Under the pieces are notes generated by a model. It saw nothing but the letters and a program-made list of their open reading frames with translations. It did no database searches and was not told the origin of the DNA. This document shows, piece by piece, positions 1 through 64,000 of a stretch of 64,000 nucleotides of DNA. A program made the position numbers and the translations under genes. Source of the DNA: Bacteroidia bacterium (GTDB lineage: Bacteria > Bacteroidota > Bacteroidia > Chitinophagales > Saprospiraceae); contig JAUIKE010000007.1 in the NCBI GenBank assembly GCA_030430845.1, positions 1-64,000 of the forward strand. Direction: 5' to 3'. Each line of letters starts with the position of its first letter. The first letter of the stretch is position 1.

Positions 1-61
1 AGAAAACAATGGAAATTGGCTTTGATAGTCTGGTTCTCCTCTCAACTGATGCTAAAATAAC

Positions 62-96
62 AACGGCCTGACGAAATTTTATTCCGTCAGGCCGTT
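62..96. terminator. Inverted repeat AACGGCCTGACG...CGTCAGGCCGTT, probable terminator
   Basis: 12-bp perfect arms, followed by a second small hairpin GCATCCC...GGGATGC. Confidence 0.6.
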
Positions 97-180
97 CATG
101 CATCCCTTTTCAGGGATGCCCTAAATAATTGAAAAGCCAGGCTTTATAAGTTGCTTCAAAAATAGGGGATGACTCGTGTT

Positions 181-999
181 TTAATCTTTTGAAACCTGCA
201 AGCGCTTCTTTTTATCCTTGGGCTGCATTAAATCCAGGATCATAATCTTTTGCCAGATCTTTCTGGACAATTCGTGCGAGAGCATTTCCACTTCATTGAC
301 GCTATTGAGTACCTGGCTATCCTGAAAGTATTGCACATGCAGGGCAGCCAGTTTGGAATTGATGGACAAAAGGTCGGTACAGAAATCGAGGTATCGAACC
401 AGCTGTTCGGGGGCCTGGAATCGGGGGTCATTATCTTCTTTGGGTTCCAGGATGTCATTGGGGTCTTTGGTCAATTGATGCATATCTACCACGTGGGCAA
501 AACTGCGAAGCCGGTGTAGAGAGTCGAGTGCCGCCCGGCGTTTGAGTCGACTTTCGAGGGTAGCGAGAAAGATGATACCGATGGTAAGGAAGATAAGCTC
601 ATTGGTGACGCTTTCAATTCCCTGCAGGGTTTCCATCAGGCCGTCCTGGCCGGTAGGAGAGATGGTTAAGGCCATATAAAAGACCCAGACGGCGATGCTG
701 ATGAGGCCTAAGATGCCAACAATGGTCAGGATACGCAGGGTCCAGATCGGCTGTTGTAGTTTTTTGACTAAGCGGATGATCGACTTTCCTACCTCGAATA
801 GCTCTTCGGATACTTTACCCAGGCCTGAGTCCGGGAAGTTTTTTTTGATTCGCTGTTCTATATCCTTCAAGGTGTTTTGGATATGGACAAAATTAAGCTC
901 GCTGTAATTGCCGGAAGGATATTTAACGGGTAAAAATCGTCTGGTCATATTGATGTTTTTCTGCTTAAATGGCTGAGCACTAAAATTACTCATTTCCAA
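181..999 (-). CDS. Hypothetical membrane protein with two predicted TM segments
   Basis: 272-aa ORF with hydrophobic segments (ILTIVGILGLISIAVWVFYMAL; ELIFLTIGIIFLATL). Confidence 0.7.
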   Translation of the reverse strand: MEMSNFSAQPFKQKNINMTRRFLPVKYPSGNYSELNFVHIQNTLKDIEQRIKKNFPDSGLGKVSEELFEVGKSIIRLVKKLQQPIWTLRILTIVGILGLISIAVWVFYMALTISPTGQDGLMETLQGIESVTNELIFLTIGIIFLATLESRLKRRAALDSLHRLRSFAHVVDMHQLTKDPNDILEPKEDNDPRFQAPEQLVRYLDFCTDLLSINSKLAALHVQYFQDSQVLNSVNEVEMLSHELSRKIWQKIMILDLMQPKDKKKRLQVSKD

Positions 1000-1275
1000 T
1001 TAAAGTACTACTGCTACTACAAGGCAAAGAGCAAATCGGTTGAGAGAAAGGTAGGTAAAAGCTAACTTTAGGTTAGGCTTTATAAGAAAAAAAAAATTAT
1101 ATCAGCATAAATAAAATATTTTACTTAATTTTATCGTTAGAAAAATGTCTGAAAAATGAAGATTAAACCAGGCACCCCAGAAAGAATCTATTTTAGCTTT
1201 GAGAGGCAAATTCAGTCTTCTCATTTTATTATGTGAAGCATGCCCTGAGAAAACGACTATTACCAGATAGTCATC

Positions 1276-1299
1276 CGGCCGCAGGTAAAACTGCGGCCG
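1276..1299. terminator. Rho-independent terminator-like hairpin
   Basis: CGGCCGCAG-gtaaaa-CTGCGGCCG followed by T8. Confidence 0.75.
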
Positions 1300-1305
1300 T
1301 TTTTT

Positions 1306-2622
1306 TTATCCTCTGGATAGCATCCACTTGAACAACTCCTTGAAAGTCACTTTTTTCCCATACATCAATATGCCAACCCGATAGATCCGTCCCGACAACC
1401 AAACAAAAAAAACAGACGTTAGCCCTACCACCAACACAGATAGGAGAATTTCCCAGAGTGGAGGATTAAAAGCCAGACGGGCCGGCATGACGATCGGCGC
1501 AAATAAAGGGAAAATGGATGAAAAGACGGCCAGACTTGAATTGGGGGCCTGAATAGCTTTCATCATGATATAGACAGCCAAAATGACTGGAATGGTGATC
1601 GGAATAGTCAGGCTTTGCCCTTCCCCCAGATCGTCCCCCATAGCTGAACCGACGGCTGCGAATAAAGAGGAATACAGGAAATATCCGCCGAGGAAATAGA
1701 AAATGAAGAGAGGTAAGATGACCCACCAATTGATATTGGCAATTTCAGTGTAGGCCAGGGCCATTAACATCTCCATATCTTCGGGGTCTATTCTGGCATC
1801 GGCATCCAATTCAGGTATAGAGCTGTTAAAACCAAAGAATAGGTTAACCAAAAAGCTGATCAATGGAATCAAAATGGCCCAAACGGCTACCTGAGTGAGC
1901 CCAACACCTCCTACTCCTATAATCTTGCCCAGCATCAATTGAAAAGGTTTGACCGAGGAGATCATTACTTCCACGATTCTGTTGGTTTTTTCTTCCATAA
2001 CCGACCGCATGATCATCATGCCGTAAATAAAGATGGTCAGATACATAGTGAAGCCCATAATTCCGCCGATAGCAGCCGAAATGGCTCCTGTTAGCTGACT
2101 TGCATCCTCACCGTCTTCTTCGAGCGGTTCGGGTTCCAGTACTACGCGAGTTTCAAGTGCTTCGAGGCGTTCTTTATCGAAGGCCAGCTGTTCTATTTTG
2201 TAATCCCGTATGAGTCGGCTAACTTTTTCCTGAATTTGGAATTGGATGTCCAGCGGCAACTGCTCTTCGGCATAGTAATAGATGGTTTGGTTGCGGTCCA
2301 TCACATCCTGAAGCGGCGGGATCTGTAAAATTCCGACAAATTCTTTGCGCTTCACAGCAACCCGGGCACTATCCAGAGAGTAAGGAACCTGCTTAAAAAA
2401 GAGTCTTTTCTCGTCTTTCATTTGGCGTTTTTCAGCCAATATGCCTCCTTCATCGATAACGGCTACGACCATCTCATCGTCGCTCTCATAACTGAATATG
2501 AAGCCCACCACGATAAAGAAGACGGCAAAGGCCAGCGGGGTCAGCAGGGTCGCCAAAATGAAGGATCGCCGGGTGACCCGGGTCAGGTATTCTCTGCGTA
2601 TGATGAGGAGGAGTTTGTTCAT
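1306..2622 (-). CDS. ABC transporter permease (ABC-2/NatB type)
   Basis: 438-aa multi-TM ORF, N-terminal RREYLTRVTRRSFILATLLTPLAF, adjacent to an ATPase gene. Confidence 0.85.
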   Translation of the reverse strand: MNKLLLIIRREYLTRVTRRSFILATLLTPLAFAVFFIVVGFIFSYESDDEMVVAVIDEGGILAEKRQMKDEKRLFFKQVPYSLDSARVAVKRKEFVGILQIPPLQDVMDRNQTIYYYAEEQLPLDIQFQIQEKVSRLIRDYKIEQLAFDKERLEALETRVVLEPEPLEEDGEDASQLTGAISAAIGGIMGFTMYLTIFIYGMMIMRSVMEEKTNRIVEVMISSVKPFQLMLGKIIGVGGVGLTQVAVWAILIPLISFLVNLFFGFNSSIPELDADARIDPEDMEMLMALAYTEIANINWWVILPLFIFYFLGGYFLYSSLFAAVGSAMGDDLGEGQSLTIPITIPVILAVYIMMKAIQAPNSSLAVFSSIFPLFAPIVMPARLAFNPPLWEILLSVLVVGLTSVFFVWLSGRIYRVGILMYGKKVTFKELFKWMLSRG

Positions 2623-2668
2623 TTTTTAATATATGTTATTTTTTTTATTTGAATTTTTAAAATCTGTT

Positions 2669-2709
2669 CGTTAGTGACCTGGTGACTTGGAGTCACCAGG
2701 TCACTAACG
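2669..2709. terminator. Perfect 19-bp stem hairpin between ATPase and permease genes
   Basis: CGTTAGTGACCTGGTGACT-tgg-AGTCACCAGGTCACTAACG. Confidence 0.6.
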
Positions 2710-2917
2710 CAAGCTCCGCAAAATTTTATTTGGGCGCAAATTGCTGTCCGGAATTGTCCGCTTTTGTCCTATTTTGCAAGGTTTTGCAAGGTTTTCTTTA
2801 TGGATTTTTTAAGCCTGCCCGTACGTCCTTTGTCTGCCCTTTCAAGAAAGCAATTGTGACTGAGTACCTGCTCGACCCGATGGCTCAGTATGCCTTTGAT
2901 CAGGAATAACGCCCCCT

Positions 2918-3811
2918 TCACGACTCCACTTGCCGGATGAAGATCTCGTTCAGCGAAGGGAAAATTTCATTGAACGAAAGAATCTTCACCCCCTCGTTTA
3001 AAAACTGATTTAGCAACACATTAGAGTCCTGGCCTTCTTCGAGCTGGATGCGGATCCTGTTCGGCGCCTTTTCAATGATAGATAGGTCCGTTTCCACAGA
3101 TTCCGGAATGCGGCCGTCGAATTCGAGCTGAAAAATATTTTGCTTATAGGTATTCTTGATATCACTGACCCTGCCCTCCAGTACATTTTGACCCTTATTG
3201 ATCAGTACGATGTGCTCGCAGATCTCCTCCACCTGCTCCATGCGGTGTGTAGAAAAAATAATGCTGGTGCCTTTTTCTTGCAACTTCCGAATTTCCGATT
3301 TTATTAAATTAGTGTTAATGGGGTCCAGGCCGGAAAAGGGCTCGTCGAGGATGAGCAATTCAGGTTCATGAACAACCGTTGAGATGAACTGGATCTTTTG
3401 CTGCATCCCTTTAGAAAGTTCATTTACTTTCTTGGACCACCAGTCGGTTATCTCGAATTTTTCGAGCCAGTAATCGATGGATTCCTTGGCTTGGGATTTG
3501 CTCAGGCCTTTTAATCTGGCCAAATAAATCAGATGGTCCCCTACTTTCATTTTCTTATATAGTCCGCGTTCTTCAGGCATATACCCGATCCGGGAAGGAT
3601 GCTTATGGTTGAGGAGGTCTCCCTTGAAGAAAATCCGGCCGCTATCAGCTCTGATAATAGTGGTTATAATGCGGATGAGGGTAGTTTTTCCGGCTCCATT
3701 GGGACCCAGTAAGCCAAAAATACTGCCTTCCGGCACCTCAAAACTGACACTATCCACTGCCAGATGCTTTTCATATGCCTTGACTACCTCTTCCAGGTTT
3801 AGAACTATCAT
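2918..3811 (-). CDS. ABC transporter ATP-binding protein (NatA type)
   Basis: Walker A GPNGAGKTT, signature LSKGMQQK, Walker B LLILDEPFSGLD. Confidence 0.93.
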   Translation of the reverse strand: MIVLNLEEVVKAYEKHLAVDSVSFEVPEGSIFGLLGPNGAGKTTLIRIITTIIRADSGRIFFKGDLLNHKHPSRIGYMPEERGLYKKMKVGDHLIYLARLKGLSKSQAKESIDYWLEKFEITDWWSKKVNELSKGMQQKIQFISTVVHEPELLILDEPFSGLDPINTNLIKSEIRKLQEKGTSIIFSTHRMEQVEEICEHIVLINKGQNVLEGRVSDIKNTYKQNIFQLEFDGRIPESVETDLSIIEKAPNRIRIQLEEGQDSNVLLNQFLNEGVKILSFNEIFPSLNEIFIRQVES

Positions 3812-4133
3812 AGTTGGTTGTTCGTTTTTTAAGAGTGGAACACAATTTAAGAGAAAAAAATGCTAAATTAATGATGTTTCGACCTATGCAAACTACTTTC
3901 AACTAATGCCCCCATTTTATAGACGGCCGTTCAGTAAAGGGTATATGGAGAGCGATCAAGAGTTGAAGAAAGTCGGTGATGGGCTAAGGGAAGTAAATAA
4001 GGCCGATAAAAAATAATCCAAAGCATCATTACCGAAATGTGACTTCCATCCTTCTTTCGCGTCTTAATGATTGGATTATGTTTGCTAAACAGGCAGACCT
4101 AATTAGCTTGGTTAACAAAACTAAATTTATACT

Positions 4134-5177
4134 ATGAAAAACCTATTATTCCTTTTTGTCATGCTTCTGGTGGTTTCTGTAAGCCTGGAGGCCCAGAGTA
4201 ATCAGGAGAAAAAAGAGGAGAAGAAAGAGAAAACGCAGTGGGTGATTAAAGGAGCGAAGGTATTTAACAGTAAAGCCGAAGCTCAACCCATGCAAGTCAA
4301 TAAACCTGTTCAGGCAAATACTCAAACGCAGTTGCAGCCGCGTACGCCTGTGCAGCCCAATACACAGACTCAGCAAATCCAGCAGCCACAGACTCAGACT
4401 CAGGCCCGGACACCTCAAACAAGGCCAACTGCCCGTATCATCAGTGCGCCTCAAAATAATACGTACCAGCCTCAGACGAGAACTTACAACACGAATACTT
4501 ATGAGCCTCAGGTTCAAACCTACAACAACTACAGCAATACAGGCTACCAAATGGAAATGAAATCAATGGCCGTTATGGAAGCTCAGGAATATATGAACCA
4601 GGGGACTCACAATGCATTGGTAGTTGAAATCGAAGGAGCCGATGCCAAAGTTGCCGAAAAAGTATGGTCCGACTTCGTAAAGGACAATTATGGTACCCGT
4701 GTCAAAAAAGTGAAAAAATCCGACGATTCAATAGCGGAAGGCGTTAATGTCGGAATCGTCGGCGCAGGAGGAGGCGTCAACCTATACTCACGCGCAGAAG
4801 ATCGAGGGCGCGCGGCCAAGTTTATGGTTTGGATGGATGTGGGCAACGACTATTTGTCCTCCGGTTCTTATCCGACCTGGTATAACACAGCCGAAAATAT
4901 GATGTACGAGTATAAGCTGGAGGTGAAAAGAGAATTGGTCAGAGAAGAATTAAAGGATGAAGAGAAAAACCTCAAAAAACTTCAGGCTGATCTGAAAAAA
5001 CTCAAAAGTCTGCAGGATCGCTATCATAAAGCCATCGAAGATTCCTACAAAAGGATTCAAAAAGCAGAATCGGACATCGCACAAAACGAATCTGAACAGC
5101 AGGGAATGGTGCAGGAAATTGAACAGCAAATGATGCTGATCCAACAGGTCATGGATAGATTGAATTCCATACAATAA
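4134..5177 (+). CDS. Hypothetical secreted protein with Q/T/P-rich linker and C-terminal coiled coil
   Basis: Signal peptide-like N-terminus; QTQTQ-rich tract; heptad-like C-terminus. Confidence 0.75.
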   Translation: MKNLLFLFVMLLVVSVSLEAQSNQEKKEEKKEKTQWVIKGAKVFNSKAEAQPMQVNKPVQANTQTQLQPRTPVQPNTQTQQIQQPQTQTQARTPQTRPTARIISAPQNNTYQPQTRTYNTNTYEPQVQTYNNYSNTGYQMEMKSMAVMEAQEYMNQGTHNALVVEIEGADAKVAEKVWSDFVKDNYGTRVKKVKKSDDSIAEGVNVGIVGAGGGVNLYSRAEDRGRAAKFMVWMDVGNDYLSSGSYPTWYNTAENMMYEYKLEVKRELVREELKDEEKNLKKLQADLKKLKSLQDRYHKAIEDSYKRIQKAESDIAQNESEQQGMVQEIEQQMMLIQQVMDRLNSIQ

Positions 5178-5178
5178 A

Positions 5179-5213
5179 AAAATAAGGGGTGGCCGTCGGC
5201 CACCCCTTATTTT
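5179..5213. terminator. Rho-independent terminator
   Basis: AAAATAAGGGGTGGCC-gtc-GGCCACCCCTTATTTT directly after the stop codon at 5177. Confidence 0.85.
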
Positions 5214-5610
5214 AAAGAAACAGTTGCGTGAAGAATTTTTTATAAAAATTTATTCACATTTTATCCCCTAAACCGGTTTTACATTTTTTAGTATTGAATT
5301 CACAGGGGATTTTTAATTGATAATTAACTAGTAGGATTGACCTCCTCACAAAGCAATGAGCACCAAGCGCTAAACTCATTACAATGAATTAACATCCCTT
5401 CTCCGAAGTGAGGCTTGCTTACATCTCATTGACATGCTTTTAACATTCAATTCATAATAGACTGGCTTTTCCACATTATACACTTCTTTTTTCCACATTT
5501 GTTCACTACTATTGCGCAGCCTTAACCAGACTATAATGCGGTTTATCCTTTTTTTTTGTGCTAAAAAAGGTATATTTTAGTTAGCGATCGAGTAATAAAA
5601 CCAGGGGAAT

Positions 5611-8412
5611 ATGGCGGAACAAAATCCTTCAAAAAAGACGGGCAAGCAGTATAAGACGGGCAACCTCCAAAAAAGAGAGGATTTGTCGGATTTTGTATTT
5701 GGTAAGGTACCTCCTCAGGCCGTTCCTTTAGAAGAGGCCGTACTAGGGGCTATCATGCTGGAAAAAGATGCGCTAACGGTTGTACTGGATATCCTCCGAC
5801 CCCAGAGTTTTTATACAGATGCCCACCAACTGATCTATAAGGCTATGATGCGGCTGTTCGAGAAGTCGCACCCAATCGATATGCTGACGGTTACCGAAGA
5901 GCTGAAAAAGTCGGGCGAGCTGGACGCTGCAGGCGGCGCTTACTACCTGGTAGAACTAACCAACAAAGTGGCCTCGGCAGCCAATATCGAATATCATGCC
6001 CGGATCATCGCTCAGAAATTTATCCAGCGGGAGCTCATTCAGGTTTCTTCCAAGATCATTAAATCCTCTTTTGAGGATACGACCGATGTATTCCAACTAC
6101 TCGACGATGCGGAGCAGGGCCTGTTTGCCATCGCCCAGCAGAATATGTCGCGGGCCATCGACAGCATGAGCAGCCTGGCCAGTAAGATCATCAAGCAACT
6201 CGAAGAACTTAAGGATCGCGAGGATGGCCTGACCGGCGTCCCATCCGGCTTTACCGACCTCGACCGCCTGACTTCCGGCTGGCAGCCTTCCGACCTGGTC
6301 ATCATCGCGGCTCGTCCGGGTATGGGGAAAACGAGTTTCGTCTTGTCTTTAGCCAAAAATGCGGCCCTGGATTTCAAAAAAGGAGTGGCGATTTTTTCCT
6401 TGGAGATGTCCAGCGTACAGCTGGCACAGCGTATCGTGAGTATGGATGCGGAAATATCAGGGCATAAAATGCGGAACGGACAGCTGGAAGATTACGAATG
6501 GCAACAATTGCATTCCTCCATCGAGAAAATTTCCGAAGCGCCTATTTTTATTGATGATACGCCGGGTATCAATGTTTTTGAACTGCGTGCCAAGTGCCGC
6601 CGTTTGAAGATGCAGCACGACATCCAGTTGGTGATCATCGATTACCTCCAACTTATGAGCGGCGGTTCGGATAACCAGCGGGGCAATCGCGAGCAGGAGG
6701 TCAGTGCCATCTCCCGGGCTTTGAAAGGTCTGGCCAAGGAGTTGAATGTGCCGGTACTGGCCCTCTCACAGCTGAGCCGGGCAGTGGAGATTAGAGGAGG
6801 AAGTAAGCGGCCACAGTTGTCGGACCTAAGGGAATCTGGTTGTCTGACAGGTGACACACTTATTCAAGATGCCAAAAGTGGTAAAAGGTATACGATAAAG
6901 GAATTAGCTGAAAGGACGGAACAAATACCTATTTATGTTCTGGGAGTTGATAAACAATATAAGATCAAGCCCAGAAAAATGGTAAAAGCCTTTTATAGCG
7001 GAGAAAAACAGGTTTTTGAGCTAATTACCAAATCTGGACGCCGCATAAAGGCAAGCGCCAACCATCCCTTTTTGAAGCTAGAAGGGTGGACAGCGTTGGA
7101 GGAGTTGATGGTAGGGGATAAGGTTGCTATTCCTAGGGAAATAAAAATTTCTGAATCAGAAAATCTTTTATCAGATGATGAGCTTACTTTATTAGCTCAC
7201 TTAATTGGAGATGGTTGTATTTTGCCTAAGCAACCTTACCATTATACTAGCGCTGACAAAAATAATATTGAAGCGGTTAGTATCGCAGCAGAGAGATTGT
7301 TTGACCTTAAAACCAAAGTAGTTCCCCAGGAAAATTGGTATCATATTTATTTGAAATCTCCTTATCACTTAACAAAAGGGAGAAAGCACCCGATTAGTAA
7401 TTGGTATGAACAGTTAGGAATAGAAAGGGTAAGATCCTACGCAAAGGTTATTCCTAATGGAGTTTTCCAATGCTCAAATGAAAAAATTGCTTTGTTTCTG
7501 AGGCACCTTTGGGCAACTGATGGTAATTTAAGTTGGAAAAAGCTAGATGGGAGAAAGCCTGCTGGAGCAATTTATTATGGAACAAGTAGTGAACAACTTG
7601 CTTCCCAAATTCAACACCTTCTAATTCGATTAGGCATTTTATCTAAGATAATTAAAGTGAAGCAGGGTAAATACAGGCCTATGTTCCAGGTGCAAATCTA
7701 CGGAGCCAGAAATCAGCAGAATTTTATTCATCAAGTTGGCTGTTTTGGTAAACGAGGATATATATCATCAGATTTGATAATGGCATTGGGGGAAATTCAA
7801 GGAAACCCTAATGTTGATGTTTGGCCAAAAGAAATTTGGAATAAAATTATAGAACCTTCTAGGAAAGCAAAAAATATCAGCTGGAGAGGGTTTTATAAAG
7901 AATTGGGACTTTCTTATTCTAGTTCTGTTAAAAAGAACGGTGTATCTATAGGCCGACTAAAACGGTTTAATCAAGTTTTACAGAGTAAGGAAATTCAAAG
8001 CTGTATTGAATCAGATATCATTTGGGACGAAATAAACGAAATCATCCCACTAGGTATTGAACCAGTATACGATGCAACTGTCGAAGACGTCCATAATTTC
8101 GTAGCCAACGATATCATTGTCCATAACTCCATCGAACAGGACGCTGACCAGGTAGCCTTCATCTATCGCCCGGAATACTACGATATTCTGGAAGATGAAG
8201 AAGGCATGTCCCTCAAAGGAATAGGAGAAATCATCATGGCCAAGAACCGACATGGTAAACTGGATACTATCCGGATGAAGTTCACCGCCGAGTTCGCCCG
8301 CTTCTCTGATCTGGAGGACCGCGCCTTCGATGACCTGCCGGATGATACCTTTACCAACACAACTATCACGATGCCCTCAAAGATCAATGAGGATGAAGAC
8401 ATACCTTTTTAA
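5611..8412 (+). CDS. dnaB: Replicative DNA helicase DnaB containing an intein
   Basis: DnaB N- and C-exteins (AARPGMGKTSF, SDLRESG | SIEQDADQVAFIYRPEYY) interrupted in frame by an intein. Confidence 0.97.
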   Translation: MAEQNPSKKTGKQYKTGNLQKREDLSDFVFGKVPPQAVPLEEAVLGAIMLEKDALTVVLDILRPQSFYTDAHQLIYKAMMRLFEKSHPIDMLTVTEELKKSGELDAAGGAYYLVELTNKVASAANIEYHARIIAQKFIQRELIQVSSKIIKSSFEDTTDVFQLLDDAEQGLFAIAQQNMSRAIDSMSSLASKIIKQLEELKDREDGLTGVPSGFTDLDRLTSGWQPSDLVIIAARPGMGKTSFVLSLAKNAALDFKKGVAIFSLEMSSVQLAQRIVSMDAEISGHKMRNGQLEDYEWQQLHSSIEKISEAPIFIDDTPGINVFELRAKCRRLKMQHDIQLVIIDYLQLMSGGSDNQRGNREQEVSAISRALKGLAKELNVPVLALSQLSRAVEIRGGSKRPQLSDLRESGCLTGDTLIQDAKSGKRYTIKELAERTEQIPIYVLGVDKQYKIKPRKMVKAFYSGEKQVFELITKSGRRIKASANHPFLKLEGWTALEELMVGDKVAIPREIKISESENLLSDDELTLLAHLIGDGCILPKQPYHYTSADKNNIEAVSIAAERLFDLKTKVVPQENWYHIYLKSPYHLTKGRKHPISNWYEQLGIERVRSYAKVIPNGVFQCSNEKIALFLRHLWATDGNLSWKKLDGRKPAGAIYYGTSSEQLASQIQHLLIRLGILSKIIKVKQGKYRPMFQVQIYGARNQQNFIHQVGCFGKRGYISSDLIMALGEIQGNPNVDVWPKEIWNKIIEPSRKAKNISWRGFYKELGLSYSSSVKKNGVSIGRLKRFNQVLQSKEIQSCIESDIIWDEINEIIPLGIEPVYDATVEDVHNFVANDIIVHNSIEQDADQVAFIYRPEYYDILEDEEGMSLKGIGEIIMAKNRHGKLDTIRMKFTAEFARFSDLEDRAFDDLPDDTFTNTTITMPSKINEDEDIPF
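6841..8127 (+). mobile_element. DnaB intein (429 aa) with a LAGLIDADG-type endonuclease domain
   Basis: Starts CLTGDTLI, ends VEDVHNFVANDIIVHN|S; B-block KASANHPFL; endonuclease motifs LLAHLIGDG and LRHLWATDG. Confidence 0.95.
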
Positions 8413-8467
8413 ATTCCAAAGCTTAATCAATTGCCCGCTTTGCAGATAATTTATTAAGCTTTGGAAT
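8413..8467. terminator. Inverted repeat downstream of dnaB
   Basis: ATTCCAAAGCTTAAT...ATTAAGCTTTGGAAT beginning immediately after the dnaB stop. Confidence 0.6.
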
Positions 8468-8481
8468 AATTAACTAACTAT

Positions 8482-9189
8482 ATGAGATTGAACCAATATA
8501 TTGCCCATAGCGGCCAATGTACCCGCCGACAGGCCGGAGAGTTTGTGAAGAAGGGACAAGTAAAAGTGAACGGCCAGGTAGAAACCAATCCCGGCTATCA
8601 GATACAAGAGGGAGATGAAGTCACCTTTAAGGGCGAAATCGTTAGCCCTCAGGAGAAAAAGGTGTATTACTTATTCAATAAGCCGAAAAATACCAGTACG
8701 ACTTCACATAAAACAAAAAACGAGCGTAAAACCGTTTATGAACTGATCCGGAACAAGGTGCCTGAAAAGGTCTATCCCATTGAGCAGATGGATGCTGCCT
8801 CTACCGGCCTGCTTATCCTTACCAATGATAAAGCATTGAAAGAGCGCCTCACGCATCCGTTGCATGAAGTGAAGATGATGTACCAGCTTCAGCTGGAAAA
8901 AGAGATTGAAGAAACTGCTTTTGAAAAAATCCTGAAAGCGGCAAAAGATTCCGATCAATTGATCCTGAAAAGTTTAACTCATCTTGAAGATTTACCCAAG
9001 AATGAAGTAGGAGTCGATCTGCGCAGAGGAAGCGACCTCGCTTTGAAGAAGTTGTTTGAAAAATCAGGATATAAAGTGTTGCGATTAGATCGCCTTACTT
9101 ACGGCGGACTGACTAAAAAGGATCTGCCCCGTGGTTTTGTACGGCCTTTGAAAGAAAAGGAAGTGGTTTGGTTAAAACACTTCTTATAA
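8482..9189 (+). CDS. Pseudouridine synthase, RsuA/RluB/RluF family (divergent active-site motif)
   Basis: N-terminal S4 domain (MRLNQYIAHSGQCTRRQAGEFVKKGQVKVNG), LFNKPK, MDAASTGLLILTND. Confidence 0.85.
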   Translation: MRLNQYIAHSGQCTRRQAGEFVKKGQVKVNGQVETNPGYQIQEGDEVTFKGEIVSPQEKKVYYLFNKPKNTSTTSHKTKNERKTVYELIRNKVPEKVYPIEQMDAASTGLLILTNDKALKERLTHPLHEVKMMYQLQLEKEIEETAFEKILKAAKDSDQLILKSLTHLEDLPKNEVGVDLRRGSDLALKKLFEKSGYKVLRLDRLTYGGLTKKDLPRGFVRPLKEKEVVWLKHFL

Positions 9190-9594
9190 AAAACGTTTTT
9201 CAAACACAAAGCGCTTCAAGTAGAAGTTATAAAAGAACACGATGCCCACTGCGCACAACTTAGTGATCAACTGCTTGCTTTGGAAAAACGGAAGCAAGTT
9301 TAATGAGTAAATGATACCGGTACTGAGTAGTAAGCCTCCCAGGGAAACCAGCATAGACAGCCAGAAAGCATGAGATAATTTGCGTTGCAAGTCAAATACA
9401 AAGCGCTTTTGAAGGATAAAATTGATGATGACTGCGATAGAATAAGCAATGACCTCTGAGGGCACCGGCGGCAGTACTTTATTAACCAGCACCATGTAGA
9501 TGCCGATGTTAACCGAAGTGGCCACCAGGCTCGACAAGGCGAACTTGGCCTTTAGCAAAAACAATTCACGGAAGCGTTCCCACAGTTTTCTCAT
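9184..9594 (-). CDS. GtrA family protein
   Basis: 136-aa, four hydrophobic segments, KFALSSLVATSVNIGIYMVL...INFILQKRFVF. Confidence 0.8.
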   Translation of the reverse strand: MRKLWERFRELFLLKAKFALSSLVATSVNIGIYMVLVNKVLPPVPSEVIAYSIAVIINFILQKRFVFDLQRKLSHAFWLSMLVSLGGLLLSTGIIYSLNLLPFFQSKQLITKLCAVGIVFFYNFYLKRFVFEKRFL

Positions 9595-10130
9595 TCGGCC
9601 GATCTTTCTTTTTCAAAAAAATCAAGTATCTCTTTCCAGTTATTGACCCTGGTGAAGCGCGTTTCATGGACGTTGTGAGAAGCGGTATACAATAGTCCCT
9701 TTCCCTGAAAAGTCTCCAGGTTGTAAGCATGATCATCGATCATGTAATCGGCATTAAAAATGCTTTTATCACCGCAAAAAATGAATTGTTTCCAATGGAT
9801 AAACGGGAAGTGCTCCCGCAGCCAATCATACTTATCCTCAAAAGAGTTTCTGAATTCCTGAGCTGCCGTGGTAATGTACACATCATAATGCTCCATCAAG
9901 GCTTTAACGCCTTCCTGGCTGCCCTCAATAACAGGGAGGTCTCTAAAAAAACCTTTGTCAAAAAGATGACTTCGAATAGCGATAGCATCTTCTTCCAGTT
10001 CATAGAACTTTTTCCCCCAATACGCTTCTTTTTTTGGCCTGCGGCCGTACATTTCTTCAAAGATATCTAAATATTTGGCCAATACATTAGCAATGACCTG
10101 GTCCATATCAAGAGCGATTCGTTTCTTCAT
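9591..10130 (-). CDS. 5'(3')-deoxyribonucleotidase-like HAD hydrolase (start revised to MKKRIALDMDQV)
   Basis: DMDQVIANV HAD motif, FCGDKSIFNADYMIDDH; the upstream part of the listed ORF overlaps a hairpin. Confidence 0.85.
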   Translation of the reverse strand: MKKRIALDMDQVIANVLAKYLDIFEEMYGRRPKKEAYWGKKFYELEEDAIAIRSHLFDKGFFRDLPVIEGSQEGVKALMEHYDVYITTAAQEFRNSFEDKYDWLREHFPFIHWKQFIFCGDKSIFNADYMIDDHAYNLETFQGKGLLYTASHNVHETRFTRVNNWKEILDFFEKERSAE

Positions 10131-10205
10131 GATAGCAGTTGGTTCCTGGTTTTTTGGATGGCCTCGCAAAGGTAATAAGTAACAGAAGAATTTTAAACTA
10201 AATAA

Positions 10206-10228
10206 GGGAGGTGAGTATCCCACCTCCC
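10206..10228. terminator. Hairpin GGGAGGTG...CACCTCCC
   Basis: 8-bp perfect arms in the intergenic region between two minus-strand genes. Confidence 0.5.
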
Positions 10229-10288
10229 TCATTGTGAAGAAGAAATATTTAAGTATGTAAAAAATTGCGAACGAATTCGCAGTTGGGA

Positions 10289-10588
10289 TTAGTTCAAAGA
10301 AAACTGGTGGACGATATCATTGGCTGCATTATGGAACATCAGCTCAGACACATAAGGGTCCATAAAATCACTCAAAGGCATTTGAGCGATTAGTTCCAGT
10401 ACTTGAAATTCTGAATCAGCATCAAATACTGCCCACAACATCGACCGGTCCAGAGCCAGCGAATAGGACTTTAACTGTCCGTCTGCCATCATTTTATTGA
10501 TCACATAACGCTGTTCCGGTATTAAAGACATGAATTCATCAGTCAAAACTTCCGGTAACTCAAACTCTACCATGAAAGTACGCTTCAT
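10289..10588 (-). CDS. Muconolactone isomerase/YCII-like small protein
   Basis: 99-aa ORF MKRTFMVEFELPEVLTDEFMSLIPEQRYVINKMMADGQLKSY. Confidence 0.6.
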   Translation of the reverse strand: MKRTFMVEFELPEVLTDEFMSLIPEQRYVINKMMADGQLKSYSLALDRSMLWAVFDADSEFQVLELIAQMPLSDFMDPYVSELMFHNAANDIVHQFSLN

Positions 10589-10761
10589 AAAAAAAGTATT
10601 GTTTCAGTAATGTGTAAATATGTTGCTGTTAAATCACAGTGACATATTTACATTTATCAGTATTTTAATGAACTCGCAAACTTACAACTATACAAACGAT
10701 ATATCTATGCAGAAAGGTTCTAAATTTCAATAATTTTAACCTTCTAGTGACATTTTAGGAA

Positions 10762-10910
10762 GGCGTGGGGTTGTGTAAAAAGTCCTTCGTCCCTACGCCA
10801 TGCCCCTACGCTCTCTGGCCTCCGTTAGCACTTCGGCGAGGAGGCGCAGCTTCGGCGCAAGTGTAAGACTTCGGCCGACGGCGTACGGCCTTTTAACACA
10901 ACCTCACGCC
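10762..10910. repeat. GTTGTGT-type composite palindromic repeat (element A)
   Basis: Terminal inverted repeats GGCGTGGGGTTGTGTaAAAAG / ...CCTTTTAACACAACCTCACGCC, TCCTTCG at left end, internal small palindromes. Confidence 0.7.
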
Positions 10911-10918
10911 AAAAATTT

Positions 10919-11770
10919 TTAGTCAATGTATACCCCCATTTTCCCTATTTGGTAGTCTCGCATGGCCTGTAAGATTTCCGTTTGGGAATTCATTACATAA
11001 GGCCCCCACTGGGCTACCGGCTCGTTAATGGGTTGTGCGCTTAGAAACAAGATGCGACTTTCTGACAAGGCTTGCAACTCTACAGGCTCATTTGTGTCTT
11101 CAAAAATGGCTAAAAATCCATTTTCTATGGGCTGATCGCCAATATTCCGTATGCTTCCATTCAGAACGTATGCCATGGTATTAAAGCCTTCTGGGGTTTC
11201 AATGATGAGGCGGGCATCCTCAGCCATTTCTATTTGGAGGGCCAATACGGGCGTGTGGGTACTCACGGGGCCCTTTTTGTCCTCAAAATTTCCGGCTACT
11301 ACCTTCACTTTTACCCCTTTCTTTTCGACAAAGGGGATCTCTTCCGACCTAAATTGCTGGTATTTGGGCGGCACCATTTTAAAGGCTTGGGGTAGGTTTA
11401 TCCATAATTGTATGCCCTCCAGTACACCTCCTCTGTACAGATACTCGTTGGAAGCCCTTTCGCTATGGATCACTCCCCGCCCTGCAGTCATCCATTGAAC
11501 ATCCCCATCCGATAAAATACCTTCATTGCCAAGGCTGTCCTTGTGTCGGAGTCCTCCGCTATATAAAAAGGTAACCGGCTCGAAGCCCCTGTGCGGATGG
11601 GGACCTACATCCATTGGTGTCATTCCAACTTCTGCCTCTGTTGGTCCGAAATGGTGTAGTAGTAAAAAGGGACTATGTCTCTCAATTCTCTGGGTGGGGA
11701 GGGGCTGCTTGACTAAGGTACCTCCCATGTCTAATTCTTCGCTCTTTGAAAGATATTTAATTCTTCTCAT
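10919..11770 (-). CDS. Pirin family protein (start probably MRRIKYLSKSEELDMGG)
   Basis: HPHRGFEPVTFLYSGGLRHKDSLGNEGILSDGDVQWMTAGRGVIHSE. Confidence 0.92.
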   Translation of the reverse strand: MRRIKYLSKSEELDMGGTLVKQPLPTQRIERHSPFLLLHHFGPTEAEVGMTPMDVGPHPHRGFEPVTFLYSGGLRHKDSLGNEGILSDGDVQWMTAGRGVIHSERASNEYLYRGGVLEGIQLWINLPQAFKMVPPKYQQFRSEEIPFVEKKGVKVKVVAGNFEDKKGPVSTHTPVLALQIEMAEDARLIIETPEGFNTMAYVLNGSIRNIGDQPIENGFLAIFEDTNEPVELQALSESRILFLSAQPINEPVAQWGPYVMNSQTEILQAMRDYQIGKMGVYID

Positions 11771-11922
11771 TACAGTGTTTCTGTTCAATAGAGATATAAC
11801 ACCACAAATGAGAAAAAGTATGAGCTTCCAGGGCCTTGAAGAGGACATTGATCATTTTGAATCCTTGTCAATATCAATATCAATACCTGATTATATTGCC
11901 ATTGAAACTGTCCTCGGCATGA

Positions 11923-13359
11923 CTAACATTCCGGCACAGAGATTGAAATATTTGCTGCGAGCCCACCCTGTGAAGTTTCTTTATACTTGGCATGCATATC
12001 CTGAGCGGTTTCCCACATGGTTTTGATGACCGTGTCGAGGGATACTTTGGCCAGTTTATGATCACTTTCTACGGCAATTTTAGCGGCGGTAATGGCCTTC
12101 ATGGCCCCCATAGAATTACGCTCGATACAGGGGACTTGTACAAGCCCGCCGATGGGGTCACAAGTAAGCCCGAGGTGATGCTCCATCGCTATTTCTGCAG
12201 CCATCAGGGATTGCCCCGAATCGCCTCCCAGCAATTCGGCCAGGGCCGCAGCCGCCATTGCCGAGGAAACGCCGATCTCGGCCTGACATCCTCCCATAGC
12301 GGCTGAGATCGTTGAACCTTTCTTGAACAGGCTGCCAATTTCTCCGGCAACCATCAGAAAGCGGATGATATCCTCATTTTTCACTTCTTTAGTACACCAG
12401 CAGAGGTAATACATTAGTACAGCCGGGATGACGCCGGCTGCCCCGTTCGTAGGAGCTGTGACGACCCGCCCAAAGTTGGCGTTCTCTTCGTTCACGGCCA
12501 TGGCAAAACAGCCAATCCACTTTACAATTTCTGAAAACCCAAACCTTTTCTTTTTTATGGCCATGATCCATTGGTCGGCATTCTTGTATCGGGCAGTGGG
12601 CAAAAGTTTGCTGTTGATTCTGGCAGCCCGCCGACTGACATTAAGGCCTCCCGGCAGGGTCCCTTCTGTATGACAGCCTCGATACATGCACATTTTCATT
12701 ACCTCCCAGATCTGGAGCAGATCCTTTTGGATGAGATCAGACTCACGCCAGGTTTTTTCATTTTCCCAAACTACTTCTGAAATATGCCGTCCATGGTGTT
12801 CGCAATAGTTGATCAGATCTTTACCACTACTAATGGGATAGGGGAGTTGCACAGGAGGCGTTTCGTGCATCGGTTCAGTTGCCTCATTTTCTTTTATAAA
12901 AAAACCGCCCCCGATGGAATAATAGGTGGAGGAGATAAGCAAGGTATCGGATTGGTTATAAACCTCGAATTTCATGCCGTTGGCATGGCCGTGCAGACAT
13001 TTATCGTAGTGGAATACCAGGTCTTTATCATAGCTGAAGGGCAGAGAACGCTCGTCGTTAAGGTGTAAGAGGCCTTCCTTTTTGACGGCCTCCGGAATTT
13101 GCTGGACGCGTTCCAGCGGCATGCTGACAGGATCTTGTCCGCTTAGTCCCAAGAGGATGGCAATGTCCGTGCCGTGCCCATGTCCGGTGAGGGCCAGGGA
13201 GCCATACAAATGAGCCTGTATCTTAGTTAACTGATCGAAAAGCTTATTTGCTTTCAATTCCTGAATGAAGGCCTGGGCGGCTCGCCAGGGGCCTAGGGTA
13301 TGTGAGCTGGAGGGGCCTACTCCGATCTTAAGCATATCAAAAACGCTGATCGCTTCCAT
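11923..13359 (-). CDS. sdaA: L-serine ammonia-lyase, single-chain iron-sulfur type
   Basis: [37 protein letters not shown]; conserved Cys-rich C-terminal half. Confidence 0.93.
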
Positions 13360-13473
13360 AGTTAAATTGGCTTGGTTTGGTTAGTGCTGAATTTGAAACA
13401 AAAATAGGCTTTGTAGCTGATATTTTAGTAAAGCAGTTGAAAAGTTTGAATAATGATTCTGCAGTTGTACAAT

Positions 13474-13667
13474 GTGATGCTAGGCCCTCCTTCGTCGGGC
13501 CGATGCTGAGATGCTGATGCGGCCTGCAGCCGCATGATGCTGAAGGTTGAGTTTACTAAAATAGAGGTTAATTCTCCTACTGAGGCATAAGCAAACGTCA
13601 GCATCTCCGCGCCGCAGGCGTGAAAGCATCCTAGCATCGGCCCGACGAAGGAGGGCCTAGCATCACA
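13474..13667. repeat. MITE-like element with about 35-bp terminal inverted repeats
   Basis: TGTGATGCTAGGCCCTCCTTCGTCGGGCCGATGCT / AGCATCGGCCCGACGAAGGAGGGCCTAGCATCACA. Confidence 0.75.
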
Positions 13668-13705
13668 ACTTGGAGAACTTGCTCTCAAAATGTAGTAACT
13701 ACATA

Positions 13706-14263
13706 CTAAGAGAGGAATCTTACAGCTTGAAAGCGGTAATCCAGCGCAGTATTATTTGGATCATCGAATAAAAAGAAGACATATACCATTCCTTTGCCTT
13801 CCTTATACAATACGAGCATCTGACAATAGAGTTTTTCTGAGAAAGCTGATTTGGGCCTGAAAACATAAACTTCTCCATAATCAGCATTAAAGTCCTCCGC
13901 AAGTCTTTCCGGTGAGATGGAAAGCTTGCTGATTACAGCCTCTTCATTGTTGGTTGCCAGATGAGTGGCCATAGAAAATGCTTTGACGTGCGGGATATTA
14001 GCCGATCGGCTATTAGGGTGGATCGGTTCAATGGCGTAGCGGATCTCCAGTTTTTCTTTGCGTGACCAGATGCCGTAGTCGCACTGTAAATAGCGGTTTT
14101 TCCGTAGCCGTAAAGTCCGGTAACGGGCTTCCAGTGGCTGGATAATTTCCAGATCGGCAAGGGAAAGTTCTTCAGCTAACTCAGTAGGGTACTTTATCTG
14201 GCTGTACAGAAACAATGGGGAGGCCGTCAATAAAAATATGATCAGGTACAAATAGAATCGCAT
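13706..14263 (-). CDS. Hypothetical secreted protein
   Basis: 185-aa ORF with signal-peptide-like N-terminus MRFYLYLIIFLLTASPLFLYSQ. Confidence 0.65.
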   Translation of the reverse strand: MRFYLYLIIFLLTASPLFLYSQIKYPTELAEELSLADLEIIQPLEARYRTLRLRKNRYLQCDYGIWSRKEKLEIRYAIEPIHPNSRSANIPHVKAFSMATHLATNNEEAVISKLSISPERLAEDFNADYGEVYVFRPKSAFSEKLYCQMLVLYKEGKGMVYVFFLFDDPNNTALDYRFQAVRFLS

Positions 14264-14378
14264 GCTTATAAGGAATTGTAATATTCAATCTTAGTATTTA
14301 AAAATACGTATCCTGCTTGTTTATTAGTAGGTGCCAGGCAAATTTAACGTTATACCAACAATCTGACGGCTAATAATA

Positions 14379-14407
14379 AGGGACTTGCGGCGGAGCCGCA
14401 AGTCCCT
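14379..14407. terminator. Hairpin terminator
   Basis: AGGGACTTGCGGC-gga-GCCGCAAGTCCCT, 13-bp perfect arms. Confidence 0.75.
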
Positions 14408-14503
14408 ATTAGTTGTTTTTTTGGTTAGCCCTGATAACGCATTTGATGATACGAGGGCGAAAACTACAAACTTGGTAAAAATTATAATTGAGAAAAAAGA
14501 AGA

Positions 14504-14749
14504 CTAAACTGGAGGAGCTATGCGAATTTTTTCCTTGATGGATTGGATGAGGGCAGGAGAAGGTTTGCGGCGGTGGATTTTACTTTTTATAAACTCTCGA
14601 AAGGATTTTTCTTGGCTAAGGACTTTGAGATAGGCCGGGTTGGCTTTGATTTCCTGTAACAACTCTCTTTCTGCGTTTTCACTGAGTTCGTTGTCCAGGT
14701 ACATCGTCACCTTTTTTACAAGCTCTTGATAGTTTTGATGATCTCTCAT
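14504..14749 (-). CDS. Putative anti-sigma factor-like protein (start MRDHQNYQEL)
   Basis: YLDNELSENAERELLQEIKANPAYLKVLSQEKSFREFIKSKI, located downstream of an ECF sigma gene. Confidence 0.65.
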   Translation of the reverse strand: MRDHQNYQELVKKVTMYLDNELSENAERELLQEIKANPAYLKVLSQEKSFREFIKSKIHRRKPSPALIQSIKEKIRIAPPV

Positions 14750-14999
14750 GTCATTAAATGTTTTAAGCTGCGGTAGTGATGGCATAACACTTCGATATCC
14801 TTCAACACGCACGCGTGCGATCAATAGGTCGAAAAATTATGCTTTTTTAACTAGCGATGGGTTGCATGGGATATCGTAAGTGCCAGTTAGTCGGTTAAAA
14901 ACGTATCAGGCTTTGATAGAATAAGGTTTTATGGGGATGTGATGATACGACTAACCGGCACTTCTGTGTTATTTCAACACTTAGGCAGCGATTAACAAA

Positions 15000-15584
15000 T
15001 TATTCTTTGTTTCTGTAATCTTTATAACCCAAAGTTTCTGCGTATTCTTTGAGTTTCTCTTTCAACATATTCCGGGCACGGTGCAGCCTTGAGCGCACGG
15101 TACCAATTGGAATATCTATAATTTTTGATATTTCTTCGTAGGTGAACCCTTCAATATCGCAGAGCAAAATTACAACACGAAAATCAACTGGCAAAGCGTT
15201 GATCGCATTTGTTACCTCGTCTCCCATCATGTGCTGAAACATTTCCTCCCGCAGATCCTGGTAACTGGAATAACTGGTATCCTCCTCGTCGTGATAATTA
15301 ATGATCTCCTCATAATCAACACGAGTCGGTTGCTTACTCTTTTTGCGATATTGATTGATGAATATGTTCTTGAGAATTTTGAACAACCAGGCCTTGGCGT
15401 TGGTATTCTCTAAATACCGATCAATAAAACGGTAGGCCTTCAGGTAAGTTTCCTGAACGAGGTCATTAGCATCCTCCTCATTGTAGGTTAGGTGGTATGC
15501 AAATGTATATAGGGCATCTACTTGTGGTAGAAATTCTTCTTCAAAGACCCTATCGTAATTCTTTGTTTTGTTATTTTCTGACAT
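15000..15584 (-). CDS. ECF-type RNA polymerase sigma factor
   Basis: Region 2 DANDLVQETYLKAYRFIDRY; region 4 GFTYEEISKIIDIPIGTVRSRLHRARNML. Confidence 0.93.
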   Translation of the reverse strand: MSENNKTKNYDRVFEEEFLPQVDALYTFAYHLTYNEEDANDLVQETYLKAYRFIDRYLENTNAKAWLFKILKNIFINQYRKKSKQPTRVDYEEIINYHDEEDTSYSSYQDLREEMFQHMMGDEVTNAINALPVDFRVVILLCDIEGFTYEEISKIIDIPIGTVRSRLHRARNMLKEKLKEYAETLGYKDYRNKE

Positions 15585-15766
15585 TACCACCATAAAAGTA
15601 AGAAAATATTTAAAATGAATTAGATTTTTGTTTCTGTACATATCGACCAACCACCACCCCGAAAAAAAAGTTCCGGGTATTTATTTTTTCTACCTTTTTT
15701 TATGATAAAAAAAATAAAACTTTAGTTAGTTGATTGATTGTCAGTATGTTGTAAGGCGGGTGTTTT

Positions 15767-16327
15767 TTAAATTAATTCGCTTGTTTTTTCTTCAAACCAC
15801 CATAAGGGAGAAAGTGTTTTGTTGCCGGTCATCGTGTCACATTTGAAGAAGAGGTAATATAATCTTAAGCTGGGCCCTAGTTTTTCGATTAATTCCCATA
15901 GTTTTTTTTCACCAATTTCTATTTCTCCGCACATAAAGACCCAGTTCCAGCAATGGAATACTTCGTCATGAAGCTCAACAATGGTAAGAATTTCTTCATC
16001 CGTTATGAAATAGGATAAAAAGCGGCGGGCATGCACCGAATGGTGTTTACTCCAGTCTCTGGGCAGAGATTTATCCTCTATATATTTAAAAGTGTCATGA
16101 ACGAAGGCGATGAGACGCAGTTTTTCGCGATCCCTCTTACCCAGGTCCAGGCGGTCAATATTGTCCAAAACTTCCCGTACATGCTTGTACACCTCTCCTT
16201 CCGGATGTCCTCTCCTAGGGACGCCCCAAAACAGCCCTTCCAGAAATTCAGGATGTTCCAGTAATTGTCTCTCCAATCCATTTTCAGGTTGGAGCAGGCT
16301 AAATATGGCGGCTTTGCTTCCCGGCAT
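15767..16327 (-). CDS. HD-domain-like protein
   Basis: FVHDTFKY...WSKHHSVHARRFL pattern of His/Asp. Confidence 0.65.
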   Translation of the reverse strand: MPGSKAAIFSLLQPENGLERQLLEHPEFLEGLFWGVPRRGHPEGEVYKHVREVLDNIDRLDLGKRDREKLRLIAFVHDTFKYIEDKSLPRDWSKHHSVHARRFLSYFITDEEILTIVELHDEVFHCWNWVFMCGEIEIGEKKLWELIEKLGPSLRLYYLFFKCDTMTGNKTLSPLWWFEEKTSELI

Positions 16328-16544
16328 AAGTGGTAAATTTCTATTAAAATCTTTTACAAAGTATTAATTTCCTGTTAAAAGGATTGGTGCGAGCTACAAA
16401 CTTCATAATTTAAGGTGAAAAATTCTTCATTTTTGGATCAAAATTGAAACTTTTCTGTTTTGGATCTAATTTAAATTTATCGGCTGAAGGCAAAGCCTAT
16501 AAGTTTAAGCCGGTTTCTATTAAATAAAACTAAGATTTAAGATC

Positions 16545-17675
16545 ATGAGGAAGTTTTTATCATTATTAGCAGCAGGATTTATGGGAGCTTGCCTGGCTTT
16601 GGGCTTAGGATGGTATATGATAAAGTCAAGCCAGATGCTAGATCAACCGTATAACGCATCTCTGGTGAAAAACCTCAATGTAGCTCCGCATACATCTAAT
16701 GTACCTTTCGATTTTAAAAAAGCGGCGGCTGAAGCTACTCCATCGGTGGTTCATATCCGGGCCAAAGGAAATAACAAAAGAGGCTCCGGAAATGATCGCT
16801 CCAACCGTTTCCGGTATTTCCCCGACGATCCCTTCTGGAATCCACTCAGAGAAGGTTCCGGATCCGGTGTGATCTATTCTTCCGACGGATACATCATTAC
16901 AAATAACCATGTGATAGAATTTGCCGATGAGATCGAAGTGACGCTTTCCGACAACCGGATCTATCAGGCCACCTTAATAGGACATGACGCAACAACTGAC
17001 CTGGCAGTTCTCAAAATAGAAGCCGATAATTTGCCACAAATGCAGATCGCTAATTCCGATCAGCTTGAGGTAGGAGAGTGGGTGCTGGCAGTAGGGAATC
17101 CTTTTGATCTTACTTCAACAGTTACTGCCGGAATCGTAAGCGCCAAAGGTCGCAACATCGAATTGATCGAAGGTAAATATGCCATCGAATCCTTTATTCA
17201 AACAGATGCTTCCGTTAATCCCGGGAATAGCGGCGGTGCCCTGGTAGATGTCAATGGACATCTTCTAGGTATCAATACAGCCATCGCAACCCGAAACGGC
17301 TCTTTCCAGGGTTATGCCTTTGCTATTCCTATCAACCTAGTAACGCGTATTGTTGATGATATTATCAAATTCGGTAATTATCAGCGGGCTTATCTGGGGG
17401 TATCAGTCGTTGAAATGGATAGCGAACTGGCTAAAGAAATGAGCGTGGATATTACTCAAGGGGTGCTCATCGAAGAAATTGTGGATGGCGGCTCCGCACA
17501 ATATGCCGGCTTACTACCTCAGGACATTATCATTGAAGTGGATCAACGACCCATCCTGGCAGCGACAGAACTACAGGAAATTATTGGGCGCGCCAGAGTT
17601 GGAGACACTTTAAATATCAAAGTTAATCGTAAAGGCCAAATAAAAAATATCCCAGTTCGGTTAAAATCAAAATAG
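16545..17675 (+). CDS. Trypsin-like serine protease with PDZ domain, HtrA/Deg family
   Basis: GSGVIYSSDGYIITNNHVI, TTDLAVLKI, NPGNSGGALVD, C-terminal PDZ. Confidence 0.95.
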   Translation: MRKFLSLLAAGFMGACLALGLGWYMIKSSQMLDQPYNASLVKNLNVAPHTSNVPFDFKKAAAEATPSVVHIRAKGNNKRGSGNDRSNRFRYFPDDPFWNPLREGSGSGVIYSSDGYIITNNHVIEFADEIEVTLSDNRIYQATLIGHDATTDLAVLKIEADNLPQMQIANSDQLEVGEWVLAVGNPFDLTSTVTAGIVSAKGRNIELIEGKYAIESFIQTDASVNPGNSGGALVDVNGHLLGINTAIATRNGSFQGYAFAIPINLVTRIVDDIIKFGNYQRAYLGVSVVEMDSELAKEMSVDITQGVLIEEIVDGGSAQYAGLLPQDIIIEVDQRPILAATELQEIIGRARVGDTLNIKVNRKGQIKNIPVRLKSK

Positions 17676-17970
17676 GCTGTTTACAATTCCAACTATATTT
17701 CTTAACTTTAAGTAATTGTTAACTGAGGTATAGGAACGATATTTTCTGGCCACTGGTTATGCAAAGTAGAATCTTGAAGTATTTTCATCGCAGCAGTGAG
17801 GAAATACATGGATTTCAAGCTTCTTGGCATGTATTTGGTTAGTACCCATATAAAGAACTTGTTTAAAGTTGGTTTTTCGTTTTGTTTTGATGCGTCTGTC
17901 TTGCTAAACTGCAGACAGACGTTTTTTCTTTGCCTGTTCCCAGGCATTATTAGAAAAAACAGATTATATC

Positions 17971-18687
17971 ATGACAAAAACGAACCAGAGAATTTTTCTA
18001 CAATTATTTACAGATCTTCGTCGTCTTTTTTTTCCCGATCTTTGCGTGTGTTGTTTGCAGCCTACCCCTTCACCTACCGAACTGCTTTGTATAAGATGTC
18101 TGGTGGATCTTCCCCATACTAATTTCCAAAAGGATGTAGAAAATCCTTTCACTGAGCGCTTTTTCGGCCGCCTTATTTTGGAGAGCGGTACGGCCTTATT
18201 TCATTTTGAAAAAAAAGGGAGGGTACAAAAGGTTATTCATGCCTTGAAGTATGGTAATCGACCGGATGTCGGGCGGTTGATGGGACAGATGCTCGGAAAA
18301 ACTATTCTGGGGGTTCCTCATTTTCAGGGATTGGATGCGATCATACCAGTACCGCTGCATCCGATGCGACAAAGAAAGCGGGGATATAACCAAAGCGCGT
18401 GTTTGGCTGAAGGGATTTCGACCGTACTAAAAATCCCTTTTTATGAAAATGCGCTTAGTAGGCTGGAGAATACTACCTCACAAACAAATAAATCACGTCT
18501 CGAACGCTTTCAAAACGTGGAAAGTGTGTTTGAGGTTTCGGAAAAGATGGATTTAAGAAATATGCACTTGTTATTAGTAGATGATGTACTCACAACAGGA
18601 GCCACATTGGAAGCCTGTGGAGCGGTTTTATTAAAAGAAAAAGGAGTGAGATTAAGTGTGGCAACATTGGCCATTGCTGAAAATTGA
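17971..18687 (+). CDS. ComF family phosphoribosyltransferase
   Basis: CVCCLQPTPSPTELLCIRC zinc-ribbon-like, ALKYGNRPDVG, VPLHPMRQRKRGYNQS, LLVDDVLTTGATLEAC. Confidence 0.92.
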   Translation: MTKTNQRIFLQLFTDLRRLFFPDLCVCCLQPTPSPTELLCIRCLVDLPHTNFQKDVENPFTERFFGRLILESGTALFHFEKKGRVQKVIHALKYGNRPDVGRLMGQMLGKTILGVPHFQGLDAIIPVPLHPMRQRKRGYNQSACLAEGISTVLKIPFYENALSRLENTTSQTNKSRLERFQNVESVFEVSEKMDLRNMHLLLVDDVLTTGATLEACGAVLLKEKGVRLSVATLAIAEN

Positions 18688-18785
18688 AGGATAAAAATGT
18701 GTCGTCCCGAATTATGAGGATGATTTATAAATCCTTGCCTTTCAATTCGTTGTTGGTTTAATCGCGGACAACGAGCAACGAGCAA

Positions 18786-18840
18786 CTAAATAGTTGAAAA
18801 GCAATACTTTATAAATTGCTTTAAAAATTCGGGATGATTC
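18786..18840. repeat. Second copy of dispersed repeat seen at 121-174
   Basis: CTAAATArTTGAAAAGC...CTTTATAArTTGCTTyAAAAAT..GGGATGAyTCrTG shared by both loci. Confidence 0.55.
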
Positions 18841-19205
18841 ATGCGAATCAGGGGTTAAGATGAGATGTTTAAAAAATCTATTAAAACCTAATCAACAATT
18901 ATTTTTTCACGTCGATTGGCCTCCTGATGATCGATTTGTTTGTGAGGTTCCGTAGGAACGATACATCAATAGCCCCACGCTTTAGCTTGGGGACGGTAGG
19001 GGGCACCCTAATTTATTCGCCCCAGCGAGGCAGAAACCCCGCCCCTACAGGGCTTCAACAATGTTTATACCCCTTCCCCCCAGTCTGAAGCCTGGGGTTA
19101 TTAAAAGATCCTGCTTATGGCAGGTTGATGATCTAAGTATGGTCCAAATAATTTCAAAATTGAACCATCCTCTTTTATCTCTTACCCCTGATTCGCATGA
19201 ATCAT
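18834..19205. repeat. 22-bp inverted repeat bracketing a REP-like palindrome cluster
   Basis: ATGATTCATGCGAATCAGGGGT (18834-18855) / ACCCCTGATTCGCATGAATCAT (19184-19205); interior GTTCCGTAGGAAC, CCCCACGCTTTAGCTTGGGG. Confidence 0.65.
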
Positions 19206-19207
19206 GT

Positions 19208-19921
19208 TTATCCTTCAACAAGGGTACCCACCTGCTCTCCTCTTACGATCCTTTCCAGATTTTCGTTTTTATTGATATCAAAAACGATGATAGGCAGATC
19301 ATTTTCGCGGCAAAGAGTAAAGGCTGTCATATCCATAACACTCAGGCCCATACTAATTACTTTTGCGAAAGAAATGGTATCAAACTTGGTAGCGTTCGGG
19401 TCTTTTTCGGGATCAGCCGAATAGATCCCGTCCACACGGGTACCTTTCAGGATAACCTCTGCATTGATCTCATTGGCACGCAGGGCAGCGGCCGAATCGG
19501 TTGTGAAGTAAGGGCTACCGGTGCCGGCAGAAAAGATAACCACCCTTCCTTTCTCGAGGTGGCGGATGGCCCGCCGGCGAATGTACGGCTCTGCAATCTG
19601 TTTCATTTCAATAGCTGAGATCAGGCGTGTAAAAACACCTTTTGATTCCAGGGAGCTTTGAAGAGCCATGCCGTTGATGACAGTCGCCATCATTCCCATG
19701 TAGTCACCCTGTACTCGTTCTATACCGGCTTTTTTGGCCTGGAGCCCGCGAAAAATATTCCCTCCTCCGATAACGACGGCTACCTGTACACCCGAATCGA
19801 CGAGCCCTTTTATTTGGATGCCATAATGATCAAGCATTTCCGGTACAATGCCGAAGGGCTGGTCACCCATTAAAGATTCGCCGCTCAATTTGAGAAGTAC
19901 TCTCTTATATTTTAAAGGCAT
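19208..19921 (-). CDS. pyrH: UMP kinase
   Basis: [31 protein letters not shown]; conserved neighbourhood with tsf and rpsB. Confidence 0.97.
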
Positions 19922-20065
19922 AAACGCTGAAATTAAGGATCAACAAAATAGGTTGATATATGGGTGTTGGCGTAAAGATTTGAGATTGATAGAAAACCAG
20001 GAACACCTATCTATGACAGGAAAAAGTTTTCACACAATCCTCAAAGGTATTCTTAAATTGATAAA

Positions 20066-20099
20066 AAAAAAGCGAATTACTTCGGTAATTCGCTTTTTT
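20066..20099. terminator. Rho-independent terminator between tsf and pyrH
   Basis: AAAAAAGCGAATTAC-ttcg-GTAATTCGCTTTTTT. Confidence 0.85.
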
Positions 20100-20102
20100 A
20101 AT

Positions 20103-20933
20103 TTATCCAAGCATTACGTGTTTGAAGGCAGTAACCGTAAGGTTTTTATCTATGCTCTTCAGATAATCTGCAACGCTTTGTTTATTGTCTTTTACAAATT
20201 GCTGGTTGAGTAAGGTCTGCTCCTTAAAGAATTTATTCAATTTACCCATGGCAATTTTTTCAAGGATAGCTTCCGGCTTACCTTCCTGGCGAGCCTGCTC
20301 TTTACCGATTTCGATTTCTTTTTCGATAACGGTTTGATCAACTCCGTCTTTATCCAGTGCGATAGGCTTCATGGCTGCCACTTGCATCGCAACATCACGG
20401 CCTGCTGAAAGGTAGTCTTCATTGTCGATGTTCAAACCAACCAGTACAGCCGCTTTATTACCCATGTGGATATAAGGAGCTACTTGTTCGGCTTCCAGGC
20501 TTTCGTATTCAGCTAATTCAATTTTTTCACCGATCACACCCACTTGTTCAGTCACTTTCTCTCCAATGCTCATGCCACCAAAATCTTGCTGGAGCAATGA
20601 TTCTTTGTCAGCAGGGAATTTGTCCAGTGCAATTTCGCCGATCTTGCGGGTGAAGGCGATAAAATCTTCGTTTTTAGCAACAAAGTCAGTTTCGCAACTC
20701 ACTTTTACGATGATACCTTTTTTGCCATTATCTGCAACCAAGGCCAATACAACACCTTCGGTTGCCTCACGATCAGCTCTTTTAGCGGATAATTTTTCTC
20801 CTTTTTTACGAAGAATTTCAATTGCTTTATCGAAATCGCCTTCTGCTTCAGAGAGGGCTTTTTTACAGTCCATCATTCCTGCGCCGGTCATGTCACGCAG
20901 TTTTTTTACATCAGAAGCTGAGATAGTACTCAT
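20103..20933 (-). CDS. tsf: Elongation factor Ts
   Basis: ASDVKKLRDMTGAGMMDCKKALSEAEGDFDKAIEILRKKG. Confidence 0.98.
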   Translation of the reverse strand: MSTISASDVKKLRDMTGAGMMDCKKALSEAEGDFDKAIEILRKKGEKLSAKRADREATEGVVLALVADNGKKGIIVKVSCETDFVAKNEDFIAFTRKIGEIALDKFPADKESLLQQDFGGMSIGEKVTEQVGVIGEKIELAEYESLEAEQVAPYIHMGNKAAVLVGLNIDNEDYLSAGRDVAMQVAAMKPIALDKDGVDQTVIEKEIEIGKEQARQEGKPEAILEKIAMGKLNKFFKEQTLLNQQFVKDNKQSVADYLKSIDKNLTVTAFKHVMLG

Positions 20934-21027
20934 TGGGTTCCTTCAGTTTTAGAAATAAACGAATAATATATATTTACTTTAACAAGGTGTATCATTGGCC
21001 TGAAGGCAAATGACACGGTTGTGGTTT

Positions 21028-21750
21028 CTAGTTGCTGGCCGCTTCTTTTTCGGCTTTAACCTGTTTGCGCTCTTCGAGCCCCTGACGGATGGCTTCCACT
21101 GCTGAGTTGACGATAATCTTTACAGATTTTGAAGCATCGTCATTGGCAGGGATAGGATAGTCAACCTGGTTGGGGTCGGAATTTGTATCCACGATACCGA
21201 AAGTACGCATGCCCAATTTATGAGCTTCCGCAACGGCAATGTGCTCATGATGGATGTCCACGATGAATATAGCAGCCGGCAGTCTGTTCAGGTTGGCAAT
21301 ACCGCCCAGTACCTTCTCCAGTTTGTTGCGCTCCCGGGTCAGGGTCAGGCGCTCCTTCTTGGTCATACTGGTGGCAGTAGTATCCGCCAGCATACGATCA
21401 ATGTTGTTCATTTTCTTCACTGAACGACGGATGGTGGAAAAGTTAGTCATCATACCTCCCAGCCAACGCTCCGTTACAAATGGCATACCCACGCTTTGGG
21501 CAGCAGTGGCAACGATATCACGTGCCTGCTTTTTGGTCGCTACAAACATGATCTTGCGGCCTGACTTGGCAATCTGGCGCAAGGCTGCATTGGAGCGGTC
21601 CATGCATTCAATAGTTCTATTGATATCGATGATGTGGATGCCGTTGCGCTCCATGAAGATATATGGAGACATTTTGGGGTTCCACTTCTTTTTTAAATGA
21701 CCGAAGTGTACGCCCGCATCCAAGAGTTCTTTATAAGTAGGTAAATTCAT
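21028..21750 (-). CDS. rpsB: 30S ribosomal protein S2
   Basis: ELLDAGVHFGHLKKKWNPKMSPYIF; TERWLGGMMTNF. Confidence 0.98.
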   Translation of the reverse strand: MNLPTYKELLDAGVHFGHLKKKWNPKMSPYIFMERNGIHIIDINRTIECMDRSNAALRQIAKSGRKIMFVATKKQARDIVATAAQSVGMPFVTERWLGGMMTNFSTIRRSVKKMNNIDRMLADTTATSMTKKERLTLTRERNKLEKVLGGIANLNRLPAAIFIVDIHHEHIAVAEAHKLGMRTFGIVDTNSDPNQVDYPIPANDDASKSVKIIVNSAVEAIRQGLEERKQVKAEKEAASN

Positions 21751-21794
21751 TATCTAACTAATTAAATAATTCAAAGAAATAAGTCAACAGATGA

Positions 21795-22181
21795 TTAACG
21801 CTTACTGAACTGGAAGCTCTTTCTGGCCTTGGGCTTACCATATTTCTTGCGCTCTACAACGCGAGCATCCCGGGTCAGGAACTTCTTGTCCTTCAATGGT
21901 TTTCTGAAATCTTCATTCAGTTTGACCAGCGCACGGGCAATAGCCATGCGGACGGCCTCAGATTGTCCTTTGTATCCCCCGCCGTTGACATTTACTTTCA
22001 GGTCATAAATGTTCTCGGCTTCAATTGTTTTAAAAGGAGCCACAACATTGGTCTGAATGTGTATCTGTGGAAAATATTCTTTGTAATCTTTCCCGTTTAC
22101 AATAATCTTACCTTCTCCTTTTGTAAGATATACCCGGGCAACGGAGGCTTTTCTTCTCCCTATAGCATTGATCATTTCCAT
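21795..22181 (-). CDS. rpsI: 30S ribosomal protein S9
   Basis: AIGRRKASVARVYL; terminal KYGKPKARKSFQFSKR. Confidence 0.98.
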   Translation of the reverse strand: MEMINAIGRRKASVARVYLTKGEGKIIVNGKDYKEYFPQIHIQTNVVAPFKTIEAENIYDLKVNVNGGGYKGQSEAVRMAIARALVKLNEDFRKPLKDKKFLTRDARVVERKKYGKPKARKSFQFSKR

Positions 22182-22200
22182 ATCTTATCGTCCGCTTTTG

Positions 22201-22644
22201 TTAAAATTTAAGTGGTTCTGGATTTTGTGCCTCATGCGGATGTTCTGACCCGGCGTACACAAATAGTTTCTTGAACATCTGACGTCCAAGTGTATTCTTA
22301 GGCAACATGCCCTTTACCGCATTCTCAATGACGGCATAATTCTTTTGACTGTGCAGCTTAGAAGCCTTTACACGCTTTTGTCCACTTGGGTATCCGGAAA
22401 AAGTGATGTACTCTTTCTGCTCCCATTTTTTGCCCGTAAAACGCACTTTGTCTGCATTGATCACGATTACGTAATCGCCCGCGTCGAAATGAGGGGTATA
22501 CGAAGGTTTGTTTTTACCTCTCAGGACTGTAGCAATTTGAGAGCAAAGACGACCGACAACTTCGCCTTCCGCATCAACAACATACCATTTGCGCTCTACA
22601 GTTTCCTTGTTAGCCGACTTGGTTTTATAGCTTAATGTATCCAC
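22201..22644 (-). CDS. rplM: 50S ribosomal protein L13
   Basis: RKWYVVDAEGEVVGRLCSQIATVLRGKNKPSYTPH; GMLPKNTLGRQM. Confidence 0.98.
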   Translation of the reverse strand: MDTLSYKTKSANKETVERKWYVVDAEGEVVGRLCSQIATVLRGKNKPSYTPHFDAGDYVIVINADKVRFTGKKWEQKEYITFSGYPSGQKRVKASKLHSQKNYAVIENAVKGMLPKNTLGRQMFKKLFVYAGSEHPHEAQNPEPLKF

Positions 22645-22869
22645 GCTTAACCATTTAATAATTCAATAATATTCTTTGCTTTAACCCGCCCTCTTAACCG
22701 CTTTTTTCCCACGGCTCCCGAAAGGCAGGTGCAAAGGTAAATCTCTTTTTTACAATAAACAAGGAATTTTATAAAAAAAGTGCTTGTAGGGAAACGTAAA
22801 GTGCTGAAAAACAGTCGAAATTTCGCACAGGAATTTTAGAGGCAGAGAACTTGGAGCTTGTTTGAAAGG

Positions 22870-22918
22870 ATTTTCTGGAGTGGGTAAAAGTGAGGAAAGA
22901 ATTTTTTGCACAACCCCC
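22870..22918. repeat. Decayed half copy of GTTGTGT-type repeat
   Basis: ATTTTCTGGAGTGGGTAAAAGTGAGGAAAGAATTTTTTGCACAACCCCC aligns to ATTTTCTGGGGCGGGTAAAAACGAGGAACGAGTTTTTACACAACCCC at 46690-46738. Confidence 0.6.
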
Positions 22919-23356
22919 CTACAAAAAATAAGACAAAGAGGATGCCCGAATTAATACCCAGGCATCTCTTTGATCAGTAAGGGTGGGGAAATGCTTATTA
23001 TTATGTTTTTTTGCTGAACGCTTTTCTGAGAAAAAATTTGCTTTTTCAGAAAAGCGCACATCAATAAAAAACAATTGAGGTCAAATCCGACACAAACGGA
23101 TGAGACAGCTCCGCTTAGGAACTTTCCATATGAAGGGAAAAAGAATGAAATATAGAAAATTGTGAGATTACGACGGAAGGGTGGTGTCAACCGGGACCAA
23201 ATTACACATTATTCTATGGATAAAAAAGAAAGATGAACCATTTATTTGACTTATTGTTTCAACTGCGCAACTGACAGAGGAAGCCCAAAGTGCTTCTTTC
23301 TGTATCCCGAGCAAATTTAGTTTACCTTTGTATTTAAGTTTACTTCAAAATTTTTT

Positions 23357-24436
23357 ATGGCTAGATTAGAGGAAACCAACATTAAAAATCCAATTATCAG
23401 CGTGAAAGATGACGACCCTACAGCTTCCGAGCGGAAGCGTGATCATATTGAGCTTGCTTTTCGGTCTCAGATTGAACAGGCAGCTTTGGACGGTCGTTTT
23501 TACTACGAACCGCTCTTGTCAGCCCATCCCCAAAAAGGGAGTTGGCCCTCTTTTTCCTTTCTTGGTAAAAAGATGAAAGCCCCTATTTGGGTATCCAGTA
23601 TGACAGGAGGGACAGCTATGGCACGGACCATTAATCATAACCTGGCTCGAGCCTGCGGGGATTTCGGAATGGGTATGGGACTCGGCTCTTGCCGTGCCCT
23701 CCTAAGCAGTGATGATACATTAGAGGATTTTAATGTTCGCCACCTGATTGGAGAAGAACATCCCTTGTTTGCCAATTTGGGCGTTGCCCAGATCGAGCAA
23801 TTGATCGAAGCAGGACAATTGGACCTCGTCCGGGTCATGATCGATAAGCTTCAGGCCGACGGCCTGATCGTGCATGTCAATCCTATGCAGGAGTGGTTGC
23901 AGCCCGAAGGAGATCGGTTCCAACATCCTCCGATTGAGACGATCAGCAGGCTGCTTGAAAAAGCCGATTATCCCATTGTTGTAAAAGAAGTGGGGCAGGG
24001 AATGGGGCTTGAAAGCCTGAGAGCTTTGCTCCAATTGCCTCTGGCCGCAGTCGACTTTGCCGCCAATGGAGGGACTAATTTTGCCAAGCTGGAATTGCTT
24101 AGAAGTGATCCCCCAAAGCATCAGATCTATGAAAGCCTGGCCAATGTAGGACATAGTGCAGAGGAGATGATGCATCTGACCAATCAATTAGTGACAGAAC
24201 TCGGCGAGGACCTGGCCTGCCCGGAAATCATCATTTCCGGAGGAGTACGGACCTTCCTGGATGGATATTTTCTAATAGAAAGCGTACATTTACCCGCTGT
24301 TTACGGACAAGCTTCTGCGTTTTTGAAGCATGCCCGGGCAGATTACGACAGTTTGTACCAATATGTAAGCGCCCAGATCCGAGGTCTGGAGTTGGCTAAA
24401 GCTTATTTAAAGTGCAAAATATGCAAGACAAAATAG
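23357..24436 (+). CDS. fni: Type 2 isopentenyl-diphosphate delta-isomerase
   Basis: RKRDHIELAF, WVSSMTGGT, VKEVGQGMG, IISGGVRTFLDGYFLI. Confidence 0.93.
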   Translation: MARLEETNIKNPIISVKDDDPTASERKRDHIELAFRSQIEQAALDGRFYYEPLLSAHPQKGSWPSFSFLGKKMKAPIWVSSMTGGTAMARTINHNLARACGDFGMGMGLGSCRALLSSDDTLEDFNVRHLIGEEHPLFANLGVAQIEQLIEAGQLDLVRVMIDKLQADGLIVHVNPMQEWLQPEGDRFQHPPIETISRLLEKADYPIVVKEVGQGMGLESLRALLQLPLAAVDFAANGGTNFAKLELLRSDPPKHQIYESLANVGHSAEEMMHLTNQLVTELGEDLACPEIIISGGVRTFLDGYFLIESVHLPAVYGQASAFLKHARADYDSLYQYVSAQIRGLELAKAYLKCKICKTK

Positions 24437-25824
24437 TTAAAGGTTTTTCCAAACTCAATAAGCAAGAAAAACTGGATTGGCTCATCGATCATTTTTTTGA
24501 GCAGTCTAAAGATGCAGCACTCGATTTTGAAGGCTTTTGGCATACGAATCAAGAGCTTCAAAGCATTTTGGACGGATTCAGCGAGAATACGGTCAGCAAT
24601 TTCTTTATGCCTTTCGGAATCGCGCCTAATTTTTTGATCAACGGAAAGGTTTATGCCGTTCCCATGGTGATAGAAGAGAGCTCTGTGGTGGCAGCTGCCT
24701 CCAGCGCTGCCAAGTTTTGGTTGAATCGAGGTGGATTCAAAGCGGAAGTCCTGTCCACGATTAAATTGGGGCAGGTCCATTTTTTCTGGAAGGGGAGGAT
24801 GGATAAACTGAAAGCGGTATTTGATGAGTTGAAAGAAGTGATGAATCGGGAAGCAGCCCACTTCACCGCTAATATGGAAAAAAGAGGGGGCGGAGTGCTG
24901 GATATAAAATTACTGGATTTTACCAATCAGGAAGAACATTATTACCAACTCCTGGTTAGCTTTGAAACCTGTGACTCCATGGGGGCCAACTTCATCAATT
25001 CGGTGCTGGAGTCATATGGCCAGACATTGGAGCGCTTTGTAGCCGAGCATGAGGGTTTTACCAAAGAAGAGCGCGAACTTGAAGTACTGATGGCTATTTT
25101 ATCTAACTATACTCCGGAATGCCTGGTAAGAGCTTCAGTAAGCTGCCCGGTAGAACAACTGGGCTTCATATGCGATGGCATCGATGCGGCCAGTTTTGCC
25201 GACCGTTTTTACAAGGCCGTTCGCGTCGCTCAGATAGACCCTTACCGGGCTACGACACATAATAAAGGCATCATGAATGGAGTAGATGCGGTGGTTTTGG
25301 CCACCGCCAATGACTTTCGGGCCATTGAATCTTCTTGCCATGCCTATGCAGCCAAAGATGGGCAATACCGAAGTCTGAGCTCTTGCACTATAGAGGATGG
25401 TATCTTTACGTTTTGGGTCGACCTCCCTCTTGCTTTAGGTACTGTCGGAGGTTTAACGAAACTGCACCCACTGGCTAAACGTTCTCTAGAATTACTCGGG
25501 CACCCTTCCGCTGCTGAATTAATGCAAGTTGTGGCGGCTACCGGCCTGGCTCAAAATTTTGCAGCTGTTCGCTCTCTCATAACTACCGGTATTCAGCAGG
25601 GGCACATGAAGATGCACCTAAAGAATATTTTGATTCACCTGAAGGCCAATGAGCTGGAAGTGGAACAGGCGGTTCAGTTTTTTGAAGACAAAGTGGTGTC
25701 CTTCTCCGGGGTACGAGACTTTATTGAGGGCTTTAGGAAAAAAAAAGCTGAAGAAGGGGAGAAGGGCGAAGGAAGAAGGGTAAAGGGTAAGTTTACAGAG
25801 CGACTCTCAAGTCGACCGAATTGA
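24412..25824 (+). CDS. Hydroxymethylglutaryl-CoA reductase
   Basis: PFGIAPNFLINGKVYAVPMVIEESSVVAAAS, MNGVDAVVLATANDFRAIE, LALGTVGGLT. Confidence 0.93.
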   Translation: MQNMQDKIVKGFSKLNKQEKLDWLIDHFFEQSKDAALDFEGFWHTNQELQSILDGFSENTVSNFFMPFGIAPNFLINGKVYAVPMVIEESSVVAAASSAAKFWLNRGGFKAEVLSTIKLGQVHFFWKGRMDKLKAVFDELKEVMNREAAHFTANMEKRGGGVLDIKLLDFTNQEEHYYQLLVSFETCDSMGANFINSVLESYGQTLERFVAEHEGFTKEERELEVLMAILSNYTPECLVRASVSCPVEQLGFICDGIDAASFADRFYKAVRVAQIDPYRATTHNKGIMNGVDAVVLATANDFRAIESSCHAYAAKDGQYRSLSSCTIEDGIFTFWVDLPLALGTVGGLTKLHPLAKRSLELLGHPSAAELMQVVAATGLAQNFAAVRSLITTGIQQGHMKMHLKNILIHLKANELEVEQAVQFFEDKVVSFSGVRDFIEGFRKKKAEEGEKGEGRRVKGKFTERLSSRPN

Positions 25825-25894
25825 TCCAGTTGACGATCCCGTAAAAATGTAAGAATATCCCAGACCACCAGACTACCATAATACCAGACTACCC

Positions 25895-26836
25895 ATGAAA
25901 AACTTCCACGCTCACGGCAAACTGCTCCTTTCCGGAGAATACTTCGTGCTGGATGGAGCCCTCGCATTGGCTGTCCCTACCACACGTGGTCAGCAAATGA
26001 AGATTGAAAAGGGACAGACGGGAGAGTTGCGTTGGCAAAGTTTTTTGGAAAATAAAGAAGAACCCTGGTTTGAAGTTGTCTTTGAAATACCCTCTCTCCA
26101 ATGTTTATCGACTTCTGATGAGCCAGTAGCCGAACGACTCAAAGAGATTCTACAGGCGATCGAAGAGCAAAGTCCCGGCTTTTGGTCAGCAGAGGCCATT
26201 CATGGTGTGAACATAAGCACGAATTTAGAGTTCCCCCGTGAATGGGGTCTGGGCTCCAGTTCTACCCTGATCAGTTTGCTGGCACAGTGGTCCGAAACGG
26301 ATCCGTATGTTTTGTTAGACAAAACCTTCGGTGGATCAGGATATGATCTGGCTTGTGCAACGGCAGAAGGTCCTGTTTTTTATCAGAAAAAAGAAGGAAA
26401 ACCTCACTCAGTAGATGTTCCTTTTTATCCGTCTTTTGCTCATCATCTCTATTTTATTTATTTAGGGAAAAAACAAAATAGCCGGGAAGGAATTCGTCGG
26501 TACCGCGAAACAGTAAAGGGGAAAGATCAGACTTTGATCCGAGAGGTCTCCATACTCAGCTTGCAGATGGCAGCCGCTCGTTCTCTTTGGGAATGGAATG
26601 CTTATGTGGAAGAGCATGAAAACCTCATCAGCAAAGCTTTGGATCTTCCAACCGCACATGCCCAACACTTCCATGATTTTCCCGGGACCATCAAATCTCT
26701 CGGGGCCTGGGGCGGGGATTTTGTGCTGGCAGGTAGTGAAATGGGAGATGTGGCCACCGGGCAGTATTTCAGGGAGCGGGGATATGACGTATTGCAGAAG
26801 TATGCTGAAATGGTGGATGTCACTGAAATGCAATAA
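25895..26836 (+). CDS. GYDIA-type GHMP kinase (mevalonate-pathway kinase-like)
   Basis: FHAHGKLLLSGEYFVLDGALALAVPT; GLGSSSTLISLL; GGSGYDLACA; SLGAWGGDFVLA. Confidence 0.85.
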   Translation: MKNFHAHGKLLLSGEYFVLDGALALAVPTTRGQQMKIEKGQTGELRWQSFLENKEEPWFEVVFEIPSLQCLSTSDEPVAERLKEILQAIEEQSPGFWSAEAIHGVNISTNLEFPREWGLGSSSTLISLLAQWSETDPYVLLDKTFGGSGYDLACATAEGPVFYQKKEGKPHSVDVPFYPSFAHHLYFIYLGKKQNSREGIRRYRETVKGKDQTLIREVSILSLQMAAARSLWEWNAYVEEHENLISKALDLPTAHAQHFHDFPGTIKSLGAWGGDFVLAGSEMGDVATGQYFRERGYDVLQKYAEMVDVTEMQ

Positions 26837-26905
26837 GCCCGAAGTTTTGTGATTTTTATCACCCTTTGTTTTAAAGATAGACCGGACATTTGATGAAAAA
26901 ATCAA

Positions 26906-27049
26906 ATGAACGATACCGTGTTTTACATCGTCGTCTTCGTTATCATTGCTCATTTTATAGTAGGCTTCGTTTTTTTAGCGAAAAAATTGAGCGGGCCGGT
27001 AAGAGAAGAGCCCTGGGATGAAGAAGTAGAGGAGGATAAAATCAACTAA
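26906..27049 (+). CDS. 47-aa single-TM small protein (not in the ORF track)
   Basis: MNDTVFYIVVFVIIAHFIVGFVFLAKKLSGPVREEPWDEEVEEDKIN; clean TM followed by acidic tail. Confidence 0.6.
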   Translation: MNDTVFYIVVFVIIAHFIVGFVFLAKKLSGPVREEPWDEEVEEDKIN

Positions 27050-27086
27050 TAATGTCGACGGCCGTCGACATTATTAGTTGATTTTA
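27037..27086. terminator. 50-bp perfect palindrome spanning the 3' end of the small ORF
   Basis: TAAAATCAACTAATAATGTCGACGG|CCGTCGACATTATTAGTTGATTTTA. Confidence 0.8.
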
Positions 27087-27124
27087 CACTAAAAATTTAT
27101 ATCTTATGAAAAATCTTTTTTCAT

Positions 27125-28312
27125 ATGAAACCCCTGTTTATACTCCTTATATTATTCACTACTCCTGCTCTCATTGGCCAGATTGAATTCGAAGAAGGCT
27201 ACTTCATCAACAATATGGGCGAAAAGCTGGAAGGCTATATTAACAATGCCGACTGGACGACCCATCCCAAAAAGATTGACTTTAAAACTTCACTTGATGC
27301 GAAAGCTCAAACCTATTTCGTAGCCGATATCCAGGAATTCGCCCTCGATGGAGGCCTGAAATACAAGAGGTTCACGGTTGACATCGATCAATCCCTTCGG
27401 GCCTCGTTGGAATCGAGCACCAATCCTCAACCTATTTTTGAAAGAGACCAGGTCATGCTTCAGGTTTTGGTGGAAGGAACGGCGAACCTGTATGTGTTCG
27501 TCGAAAGCGGTCGGGATATTTTCTTTATCGAAACGGAACCGGGCGGTATCCAGCAGCTTATTTATAAAAAATACCAGTCAGAAAACGGAGGCAAGCGCAC
27601 TAATTACGAATATCGCCGTCAACTGTCGGAAGCGCTGTCTTGTGAAGACATTGGCTTTGGACGTATTCGCAACCTTCCTTATTCGAGAACGGCCCTGGTC
27701 GAGCTGTTGGTCGATTACCATGAATGTAAAGGGGGCGAACCCGTACTGTATAAAAAAACAAAGAAAAAGGGCAAAGGAAATGTCAGCCTGATGGCAGGTA
27801 TCGATCTTGTAAACCTGACTTATACGCGAGGAGGTTTCAATACAACGCCCATTTCTCAAAAGCTGGATGCGGCGATGGGGCAGCGAGTCGGGCTGGCCGG
27901 AGAGTTTATTTTGCCGACTAACAATAATCGCTGGTCTATTTTTGCTGAACTATCCTTTCTTAACCTTCAAATGGATCAGGAAACGCCGCGCGGTGTTTTT
28001 AATATAGATTACAAAAGCTTGGAGATAGCCATTGGGGTTCGGCATAATTTCTTCCTGAATGAGAAAAACCGAATCTATCTGAATGCAGCTCTGGCCGCAC
28101 ATTCACCGCTATCTTCTACCTTTGAGATCGTAGATAGTACCACGCCCCAAGTGGATAACTCGAATACGTTTGTAGGGGGACTGGGATACCGCTGGGCGGA
28201 AAAAATTGGCCTGGAGGTGCGTTTTAGCCTGGAAAGGGATTTGTTGAATCAAAATTCGGTAGAGTCGACTAAGATGTATACGACTACAGTGGTGGGGAGT
28301 TATGTGTTTTGA
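27125..28312 (+). CDS. Hypothetical secreted/outer-membrane protein (beta-barrel-like C-terminus)
   Basis: Signal peptide, alternating C-terminal strands ending in VVGSYVF. Confidence 0.7.
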   Translation: MKPLFILLILFTTPALIGQIEFEEGYFINNMGEKLEGYINNADWTTHPKKIDFKTSLDAKAQTYFVADIQEFALDGGLKYKRFTVDIDQSLRASLESSTNPQPIFERDQVMLQVLVEGTANLYVFVESGRDIFFIETEPGGIQQLIYKKYQSENGGKRTNYEYRRQLSEALSCEDIGFGRIRNLPYSRTALVELLVDYHECKGGEPVLYKKTKKKGKGNVSLMAGIDLVNLTYTRGGFNTTPISQKLDAAMGQRVGLAGEFILPTNNNRWSIFAELSFLNLQMDQETPRGVFNIDYKSLEIAIGVRHNFFLNEKNRIYLNAALAAHSPLSSTFEIVDSTTPQVDNSNTFVGGLGYRWAEKIGLEVRFSLERDLLNQNSVESTKMYTTTVVGSYVF

Positions 28313-28383
28313 TTAGCTGGTGAATATTGCTAATAAGGTAAAAGTGTACTTTTTTTCGTATTTTTGGTACATATTTTGCTTGT

Positions 28384-28572
28384 ATGAGTCAGAAAAAACA
28401 AAATAGGTACATTTTATTACCACTTCCACCTGATGCAGATAAAATTGAAAGAAAAGCAGCTTCCAGATATTTGAAAAAACTGGAAGAAATTGGAATCCTG
28501 ACTTCTCAAAAAATAGGAAGAGAAAACATTTTTATCAATGTAGATTTGTTGAATATATTGAGAAAGCCATAA
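28384..28572 (+). pseudogene. Possible C-terminal winged-helix remnant of a Fic-family protein
   Basis: KAASRYLKKLEEIGILTSQKIGRENIFINVDLLNIL resembles the Fic C-terminal RxTAxxYLxxLExxGxL..xKxGRE..YxN region; no Fic core (HPFxxGNGR) upstream. Confidence 0.5.
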
Positions 28573-28596
28573 ATAATGAAGGACTTTGGTCCATCG

Positions 28597-28645
28597 TTAT
28601 GCTTACCTGCATCAGGCGGAGCCCGCCTGATGCAGGTAAGCATAA
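28597..28645. terminator. Perfect 23-bp-arm hairpin
   Basis: TTATGCTTACCTGCATCAGGCGG-agc-CCGCCTGATGCAGGTAAGCATAA. Confidence 0.85.
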
Positions 28646-28647
28646 AA

Positions 28648-29571
28648 CTATTGAGGCAAAGCAGTAGGATTCAACAAATCATAAAACTGATTCAGCTTTG
28701 GCATGATGATGATCCGCGTTCTGCGGTTCATGGCCCTGCCTTCAGCGGTGCTGTTGCTGGCTAGGGTATTGTATTCACCACGGCCGGCGGCGATCAGTTT
28801 ATTAGGATCCACATTATAGGTTTTCTGCAACATTCTCACCACAGAAGTGGCTCGTTTGACGCTCAGATCCCAGTTGTCCTCTATACCGGTGGTTTTAATC
28901 GGTACGTTGTCGGTGTAGCCTTCCACCATTACTTCTAAGTCAGGACGAGTGGCAATGATTTGGGCAATTTTGCCAAGCACTTCTTTCGCCCGGGGAGTCA
29001 GGTTAGCGCTACCACTCTGGTATAGCATCTTATCGGACAGGTTGATGAACACGACTGTTTTGTCTACTTTGATTTCAACGTCCTTATCCTCAATGCCATC
29101 CTTCAACACACTTTTCAGGTTAACCGCTAAGGCCAGGTTGATGGAGTCCGCTTTCGATCTGGCAGCTTGCAGCAACTGGATATATTTATCTTTTTTCTCC
29201 AGTTGTGAAAGTGTTTGTTTGATGTTGTCGTTTGCAGATTTTGACAGAACGGTTAGGTCACCCACTTGCGTCAACTGTTTGTCGCGTTGAGATTTCAGGT
29301 CGGCAATCTGATCTTTTAGGTTCTGGTTTTGCTGTTCCAGCAAAACACCATTGTTTTGTGCCTGCGATAAATTCCGTTTTAACTCTTCCTTTTCTTTGTC
29401 ATTAGTAGCTTTGAAGCTAGTGAAATCCTCCCGGCAATCTACGAGTATGGCGTCCGCGGTGCTTAATTTTCCTTCCATCTGCGTTTGCATGTCCATAAAT
29501 TTCTTCTTACTGACACATGCTGTTGAAAAAGACATTACTGCAATCAGTAATACCCAGTTGTACTTGATCAT
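28648..29571 (-). CDS. OmpA/MotB-family peptidoglycan-associated lipoprotein-like protein
   Basis: VMVEGYTDNVPIK...NWDLSVKRATSVVRML...GRGEYNTLASNSTAEGRAMNRRTRIIIMPK. Confidence 0.9.
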   Translation of the reverse strand: MIKYNWVLLIAVMSFSTACVSKKKFMDMQTQMEGKLSTADAILVDCREDFTSFKATNDKEKEELKRNLSQAQNNGVLLEQQNQNLKDQIADLKSQRDKQLTQVGDLTVLSKSANDNIKQTLSQLEKKDKYIQLLQAARSKADSINLALAVNLKSVLKDGIEDKDVEIKVDKTVVFINLSDKMLYQSGSANLTPRAKEVLGKIAQIIATRPDLEVMVEGYTDNVPIKTTGIEDNWDLSVKRATSVVRMLQKTYNVDPNKLIAAGRGEYNTLASNSTAEGRAMNRRTRIIIMPKLNQFYDLLNPTALPQ

Positions 29572-29996
29572 ACGATTGATTAGTTAATGGTTAAAAAATA
29601 AAATCAATCAGAACAGCTCTCCCTTTAGAGTATCAGCGTCTGTTTTGGAAGGTAATTGTTTGACAGGTCTTATAAGTCGGTAATGACTCCCTAAGTTTGC
29701 TGCATTCAAAGACCTTTTGCCCCAACTTTTTGAGGCCTTTATCAAAATGATGAATCTTAGACTCGAGTCACTTTAAAAAGTCACTTTTTTTTGAAAAAAA
29801 AGTAAAATTTTTCGTCGGAAAAATGGCGGGCCAAATCCATTGAGAGGTAGTGTAGCTACAGAAGAAATTGAAAGCAATAATAAATTCCCCTTAATCGTCT
29901 AATCCTGTTTTTTTGCATACCATTAGTTAAAAAAGGAAGGGCCTCCCCGCTTTTTTCCCAATAACTTACCACCTGAACATTATTGAATACTTTATT

Positions 29997-31922
29997 ATGA
30001 TCAGGTATCTAATTACTTCTGTGCTTTTTGTCTTTTTTTCTATCCATCAGACTTTTACCCAAACTACCTATCAGGCCGAGGATGCCTATATCCACAAAGG
30101 TATTTTTGAAGATAAAAACGCAGGCTTTACCGGCCCCGGTTATGTCAATGGAGATAATGAAGTGGGGAGCTTTGTCGAATGGGTGGTGTCCACGGCAGAA
30201 GCGGGCACGCAAACCCTTACCTTTTATTATGCGAACGGAACCGATCAGGACCGGGCCATGGAATTAATGCTCAATGGAGAAATATTGGACACGCCGGTTT
30301 CCTTTCCCGGAACGGGTGACTTTACCAGCTGGGCTACTACAGAAATAACACTGGACCTGTTAAAAGGAAAAAACCTAGTACGCCTAACGGCCATAACTGA
30401 AAATGGAGGCCCCAATCTGGATAAGCTGATCGTTAGCGGCGAAAAAGGCCCTGATTTTTACAAGGTCACCACTAATGTGATTGGTGAGGGACAAGTTTTT
30501 ATCCTACAGAATGACTCTATTTTTGAAGAAGGTACGAATATAAGGGTACTAGCCGAAGCTGAAACAGGCTTTCAATTTTACAGATGGCGGGGCGATGTAC
30601 GAAACACGGAAGATAGCCTGGACATTATCGTAGATAAAGCTTATTCCTTTACCGCTGTTTTTGCGGAAGCGGGGATCCAGTTGAATGATGATTTACTAAT
30701 GGGCTGGGCCACGGTTGATGGCTGCCTAACTGGCGGAAGTGGAGGAGAAGTTCGGATGGTGACCAATCAGCAGGAACTGCAGTCGGCCGTTGCCGGCGGG
30801 GATGCGCCTATGATCATAAAAATTGTCGACACCATTCATGTTACACCTTTCGGTTATGAAATACCAATTCGCTCTAATAAAACCATTATTGGAATGGGTG
30901 AGGGAGCGGTCATAAAAGGCGGTGGATTTAAAATTCAAAATGCTGAGAATATCATCATACGGAACCTGCATATCACCGATGCCTTTGTCGATTTTGATGG
31001 CAAAACCACCGATAACGACGCCATCGAAATTAACAACAGTAAGTATATCTGGATCGATCACTGCGATTTTTCCCGTTTTGATGACGGCCTGATCGACATC
31101 AAGACTGGATCGGACTTTGTAACTGTGTCCTGGTGCCACTTTTTTAATCATAATAAGGTGATGCTGATCGGAGCCGGCGATAATGTTCCGCAAGATGTGG
31201 GGCATTTGAATGTGACGGTCCATCATAACTGGTTTGATGGGGAAGGGGGGATTGGATTGCATCAGAGGGTTCCCAGAGTCAGATATGGGAAGGTGCATGT
31301 ATTCAATAACTATTATAATAAAATTCAGATTCGCGGTCCCTTGGCTGCTATTGAAGCTGACTTGCTTGTTGAGCGGAATTATTTTCAGGATACCAAAGAT
31401 CCTCATCCCGCTCAGGGAGGAGTGGGCGATAATAAGTTAAAAGCCGTAGATAATATCTATATTAATTCATCCGGCCGGAAAGATTCGAAACTGTCGGGTC
31501 TTGTTTTTGATCCTACTGCCTTTTACCCATACGAAATGGATGAGGTGGAAGACGTCCCCTTGCTGGTTTTGCTGGGTGCCGGGAGGAAGTCTTTTGCAGA
31601 CAATGAAGCAGAAGCGGTTCAGTGCTTTGAGGGATCTACTGCGATTGAAGAAATACCAGTATCTATTATTCAGGATCTGCGGGTTTTTCCCAATCCTGGT
31701 TATGGAAAAACGATGGTTTCGTTCCATCTAAAAGAAAGGCTGGAACTGCGCTTAGATCTTATAAATGCCAATGGACAGCGGATATCAAATATTTTCCATG
31801 GGGATAAGTTGTCAGGAGAGTATGCCTTTCCGGTTAATACCGACAACCTGAGCCCGGGAGTATATTTTTTGACCTTTACTTCTAATGCGCGAATGCTGAC
31901 CCGAAGAATGGTGGTGAAGTAG
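29997..31922 (+). CDS. Pectate lyase (PL1-like) with N-terminal CBM6/35-like module and T9SS sorting tail
   Basis: YQAEDAYI...GPGYVNGDNEVGSFVEW; IWIDHCDFSRFDDGLIDIKTGSDFVTVSWCHF; C-terminal VFPNPGYGKTMVSF...GVYFLTF...RMVVK. Confidence 0.92.
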   Translation: MIRYLITSVLFVFFSIHQTFTQTTYQAEDAYIHKGIFEDKNAGFTGPGYVNGDNEVGSFVEWVVSTAEAGTQTLTFYYANGTDQDRAMELMLNGEILDTPVSFPGTGDFTSWATTEITLDLLKGKNLVRLTAITENGGPNLDKLIVSGEKGPDFYKVTTNVIGEGQVFILQNDSIFEEGTNIRVLAEAETGFQFYRWRGDVRNTEDSLDIIVDKAYSFTAVFAEAGIQLNDDLLMGWATVDGCLTGGSGGEVRMVTNQQELQSAVAGGDAPMIIKIVDTIHVTPFGYEIPIRSNKTIIGMGEGAVIKGGGFKIQNAENIIIRNLHITDAFVDFDGKTTDNDAIEINNSKYIWIDHCDFSRFDDGLIDIKTGSDFVTVSWCHFFNHNKVMLIGAGDNVPQDVGHLNVTVHHNWFDGEGGIGLHQRVPRVRYGKVHVFNNYYNKIQIRGPLAAIEADLLVERNYFQDTKDPHPAQGGVGDNKLKAVDNIYINSSGRKDSKLSGLVFDPTAFYPYEMDEVEDVPLLVLLGAGRKSFADNEAEAVQCFEGSTAIEEIPVSIIQDLRVFPNPGYGKTMVSFHLKERLELRLDLINANGQRISNIFHGDKLSGEYAFPVNTDNLSPGVYFLTFTSNARMLTRRMVVK

Positions 31923-31954
31923 AAAGGATGGTTTTGAGCTTGTGGATTTATCTG

Positions 31955-32016
31955 AATGAATGTTTACAGTGTTGATGGTGATCGGTAGGCCACCATCAAC
32001 ACTGTAAACATTCATT
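31955..32016. terminator. Convergent-gene terminator, 26-bp perfect arms
   Basis: AATGAATGTTTACAGTGTTGATGGTG-atcggtaggc-CACCATCAACACTGTAAACATTCATT; overlaps GH3 stop codon. Confidence 0.85.
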
Positions 32017-34654
32017 TTAAAACTACTCTCTCAGTCAAAACATTCGAACTCTGCCTTTCCACCCCCGGTTGTCCTCCGCCCACCGAAATGTCAAACTGTC
32101 CGGCCCGTATCTCTCTTTCATTATTTTCGTTGATAATGCGGAAAGTTTCGGAAGGCAGATTGAAACGGACCGTCTCACTTTTCCCAGCTTCCAGGAAAAT
32201 TCGATCAAAGGCTTTTAGCGACTTGAGTGGAGCAGGAAGTGGTGAGCCGATTTGAGATACATATAACTGCACCACTTCCTCTCCGTCCCGATGGCCGGTA
32301 TTCGTGACGGTCACCTCTACTGCCACAGAGTCGCCGGCTTTGATGGTTTCGGGCAACTTCAAACTGCTATATTCAAAAGTTGTATAACTCAAGCCGTAAC
32401 CGAACGGATACAGGGTTTTTCCATTAAAATACCGGTAGGTTTGGGTTGTCATATCGTATTGCTCGAAGGGCGGCAGGTCCTCCACCGATTGATAAAAGGT
32501 GACCGGTAGGCGACCGGCCGGATTGTAATCGCCAAAAAGAATGTCCGCTATGGCAGTACCACCGGCCTGGCCGGGATACCAGGCCTCCAGGATGGCCGGA
32601 ATGTTCTCGTCTTCCCAGTTAACAGCCAGGGCACTTCCGTTGAGTAAAACCAGCACGGTGGGTTTTCCAAGTGCTTGTACCTTTTGGATCAGTTCCTGCT
32701 GTACTTTTGGCAAACTCAGCTTGGTACGATCCCCTCCCCGGAAACCATCGATCTGGATATCCATTTCTTCACCTTCTAGCCGGGCAGTCAGGCCCATACA
32801 TAAAATAACGGCCTCTGCCTGACGGGCCGTTTCAAGGGCTTCTTCCAATAAGTTGGGTTTTGGAGCTGCCCAAACCAACTGCACCTGGGCGTCCGCATAG
32901 GAATCACCGGCTTCTACTTTTAGTTTATAGGATTTTCCAGCCTCCAATTCAATAGGATCGGATTTTCTTAACCTGGGATCGCCGTACTCATCCTGGAAGT
33001 GGTAGCTTGTTTTGGCGACTAATTCATCGTTGATGTATAATTGTGTATTGCAGGTACTGATAAAGCCTATTTGGTAGGTCCCGCTTTGGTTTGGCTGGAT
33101 CTCGCCCGTCCAACGTACACCGAAATTGTCATCATCCATGTCATCGCGAGGAGCGCGGTCGAACCAGTTGGCATCCAATGTCGGAACGATTTCTTCATAA
33201 AGTACGTCACCTTCGAGTTCGCGATTATCAAAATATTCGGCCTTTAAGCCAGGTGTTCCATCATTGGTAAAAAGATTGGCTTCCGGAATGGTATAAAACA
33301 TAGGCATGCCATCTGCCAGTTCGCTTCCTTGTGCGAATAAGACTTCGGTATCCGGAAGCTTGTTTTTTATTCCATCCAGGGGAGTAATTGGGTTTGATGG
33401 AACGCCATTGTAATTGCCGAGCAGCATTAGCCATTGATTAGCGTTGGGGCCTATGACAGCCACCTTCCCTAAATTTTTGCTAAGGGGTAAAGTCTGATCC
33501 TCATTTTTTAACAAGACCATGGACTTCCTGGCTGATTCTAAGGCTAAGCCTTGGTGATTTTCACTGTCCACAATGTCATAAGGAATTTGTGCGAATGGTA
33601 CCTGGCTCGGCGGGTCAAACATGCCCAGTTTAAACCTGGCCAAGAAAAGTCGCTTGACGGCCACATCAATCTCGGCTTCAGTAATCAATCCTTGCTCCAC
33701 GGCTGGTATCAGATGGAGATAAATGCCTTCACTTAGGTCGCAGTTCAGGTCACAGCCGGATTGGACGGCCAGGGCAGCGGCCTGAGCCGCGTTCTCCACT
33801 ATCTTATGATCCGCGTAAATGTCTTCAATGGCTCCACAATCGGATACGATGAAGCCTTCAAAGCCAAACTCTTCTCTTAGTATTTGTGTCATTAGTCGAT
33901 CGCTGCCGCAGCAGGCTTCGCCATTGTAGCGATTGTAGGCACACATGGCAGAGTAGGCCTTCCCTTCTTTGATACCCATTTCGAATTGGGGCAGGTAGGT
34001 TTCCCAAAGGTCTCGCTCGTTGGTGGTGGCATTAAAAATATGCCTTTCCGGTTCGGGGCCGTTATGGACGGCAAAATGTTTGACGGTAGCAATGGTTTTG
34101 TAATACCTGGGATCATCGCCCTGCAGACCTTTAATAAATTGAACGGCCATTTTACCGGTCAGGAAAGGATCTTCACCATAGGTCTCCTGGCCCCGGCCCC
34201 AGCGAGGATCCCGGAAAATATTGATGTTGGGCGACCATAGCGTCAAGCCCTGGTAAAGCGATCTTTTTCCACGACTCACAAAATTGTGGTGTTTCGCCCG
34301 GGTTTCATCACCGATCACCGTAGCGACCTCATGCATCGCCTCCTGATCCCACATGGCTCCCAGTCCGATCGCCTGAGGAAAAACCGTCGCCAGTCCAGCT
34401 CTCGCAACGCCGTGCAAACCTTCATTCCACCAATTGTATTCCGGAATATCGAGGCGCTCAATGGCCGGAGCTCCATTGAGCATCTGGCTTACTTTTTCCT
34501 CCAGCGTCATCCGGCTAACCAGATCATCTACTCTTTCTTCAAATGAGAGCCTGGTATCCTGATAGAGAGGTACTTCTTGTTTTTGGCAAGAAAGTGAAAG
34601 AATTAAACAAAAGAAAAGGAAACATACTTGGTTGAGGGACAGCCTTGCGAACAT
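32012..34654 (-). CDS. Glycoside hydrolase family 3 with PA14 insertion (beta-glucosidase/xylosidase type)
   Basis: RDPRWGRGQETYGEDPFLTG; GFIVSDCGAIEDI; PA14-like GLKAEYFDNRELEGD; C-terminal fibronectin III-like domain. Confidence 0.93.
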   Translation of the reverse strand: MFARLSLNQVCFLFFCLILSLSCQKQEVPLYQDTRLSFEERVDDLVSRMTLEEKVSQMLNGAPAIERLDIPEYNWWNEGLHGVARAGLATVFPQAIGLGAMWDQEAMHEVATVIGDETRAKHHNFVSRGKRSLYQGLTLWSPNINIFRDPRWGRGQETYGEDPFLTGKMAVQFIKGLQGDDPRYYKTIATVKHFAVHNGPEPERHIFNATTNERDLWETYLPQFEMGIKEGKAYSAMCAYNRYNGEACCGSDRLMTQILREEFGFEGFIVSDCGAIEDIYADHKIVENAAQAAALAVQSGCDLNCDLSEGIYLHLIPAVEQGLITEAEIDVAVKRLFLARFKLGMFDPPSQVPFAQIPYDIVDSENHQGLALESARKSMVLLKNEDQTLPLSKNLGKVAVIGPNANQWLMLLGNYNGVPSNPITPLDGIKNKLPDTEVLFAQGSELADGMPMFYTIPEANLFTNDGTPGLKAEYFDNRELEGDVLYEEIVPTLDANWFDRAPRDDMDDDNFGVRWTGEIQPNQSGTYQIGFISTCNTQLYINDELVAKTSYHFQDEYGDPRLRKSDPIELEAGKSYKLKVEAGDSYADAQVQLVWAAPKPNLLEEALETARQAEAVILCMGLTARLEGEEMDIQIDGFRGGDRTKLSLPKVQQELIQKVQALGKPTVLVLLNGSALAVNWEDENIPAILEAWYPGQAGGTAIADILFGDYNPAGRLPVTFYQSVEDLPPFEQYDMTTQTYRYFNGKTLYPFGYGLSYTTFEYSSLKLPETIKAGDSVAVEVTVTNTGHRDGEEVVQLYVSQIGSPLPAPLKSLKAFDRIFLEAGKSETVRFNLPSETFRIINENNEREIRAGQFDISVGGGQPGVERQSSNVLTERVVLK

Positions 34655-34675
34655 AGCGTTTTATTTTGTTCGCAT

Positions 34676-34703
34676 GAATTTACGCAATCGGTTGCGTAAA
34701 TTC
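34676..34703. repeat. Short inverted repeat upstream of GH3 gene
   Basis: GAATTTACGCAA-tcgg-TTGCGTAAATTC. Confidence 0.6.
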
Positions 34704-34739
34704 AACTTTAGAGAACAATACCTGCGGATAGTAGCTTTG

Positions 34740-34806
34740 AACATTGAAGTTTAAAAAATTATTCTCCCCCCGCCGGGGGGAGAATAATTTTTTAAACTTC
34801 AATGTT
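34740..34806. terminator. Perfect 32-bp-arm hairpin, nested in a longer imperfect inverted repeat
   Basis: AACATTGAAGTTTAAAAAATTATTCTCCCCCC-gcc-GGGGGGAGAATAATTTTTTAAACTTCAATGTT. Confidence 0.85.
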
Positions 34807-34826
34807 TGGGCCCAGAGTCGCAGATA

Positions 34827-35966
34827 TTATTCTCTAAGCCCTCTTATTACCACATTTCCTGTTCCATTCGGCAGGCAAGGATAAGTGAATTCTTTCGCCA
34901 TTTTTTTAGGATCGTTGATGGTTTCGTAAAAATCATCCAGGAATTTAATGGTTTGTCGAACGTATTTTTCATCCAGCATGGAACAATCCGTGTAGACCTT
35001 ATAAAATGCTGCTTTCAGCTCATTGAAACGGGTAATGGCCGGTTCAAACATACTCATGTCTTCAACACAATAGCCTCGGTAGCGGCGTTCACGAGTAGAG
35101 GATAATTTAAGAGCAGGGGAGGGTTGGGCATAAGGCGCCTGCACGATGCCGGCATGATCATAATCGTAGGGTACCGGAATGAGCGTGGCGGAGCTGTCTT
35201 CGCGCAGGATTTTAATGTTGTGCCGATATTGAGTGGACCAGTCGGTATTGCCGATCATATATTCAAAAACGGCCATGCGAAGGAAATAGTCGGCATCAAG
35301 CTTGTTGGGCCTCAGGCCATTTACTTTTACGATCTTGGCGTGATTTCGGGCAGCCATCTGATCCTCATCTTCCAGTATGATTCCCAAAAGCGGATCGGTG
35401 GATTTCCCCTTTTTCGTATCCTCATAAACCACCCTGACCAGACGGGCCCGAAAACTGTTTTCCGTGATCAGGTTGTATAGTTTGTAAACAAGATATTCCT
35501 GCACTACATACTTTTCATCCCTGCATGGAGTGACTAATTTGAGCTTATCCTGCCCGGTAAACAGACACTCTTCGGGAGTTTTCTTTTTGGCAAAATTGAG
35601 TCGTAAAGGAGGGTAATAACAATTTTGCCGCATTAAGCGGAAGTGCCCGCGAGTTTTGACCTTCAGAGGAAGGGCGATTTCTTCTCCAGCCGAATTAGTG
35701 TAAGCGATTTCCATCAATCGATAAGGGGTGTTTTCCGTTCGGTCGTTGAACAGCTTGCGGGTATCTCCTCTTAGTTTAAGGTCCAGGATACTGTCACTTT
35801 TAAATAAGTCGGCAGGAAGCTTGGCCGGGTCCAGTTCCTGGGCCGGGAGCAGAGCCGGAATAAGTAAATTGAAAATAAGTAGAATGAAAGCTACATTTTT
35901 ATGAAAAAAAAGAGGGCCTTTCTTCCGAATTTTTTTCTTAAAAGTAATCATAGAGGGTTCTTGCAT
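34827..35966 (-). CDS. Hypothetical secreted protein, possibly CotH-kinase-like
   Basis: LKVKTRGHFRLMRQNCYYPPLRLNF, VVQEYLVYKLYNLITENSFRARLVRVVYED, MIGNTDWS, VPYDYDHAG. Confidence 0.65.
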   Translation of the reverse strand: MQEPSMITFKKKIRKKGPLFFHKNVAFILLIFNLLIPALLPAQELDPAKLPADLFKSDSILDLKLRGDTRKLFNDRTENTPYRLMEIAYTNSAGEEIALPLKVKTRGHFRLMRQNCYYPPLRLNFAKKKTPEECLFTGQDKLKLVTPCRDEKYVVQEYLVYKLYNLITENSFRARLVRVVYEDTKKGKSTDPLLGIILEDEDQMAARNHAKIVKVNGLRPNKLDADYFLRMAVFEYMIGNTDWSTQYRHNIKILREDSSATLIPVPYDYDHAGIVQAPYAQPSPALKLSSTRERRYRGYCVEDMSMFEPAITRFNELKAAFYKVYTDCSMLDEKYVRQTIKFLDDFYETINDPKKMAKEFTYPCLPNGTGNVVIRGLRE

Positions 35967-36102
35967 TGGTGTATACTAAAAGTAGGAAATTTCAGTTAAA
36001 ATCAACAGTGCTTCCACAAAACCACTCTCCCTCTTTTGGTGTTGTTTAAGTAGTTTGTTAGATTTGATCTAAATTAAGATTAGAAAATAAGAAATAACGA
36101 CA

Positions 36103-36717
36103 ATGGACAATACTATCAGCAAAAGCCCTGTGATGCTATATACGGAAGAAACGCCCAATCCGGAATCTCTGAAGTTTGTAACTAACCGTATGCTGTATCG
36201 GGGAACGGCGGATTTCCGTGAAGAAGAATTGGCTCGCGAATGGTCTCCTCTGGGGACGGCCCTGTTTGATCTGCCTTATGTAAAGGGCGTTTATGTAGCC
36301 AATAACTTTGTGACGGTCACCAAGGAGTTCAATTACGCATGGGAAGACATCATGCTGAAATTGAAAAAATTCATCAAAGACTATATTGAAGAAGGCGGTG
36401 AAATCGTCAAAGAAGGCTTTGAAGAGGCCATGGCCAAGATCGAGGCGGAACGCGGTGCCAGTTATGAGTACTCTGAAGATGAGGCCGAGATCGTTAAGCG
36501 AATTAAAGATCTGATCGACACCTATGTGAAGCCTGCAGTGGAAGGGGACGGTGGTAATATCGAATTCGCTGCCTTCGAGGACGGAGTGGTTACCGTAATT
36601 TTGCAGGGTGCCTGTAGCGGGTGTCCATCATCAACGGTTACGCTAAAGGCAGGAATTGAAGGCATGCTCAAACGCATGGTGCCGGAAGTCAAAGAAGTAG
36701 TGGCGCAAATGGGCTAA
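36103..36717 (+). CDS. Nfu-type Fe-S scaffold protein
   Basis: TEETPNPESLKFVTNRML (Nfu N domain) and GACSGCPSSTVTLKAGIEGML (CxxC NifU-C domain). Confidence 0.95.
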   Translation: MDNTISKSPVMLYTEETPNPESLKFVTNRMLYRGTADFREEELAREWSPLGTALFDLPYVKGVYVANNFVTVTKEFNYAWEDIMLKLKKFIKDYIEEGGEIVKEGFEEAMAKIEAERGASYEYSEDEAEIVKRIKDLIDTYVKPAVEGDGGNIEFAAFEDGVVTVILQGACSGCPSSTVTLKAGIEGMLKRMVPEVKEVVAQMG

Positions 36718-36724
36718 AGTACTG

Positions 36725-36885
36725 TTTTTCAAAAAAAAGGGGGCGTCTCAAATGCCCTTCGGCTATTTCGCCAACCAATATTATTTCTTTGGGAGGTGCC
36801 CATCCTGGCACCTCCCAAAAAGAAAATTATCTGGCGGCGAATAACGACGAAGGAGTTATGAGACGCCCCCTTTTTTTTTGAAAAA
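36725..36885. repeat. Diverged composite palindromic repeat (GGGGGCGTCTCA type, element F)
   Basis: Outer IR TTTTTCAAAAAAAAGGGGGCGTCTCA / TGAGACGCCCCCTTTTTTTTTGAAAAA; central GGGAGGTGCC-catcct-GGCACCTCCC. Confidence 0.85.
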
Positions 36886-36955
36886 ATTTCAACTCTCTGC
36901 AACTTTCCAAAAATCGCGAAGTTTTCCCCTTGAATTCACTTAACCATATATCGTT

Positions 36956-37510
36956 TTGGACGTACTGCAAGACAAATATTTAATGAAAAAAGTACAAGAT
37001 GGGGATCTTAGCAAGATGAGCCTCTTGTACGAACGCCACAAACGGGATTTGTTCGGCTATTTCTACGGTCTGACCAATGATGCTGACAAGAGCGAAGACC
37101 TGGTACAGAACCTGTTTTACCGGCTTTTGAAATACCGACATACGTATCGCGGAGATGGCAAATTTGTCTACTGGATGTATTCAGTGGCCCAAAACACCTG
37201 GCGGGACCAGTTTCGCAAAAAGAAGCTCATTGATTATGGTAGCGATGCCTACACATATGACAGCTTGCCGAATAAGGAAAAAAATGCGGAAGAGTTACTC
37301 CTGGCCACGGAAAGAAAAAACTTACTGAAAGAAGCCCTGCAGCAGATTTCACCTGAAAAAAGGGAGGCCATCGTGCTCAGTCGCTTTCAGGGCTTGAAAT
37401 ATCAGGAGATTGCGAAGATCTCCAACGTATCTGAAAATGCCATCAAGGCGAGAGTTCATCGAGGATTAATGGAATTAAAGGAAATTATTTTAAAACTAGA
37501 GAATCAATGA
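36956..37510 (+). CDS. ECF-type RNA polymerase sigma factor (TTG start)
   Basis: DKSEDLVQNLFYRLLKY; SRFQGLKYQEIAKISNVSENAIKARVHRGLMEL. Confidence 0.93.
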   Translation: MDVLQDKYLMKKVQDGDLSKMSLLYERHKRDLFGYFYGLTNDADKSEDLVQNLFYRLLKYRHTYRGDGKFVYWMYSVAQNTWRDQFRKKKLIDYGSDAYTYDSLPNKEKNAEELLLATERKNLLKEALQQISPEKREAIVLSRFQGLKYQEIAKISNVSENAIKARVHRGLMELKEIILKLENQ

Positions 37511-38310
37511 AGCAGCAGGATCAAAATAATTGCCGGATCGCTATTGATTCCTTATTGAAGGAGTTAGAAAACGAAAGTTTCACAAAAGAAAAGCTGGATA
37601 TGCTGTGTCATCAATTTCCGGATTGCGCAGAAAATTTACAGACCACTCTTGCCATGTGGCAGCAATTGGAGGAGGTGCCGAGCCCGGAACCCAGCCCTGC
37701 CATGGATGCCGGCTTTTATAAAATGCTCAGCGAATTCACGACCGAACAGGCCAAGGCATCTAAGGCCTGGTGGGATCTGGATTGGGTTCGCCTCAATGGT
37801 TTTAATCTGAAATGGGTTGCGCTGGCCGGTGTTTTTATGCTTGGAATGGCCAGTGGTGTTATACTGTGGCCGGAAAAGCAAGCACGGGGGATAGCGGATA
37901 TTGAGCAAAATCTTAATAGCGATCAAGCAGTTGATTGGGTTGCATTGACTTCTGCCCAATCTACCACCGAAAGATTGATGAGCATTCAACAGATTAGAGA
38001 GCGGGCTGAACTAGACGACCAGATCGTTCAGGCGCTGGGTGAGGTACTCATGCACGATGAAAATGAAAATGTTCGCTTAAGTGCCATCGAAACTATGCTC
38101 TATTTTGCAGATAATCCCAAAGTAAGAGAAAATCTGATCCGAGCCATCCCTTATCAAAGCTCCCCCCTTATCCAGATGACGCTGGCAGAAGTTATGGTAG
38201 CGCTAAATGATTCCAGAGCCGTTAACGAGATCCGGCAATTGCTGGAAACTCAGCAGTTGGAATTAGAAGTGAAAATGAAGATGGAGGAAACGATCGAGAC
38301 TTTATTGTAA
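37507..38310 (+). CDS. Membrane protein with N-terminal anti-sigma-like region, one TM and HEAT-like repeats
   Basis: Overlaps sigma gene (ATGA); TM LKWVALAGVFMLGMASGVILW; ALGEVLMHDENENVRLSAIETMLYF helical repeats. Confidence 0.75.
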   Translation: MKQQDQNNCRIAIDSLLKELENESFTKEKLDMLCHQFPDCAENLQTTLAMWQQLEEVPSPEPSPAMDAGFYKMLSEFTTEQAKASKAWWDLDWVRLNGFNLKWVALAGVFMLGMASGVILWPEKQARGIADIEQNLNSDQAVDWVALTSAQSTTERLMSIQQIRERAELDDQIVQALGEVLMHDENENVRLSAIETMLYFADNPKVRENLIRAIPYQSSPLIQMTLAEVMVALNDSRAVNEIRQLLETQQLELEVKMKMEETIETLL

Positions 38311-38313
38311 TTC

Positions 38314-38347
38314 TTTATAGCAGCCGTCGGTCGAGGGCTGCTATAAA
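38314..38347. terminator. Hairpin TTTATAGCAGCC...GGGCTGCTATAAA
   Basis: 12-bp arms after stop codon at 38310. Confidence 0.7.
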
Positions 38348-38361
38348 CAAAAAAAATCATT

Positions 38362-39234
38362 ATGAAAAGACTGTTACTAAATTTAGCGTGCCTGCTCACG
38401 CTCAGTAGTTGTATTGGGCAGGAATTTAATGATCGCTCTGAATTTACGATTAATGCAAGCGGTATGGAGCGTTTTCAATTGTATAACCGCTGGGGAGCTG
38501 TGACCGTGAAAGCGACCAGTGGAAACACCATTAAAATGTCGGTAAAAAGGCATTTAGAGGCTAAAAAATCAACCAGGTTGGAAGAAGCCAAAAAAACTAT
38601 ATACATGGATAGTATGATGGTGGACGGTGAGTTGGTATTCTTTATTGAGCATCCTTTTCTTAAGTTGCAGTTCGATGAAGAGAGAGGGTTCGCGAGTTAC
38701 GAAAACAGCCAGTGGAAGGATGGCTGGAACTGGAAGGATGATGATAATGTACATGCGGAGTTTGCCGTTACACTGGAAATTCCTGCCCGGATGGATCTGG
38801 TCGTAGTCAATCACGATGATCCTTTGAAAGTAGATGGTATGCAAGGCGATTTAATTGCCCGGAATCACCATGACGGAGTTTGGGTGAAAAACCAGGGAGG
38901 GAATGCTGATGCACATTCTCATCATGGAGATGTAGAAGTTTTTTATACAAAAAACCCAACAAAGGAGTGTGTATACGATACGCATCATGGCGATATCAAA
39001 ATACATTTTCAACCTGGCCTGTCAGCCGATGCTTCTCTGAGTAGCCGGCATGGCGATTTTTTCACGGAAATGGACTGGAGTATACTTCCGGTGAAGGTAC
39101 AGGCACAAAAAAATAACGAAGGAACCAAATATAAAGTAAAAGCATCCGGTCAAACTTCGGTGAAGATCGGCTCAGGAGGCCCTATGCAACGCTTTAAAAC
39201 CTATCATGGGGATGTCTATCTTTTGAACAAATAA
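38362..39234 (+). CDS. DUF4097-like secreted repeat protein with HHGD motifs
   Basis: HSHHGDVEVFY, DTHHGDIKIHF, SSRHGDFF, TYHGDVYLL. Confidence 0.75.
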   Translation: MKRLLLNLACLLTLSSCIGQEFNDRSEFTINASGMERFQLYNRWGAVTVKATSGNTIKMSVKRHLEAKKSTRLEEAKKTIYMDSMMVDGELVFFIEHPFLKLQFDEERGFASYENSQWKDGWNWKDDDNVHAEFAVTLEIPARMDLVVVNHDDPLKVDGMQGDLIARNHHDGVWVKNQGGNADAHSHHGDVEVFYTKNPTKECVYDTHHGDIKIHFQPGLSADASLSSRHGDFFTEMDWSILPVKVQAQKNNEGTKYKVKASGQTSVKIGSGGPMQRFKTYHGDVYLLNK

Positions 39235-39251
39235 ACTAAAAAATAGGAAAT

Positions 39252-40067
39252 ATGAAATGGATAAAAAATGTAACAAGCTTAATGGTAATCATGTTAGTGA
39301 GCTACCTGATGTCGGCACAGTCGACTGCTGAGGAATTTACTATTCCACTCAGCAACCCGGGCAAGGCCGGCCAACTGATCGTTGATTTACATGAAGGAGG
39401 GGTGACCGTTACGGGATATGCCGGAAATGAAGTAATTGTTAGTGTGGAGACCGAGGATGATGAGGACGAAGATGAAGAAGATAAAAATCGGTCCAGGGAG
39501 GGCCTGAGAAGAATTCCCAATGCCGGTATGAGCTTTGAGATTGAAGAAGAAAACAATATCGTAAAGATAGCCGGCACCCGCAGCCGCCATACCGACTTTA
39601 CCATTAAGGTACCGCGACAATTTTCTCTGACCCTCAAGACGCATCACGATGGGGATGTGGTGGTTCGGGATGTAGTCGGTGAGCTTGTAGTTGATGCCCA
39701 TCATGGCGATATGGAATTACTAAATGTCGGCGGCTCGGTGGTTGCGGATACGCATCACGGAGATATTAAGATCACTTTTGCCTCTGTTAAGTCGGGCGTA
39801 CCCATGGCTTTCAGTACTTACCACGGCGATGTGGACATTACCTTCCCTGCCAGTGTAAATGCAGCGGTAAAAATGAAATCCGACAGAGGAGATATTTTCA
39901 CTGACTTTGACATGGAGTTGAATGCTTCCAAACCAAGTATTCAAAAAACGAAAGAGGGTAAACAAAAAATTGCGGTAATGGAATGGATCCAGTCGAAGCT
40001 GGGTAGCGGCGGGCCGGAGTTTATGTTTACAACCCATCATGGGGATATTATTCTTAGAAAAAAATAA
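39252..40067 (+). CDS. DUF4097-like secreted repeat protein with HHGD motifs
   Basis: DAHHGDMELL, DTHHGDIKITF, TYHGDVDITF, TTHHGDIILRKK. Confidence 0.78.
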   Translation: MKWIKNVTSLMVIMLVSYLMSAQSTAEEFTIPLSNPGKAGQLIVDLHEGGVTVTGYAGNEVIVSVETEDDEDEDEEDKNRSREGLRRIPNAGMSFEIEEENNIVKIAGTRSRHTDFTIKVPRQFSLTLKTHHDGDVVVRDVVGELVVDAHHGDMELLNVGGSVVADTHHGDIKITFASVKSGVPMAFSTYHGDVDITFPASVNAAVKMKSDRGDIFTDFDMELNASKPSIQKTKEGKQKIAVMEWIQSKLGSGGPEFMFTTHHGDIILRKK

Positions 40068-40100
40068 TAGACTAATGCTTTAGTAGGTCAAATTTTGAAG

Positions 40101-40180
40101 GGGCTGTCTCATCCGCCTGATGTGGATGAGCAGCCCTATAACTTTCTTTTATAGAGGTGCCCGCAGGGGCGCCTCTATAA
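40101..40180. terminator. Two tandem hairpins between convergent genes
   Basis: GGGCTGtCTCATCC...GGATGAGCAGCCC and TTATAGAGGtGCCC-gca-GGGGCgCCTCTATAA. Confidence 0.7.
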
Positions 40181-40183
40181 ATA

Positions 40184-40708
40184 CTAAATCAAAGCCGCTA
40201 TCATCTGCCCATAGGCCAGGGACGCTAGTTTCCAGATCACAAATATCGACAGGGCAATCATTAAAAGAAGAAGAAATAATACCAACAAGATAATTCCCCA
40301 GGCACTTCCCTTATGTTTTCCTTCCGCGATGTATTCCTTTACTAAATTTACATTTTTAAGATTGGCTTTATAACGCAAATCGAAAATATCTCCGATAATA
40401 GGGACGGTGCCGAACATACCGTCAAACCAGATGTTTCCGAGCATTTTGAGGACCAGTTTGCCGCTGATTCCGTAGCGGGCCATGACGATGACCAGAAAAC
40501 CTGAAAAAAGGAAGGTCAAAACATCCCCAACATAAGGAAATAAGCCGATAAGGGCATCTATTCCAAAACGAATATTCGTTCCGGGAATTCGGAATTTATT
40601 GTCCAAAAATTCCGCTGAATGATCCAGCCATATGAGGCTTTTTGAAGAATGAGCTGTTTGTGGGTCCATATGATGATTTTTGTCACCTGGCTGTGTGTGC
40701 TTTGTCAC
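40184..40708 (-). CDS. DUF4112-like membrane protein
   Basis: LDNKFRIPGTNIRFGIDALIGLFPYVGDVLTF...FGTVPIIGDIFDLRYKAN. Confidence 0.85.
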   Translation of the reverse strand: MTKHTQPGDKNHHMDPQTAHSSKSLIWLDHSAEFLDNKFRIPGTNIRFGIDALIGLFPYVGDVLTFLFSGFLVIVMARYGISGKLVLKMLGNIWFDGMFGTVPIIGDIFDLRYKANLKNVNLVKEYIAEGKHKGSAWGIILLVLFLLLLMIALSIFVIWKLASLAYGQMIAALI

Positions 40709-40839
40709 TGTACCGTTCTTTGTTTTTTCGGAAATTAAAAAAAATATTTTTTTTGAAGGTTTCAGAAAGATTTTTAGTCTTTCCAGACACCCTGCCAGAA
40801 GCCAAATTGGAATGATTTTTTCACCAAAACCACTATGCC

Positions 40840-41133
40840 ATGTTACTTAAAAATGTTCCTTTATTTATGCAGGGTACTATAATTGATGTGAGGACCCGCG
40901 AAGAGTATGACCTCGGCCATGTAGAAGGCGCACTGAACATTCCCTGGGATTTACACATGTATTATTTAGAAGAGCTACAGAAATTACCAAAACCGTGGCT
41001 GTTTTACTGCGAAAGGGGAGAACGCTCCCAATGGGTCGTCAATTCTTTGAAAATGATTGGATTTGAGGAAGTTTATAATGTAGGAGAATGGATTGACCTG
41101 GAACACCAAATTGAAAAAATAGAAAAAGTTTAA
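40840..41133 (+). CDS. Rhodanese-like domain protein
   Basis: IIDVRTREEYDLGHVEGALNIP...FYCERGERSQWVV. Confidence 0.9.
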   Translation: MLLKNVPLFMQGTIIDVRTREEYDLGHVEGALNIPWDLHMYYLEELQKLPKPWLFYCERGERSQWVVNSLKMIGFEEVYNVGEWIDLEHQIEKIEKV

Positions 41134-41144
41134 ACCTCTACAGC

Positions 41145-41363
41145 GTGTTTAAGAATACGAATTACAAAGCACTGTCAGCATGGATTTTCGTTGCTTTGAT
41201 CCTGCTGATCCTTTTCATGTTTTTGTTTCCTAATAACTGGATGATCGGAATAGGTATCGTAGGCGTTCCCATCTTAATCCTGGTACAAACCATGATCATT
41301 TTGAAAGCTAATGAAGAAAGCAAAAAAGAGTTTTCAGACAAAGATTGGTACGACAACAAATAA
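41145..41363 (+). CDS. Small two-TM membrane protein
   Basis: 72-aa ORF, LSAWIFVALILLILFMFLF...IGIVGVPILILVQTMIIL. Confidence 0.65.
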   Translation: MFKNTNYKALSAWIFVALILLILFMFLFPNNWMIGIGIVGVPILILVQTMIILKANEESKKEFSDKDWYDNK

Positions 41364-41406
41364 GTAAAAGAGCCTTTTCAAGGCAAGCTTTAAACCATGG
41401 ATTGGA

Positions 41407-41442
41407 GTGACAAAAATCAGGCAATGCCCTGACTTTTGTCAT
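41407..41442. terminator. Hairpin terminator
   Basis: GTGACAAAAATCAGG-caatgc-CCTGACTTTTGTCAT, one mismatch. Confidence 0.65.
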
Positions 41443-41588
41443 TTCAGGCTATATGAACGTAGGATAAATTAATGGATGAAGAGAGTGTATTTTGAATCAA
41501 CTCTTTTTCTATATAGTGAGGTTAGTTTTTCGGAGGCTGTCCAGGAAATCGATCCTGGCAGCCTTTTCTGATAAAAATCATAAGACCT

Positions 41589-41606
41589 AATTGATTTTTA
41601 TCAATT
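41589..41606. promoter_or_regulatory. Perfect FNR/CRP-class palindrome AATTGAT-TTTT-ATCAATT
   Basis: Matches the established FNR consensus TTGAT-N4-ATCAA; about 125 bp upstream of the 41730 start. Confidence 0.6.
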
Positions 41607-41729
41607 CGGGTTAGCCTTCGAAAAATTAAATTTACTCTACTTATATAACCAAGTAGATTTAAGCTATACCATAATGCTTTACCTCTGCTTGTAACGCATT
41701 TGGTATGGTATTACTTAAAAAGCAGGGCC

Positions 41730-42110
41730 ATGGTAATTGCATCAGAAAAGAAGTTAATTGAATTAAAAAGGGAATTTCACACTTTGTTTCCCTATTTGAG
41801 GATTGAGTTTTACTCTGGTCATCATGAAGCAGGAGAAGGTTCTCCAAAAGAAAAACAGCTGGATGCCGATCAAACGATCAGTGAAGTCAGTGGTAAAGCC
41901 TTAAACGAAGATTATAATATCCTGCCCTCTATGACAGTAAATCAGCTGGAAGCTTATTTTGATGAGCATTTAGGCATCAGTGCTCAAGTTTTCCGCCGGT
42001 CAGGAAATTTGTGGATGCAAACCACCGCTACCGATCACTGGACACTGGAGGAACAAAACCGAAAAGGAGGCTCTTCACTACATCACTATAATGAAAAATA
42101 TAAATCATGA
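41730..42110 (+). CDS. Conserved hypothetical protein in stress cluster (start MVIASEKK)
   Basis: ORF overlaps next gene at ATGA; internal ATG more plausible than the upstream TTG. Confidence 0.6.
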   Translation: MVIASEKKLIELKREFHTLFPYLRIEFYSGHHEAGEGSPKEKQLDADQTISEVSGKALNEDYNILPSMTVNQLEAYFDEHLGISAQVFRRSGNLWMQTTATDHWTLEEQNRKGGSSLHHYNEKYKS

Positions 42111-42523
42111 TTGCTGCCCAATCCAGAGTTCGAGATCTAATGACGGATCACATCATTAAAGTGGGTCCGAACCACTCCTTTACAGCCTTATGTCGTTTGC
42201 TGTTTCAGCTGAATATCCACCATCTGCCGGTTGTTGATAAAGAGGAAAAGTTAATAGGCATTATCAGCTCGAATGACATCTTAAAAACTTACGGGGCTAA
42301 AGTCGCAGGATATCGGAAAATTGATGAAGGGTGGCTCAATGAAAACATCTCGATCTATGATCTGATGAGCCCGGATCCAGTGGTAGTCTCTCCGGAAGAC
42401 TCTGTAGAAGATGCAATCAAATTATTCAAAAAAGAACACATTCAGTCTCTTCCGGTCATTGAAAATGGGCAACTGGTTGGGATCATTACTACTCGGGATG
42501 TAATCGAGTATTTGGTGGAATAA
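42107..42523 (+). CDS. Two-CBS-domain protein
   Basis: VRDLMTDHIIKVGPNHSF...HHLPVVDKEEKLIGIISSNDIL...DLMSPDPVVVSPEDSVEDA...SLPVIENGQLVGIITTRDVIEYL. Confidence 0.93.
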   Translation: MIAAQSRVRDLMTDHIIKVGPNHSFTALCRLLFQLNIHHLPVVDKEEKLIGIISSNDILKTYGAKVAGYRKIDEGWLNENISIYDLMSPDPVVVSPEDSVEDAIKLFKKEHIQSLPVIENGQLVGIITTRDVIEYLVE

Positions 42524-42739
42524 AAAAAAGGAGGATGGCCGCCAGGCCATCGTCCTCTACAAGAATAAATTGGCTTTTGCGACTTGGACGAGGGCAATCA
42601 CTTTCATAGTGGTTGCCTTTTTCATTTTGATAAAGTTCAAATGTTGGGGTGATAAATGTCATCGTATTTTTTGGTATAAACCAGCAAATTAAAAATGAAG
42701 TAAAAGCCATTGTTTAAGTCGCAAGTAAAACCACCGATT

Positions 42740-43597
42740 ATGAAAAATTTATTGATCCCTACTGATTTTTCGGCTTGTGCCGGAAACGCCATAGATGCAG
42801 GAATGAAGCTGGCGGAGCGTTTCGGAGCCAAGGTCCACTTACTAACTAAAGTAGACCTGAAGAATGATTGGGTGAAAATGACCGTCGATGAAAGAAAGAA
42901 GCTGGAGGAAACAAATCAGATCGTCCAGAATGCCTTGGTGCTGTTAGAGGATATCAAGGAACGCTATCCGAATCTTAAAATTACGACTTCCTATAGCGGG
43001 GACCAACTTATTAATGCCATTAAGAGTTATGTTCTCAGGCATGGGGTTGATTTTATTGTAATGGGGTCTCATGGAGCGAGCGGGAAAAACGAATATTTCA
43101 TAGGGTCAAATACCCAAAAAGTTATCCGATCCGTGCATTGTCCCGTATTGGTTGTCAAGGACAAAATTGAGGAGCTGGATTTCAGTAAGGTTGTCTTTGC
43201 TTCCAGTTTTAATGAAAATGAAAAGGCTCCTTTCCTTCGTTTTAAGGATTTTGTGAAGCACTTTTTACCAGAGATTCACCTGGTGGCGATTCATACTTCT
43301 TCCATGTTTGATCCGCCATATATTTTGAGCAAGGAAGCAATGGATTCCTTCAAGCAATTGTGTCATCCATTTGTTTGCCATACACATATTTTCAGAGATT
43401 TTACCGTTGAGCGAGGTATTCGTTCATTTGCTGAAGAGATCGGTGCGCAGTTGATCGGCATTTCTAATTTCAATCGGCATCCCGTCAAAAGAGTGCTGAT
43501 GGGAAGTAATGTGGAAGCCTTAATTAACCACTCTTCTTTACCGGTTCTAAGTGTTGATTATGTTGAAAAAGAAGTTCCAGTAGAGCAGGAGCCCTAG
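42740..43597 (+). CDS. Universal stress protein (tandem UspA domains)
   Basis: MKNLLIPTDFSACAGNAIDAG...FIVMGSHGASGKNEYFIGSNTQKVIRSVHCPVLVV. Confidence 0.93.
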   Translation: MKNLLIPTDFSACAGNAIDAGMKLAERFGAKVHLLTKVDLKNDWVKMTVDERKKLEETNQIVQNALVLLEDIKERYPNLKITTSYSGDQLINAIKSYVLRHGVDFIVMGSHGASGKNEYFIGSNTQKVIRSVHCPVLVVKDKIEELDFSKVVFASSFNENEKAPFLRFKDFVKHFLPEIHLVAIHTSSMFDPPYILSKEAMDSFKQLCHPFVCHTHIFRDFTVERGIRSFAEEIGAQLIGISNFNRHPVKRVLMGSNVEALINHSSLPVLSVDYVEKEVPVEQEP

Positions 43598-43651
43598 GTT
43601 CGTCCAAGCTGCTCGCCCAGGCCATTTAATCATTTTAAAGCATCAGTCATT

Positions 43652-44464
43652 ATGAAAAAGATATTATTTCCAACCGATTTTTCTCCCTGCGCTAAAAATG
43701 CATTTAACTATGCTATTCAATTAGCCGATGACATGGGCGGAGTCATCGATATGATGTCCATCTATCATTTGCCTATTTCCGACGCAGGAAGTGTTCCGCC
43801 TGATTACATCGACCAGATGCTACAGGAAAAGAGAAACCAGGTCAGAGAACAATTACGAGAATTTACTAAAGATGCCCCCCGCCATTTAATAGGAAAGTGC
43901 AGGGCTGATTATGGGCTGTTCATCGCTCAAGAGATCACCGACGCGGCGCGCTACAGTGAGTATGACCTGATCATCATGGGGACAAAGGGGGAACATAATA
44001 AAATGGAAAAATTGTTGGGCAGTGTTACCACCAACGTGATGATGCAGGCTCCCTGCCCGGTATTAGCAATCCCGGAAGAAGCTATTTATAAGGGCATACA
44101 TGAACTGGCCTATGCCACTAATTTCCAGCCTTCCGATCAGCTGGCCATCGACCAGCTCATGTACTTCACCGAACCTCTGAAAGCTAATGTGCATTTTGTT
44201 CACGTCGAAACCAAAGTGCCGGTGAGTACGAATGTAGAGGATTATTTCCCCGGCGGAACCGTGCCGGATGGCTTCTCCGACTTTACCATCGTCAATAACA
44301 ATTCAGTCGTCGAAGGCCTGGATAATTACATCAAAGCCAATGAGATCGATGTAATGGCCCTGTTCATCCCTAAACGGCGCCTTTGGGAACGCCTGTTCCA
44401 CTCCAGCGTTACGAAAAAAATGACTTTGCATACAAGAATCCCAATACTTGTTTTTCGTGAATGA
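43652..44464 (+). CDS. Universal stress protein (tandem UspA domains)
   Basis: MKKILFPTDFSPCAKNAFNYAIQLA...DLIIMGTKGEHNKMEKLLGSVTTNVMMQAPCPVLAIP. Confidence 0.93.
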   Translation: MKKILFPTDFSPCAKNAFNYAIQLADDMGGVIDMMSIYHLPISDAGSVPPDYIDQMLQEKRNQVREQLREFTKDAPRHLIGKCRADYGLFIAQEITDAARYSEYDLIIMGTKGEHNKMEKLLGSVTTNVMMQAPCPVLAIPEEAIYKGIHELAYATNFQPSDQLAIDQLMYFTEPLKANVHFVHVETKVPVSTNVEDYFPGGTVPDGFSDFTIVNNNSVVEGLDNYIKANEIDVMALFIPKRRLWERLFHSSVTKKMTLHTRIPILVFRE

Positions 44465-44500
44465 AAAAAAGCGGTTCGCCAAAAGGTGAACCGCTTTTTT
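44465..44500. terminator. Terminator downstream of universal stress gene
   Basis: AAAAAAGCGGTTC-gccaaaaggt-GAACCGCTTTTTT directly after stop. Confidence 0.85.
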
Positions 44501-44506
44501 CAAAGT

Positions 44507-44538
44507 AAAAATAAAGGCCCATACAGGCCTTTATTTTT
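44507..44538. terminator. Terminator downstream of acyl-CoA dehydrogenase gene
   Basis: AAAAATAAAGGCC-cataca-GGCCTTTATTTTT directly abutting the minus-strand stop codon. Confidence 0.8.
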
Positions 44539-46341
44539 TTACAAACAATACTCATTGGCATCAATCAATGCCTGGGCGATCGTTCTTCTGGCATTCTTCA
44601 CATTCACAGGCGTGTACTTAGTGAAGCGCTTTACTCCCATCAACATCGTCCTCAACAGATCTCCTTCGGCAAAGGATACCAAAGCATCCGTGGCCAGCTT
44701 GTTCAGCTTAGCCGTAGCATCAGTCAAATAGGTCTTTAAAATAGCATCGTAAACCGACTGATCTACTTTTCCTCGGCCGTTTTCGGCTAGTTTTTCAACT
44801 CTCAGTAAGATAGACTCCGCTTCAAAGAGCGTGATCATCATATCTGCAATATTCATCAAGATTTCCTGCTCTTCCTTCAGGTTTATCTGCCCGTCCATCT
44901 GCATCTTGGCTGCCGCACCGGCTACCATCAGGATAAGCTTCTTGAACTCTTTAACAGCTTTTCTTTCCGCACCATAAGCTCCCTCAGGCTGATCAAAGCT
45001 TGGCATAGAGGCCAACTCTTTCTGTACTTCCCAGGCGGGGCCTACCAGATCCAGTTTGCCTTTCATGGCTCTTTTCAGTAACATATCCACTGTCAGCAGT
45101 CGGTTGATCTCATTGGTGCCTTCATAGATACGGTTGATGCGGGAATCCCGGTAGGCGCGTGCCGCCGTGCCTTCTTCTGAATAGCCCATACCACCATGGA
45201 TCTGAACCGTTTCGTCCACTACATAATCCAGTGCCTCAGAACCGGAAACTTTCAGCATCGCACATTCCACTGCATATTCTTCCGCTCCTTCAAGCTTGGC
45301 TTCGGCAAAGCTGGCTCCGGCTTCTTCAAGTGTGTGTTTTTTCTGTGTCAGTAAGTTAGAGGTCCGGTACATGGCACTCTCAGAGGCAAATACCCGGATA
45401 GCTTGCTGGGCCAGCTTGTACTGGATCGCTCCAAAATTGGAAATAGGCTGTTTGAATTGTATGCGTTCGTTGGCATATTTTACTGCAGTTGTGATGCTTT
45501 CTTTTGCACCACCCAGACAAAGGGCGCAAAGCTTATAGCGACCTATGTTCAGTACATTGAAGGCAATCAAATGTCCCTTTCCGATCTCGCCCAGAACATT
45601 ATCTACCGGTACTTTGACATTTTCAAAGAAAACCTGGCGCGTAGAAGAACCCTTGATACCCAACTTGTCTTCCTCCGCTCCGAGTGTGAAGCCTTCGGAA
45701 TCTCTTTCTACGATCAGACCGGTAAACTTGTCGCCGTCTATTTTGGCAAAAACGATGTAGATGTCGGCAAAACCGGCATTGGAAATCCACATCTTCTGTC
45801 CGTTCAAAATATAATGTGTGCCGTCTTCAGATAGGTCAGCACGCGTCTTGGCCGCCAATGCATCCGAGCCGGAGCCTGGTTCTGTCAAACAGTAGGCACA
45901 TTTTAATTCTCCACTGATCAGGCGTGGCAGGTACTTCTGCTTTTGCTCTTCCGTGCCAAAATAAAGAATGGGCAGCATACCAATACCGATCTGTACAGCA
46001 TAGGATACGGTAATCGCACCCGCTGGGCCTAAGGCTTCGTTCAAAAGTGTATTGGTATTCATATCCATCTGCATGCCACCGTACTCCTCGGGCATGTGTG
46101 TGCCGAGAAATCCGAGTTCTGCCATTTTTTCCAGGATACGGGGAGCGATGTTGTCTTCCTGCTTCTCTATCTTGTCAATATTCGGAAGGATCTCATTCTT
46201 CAAAAAATCACGAGCCGTTTCATAGATCATCTGCTGCTCTTCGTTCTTCTCTTCCGGGATAAAGGTTTCTTCCGGTGTGGAATCCTTGATGAGGAATTCT
46301 CCACCCTTGAGAATGTCTTTTTTTACTATTGTTTCCGCCAT
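44539..46341 (-). CDS. Acyl-CoA dehydrogenase family protein
   Basis: CAYCLTEPGSGSDALAAKT; QIHGGMGYSEEGTAARAYRDSRINRIYEGTNEINR. Confidence 0.95.
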   Translation of the reverse strand: MAETIVKKDILKGGEFLIKDSTPEETFIPEEKNEEQQMIYETARDFLKNEILPNIDKIEKQEDNIAPRILEKMAELGFLGTHMPEEYGGMQMDMNTNTLLNEALGPAGAITVSYAVQIGIGMLPILYFGTEEQKQKYLPRLISGELKCAYCLTEPGSGSDALAAKTRADLSEDGTHYILNGQKMWISNAGFADIYIVFAKIDGDKFTGLIVERDSEGFTLGAEEDKLGIKGSSTRQVFFENVKVPVDNVLGEIGKGHLIAFNVLNIGRYKLCALCLGGAKESITTAVKYANERIQFKQPISNFGAIQYKLAQQAIRVFASESAMYRTSNLLTQKKHTLEEAGASFAEAKLEGAEEYAVECAMLKVSGSEALDYVVDETVQIHGGMGYSEEGTAARAYRDSRINRIYEGTNEINRLLTVDMLLKRAMKGKLDLVGPAWEVQKELASMPSFDQPEGAYGAERKAVKEFKKLILMVAGAAAKMQMDGQINLKEEQEILMNIADMMITLFEAESILLRVEKLAENGRGKVDQSVYDAILKTYLTDATAKLNKLATDALVSFAEGDLLRTMLMGVKRFTKYTPVNVKNARRTIAQALIDANEYCL

Positions 46342-46376
46342 AGTGGGTATATTATTTTAGTTTGATAATTTTCTTT

Positions 46377-46417
46377 TATTGAGCAGGAGGTCGACTTCGG
46401 CGACCTCCTGCTCAATA
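46377..46417. repeat. 17-bp-arm hairpin upstream of acyl-CoA dehydrogenase
   Basis: TATTGAGCAGGAGGTCG-acttcgg-CGACCTCCTGCTCAATA. Confidence 0.8.
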
Positions 46418-46418
46418 G

Positions 46419-46455
46419 AAAATATTATTCATGCGGTAGGTATGAATAATATTTT
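46419..46455. repeat. 14-bp-arm AT-rich hairpin
   Basis: AAAATATTATTCAT-gcggtaggt-ATGAATAATATTTT. Confidence 0.75.
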
Positions 46456-46456
46456 C

Positions 46457-46533
46457 AGCGAATTTTCGCTACAAAGTTATTGGTTTTGGCAGAAAAAGTA
46501 AAGAGTAGACCTTATTTTTTGCGAATTTTCGCT
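46457..46533. promoter_or_regulatory. Two operator-like copies of GCGAATTTTCGCT 63 bp apart
   Basis: AGCGAATTTTCGCT at 46457-46470 and TGCGAATTTTCGCT at 46520-46533. Confidence 0.5.
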
Positions 46534-46584
46534 AAAATGATGATTAATTCAAGTTGCGATCAAGCTCGCAATTGAATTATTTAT

Positions 46585-46738
46585 GGGGTTTTGTAAAAAG
46601 TCCTTCGGCCTTCTTGCCGGCCGGCAGGCGGGTGGGAGGTCGTTTTAAGAAAAAAACTTTGTTTTTTTCTTAAAACGACCTCCTAAATAAAATTTTCTGG
46701 GGCGGGTAAAAACGAGGAACGAGTTTTTACACAACCCC
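46585..46738. repeat. GTTGTGT-type composite palindromic repeat (element C)
   Basis: GGGGTTTTGTAAAAAGTCCTTCGGCC ... GGAGGTCGTTTTAAGAAAAAAAC-ttt-GTTTTTTTCTTAAAACGACCTCC ... CGAGGAACGAGTTTTTACACAACCCC. Confidence 0.85.
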
Positions 46739-46781
46739 GGATAAAATTGGACGCCGCCCCGGGCGGCGTCCAATTTTATCC
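46739..46781. repeat. 43-nt near-perfect palindrome abutting element C
   Basis: GGATAAAATTGGACGCCGCCC-c-GGGCGGCGTCCAATTTTATCC. Confidence 0.85.
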
Positions 46782-46899
46782 CTAATTTGTAAATCTAAGG
46801 TGCGTGTATCGCAACTTAGATTAATTAGTAGACATTGTTTACCTTTAGGAATTATAGTTTAAGTAATGAGTTGTGTTTTTTTGGGCCTTAACGCATGTG

Positions 46900-47240
46900 C
46901 CCGATCATACTCCAATACGAGGCCGTATGGCCAGGTACGTGTTGCACAGGACTGTTATGTTCTGAAACCCCAAGAGCCTCGGAGAGGCGAAATATGGGTA
47001 ACAATGGGCTATCTTCCTTACCTAAAGCCCCAGCGGAGCGTAATATCTGTATCGAGGCTTTAGAAACGGACACCAAGTATTGAAAGAGGCTAAAATGACC
47101 TTTTTAGCAAGTATATGTCGCACCTCTGGAGCTTTGGGGCAGTATGCAGGACTTGGTTACCGATATTTCGCACCTCTGTGCGGGCCGTATGGCCGGAGCT
47201 TCTTGACATAGAACTTAACAGCCCTGCAGTACCGATCGAT
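46900..47240. repeat. Degenerate REP-like repeat cluster
   Basis: Recurring GGCCGTATGGCC, TCGCACCTCT, CCCCAAGAGCCTC / GAGCTTTGGGGC motifs; no convincing CDS. Confidence 0.45.
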
Positions 47241-47394
47241 GTATGGATTGAAAACGCCTGCTTATGCTGATCTGTGCTGTTAGATAGTGCAAGGGTTTAG
47301 ACAACTCAAACAGCGAAAATCAGCATAAATCCCTGCCCGCCAACCCAGTCTTTGGCAGGCGGGAGCGTTTATCAGCGGCCAAAAAAATCTACAT

Positions 47395-48783
47395 TTGCGA
47401 ATAAAGTCGAAAAAAATAATGACCAAACTACCCGGAATCCCCCGCTGGCAATCAGCTGTCTCTTCCTTTAAAATGGCCCGGAATCCCCTGCCCTTTCTCA
47501 ATAAATTTATTCGGGAAAAAGGAACCACCGTACAGGTATACCTTGGGGGGCTATACAAAATGATCCTGACCACCGACCCTGATTTTATACAGCACATCCT
47601 CCAAAAAAATAATAAGAACTACCGCAAATCAGAAGTTCACTTCGACAAGATCCAACACTTCCTTGGCCGCGGCCTGCTCACCAGCGAAGGACCCTACTGG
47701 CTGCAACAAAGAAGACTCATTCAGCCGGGCTTTCACAAAAAACGCCTCGAAGCTCTGTTAGAGTTGATGGACAAAGTCGCCATTGAGGTACTGAACGATT
47801 TAGACGAGGAGATCAAAACTCTGCCGGAGGTGGATATGTATGAAAAAATGCTGGAAATTACTTTCCGCATCATTGCCAATTCCATCTTCGGACAAGACCT
47901 GGGGCCGGAACAGTTGACCAAGCTAAGCGATAGCATTACGACCTTACAGGCCTTTATTGTCCGCCAGATCCGCCAGCCATACCTTAATTCCTGGCTGAAA
48001 TTTTCCGGTCAGGTCAAAGAACATGAAAAATTACGGGATGAAGCAGATGCCATTATCCGGCATTACATCGAAGAGCGAAGACAATCTGAAGAATCTCATT
48101 CAGACCTGCTCCAAATGTTGATGGAAGCTCGCTATGAGGACACTGGCGAGGGTATGACCGACCAGCAGTTGATCGACGAGGTCAAGATCCTTTTCGTGGC
48201 GGGGCACGACACCTCGGCCAATGCCCTGGCCTGGACCTGGTATTTGCTGACTCAGCACCCGGAAGCTTTGGAAAAAGTCAGACAAGAGGTGACGGCAATA
48301 ATAGGAGAGGGGCAGCCTTCTTTCGAAAATGTTATGCAGCTGGAATATACCCAGCAAGTAATCGAAGAATCCATGCGTCTTTTCCCGCCGGCCTGGACGA
48401 CCAACCGGGTAGCAGCGGAAGATGATGAATTTAAAGGCATTCCAATAAAAAAAGGGACAACTTTCGCTACCTATATATATGGTGTGCATCATTCGCCCGA
48501 GCTTTGGGACGATCCGGAGTCTTTTAAGCCGGAGCGTTTTTCCAAAGAAGAAAAGAAAAAACACCATCCGTATGCATTTATTCCATTTGGGGGTGGCCCC
48601 AGGCTATGTATTGGTAATAATTTTGCTTTGATGGAGATGAAGCTGATCCTGGCCCGTATGGTGAATCGGTATGAGATAAGCTTAATGCCTGGGCAGGAAG
48701 TAAAGCCATTGCCCTTGATTACCTTGAGGCCGGAGAATGGGATAAGGGTGAAGGTGAAAAAACTAAAGGAAAACTACAACTAA
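47395..48783 (+). CDS. Cytochrome P450
   Basis: I-helix AGHDTSANALAW, ExxR ESMR, heme-binding PFGGGPRLCIGNNFA. Confidence 0.96.
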   Translation: MRIKSKKIMTKLPGIPRWQSAVSSFKMARNPLPFLNKFIREKGTTVQVYLGGLYKMILTTDPDFIQHILQKNNKNYRKSEVHFDKIQHFLGRGLLTSEGPYWLQQRRLIQPGFHKKRLEALLELMDKVAIEVLNDLDEEIKTLPEVDMYEKMLEITFRIIANSIFGQDLGPEQLTKLSDSITTLQAFIVRQIRQPYLNSWLKFSGQVKEHEKLRDEADAIIRHYIEERRQSEESHSDLLQMLMEARYEDTGEGMTDQQLIDEVKILFVAGHDTSANALAWTWYLLTQHPEALEKVRQEVTAIIGEGQPSFENVMQLEYTQQVIEESMRLFPPAWTTNRVAAEDDEFKGIPIKKGTTFATYIYGVHHSPELWDDPESFKPERFSKEEKKKHHPYAFIPFGGGPRLCIGNNFALMEMKLILARMVNRYEISLMPGQEVKPLPLITLRPENGIRVKVKKLKENYN

Positions 48784-48802
48784 AGCTGTATCTTCAAGCC
48801 AA

Positions 48803-51139
48803 ATGAAAAAGAAAGACTCCACGCGCCGCCTCGCCGCTATTATGTTCACCGATATTGTGGGCTACACGGCCCTGATGCAGCAGGATGAAGCCAAAGCTGC
48901 CCAGGTTCGTCAGCGCCACCGCCAGGTGTTTGATGAGCTCCACCAAAAGCATCAAGGAGAGATCCTGCAATACTTTGGCGACGGCACCCTCAGCGTTTTC
49001 CAAAGCGGGGTAGAAGCCGTAGAATGTGCCCTGGCCATCCAGCTAGCCCTGCAGCAAGGGGAGCCTATCCCTCTTCGCATAGGCCTACATATAGGCGACA
49101 TTGTCTTTGATGGCACCGAAATATATGGGGATGGGGTGAATGTGGCTTCTCGCATTGAAAGCATGGGAATAGGAGGGGCTGTACTGCTATCAGGCCAATT
49201 AAATATTGAGCTGAAAAATCACCCACAGATCAACACTCGTTCATTGGGGCGGTTCGAATTTAAAAATGTAGCTCATCCTCAGGAAGTTTTTGCTGTGTCG
49301 AATACTGGTATTATTGTTCCGAAGCGTTCTGAGCTGAAAGGAAAACAAAAAAGCGCCACCAAGTCCATCGCGGTTTTGCCATTTGTCAATATGAGCTCAA
49401 AGGAAGAGAATGAGTATTTCAGTGATGGCATGACCGAAGAGATCATTAATGCTTTGACGAAGATCAAAGGCTTAAAGGTGACTTCCCGAACTTCTTCCTT
49501 CTTTTTTAAAAATAAAAATATCCCCATCCGGCAGATTGGCCAGGAGCTAAATGTATCTACCATACTAGAAGGTAGTATTCGCCTCGCCGGAAATCAGATG
49601 CGGATCACGGCTCAGCTGATCGATGTACTGGATGATTATCATTTTTGGTCGGAAACCTTTGATCGTTCTATAGAGGACATTTTCGCGGTACAGGATGAGA
49701 TCAGCCTCTTGATTGCCGACAAACTCAGGGAGCACGTTGGCCACTTTGAGATCGAAGACCATTTAGTAGAAGCACCGGATGTTTCAGTGAGTAATTACAA
49801 GCGCTACCTCCAGAGTCGCTACTATATACTCAGAATGAGTAAAGCGGACATAGACAAAGGAATAGCCATTCTAAAGGAGATCATCCAGGAACAGGCTGAT
49901 TTCGCATTGGCCTATCTTGGGCTGCATTTGGGATACACCCTACAAGGTACAATTGGATTGATGCCTTCAAAAGAAGCTTTTTTGGAAGGCCATAGGTATC
50001 TTCAAAAAGCCATTCAACTACAACCGGATCTTCCGGAATGCCACCTTCATCAATCCTGGAATTGTTTACTTCAAAAATGGGATTTAGCCTGTACCTATGA
50101 GCATCTCAACCGGTCATTTGAATTGCGCCCGACCGTGGATTATTATCAGTCGATGACTTCAACAATCGTAGCGGAAGGCCGTTACAAGGCCGCCATGAAT
50201 TATATCGACACAGCTATTCAGTTAGATCCTTTTTCCCATATTAATTATCATCTAAAGGGATTTGTCTTCTATTGTCAGGGTAAGTTTGATGAGGCGATTG
50301 AATTTTTTAAAAAGAGTACACAGCTGAGTTCCAGTCATTCTTTATCTGCCATGGAATGGGGAATGGCCCTGATTCAAGCCGGGCGGCCAGAGGAAAGCCT
50401 GCGGTTTTATCAAAACCTGCCGGAGGATGAACCGGGAGATATTTTAAAATTAGGGGGGACAACGCTTGCCTACGCGGCTCTCGGGGATACGGTTCGGGCA
50501 GAGAAAGGACTCCGGCAACTGGAGGCCTTTGGGGATACCGAATTGATAGAGCGGGCCCTTCTTTTTCTGATTTATGGAAATTTTTTATTGGGCAAAAAAG
50601 AGGAAGTTCTGGCGCTCATTGAACAAGGTATCCAGCAACGATTGCCCTTGCTGGTTTATCTTCCAGGAGAACCTCTGTTAAAGCCGTATCATTCAGATCC
50701 TCGATTTAAGGCACTTACGTCGAGAATATTGGGTAAGAATGTATCTTTCGATGTTTCAACAAGGAAGTATAAAAAAAATCTGCTCAGTAAAGAGGATTTA
50801 AAGAACTACAAAAAACAATTAGAACAACTTATGAAGGAGGAGCGTCCTTATCTGGACCCAAAACTGTCACTCCGCTCATTAGCTCAATTAATGGAGATCC
50901 CTCCCAACCAACTATCTCAATTGCTGAACGATGGGTTTAATCAAAACTTCTCTGAATATGTCAATTCCTACCGCTTGAGTACTTTCAAAAAGTTGGTTGC
51001 CGATCCTGCTTATCAACATATGACCCTCCTGGCTCTGGCCCACGAAAGTGGCTTCAACTCCAAAACGGTTTTTAATACTTTCTTTAAAAAAGTGGAGGGA
51101 AAAACGCCCAAAGCTTTTTGGAAAGAAATTAACGGGTAA
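48803..51139 (+). CDS. Class III nucleotide cyclase-like domain + TolB/FlgO-like + TPR + AraC-type DNA-binding fusion
   Basis: MFTDIVGYTALM, YFGDGTLSVF, YGDGVNVASRIES; SIAVLPFVNMSS; C-terminal HESGFNSKTVFNTFFKKVEGKTPKAFWK. Confidence 0.88.
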   Translation: MKKKDSTRRLAAIMFTDIVGYTALMQQDEAKAAQVRQRHRQVFDELHQKHQGEILQYFGDGTLSVFQSGVEAVECALAIQLALQQGEPIPLRIGLHIGDIVFDGTEIYGDGVNVASRIESMGIGGAVLLSGQLNIELKNHPQINTRSLGRFEFKNVAHPQEVFAVSNTGIIVPKRSELKGKQKSATKSIAVLPFVNMSSKEENEYFSDGMTEEIINALTKIKGLKVTSRTSSFFFKNKNIPIRQIGQELNVSTILEGSIRLAGNQMRITAQLIDVLDDYHFWSETFDRSIEDIFAVQDEISLLIADKLREHVGHFEIEDHLVEAPDVSVSNYKRYLQSRYYILRMSKADIDKGIAILKEIIQEQADFALAYLGLHLGYTLQGTIGLMPSKEAFLEGHRYLQKAIQLQPDLPECHLHQSWNCLLQKWDLACTYEHLNRSFELRPTVDYYQSMTSTIVAEGRYKAAMNYIDTAIQLDPFSHINYHLKGFVFYCQGKFDEAIEFFKKSTQLSSSHSLSAMEWGMALIQAGRPEESLRFYQNLPEDEPGDILKLGGTTLAYAALGDTVRAEKGLRQLEAFGDTELIERALLFLIYGNFLLGKKEEVLALIEQGIQQRLPLLVYLPGEPLLKPYHSDPRFKALTSRILGKNVSFDVSTRKYKKNLLSKEDLKNYKKQLEQLMKEERPYLDPKLSLRSLAQLMEIPPNQLSQLLNDGFNQNFSEYVNSYRLSTFKKLVADPAYQHMTLLALAHESGFNSKTVFNTFFKKVEGKTPKAFWKEING

Positions 51140-51301
51140 TGGGGTTGTGTAAAAACGAGGAACGAGTTTTTACACAACCCATTAAATTTTTTTTGGGAGG
51201 TCGTTTTAAGAAAAAAACAAAGTTTTTTTCTTAAAACGACCTCCCAAAAATATATTATTGGTTGTGTAAAAGGCAGAACGAGTTTTCACACAACCCCATT
51301 A
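51137..51301. repeat. GTTGTGT-type composite palindromic repeat (element D, three hairpins)
   Basis: TAATGGGGTTGTGTAAAAACgaggaacgaGTTTTTACACAACCCATTA; GGGAGGTCG...CGACCTCCC; GGTTGTGTAAAAggcagaacgaGTTTTcACACAACCCCATTA. Confidence 0.9.
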
Positions 51302-51438
51302 GTGCTGAAATAAGTTCGGATTTTTAAATCCGAACGATTCTAAACCGGTACGCCCTTAATTTTGGTACTGAATAACAAATTCTTTATCGGAAGATGTAGA
51401 CCCGCAAACTCCGGTAGCCAAAATTAAAAATCGAAATA

Positions 51439-52419
51439 ATGAAAGCCATCGTATTAACCCGGTATGGATCACCTGAAAACTTAGTCGTTCGTGAGATAAG
51501 CAAGCCTGTTCCAAAAGAAAATGAAGTCCTGATAAAAGTAGCTGCCACCACAGCTACTACGGCCGATACCATGATGCGGAAAGCTACCCCTTTCATCAGC
51601 CGCTTTTTTCTGGGGTTTTTCAGGCCTCGCAAAGCTGTTACCGGCACTGGCTTTGCCGGAGAGATTGTAGAAGTTGGTAAAAACGTTAGTCGTTTCGAGC
51701 TGGGCGACCAGGTTTTTGGAGAGACCGGCACGGATTTCGGAGCGAATGCCGAATATATTGCCTTGTCGGAAGAAGGGGTTATAGAAAAATTACCTTCCCA
51801 ATTGAGTTTAGAAGAGGCTGCTACTTTGACCGACGGCCCCCTGACCTCCCTTAATTTTTTGAAAAGCCTGGGTAAAATTAAAGGTGGTCAGAAAGTACTT
51901 ATCAATGGCGCTTCCGGAAGCCTGGGGACTGCTGCGGTACAGTTGGCCAGATATTACGGTGCAGAAGTGACCGGTGTGTCCAGTGCAAAGAATGCCGAAC
52001 TGGTTAAATCGCTTGGAGCTGATAAGGTTATTGACTATAGATCGACCGACTTTACAAAGGCAGGCGAGCAATACGATTTAATCTTTGATACAATTGGCAG
52101 CAGTTCGTTTTCCAAAACGAAAAAAGCCTTGAAGCAGGACGGATTGTATATGTCGCCGGTATTAAACATAGGATTATTATTTCAAGTGATATTTACGGCT
52201 AAAAGCCGGAAGAAAGCCATATTTTCGGCTACCGGATTATTACCGCATGATGAATTGAGGGCATTACTGAAGGACTTAATCGGTATCATCGAAGGTGGTT
52301 ACTTAAAGCCGGTAATTGATCGGCAATATCCTCTGGAAAAAGCAGCAGAAGCGCATAAATATGTAGATACCGGCAGGAAGAGAGGGAATGTGGTTTTAGT
52401 AACAAAAATGTATGGATGA
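51439..52419 (+). CDS. NAD(P)-dependent alcohol dehydrogenase / quinone oxidoreductase (MDR superfamily)
   Basis: MKAIVLTRYGSPENLVVREI; GASGSLGTAAVQLARYYGAEVTGVSS. Confidence 0.93.
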   Translation: MKAIVLTRYGSPENLVVREISKPVPKENEVLIKVAATTATTADTMMRKATPFISRFFLGFFRPRKAVTGTGFAGEIVEVGKNVSRFELGDQVFGETGTDFGANAEYIALSEEGVIEKLPSQLSLEEAATLTDGPLTSLNFLKSLGKIKGGQKVLINGASGSLGTAAVQLARYYGAEVTGVSSAKNAELVKSLGADKVIDYRSTDFTKAGEQYDLIFDTIGSSSFSKTKKALKQDGLYMSPVLNIGLLFQVIFTAKSRKKAIFSATGLLPHDELRALLKDLIGIIEGGYLKPVIDRQYPLEKAAEAHKYVDTGRKRGNVVLVTKMYG

Positions 52420-52459
52420 AGGTGGCAACAGCCATCTTCGTCTAATAAAATTCTTTTGA

Positions 52460-53266
52460 ATGAAACGAATCCAGCTTTTTGAATTTGAAGATTTCACCTG
52501 GCTCCCGAAACCCATCAGAACCGGGATGACCAACCTGATCGTCGTTTTTCATAAAATGACCGGTACGAGCAACGTGATTGCGGACCTGATAGAGAAGGTC
52601 CGTTCTAAACATCCTTTTTCCCAAATAGTAGACTTGGGCTCCGGCTCGGGCGGAGCGATGCCGGAGGTTATCCGTCAGATAAATGAAAATACGGAGGCCG
52701 CGCCCCTTCAATTGATCTTAAGCGACTTACATCCGCATCCCGACATCGTCGCCCGTTTTAATAAAGATGAATCTAAGAACATCAGCTACCACCCGGATTC
52801 CGTTGATGCGACTCGTCTGAAAGACGTTCCTCAAGGTTTGAAAACGATGATGAACAGTTTTCATCACATGCCCCCGGACAAGGCCAGGGATATTTTGCGT
52901 TCAGCACAGGAAAAGAGGGAACCTTTGCTAATCTATGAGATGGCGGAGAATAACATCCCCACCCTGGTATGGTGGTTGTTTTTGCCGCTCTCTCTGGCTA
53001 TTTTGATCGTGATGACGTTGTTTATGACACCATTTGTGCGGCCTCTCAGCTGGCAGCAAGTGGTTTTTACCTACTTAATTCCTGTGATCCCGATCTTGTA
53101 TGCCTGGGACGGGCAGGCATCTATGGTAAGGATGTACACATTTAAGGATGTCGAGGAATTGCTGAAAGACATCAAACAGGATGACTACAGCTGGGAGATG
53201 GGGCAGGCAAAAAAAGAGAATGGGAAAAAACAGGGGTATTATGTTTTAGGCTTACCCCAAAAATAG
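52460..53266 (+). CDS. Class I SAM-dependent methyltransferase-like, membrane-associated
   Basis: IVDLGSGSGGAMPEV motif I; two C-terminal TM segments. Confidence 0.8.
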   Translation: MKRIQLFEFEDFTWLPKPIRTGMTNLIVVFHKMTGTSNVIADLIEKVRSKHPFSQIVDLGSGSGGAMPEVIRQINENTEAAPLQLILSDLHPHPDIVARFNKDESKNISYHPDSVDATRLKDVPQGLKTMMNSFHHMPPDKARDILRSAQEKREPLLIYEMAENNIPTLVWWLFLPLSLAILIVMTLFMTPFVRPLSWQQVVFTYLIPVIPILYAWDGQASMVRMYTFKDVEELLKDIKQDDYSWEMGQAKKENGKKQGYYVLGLPQK

Positions 53267-53325
53267 CATAAAGGGGTTGTGTAAAAAGTCCTTCGGCCTT
53301 TTTACACAACCCCTTTATGCTATTT
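53261..53325. terminator. GTTGTGT monomer hairpin (element E) acting as convergent terminator
   Basis: AAATAGCATAAAGGGGTTGTGTAAAAAG-tccttcggc-CTTTTTACACAACCCCTTTATGCTATTT; 28-bp arms include a stop codon. Confidence 0.88.
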
Positions 53326-53326
53326 G

Positions 53327-53785
53327 CTATTTTACCAAATTCAGTTCTTGAAAGATCTCTACTCCGTCTCTAAACTCCAGGCTCTCCCAGTTTTGCCGGG
53401 TCATAGTCCAGATAATAGGATCCTGAAAGATGATCCGGTCAGGAGAGGAGATAGAAGTACCAAAGGAAATGACCATGGATTTGGAAGTGCGGGCTCTCCA
53501 AAGGAAGGTACTTACGAGGATACCGTTATTATCCCGAAAGAGTGGAAAGTTTGTTTCGCCGGTACCGTCATCATAAAAAGTAATGGTATAATCGTCATCA
53601 CGTTCGACGGATTCAACGGCCAGGATGTTCCCAAAATTATCCCGAACTTCTTTAAAGTAGAGTTCAACTTCCCAGGTACCCGGTAAATTTTCATTTTGAT
53701 CATCGCGGAATTCTTTTCCCTCTTTGCACGAGGACAGTAAAAACACTAAACTGAGGGAAAGAAGAAATACGAATTTCTTTTTCAT
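53327..53785 (-). CDS. Hypothetical lipoprotein (lipocalin-like)
   Basis: LSLVFLLSSCKEGKEF lipobox; LPGTWEVELYFKEV. Confidence 0.7.
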   Translation of the reverse strand: MKKKFVFLLSLSLVFLLSSCKEGKEFRDDQNENLPGTWEVELYFKEVRDNFGNILAVESVERDDDYTITFYDDGTGETNFPLFRDNNGILVSTFLWRARTSKSMVISFGTSISSPDRIIFQDPIIWTMTRQNWESLEFRDGVEIFQELNLVK

Positions 53786-53811
53786 ATGCAGATGGTTAAA
53801 TAATGCAGAAT

Positions 53812-53863
53812 AAAGATAATGAATAGTATTGAAGCAGTTGCCCCAATACTATTCATTATCTTT
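53812..53863. terminator. 20-bp-arm palindrome covering the last codons of the adjacent minus-strand gene
   Basis: AAAGATAATGAATAGTATTG / CAATACTATTCATTATCTTT; encodes K-D-N-E-stop. Confidence 0.88.
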
Positions 53864-54286
53864 GCCCAGTTCTTTTACAGGTTCAATCTTGTACACAAAG
53901 TAATTGGTTTTTCCCTGCCAGGGCATGGCTCTGATAATTTCTCGATAATAAAGTTTGACCTGGTGCCCCTCATAGTCTTGTAATTCATCATAGATATCAT
54001 CTTTCCATACGGAGAACTCCCAAATATTTCCTGTAATTCCCTCCGGCCCTTCCGTTTTGAAGCCACCCAGGTTGAGTTGCCCTTCATAGGTTTTGAACAT
54101 CACCCCTTTCTTGGATAATTTGATCAGGGTGCCGGCCCTGGCTCCCTTGCTGTAAGTATAATTACTCACCAGGAAAAAACCAGCCGCACTTAGTAAGCCT
54201 AAAATTAAAAGACCTACTAAAAAGCGTTTGAAGATCTTTCCGATCTTTTGTTTGCCTTCTTTGACTACTTGTTGGTATTCACTCAT
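53849..54286 (-). CDS. Conserved hypothetical single-TM protein
   Basis: 145-aa ORF, TM FLVGLLILGLLSAAGFFLVSNYTYSKGARAGTLIKLSKKGVMFKTYEGQL. Confidence 0.75.
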   Translation of the reverse strand: MSEYQQVVKEGKQKIGKIFKRFLVGLLILGLLSAAGFFLVSNYTYSKGARAGTLIKLSKKGVMFKTYEGQLNLGGFKTEGPEGITGNIWEFSVWKDDIYDELQDYEGHQVKLYYREIIRAMPWQGKTNYFVYKIEPVKELGKDNE

Positions 54287-54377
54287 GATTTTCGGAGGTA
54301 TTGCTTTTTAATGAAACAATTGTTTTTCATAATAAGTTGGACGTCAATCGGTATACCAGGTAACAAATGTTTTGCCT

Positions 54378-55313
54378 CTACAGAGCTATCAGGCGGTCCA
54401 AGGCAAAAATAGACTTTGGGTGAAAATCCTTTCCATCCCACAGTCCGAAAATACTCAAGGGCTGATCGGCGGTCAGTGCCAGTAGCTTCCAGTACCCATC
54501 TCGCTTATGGACTAAGGGCAGTGCTTGGTTTGATTGATCCATGATCAGAAAATCAGATTCGTCGAGCACAATTTGTACTTGATTGAGCAAACAGGGGTAG
54601 TTGTCCAGCCATGGGTTTCGTTGTAAGGATTTGGCGAAAAAAAGGCTCATTTGCTGTAATGTTTTGAATCCTCCTTTTCCTTTAAACGTTCCTTTGAAAG
54701 GAACCGGTGCTTTAAATAAAGCTCTGTCCTGGGAAGCCCCGGGATAATAAATAATTTCACCTTTATAGAGCCCGCCGAACACAAACTCGGGGAAAAAGCC
54801 GGCGCTTCCCCAAGAGAAGTCAAGTAGCAAGGCAAGCTCCTTACTTTTTTCTCCGTACAGCCAAATCCGCCGAAAGTGAAGCTTTTCTTCTTCTCCGAAA
54901 TCCTGACTGATAACGAGCCAGGTATCGACTGTACCTTTTTCCTGTAGGAGGGCTTCTTTATTGATTCGTACTCCACAAATGCGCAACAGCTCGCATTGTT
55001 GTTCTTCTTTTAGCTGGTCTATTTGTAGCAAAGCCCGGCTAATCAGGTAGAGGCGACTAATTTCCCGGAGGGTTTTTTCCTCCCAATATTCTTCTTCATC
55101 AGGGAGTGATTTGAGGGCCCGGATCCTTCTGGCCAGGTCCCCCAATTTGGCGTTGACCATCCGGCCGGCAATTTCTTCCCAAAATGCTTCTCCCTGCTGA
55201 TCCAGGATGACCAGTCCCTGGCGCAAGAGGTCGAGCAGCCATCGCTCTAATTCCTGAGCGCCGGCCTGCATTTCGCTGATCCGTGCATCATTAACTTTTA
55301 GGAGGCTCTTCAT
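54378..55313 (-). CDS. Hypothetical protein (start MKSLLKVNDARISEMQAG)
   Basis: Long ORF; upstream part of the listed ORF lies in a repeat element, so the start was moved. Confidence 0.7.
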   Translation of the reverse strand: MKSLLKVNDARISEMQAGAQELERWLLDLLRQGLVILDQQGEAFWEEIAGRMVNAKLGDLARRIRALKSLPDEEEYWEEKTLREISRLYLISRALLQIDQLKEEQQCELLRICGVRINKEALLQEKGTVDTWLVISQDFGEEEKLHFRRIWLYGEKSKELALLLDFSWGSAGFFPEFVFGGLYKGEIIYYPGASQDRALFKAPVPFKGTFKGKGGFKTLQQMSLFFAKSLQRNPWLDNYPCLLNQVQIVLDESDFLIMDQSNQALPLVHKRDGYWKLLALTADQPLSIFGLWDGKDFHPKSIFALDRLIAL

Positions 55314-55326
55314 AGAGAGGGAGGTT

Positions 55327-55521
55327 ATGGTTTTGGGGTTGTGTAAAAACTCGTTCCTCGCCTGCCTGACGGCAGTCAGGTTTTTACATAACCCCATTAA
55401 ATTTTATTTGGTAGTTCGTTTTAAGAAAAAAACTTTGTTTTTTTCTTAAAACGAACTACCAAAAGAATATTATTGGTTGTGTGAAAAGGCCGAAGGACTT
55501 TTTACACAACCCCCAAACCAT
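55327..55521. repeat. GTTGTGT-type composite palindromic repeat (element G, opposite orientation)
   Basis: GGGGTTGTGTAAAAACTCGTTCCTCG...; central GGTAGTTCG...CGAACTACC; ...GGCCGAAGGACTTTTTACACAACCCCC. Confidence 0.9.
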
Positions 55522-55522
55522 T

Positions 55523-56260
55523 TTAGTCATCTATCAGAATGCCGAGTGCCTGCATGGCTTTTTCGGAGGCGGTTTGTTCGGCACTCTTCTTATTATAATC
55601 GTCGGCAGTGGCCATTTTTTTACCGTTTATGACGACGGCTACTTTGAAGCGATCTCTTTTCTCGAATTTGTAACGTGCGAGTAGTTTATAGCTGACTGAG
55701 CGTCCATTTTTCTGGCACCACTCCAGTAATTGGCTCTTGTAGTTATCATCAACGGTTTCCAGTTCGTGCACATCCACGTAGTTGCGCAGTACTTTCTGGA
55801 TAACAAACTCCCGGGTTCCGGTATATCCTTTTTCGAGATAAACGGCTCCGACGAGGGCTTCAACCGCGTTTCCAAGCATAGATCGGCTCAGCCGCGTTTG
55901 GTTGTATTCGTTGAGGAGAACGTCCAGCCCCATTTTGTCACCAATTTTATTCAGCGCTTTACGCTTGACGATCTTGGAGCGCATTTTGGTGAGAAAACCT
56001 TCGTTTTTGCCAGGATATTTTTTGAAGAGGTATTCGGCAACTATGGTACCCAGCACGGCATCTCCCAGGTATTCCAGGCGCTCGTTATTTTGCATGGCAT
56101 AGGCCTTTTCGGAGGAAGTAGATTTGTGAGAAAACGCTAATTTGAAGATTTTCAAATTGGCAGGGGTGAACCCCAGCAAAGGCCTCAATTTTCTGGTAAA
56201 ATTTTTATCCTTCGAGATATAATAATTGTAGAATTTAAATATGGTCCGGATCACGTACAC
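55523..56260 (-). CDS. rnc: Ribonuclease III
   Basis: NERLEYLGDAVLGTIVAEYLF; C-terminal dsRBD DYKSQLLEWCQKNGRSVSYKLL. Confidence 0.96.
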   Translation of the reverse strand: MYVIRTIFKFYNYYISKDKNFTRKLRPLLGFTPANLKIFKLAFSHKSTSSEKAYAMQNNERLEYLGDAVLGTIVAEYLFKKYPGKNEGFLTKMRSKIVKRKALNKIGDKMGLDVLLNEYNQTRLSRSMLGNAVEALVGAVYLEKGYTGTREFVIQKVLRNYVDVHELETVDDNYKSQLLEWCQKNGRSVSYKLLARYKFEKRDRFKVAVVINGKKMATADDYNKKSAEQTASEKAMQALGILIDD

Positions 56261-56708
56261 ACACAGTTAAATCATTACAAGAAAAACCTTCCACAATCTG
56301 TTAATCATCAATACACTACCTGTAAAGTGGAGTAGGCCAAATAAACCTGTGGTTTTTTGATCACTCCCTTCAGTGAAGTAAAGATGCAGATTGCTGTTTC
56401 GGTCAGTCTTGTAATTACAGTTATGGATAAAACAACCATAGGTAAGATCGGAAAGCAAGAGGTAGGAAACGGAAAGAGAATCCGAAAAATTCATATTTAG
56501 ATAAATAGCGGAAGAAACATTCAGTTTAAGCCACTTATCTAAATACCTGAAAAATTACAGCACCTCGCCTTCAAATCTTGAAACAAATGCTTGTTCATTT
56601 CATATATAAGCATAAAAATAGGATAAAGAATTCAATTTATTCCTATCCTTATATAGAAAAATAAATAAGAGTGCAGGCCTAATAGCCTGTACTCTTATTA
56701 AAACAACC

Positions 56709-57962
56709 TTATTCTTCCCATTTTTTGAAAATAACAGAAGAGTTATGGCCACCAAAACCAAAGGTGTTACTTATGGCGGCTTTCACTTCTCTTTCCTGAG
56801 CTTGGTTGAAGGTAAGGTTCAGCTTATTATCTAGCTCAGGGTCATCTGTGAAGTGATTAATGGTGGGCGGAATGAAACTATGTTGAATAGCCAGGATACA
56901 GGCAATAGCCTCAATAGCGCCGGCCGCACCCAGCAAGTGCCCTGTCATGGATTTGGTAGAACTGATATTCAATTTATAGGCGTGTTCGCCGAATACTTGC
57001 TGGATGGCCTTTACCTCTGCGATGTCTCCTAAGGGAGTTGAAGTGCCGTGTACATTGACATAATCAATATCCTCAGGCCCCATTTTAGCATCTTCCAGCG
57101 TGATTTTCATAACATTCCGAGCACCCAATCCTTCTGGATGGGGGGCTGTTATATGGTAGGCGTCGGCAGTAGCGCCGCCACCGACAATTTCGGCATAAAT
57201 TTTCGCACCTCTCTTTTTGGCATGTTCCAACTCCTCCAGGATCAAAGCGCCGCCACCTTCACCCAGCACAAAACCATCGCGGTCCAGGTCGAAAGGGCGG
57301 GAAGCAGTTGCATAATCGTCATTCCGGGTAGAAAGCGCCTTCATAGCATTAAAACCACCTATCCCGGTTTTTACAACGGTTGCTTCCGAACCACCTGCCA
57401 CAACGATGTCATTTCTTCCCAGTCGGATATAGTCAAATGCATTGATAATGGCATGAGATGAAGAGGCGCAGGCCGAAACAGTTGCATAATTTACTCCACG
57501 AAATCCGTATTTGATAGAAATATGCCCGGCGGCGATGTCGGAGATCATCTTCGGGATCATAAAAGGATTATATCTTGGGATGCCGTTTCCGGTGGCGTAT
57601 TCTGTTATCTCTTTCTCCAGAGATTGCAGCCCGCCAATTCCGGAGCCCCAGATGACACCGATGCGATCTTTGTTGAGGTCATCCAGTACGCTATCCAGTC
57701 CGGCGTCCGTCACAGCTTCGTCGGCTGTTACCAGGGCAAACTGAGAAAAGCGATCTATTCGACGGGCTTCGCGGCGGTCAATAAATGCCTCGGGATCAAA
57801 ATTTTTAACCTCACACGCAAATTGTGTCTTGAACTCAGAGGCGTCAAATTGTGTGATCAGGTTCGCTCCGCTTATGCCGTTTTTTAATCCCTGAAGATAT
57901 TCTTCTTTATTATTACCTATAGGCGTCAATGCCCCTATACCTGTGATTACAACCCTTTTCAT
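56709..57962 (-). CDS. fabF: Beta-ketoacyl-ACP synthase II
   Basis: MKRVVITGIGALTPIGNN; VSACASSSHAI; NVHGTSTPLGD; KSMTGHLLGAAGAIEA. Confidence 0.97.
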   Translation of the reverse strand: MKRVVITGIGALTPIGNNKEEYLQGLKNGISGANLITQFDASEFKTQFACEVKNFDPEAFIDRREARRIDRFSQFALVTADEAVTDAGLDSVLDDLNKDRIGVIWGSGIGGLQSLEKEITEYATGNGIPRYNPFMIPKMISDIAAGHISIKYGFRGVNYATVSACASSSHAIINAFDYIRLGRNDIVVAGGSEATVVKTGIGGFNAMKALSTRNDDYATASRPFDLDRDGFVLGEGGGALILEELEHAKKRGAKIYAEIVGGGATADAYHITAPHPEGLGARNVMKITLEDAKMGPEDIDYVNVHGTSTPLGDIAEVKAIQQVFGEHAYKLNISSTKSMTGHLLGAAGAIEAIACILAIQHSFIPPTINHFTDDPELDNKLNLTFNQAQEREVKAAISNTFGFGGHNSSVIFKKWEE

Positions 57963-58103
57963 AACGTAATACCATTTAGAAGAGAAGCGGAAAAAACGTT
58001 TTCCACAAAATAAGAAAGCAATGAGATTGGATTCTATTCAGTGAGTGCGAATTGAGCACAAGGCTCAATCCGCACTACTATACCTTTCGATTTAAAAGTA
58101 AAT

Positions 58104-58343
58104 CTAAGATTTTGAATTAGATTCGAGGTAATCGATAGCCTGACCTACAGTCTGAATATTTTCAGCCTGATCGTCGGGAATAGCAATATCAAATTCTTTC
58201 TCGAATTCCATAATCAATTCGACTGTGTCGAGTGAGTCAGCTCCTAAATCATTGGTGAAACTTGCTTCAGGTGTAACTTCAGATGCTTCTACACCTAATT
58301 TGTCGACAATGATTTTACTTACTCTTTCTGCAATGTTAGACAT
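58104..58343 (-). CDS. acpP: Acyl carrier protein
   Basis: [17 protein letters not shown] phosphopantetheine site. Confidence 0.98.
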
Positions 58344-58774
58344 AGTATGACCTTTAATGGTTTACGAATGCTTCTGCAAAGAAAGTGATAACTCCTTTCA
58401 ATACCAAGATTTTTATTTTTTTTTTTGCCTGCTCACCAAAGATTGGTTGTTGTAATGGTTTGTAAATCTGGTGTTTATGTAGGTTTTGTGCCTTCAAAAA
58501 GCCCCTGCTTGAAGCTTAGCGGAAGTGGGCGTATACCTGCATTTTTTGTTCTTTTTCTGACTTTTTGGGCTGGTTTCTATACAATTGTTGCCATTTGGGT
58601 TTTGGGCCGTTCATTTTTCCTCAACTCAATAAGCAGGTTAAAGCTAATTCGATCTGGAAAACTGTGATTTTGTTCTAAATAACAAAAACTTAAACTAACA
58701 GAATCTGGAATCATTTGAAAATTCAGTAAGATAAGCGTACTTTTACTCTTGTATTATTGTAAAAAATACACTTA

Positions 58775-60277
58775 GTGAGCATGGAATCTAAAGAGCTAAA
58801 AGCACCCGAAATTAATTTGACTAACCAAAATCCGGAACCTAAGATGAAAATCGACGATCAACAAAACACAAAAATCCTGGCTACGGTCGGTCCGGCTTCC
58901 AGTTCTTATGAAACATTGGTAGAGCTGGTAAAGGCCGGAGTAGATGTTTTTCGTCTTAATTTTTCACATGGTACCCATGAAGATCATATGCAGGTCATTA
59001 ATCATGTGACCTATATTAATGAAAAATTTGGCTTACATATTGGCATTCTGGCCGATTTGCAGGGACCGAAGCTTCGTGTTGGGGAAATTGAAAATAACGC
59101 ATTGGAAATTAAAGAAGGCGATATATTAACCTTCGTGAATGAGAAGTGTGTGGGGAATATGGAGAAAATCTATATGAGCTACGAACAATTTGCAGAAGAT
59201 GTAGAGGTTGGCGAACGCGTATTAGTGGACGACGGTAAATTGGTCTTCGAAATAGTAGAAACCAATAAAAAGGATGTTGTAAAACTCAAGGTATTATTTG
59301 GAGGGGTGCTTTCATCCAGAAAGGGAGTTAACCTGCCAAACACCAAAATTTCTTTACCGTCTTTAACCGAAAAGGACTTAAAAGACCTCGATTTTATTCT
59401 GACACAACCAGTGAACTGGATTGCCCTTTCTTTCGTACGATCACCTGAAGATCTGCATGACCTTCGCAGAAGACTGGACGAGGCCAATCATCCGGCCAAG
59501 ATTATGGCTAAGATTGAAAAGCCAGAAGCCATCGATCGCATTGATGCCATTATCCAGGCATCAAATGCTGTTATGGTAGCAAGGGGAGACCTTGGTATCG
59601 AGGTGCCGATGGAACGTTTGCCGATGATTCAGAAAAATATCATTGCAAAGTGTATACAACGGGCCCGCCCTGTTGTAGTCGCTACCCAAATGATGGATAG
59701 TATGATCCAGAACCCCAGTCCCACCAGAGCAGAAATTACAGATGTGGCCAATGCAGTCTTTGACGGAGCTGATGCCGTTATGCTGAGCGGGGAAACTTCC
59801 GTCGGGAAACACCCGATCAAGGTAGTGGAAGCCATGAACCGGATCATTGCCGAGGTAGAAAAAACCTACGATCCTCCCGTCAGGCCCATTCCACCTGAAA
59901 AATCAAGAACGTATCTTTCTGATGCTATTTGCTTCACCGCTGCCCGCACCGCAGAAGAAGTAGGGGCGAAGGCCATCGTGGGCATGACGAGTTCCGGATA
60001 TACCGCTTTCAAAGTGTCGAGCTTCCGACCCAGAAAACAGCAGGTGTTCATTTTTTCTGATCGAATGCATATGCTGGCTACCCTCAACCTGGTTTGGGGG
60101 GTTCGTTGCTTTTATTATGATCGCTTTACCTCAACGGATGAAACCATCAATGATGTAAATGCAATCTTAAAAGCAGCAGGTAAGATCGAAAAAGATGATG
60201 TGCTGATCAACACCGGAAGCATGCCGATCCACAAGCGTCATCGTACCAATATGCTAAGGGTAACGGTAGTAGAGTAA
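58775..60277 (+). CDS. pyk: Pyruvate kinase
   Basis: TKILATVGPASSS; FRLNFSHGTHEDH; VMVARGDLGIEVP; TQMMDSMIQNPSPTRAEITDVANAVFDGADAVMLSGETSVGKHP. Confidence 0.97.
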   Translation: MSMESKELKAPEINLTNQNPEPKMKIDDQQNTKILATVGPASSSYETLVELVKAGVDVFRLNFSHGTHEDHMQVINHVTYINEKFGLHIGILADLQGPKLRVGEIENNALEIKEGDILTFVNEKCVGNMEKIYMSYEQFAEDVEVGERVLVDDGKLVFEIVETNKKDVVKLKVLFGGVLSSRKGVNLPNTKISLPSLTEKDLKDLDFILTQPVNWIALSFVRSPEDLHDLRRRLDEANHPAKIMAKIEKPEAIDRIDAIIQASNAVMVARGDLGIEVPMERLPMIQKNIIAKCIQRARPVVVATQMMDSMIQNPSPTRAEITDVANAVFDGADAVMLSGETSVGKHPIKVVEAMNRIIAEVEKTYDPPVRPIPPEKSRTYLSDAICFTAARTAEEVGAKAIVGMTSSGYTAFKVSSFRPRKQQVFIFSDRMHMLATLNLVWGVRCFYYDRFTSTDETINDVNAILKAAGKIEKDDVLINTGSMPIHKRHRTNMLRVTVVE

Positions 60278-60307
60278 TATAGTCTCAAATCTCCTCAACC
60301 ATATTTT

Positions 60308-60360
60308 GGGGTTGGGGTTGGGTAAAAACCAGAAACGAGTTTTTACCCAACCCTAACCCC
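60308..60360. terminator. GTTGGGT variant monomer hairpin downstream of pyk
   Basis: GGGGTTgGGGTTGGGTAAAAAC-cagaaacga-GTTTTTACCCAACCCtAACCCC, one mismatch in 22. Confidence 0.85.
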
Positions 60361-60575
60361 TCATTTTTTTATGCCAAACAACAACTCCTGCAATACTCTT
60401 TACGTTGAATAAGAAAGATAAAGGCCTAAAAACCTTAAGGATAGTTCTAAAGTATCGTTAAAGTTGACTAATTTTTTCGTGTGGGTATCTTTTTATTCAG
60501 AACTTACCTTATTAAATTGATCATCCCCGGGTTTGGGGGAAAAGGATTAAATGGATTTTTTCAACATCAACAGAT

Positions 60576-62288
60576 ATGCAACCAAAAATATACTTAGGAT
60601 GTTTCCTGATCTTACTGTGCTTACTAGGAGGAAATCCCCTAATAGGTCAAGACAAGGTGTCGGAATCAGAAGTTCAGGTTCAGAAGTCGTTTATTGAAGG
60701 GAAAAAACAGCATTTATTAGGCAACCTGGACAAAGCATTGGAAATTTATGAAGAGATCTGGCGGGATCATTCAGATATTTCAGCCCTTGCTTTTGAAATT
60801 GCACGCCTGTACGTTGAAAAAGAAGACTTGAGTAAAGCTTTAGAATATACAAAGAATGCCCTCGAACTGGAGCCGACGAATCTGTGGTATCTCAAATTTC
60901 AGGCAGATGCTTTTGAGCAGATGGGGCAAAATGCTGATGCGGCCAGGGTTTACGAACAAATCGCGACCATTACGCCCGAAGAAGAGGACGTTTATGATAA
61001 ATGGGCTTTCTTACTAACTAAGGGAGGTCAGATCGATGAAGCCATTGATGTATACGATAAGGCAGAAGAACGATTTGGAATTAATGAAGACATCATTCGG
61101 CAAAAATATACCTTATACCTCGGCTCCGGGAAGGAGAAGAAAGCCGAGAAAGAGCTGGAAAGATTAATAGAGACTTATCCGAAGGAAACTGTTTACCTGG
61201 AAATGCTGGCCGGGTTTTATGAACAGGTCAAACGGCCGGATGATGCTCAGGAAGTTTTCAAAAAAATCCTCAAGCTGGATCCTGAAAACACCAAAGCTCA
61301 ATTAGCACTGGCAGGGCAATCCGCCGCTCAAAGCGATGAGATCCGATTCCTGGAATCCCTGAATGAGGTTTTCCAAAACGAAGAAGTACAGATTGAGATG
61401 AAAATCCAGCGCATACAACCACTTATTAATAAGGCAGTCAAGGAAAAGGATCAATCGATCCTGACAAAGATATTAGAGTTGAGCACCCTACTTGAACAAA
61501 CACATTCAAGCAAGGCTGAGGCTTTTTTCTTATCTGCTCGTATGCTGGAAGCATCCGAACGTATGGAAGAGGCCGAATCGAAATACCAGGAAGCATTGGA
61601 CCTGGATGATACAAGTTTTGACTATTGGGAAGCTTTGATGCGACTTCAGTGGTCGGAACATAAGTATAAGGCATTGTCCAACAGTTCTATGGATGCTATG
61701 GATGTATTTCCAAATCAGCCCATTTGTTATTATTATCACGGGCGGAGCTTATCGGCTCTGGGAGAGGGCAACGCGGCTTTGTCGGTACTCGATCAGGCCC
61801 TCTTGATGTCGGAAAGTAATAAGCCTTTGCTTCAGAAAATCCACCTGGCTCTGGCAGAAGCCTGGGAAGCCGAACAAAAAACAGAGCAGGTCCTTCAGGC
61901 TTATAAAGAGGCGCTCAAGGTGGATGCCGATAATGTTGAGGCGCTCAGCGCTTACGCATTCTACCTGGCCCGTACAGAACAAAAGCTGGATGAGGCATTG
62001 GGAATGGCCGAAAAGGCGGTGAAAAAAAATGAAGAGAGCGCTGTGGCTTACCAAGGTCTGGCCTGGGTGAAATACCGGAAAGGAGCGTATAAAGATGCCC
62101 AAAAAGCCATGGAAAGTGCCATGAACTTTGGATTGTCAAAGGACCCTAAAGCCCTGGAACAATTTGGAGACATTCTGTACCAGCTGGGCGATCAGGAACA
62201 GGCACTCGAATACTGGAATAAGGCCAAAATGAACGGCAGTACCTCTAAGGTCCTGGATAAAAAAATTAGTGAAAAACGATTGTATTAA
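60576..62288 (+). CDS. TPR-repeat protein
   Basis: Repeated TPR motifs (e.g. AARVYEQIATITPEEEDVYDKWAFLL); signal-like N-terminus. Confidence 0.88.
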   Translation: MQPKIYLGCFLILLCLLGGNPLIGQDKVSESEVQVQKSFIEGKKQHLLGNLDKALEIYEEIWRDHSDISALAFEIARLYVEKEDLSKALEYTKNALELEPTNLWYLKFQADAFEQMGQNADAARVYEQIATITPEEEDVYDKWAFLLTKGGQIDEAIDVYDKAEERFGINEDIIRQKYTLYLGSGKEKKAEKELERLIETYPKETVYLEMLAGFYEQVKRPDDAQEVFKKILKLDPENTKAQLALAGQSAAQSDEIRFLESLNEVFQNEEVQIEMKIQRIQPLINKAVKEKDQSILTKILELSTLLEQTHSSKAEAFFLSARMLEASERMEEAESKYQEALDLDDTSFDYWEALMRLQWSEHKYKALSNSSMDAMDVFPNQPICYYYHGRSLSALGEGNAALSVLDQALLMSESNKPLLQKIHLALAEAWEAEQKTEQVLQAYKEALKVDADNVEALSAYAFYLARTEQKLDEALGMAEKAVKKNEESAVAYQGLAWVKYRKGAYKDAQKAMESAMNFGLSKDPKALEQFGDILYQLGDQEQALEYWNKAKMNGSTSKVLDKKISEKRLY

Positions 62289-62289
62289 T

Positions 62290-63108
62290 ATGGGAAAGGT
62301 CTTTTCAACAGCACTCAAGTCAAATTTCATCCAAGGGCGTCCTTATGGAATTGCTATTCTCTGGGCTATTCTTCTGGTGTTCTTGGTAAGCTCCTGCGGC
62401 AGCGGCAGGAAATTAAATAAGGAAGAAAACCTGGAAAAGAAAAAGCTGGAGGAGATCTACAGGAAGATCGGAGAGCGGCAACTCAGCTCTGAGTGGATGG
62501 ATGCCCGGGCAAGGATCAAATATGAGGATTCGGATATGCAAGTAGGAGCTACTGCCTATATACGCGTAAAAAAAGACAGCGTGATCTGGGTCTCGGTCAG
62601 AAAACTGGGATTTGAGGTGGCTCGTGTACTGGTTCAGCAGGATTCCGTTTTTGTGCTGGATCGCCTCAATAACGAATACATGAAAAAGCCCATTTCCGCT
62701 ATCAAAGAATACATTGAATTGCCGGCTAATTTCCAGATGATTCAGGCCCTGGTATACGGGCATCCGGTGTTTTTTTCTGCTCAGCGGCCTTCCGTTGTGA
62801 TCGAAGATAGAAACTACAAGCTGTCCGTGAATACAACTGACCTGAAATCACAATACCTCATTGATGAGGACTTCTTGTTAAAAAGCGTTGATCTGTTGGA
62901 AATACGCACCGGTCAATCCTTCGCAGTACAGTTTGATGATTATCAAATTGAAGAAGGTAATCAGAATTTTTCGTATATTCGTTTGTTTAAGATGAATAGT
63001 CCGGCTAGCGGTCAGGCAAGCCTGGACGTCAAGTTTTCGAAAGTAGAATTTAATGTCCCAAAGAACATAAGTTTTGAAATTCCAGACAAATATACAAAAG
63101 TGGATTAA
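62290..63108 (+). CDS. DUF4292-like lipoprotein
   Basis: VFLVSSCGSGRKLNKEE lipobox; WMDARARIKYEDSDMQVGATAYIRVKKDSVIWVSVRKLGFEVARVLVQQDSVFVLDRLNNEY. Confidence 0.85.
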   Translation: MGKVFSTALKSNFIQGRPYGIAILWAILLVFLVSSCGSGRKLNKEENLEKKKLEEIYRKIGERQLSSEWMDARARIKYEDSDMQVGATAYIRVKKDSVIWVSVRKLGFEVARVLVQQDSVFVLDRLNNEYMKKPISAIKEYIELPANFQMIQALVYGHPVFFSAQRPSVVIEDRNYKLSVNTTDLKSQYLIDEDFLLKSVDLLEIRTGQSFAVQFDDYQIEEGNQNFSYIRLFKMNSPASGQASLDVKFSKVEFNVPKNISFEIPDKYTKVD

Positions 63109-64000
63109 GGCCTCCTTCCTTCTGTTGTTGGTATTGGCAGTCTCAGGCCCGCTAGCTGCCCAGAATCGACGTGATCTGGAGGAAAAGAGGAAACAATTGC
63201 TGAAAGAAATAGAAGAAACGAATACCCGCTTAAAAGAAACACAGCAAAATAAAGCTGCTACACTTGAGCGCTATTTGGCTATCAAGCAAAAGATCAAAAA
63301 GCGCCAGCAACTCGTTCAAACTCTGAAACAAGAGATCGAACATGCAGATTCCAGCATCGCTCGCACCGAAGAAGTCATCTCTTCCCTGGAGGAAGACGTG
63401 GACGAGCTGAAAGTGGAATACGCTCAAACTATTCAAACTGCCTACCGCCTGAAAATGAACAAAGGAATGGTTTTGTTTTTATTTTCTGCCCGGGACATGA
63501 ATGATGCATTCCGAAGATGGCAGTATGTTCGTCAATACAATAAGTATCGCAAACGCCAGGCCTCCCTCATACTGGAAACCCAGGATATGTTGGCATCCAA
63601 GGCCGAACAAATGCAGAATAAAAAAGTTGAGAAAGAAAGCCTCTTGTCTTCCCAGGAGCAGCAAAGTACTTTGCTGCAGTCGGAACTAATTGTGAAGAAT
63701 AATTTGTTAAAAGATTTGAAGAGTAGTGAAACAAGGCTGGCTACAGAACTGGAGAAGCAGGAAAGAGCGCATCAACAACTAAATACCGCTATCGAAAGCG
63801 TTATTCGCGAAGAAGTCGCAAAAATGAAAAAAGAGGCCAGAAAGCCTGAAGCAGTTAGGGTAGGAACTTCTGAAAATAAAAAAGTGGCAGATGCCGCCTC
63901 CCTTAGTGTTTCTTTTTCTCAATTGAAAGGACGCTTACCCTGGCCGGTAGAGATGGGAGAAATTACCAAATATTTTGGAACACAGCCCCATCCTACACTG
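63074..64000 (+). CDS. EnvC-like murein hydrolase activator, M23 peptidase family (runs off the window; probable TTG start)
   Basis: Signal segment SFLLLLVLAVSGPLAAQ, long coiled coil, then LPWPVEMGEITKYFGTQPHPTL (M23 entry motif). Confidence 0.85.
   Translation, partial: MKFQTNIQKWIKASFLLLLVLAVSGPLAAQNRRDLEEKRKQLLKEIEETNTRLKETQQNKAATLERYLAIKQKIKKRQQLVQTLKQEIEHADSSIARTEEVISSLEEDVDELKVEYAQTIQTAYRLKMNKGMVLFLFSARDMNDAFRRWQYVRQYNKYRKRQASLILETQDMLASKAEQMQNKKVEKESLLSSQEQQSTLLQSELIVKNNLLKDLKSSETRLATELEKQERAHQQLNTAIESVIREEVAKMKKEARKPEAVRVGTSENKKVADAASLSVSFSQLKGRLPWPVEMGEITKYFGTQPHPTL

Follow-up and report, generated by a model that had tools for sequence, protein, structure and literature searches.

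Three-hairpin repeats in the window

The DNA analysed here (the window, 64,000 nt) belongs to contig C158 of a Saprospiraceae-like genome of 9.1 Mb in 396 contigs. Three full copies of a palindromic repeat, named C, D and G in a preliminary description, were present with the anatomy described there; judging from their ends, discussed below, they are triple-hairpin MITEs of IS1182 type. Copy C (46585-46738, forward strand) has the TCCTTCGGC end at its left, with one substitution in that end (GGTTTTGTAAAAA), and a central hairpin (46635-46683, forward strand) with a TTT loop. Copy D (51141-51297, forward strand) starts 1 nt past the stop codon of the gene at 48803-51139 and lies between the inverted flanks TAAT (51137-51140, overlapping the stop codon) and ATTA (51298-51301), both read on the forward strand. 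On the same strand it consists of a first end hairpin (51142-51180), a central hairpin with 24-bp arms and an AAA loop (51195-51245) and a third end hairpin (51260-51297). Copy G (55335-55513, reverse strand) is flanked by ATGGTTTT (55327-55334) and CAAACCAT (55514-55521), given on the forward strand, and its central hairpin (55410-55460, reverse strand) carries the double substitutions GGTAGTTCG/CGAACTACC exactly as claimed. The repeat unit does have a direction, and G is reversed relative to C. The 24-bp central arms attributed to the repeat held for D; those of C comprise 23 perfect pairs and one G/T mismatch.

Four further copies, like the inversion of the flanking bases, had gone unmentioned. 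A single-hairpin copy without assigned strand (53273-53313) lies between two convergent genes, bordered on the forward strand by AAATAGCATAAA (53261-53272, including the left gene's stop codon) and TTTATGCTATTT (53314-53325). The other three, likewise unstranded, are a diverged single-hairpin copy at 60314-60354 (GGTTGGGTAAAAAC...), a copy with the same ends and an unrelated interior at 10767-10905, and a member of a second MITE family at 36739-36870, with the ends GGGGGCGTCTCA...TGAGACGCCCCC and the inverted flanks TTTTTCAAAAAAAA / TTTTTTTTTGAAAAA. Separately, about 600 nt between copy C and the gene at 47395 (46785-47390) hold no long open reading frame; this segment was not found at the syntenic place in G001, a genome of the same genus, and had no real Rfam match.

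Copy number and distribution

A lack of further copies in the genome would have counted against the preliminary description; we estimate roughly 200-300 genome-wide from arm counts, allowing two to four arms for each element. With one mismatch or none, the arm GGTTGTGTAAAAA was counted 634 times genome-wide, compared to 50 for a reversed-pattern control, and the exact 15-mer GGGGTTGTGTAAAAA 346 times, compared to 0 in the control. The full 157-bp unit was found in 40 places among the candidates scored. Family statistics were drawn from ~1.27 Mb of the genome, a partly biased sample in that it was partly picked for carrying copies, and this sequence held 101 repeat clusters. Two forms were commonest: a triple hairpin whose outer arms lie 154 bp apart, exactly so in 35 copies, and, in 26 copies, a single hairpin of 37 bp. 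Contig ends held many of the copies, as expected because repeats break assemblies. The repeats are short, lack a transposase gene and occur as many dispersed copies, as MITEs do. A scan of named genomes returned only Saprospiraceae/Bacteroidetes MAGs, and among 120 genomes from the same family, nine contained the exact 15-mer.

Covariation of the central hairpin

Compensatory changes in the central hairpin had been read as suggesting selection on folded RNA or DNA, with two mutually exclusive folds; as RNA, the repeat would be a structured transcript or an RNA switch. The 51-nt central hairpins could be aligned gap-free, so pairing was counted directly over the 24 pairs of 38 distinct versions. 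Paired cells made up 98.6%, compared to 73.1% in shuffles, and 18 of the 24 pairs had changed on both sides, so that the covariation is real and strong. The folds are also very stable (z about -12 to -15). The alternative folds proposed are possible, the minimum-energy fold being end-to-end, as RNA for D and G and as DNA for D. What did not stand is the attribution to RNA. If selection acted on an RNA helix, G-U pairs should be tolerated and passed through, yet none was found among 899 paired cells, and the loop triplet, read relative to the ends, turns up either way round (TTT 17 and AAA 17; GAA 10 and TTC 5). The absence of G-U together with the inverted loops argues for copying between the arms at the DNA level rather than for RNA selection. 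The pattern fits such arm copying, or a function of the palindrome as DNA; template switching between arms is known from quasipalindromes (PMC7202029).

Other observations point the same way. The repeats occupy many unrelated sites, their ends are identical to those of an insertion sequence (IS), and between genomes the ends are constant while the interiors vary. No Rfam family matched in the window at gathering score; below it there were only chance-type matches to generic hairpins such as microRNA precursors. The structured-RNA reading is thus largely refuted, and we consider it very improbable. There is a pitfall here for covariation analysis at large: DNA arm copying can yield clean covariation in repeated hairpins, and a total lack of G-U pairs combined with inverted loops offers a simple test against RNA selection.

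The ends match IS1182-family insertion sequences

G078, a related genome of the same family, contains five GGGGTTGTGTAAAAA pairs spaced 1,906 bp apart. They delimit five copies of an IS, four of which, in one orientation, have no differences, and whose ends, GGGGTTGTGTAAAAA...TTTTTACACAACCCC, are exactly the 15-bp ends of the window repeats. This IS codes for a 555-aa DDE transposase that matched the IS1182 profile NF033551 well above cut-off (E 7e-117). G078, G107 and G001 additionally contain short elements, 112-168 bp long, that share these ends and have unrelated interiors. Since their ends equal those of an IS1182-family IS, the window repeats are, by sequence, IS1182-type MITEs. The preliminary description had set its own reading against a match to a known IS end or MITE, and it is such a match that was found, placing the repeats among mobile DNA. 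G078 also holds another IS1182-like element (L292-L297) in at least six copies, its reading frame split into two frames.

The second MITE family in the window genome has a counterpart of this kind in G001, where two complete IS1182-family elements (L282 1365-3104 and L277 1402-3149) have the ends GAGGCTGTCTCATAA and transposases 38% identical to that of G078. These ends match the second three-hairpin family, which is present both in G001 and in the window genome (e.g. 36739-36870), making the two elements good candidates for its autonomous partner. Both MITE families have a common inner layout, in which a central hairpin, with AAAAAC-NNN-GTTTTT at its tip, is flanked by AATAATATT-like spacers.

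No autonomous IS1182 element was found in the 396-contig assembly of the window genome: a protein search gave nothing and a family search one weak partial match. The partner may have been lost, or it may be missing from this fragmented MAG. An autonomous partner in the same genome is usual for MITEs without being obligatory, and loss of the partner is common.

High copy number and extragenic pairs of inverted hairpins are also features of REP/REPIN-type palindromes, whose movement depends on a REP-associated tyrosine transposase (Y1_Tnp). The genome encodes five Y1_Tnp genes, one of them sharing a contig with a repeat copy, and none made a convincing partner. The nearest (L068) is not bracketed by repeats and scored as IS200/IS605, reaching 36 bits with the REP-transposase profile (REP_Tyr_transpos) against a cut-off of 80. 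The full 15-bp ends, in contrast, bracket an IS1182 DDE transposase in G078. We therefore regard a REP/REPIN origin as highly unlikely.

Insertion sites and flanking inverted repeats

Among 84 copies, the element ends showed no excess of long direct repeats that would indicate a target-site duplication. What was often seen, immediately beyond the GGGG and CCCC ends, was host sequence on one side that repeats the other side in inverted form. Perfect inverted arms of at least 5 bp flanked 24 of 63 copies, compared to 0.22 expected when flanks were re-paired, and arms of at least 8 bp flanked 11 of 63, compared to 0.02. The second MITE family behaved similarly, with arms of at least 5 bp in 5 of 17 copies (0.34 expected). 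About half of the copies in the window genome retain perfect arms of less than 3 bp, and there was little or no flank inversion around the IS copies of G078 and several 130-bp elements of G001 and G107. By crude ORF calls, all of 63 MITE copies lay outside genes, at a median of 15 nt from the closest stop codon.

Hairpins free of any MITE are frequent at comparable positions. In 1.2 Mb, we counted 194 unoccupied perfect hairpins whose arms measured 14 bp or longer, compared to 1 in a shuffle, at a median of 4 nt from a stop codon (crude ORF calls) and with AT-rich bases and GC-rich tips. Long non-MITE hairpins, each specific to its locus, stand behind many genes across the genome; of the 178 scored, with a median stem of 19 bp, 162 were free of mismatches, which suggests a palindrome-correcting process at the DNA level. 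Long perfect examples in the window lie at 34740-34806, 31955-32016, 27037-27086 and 28597-28645.

Comparison of occupied with empty sites was consistent with insertion into hairpins. Within another repeat family, one element sits exactly where a paralogue has the hairpin GTCCGCCTGTGGCGGAC, the bases on either side being the same; a second such pair of element and hairpin was similar and less exact. At the aligned orthologous sites in G001, ~62-77% identical around the sites, the element is absent. The site orthologous to D has a different hairpin (GTAGAAAGTA...TACTTTCTAC), several others carry inverted repeats, and that orthologous to G has neither arms nor hairpin. As far as such alignments indicate, the paralogous and orthologous sites fit insertion into hairpins, and some arms might be products of events after insertion.

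The last point has a stronger form, in which the element inserts without any preference for hairpins and palindrome-correcting template switches make the inverted flanks afterwards, by copying one side onto the other. It would accommodate the bare G001 orthologue of G, the unusual perfection of palindromes in this genome and the loop inversion, which suggests arm copying. Against it stand the many hairpins of this kind that lie at equivalent positions and hold no element, the exact exchange of a hairpin in the one nested insertion and, in G001, one autonomous IS1182 copy that lies between convergent genes with a 23-bp inverted repeat around it. There is, in addition, the precedent of IS1272 (PMC4923244). 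We judge an exclusively post-insertion origin of the flanks to be unlikely.

A proposed model of hairpin replacement

The reading we favour, with a probability of roughly 0.83, is that MITEs with IS1182 ends are moved in trans and replace the tops of hairpins, mostly behind genes, and that their arms are kept matched by DNA-level copying. An IS1182-family transposase would act on these non-autonomous elements, recognising an inverted repeat that can form a hairpin, in most cases the one just behind a gene. It would cut symmetrically within the stem, drop the GC-rich top and join the element in its place, leaving no direct duplication. Of the host hairpin, the AT-rich lower part of the stem would often stay behind as the matching inverted flanks. 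Because the element is itself made of hairpins, the occupied site would remain a hairpin, and terminator function may be retained after insertion. Single-hairpin copies are probably deletion products that have lost the sequence between repeats carried in direct orientation by the two end hairpins, and the perfect arms would be kept by template switching or hairpin inversion.

Such a pattern appears to fit, by analogy, the hairpin-replacing insertion published for IS1272. IS1272 and TnSha1 of Staphylococcus insert into hairpins, several of them terminators confirmed by RNA-seq, where they apparently cut blunt, delete part of the stem and leave the target unduplicated (PMC4923244); a model in which the whole stem-loop is replaced has also been proposed (PMC5678879). 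IS1272 and TnSha1 have an IS1182-type transposase, target hairpins, largely terminators, remove the stem-loop partly or wholly, and show neither target duplication nor a target sequence consensus (PMC4923244, PMC5678879). The elements described here have ends of the IS1182 family and likewise no target duplication, and they probably resemble them in the other respects. They differ in that IS1272 and TnSha1 are autonomous or composite, whereas these are MITEs of about 41-190 bp in hundreds of copies, are hairpins themselves and would often leave the lower stem in place.

Among other small mobile repeats, MITEPye1 of Paracoccus yeei is an IS1182-related MITE, with 1-3 copies per chromosome and direct-repeat flanks (PMC11578231); the present repeats occur in hundreds of copies, have no direct repeats and show a three-hairpin architecture. 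REP, BIME and REPIN sequences associated with RAYT are likewise extragenic inverted hairpin pairs of high copy number, but the ends found here are terminal repeats of DDE-type IS1182, and a RAYT association was not found. Our search of the literature for MITEs targeting terminators returned nothing relevant. New here are a copy number this high, a modular design of three hairpins common to two end types, and the apparent retention of lower stems. Hairpin-targeted insertion, described in staphylococci for IS1272, would thereby also take in Bacteroidota and MITEs of very high copy number, and the hundreds of insertion sites constitute a natural data set for mapping where in the stem an IS1182 transposase cuts.

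A further reading, which we hold only tentatively and think more apt to be wrong than right, takes the event as a hairpin-for-hairpin exchange: MITEs bringing their own terminator-like hairpins would replace native ones, palindromes being perfected at the DNA level and modules recombining. Recombination of modules would follow from the presence of one common central module between two end types. Were this exchange to take place, terminators would be interchangeable mobile modules across the genome.

A GATGCT-rich repeat family was also observed in the window (13473-13667), with related copies on contigs C3, C56, C110, C128 and C283. Its copies hold different hairpins at one internal position, one of these being a MITE.
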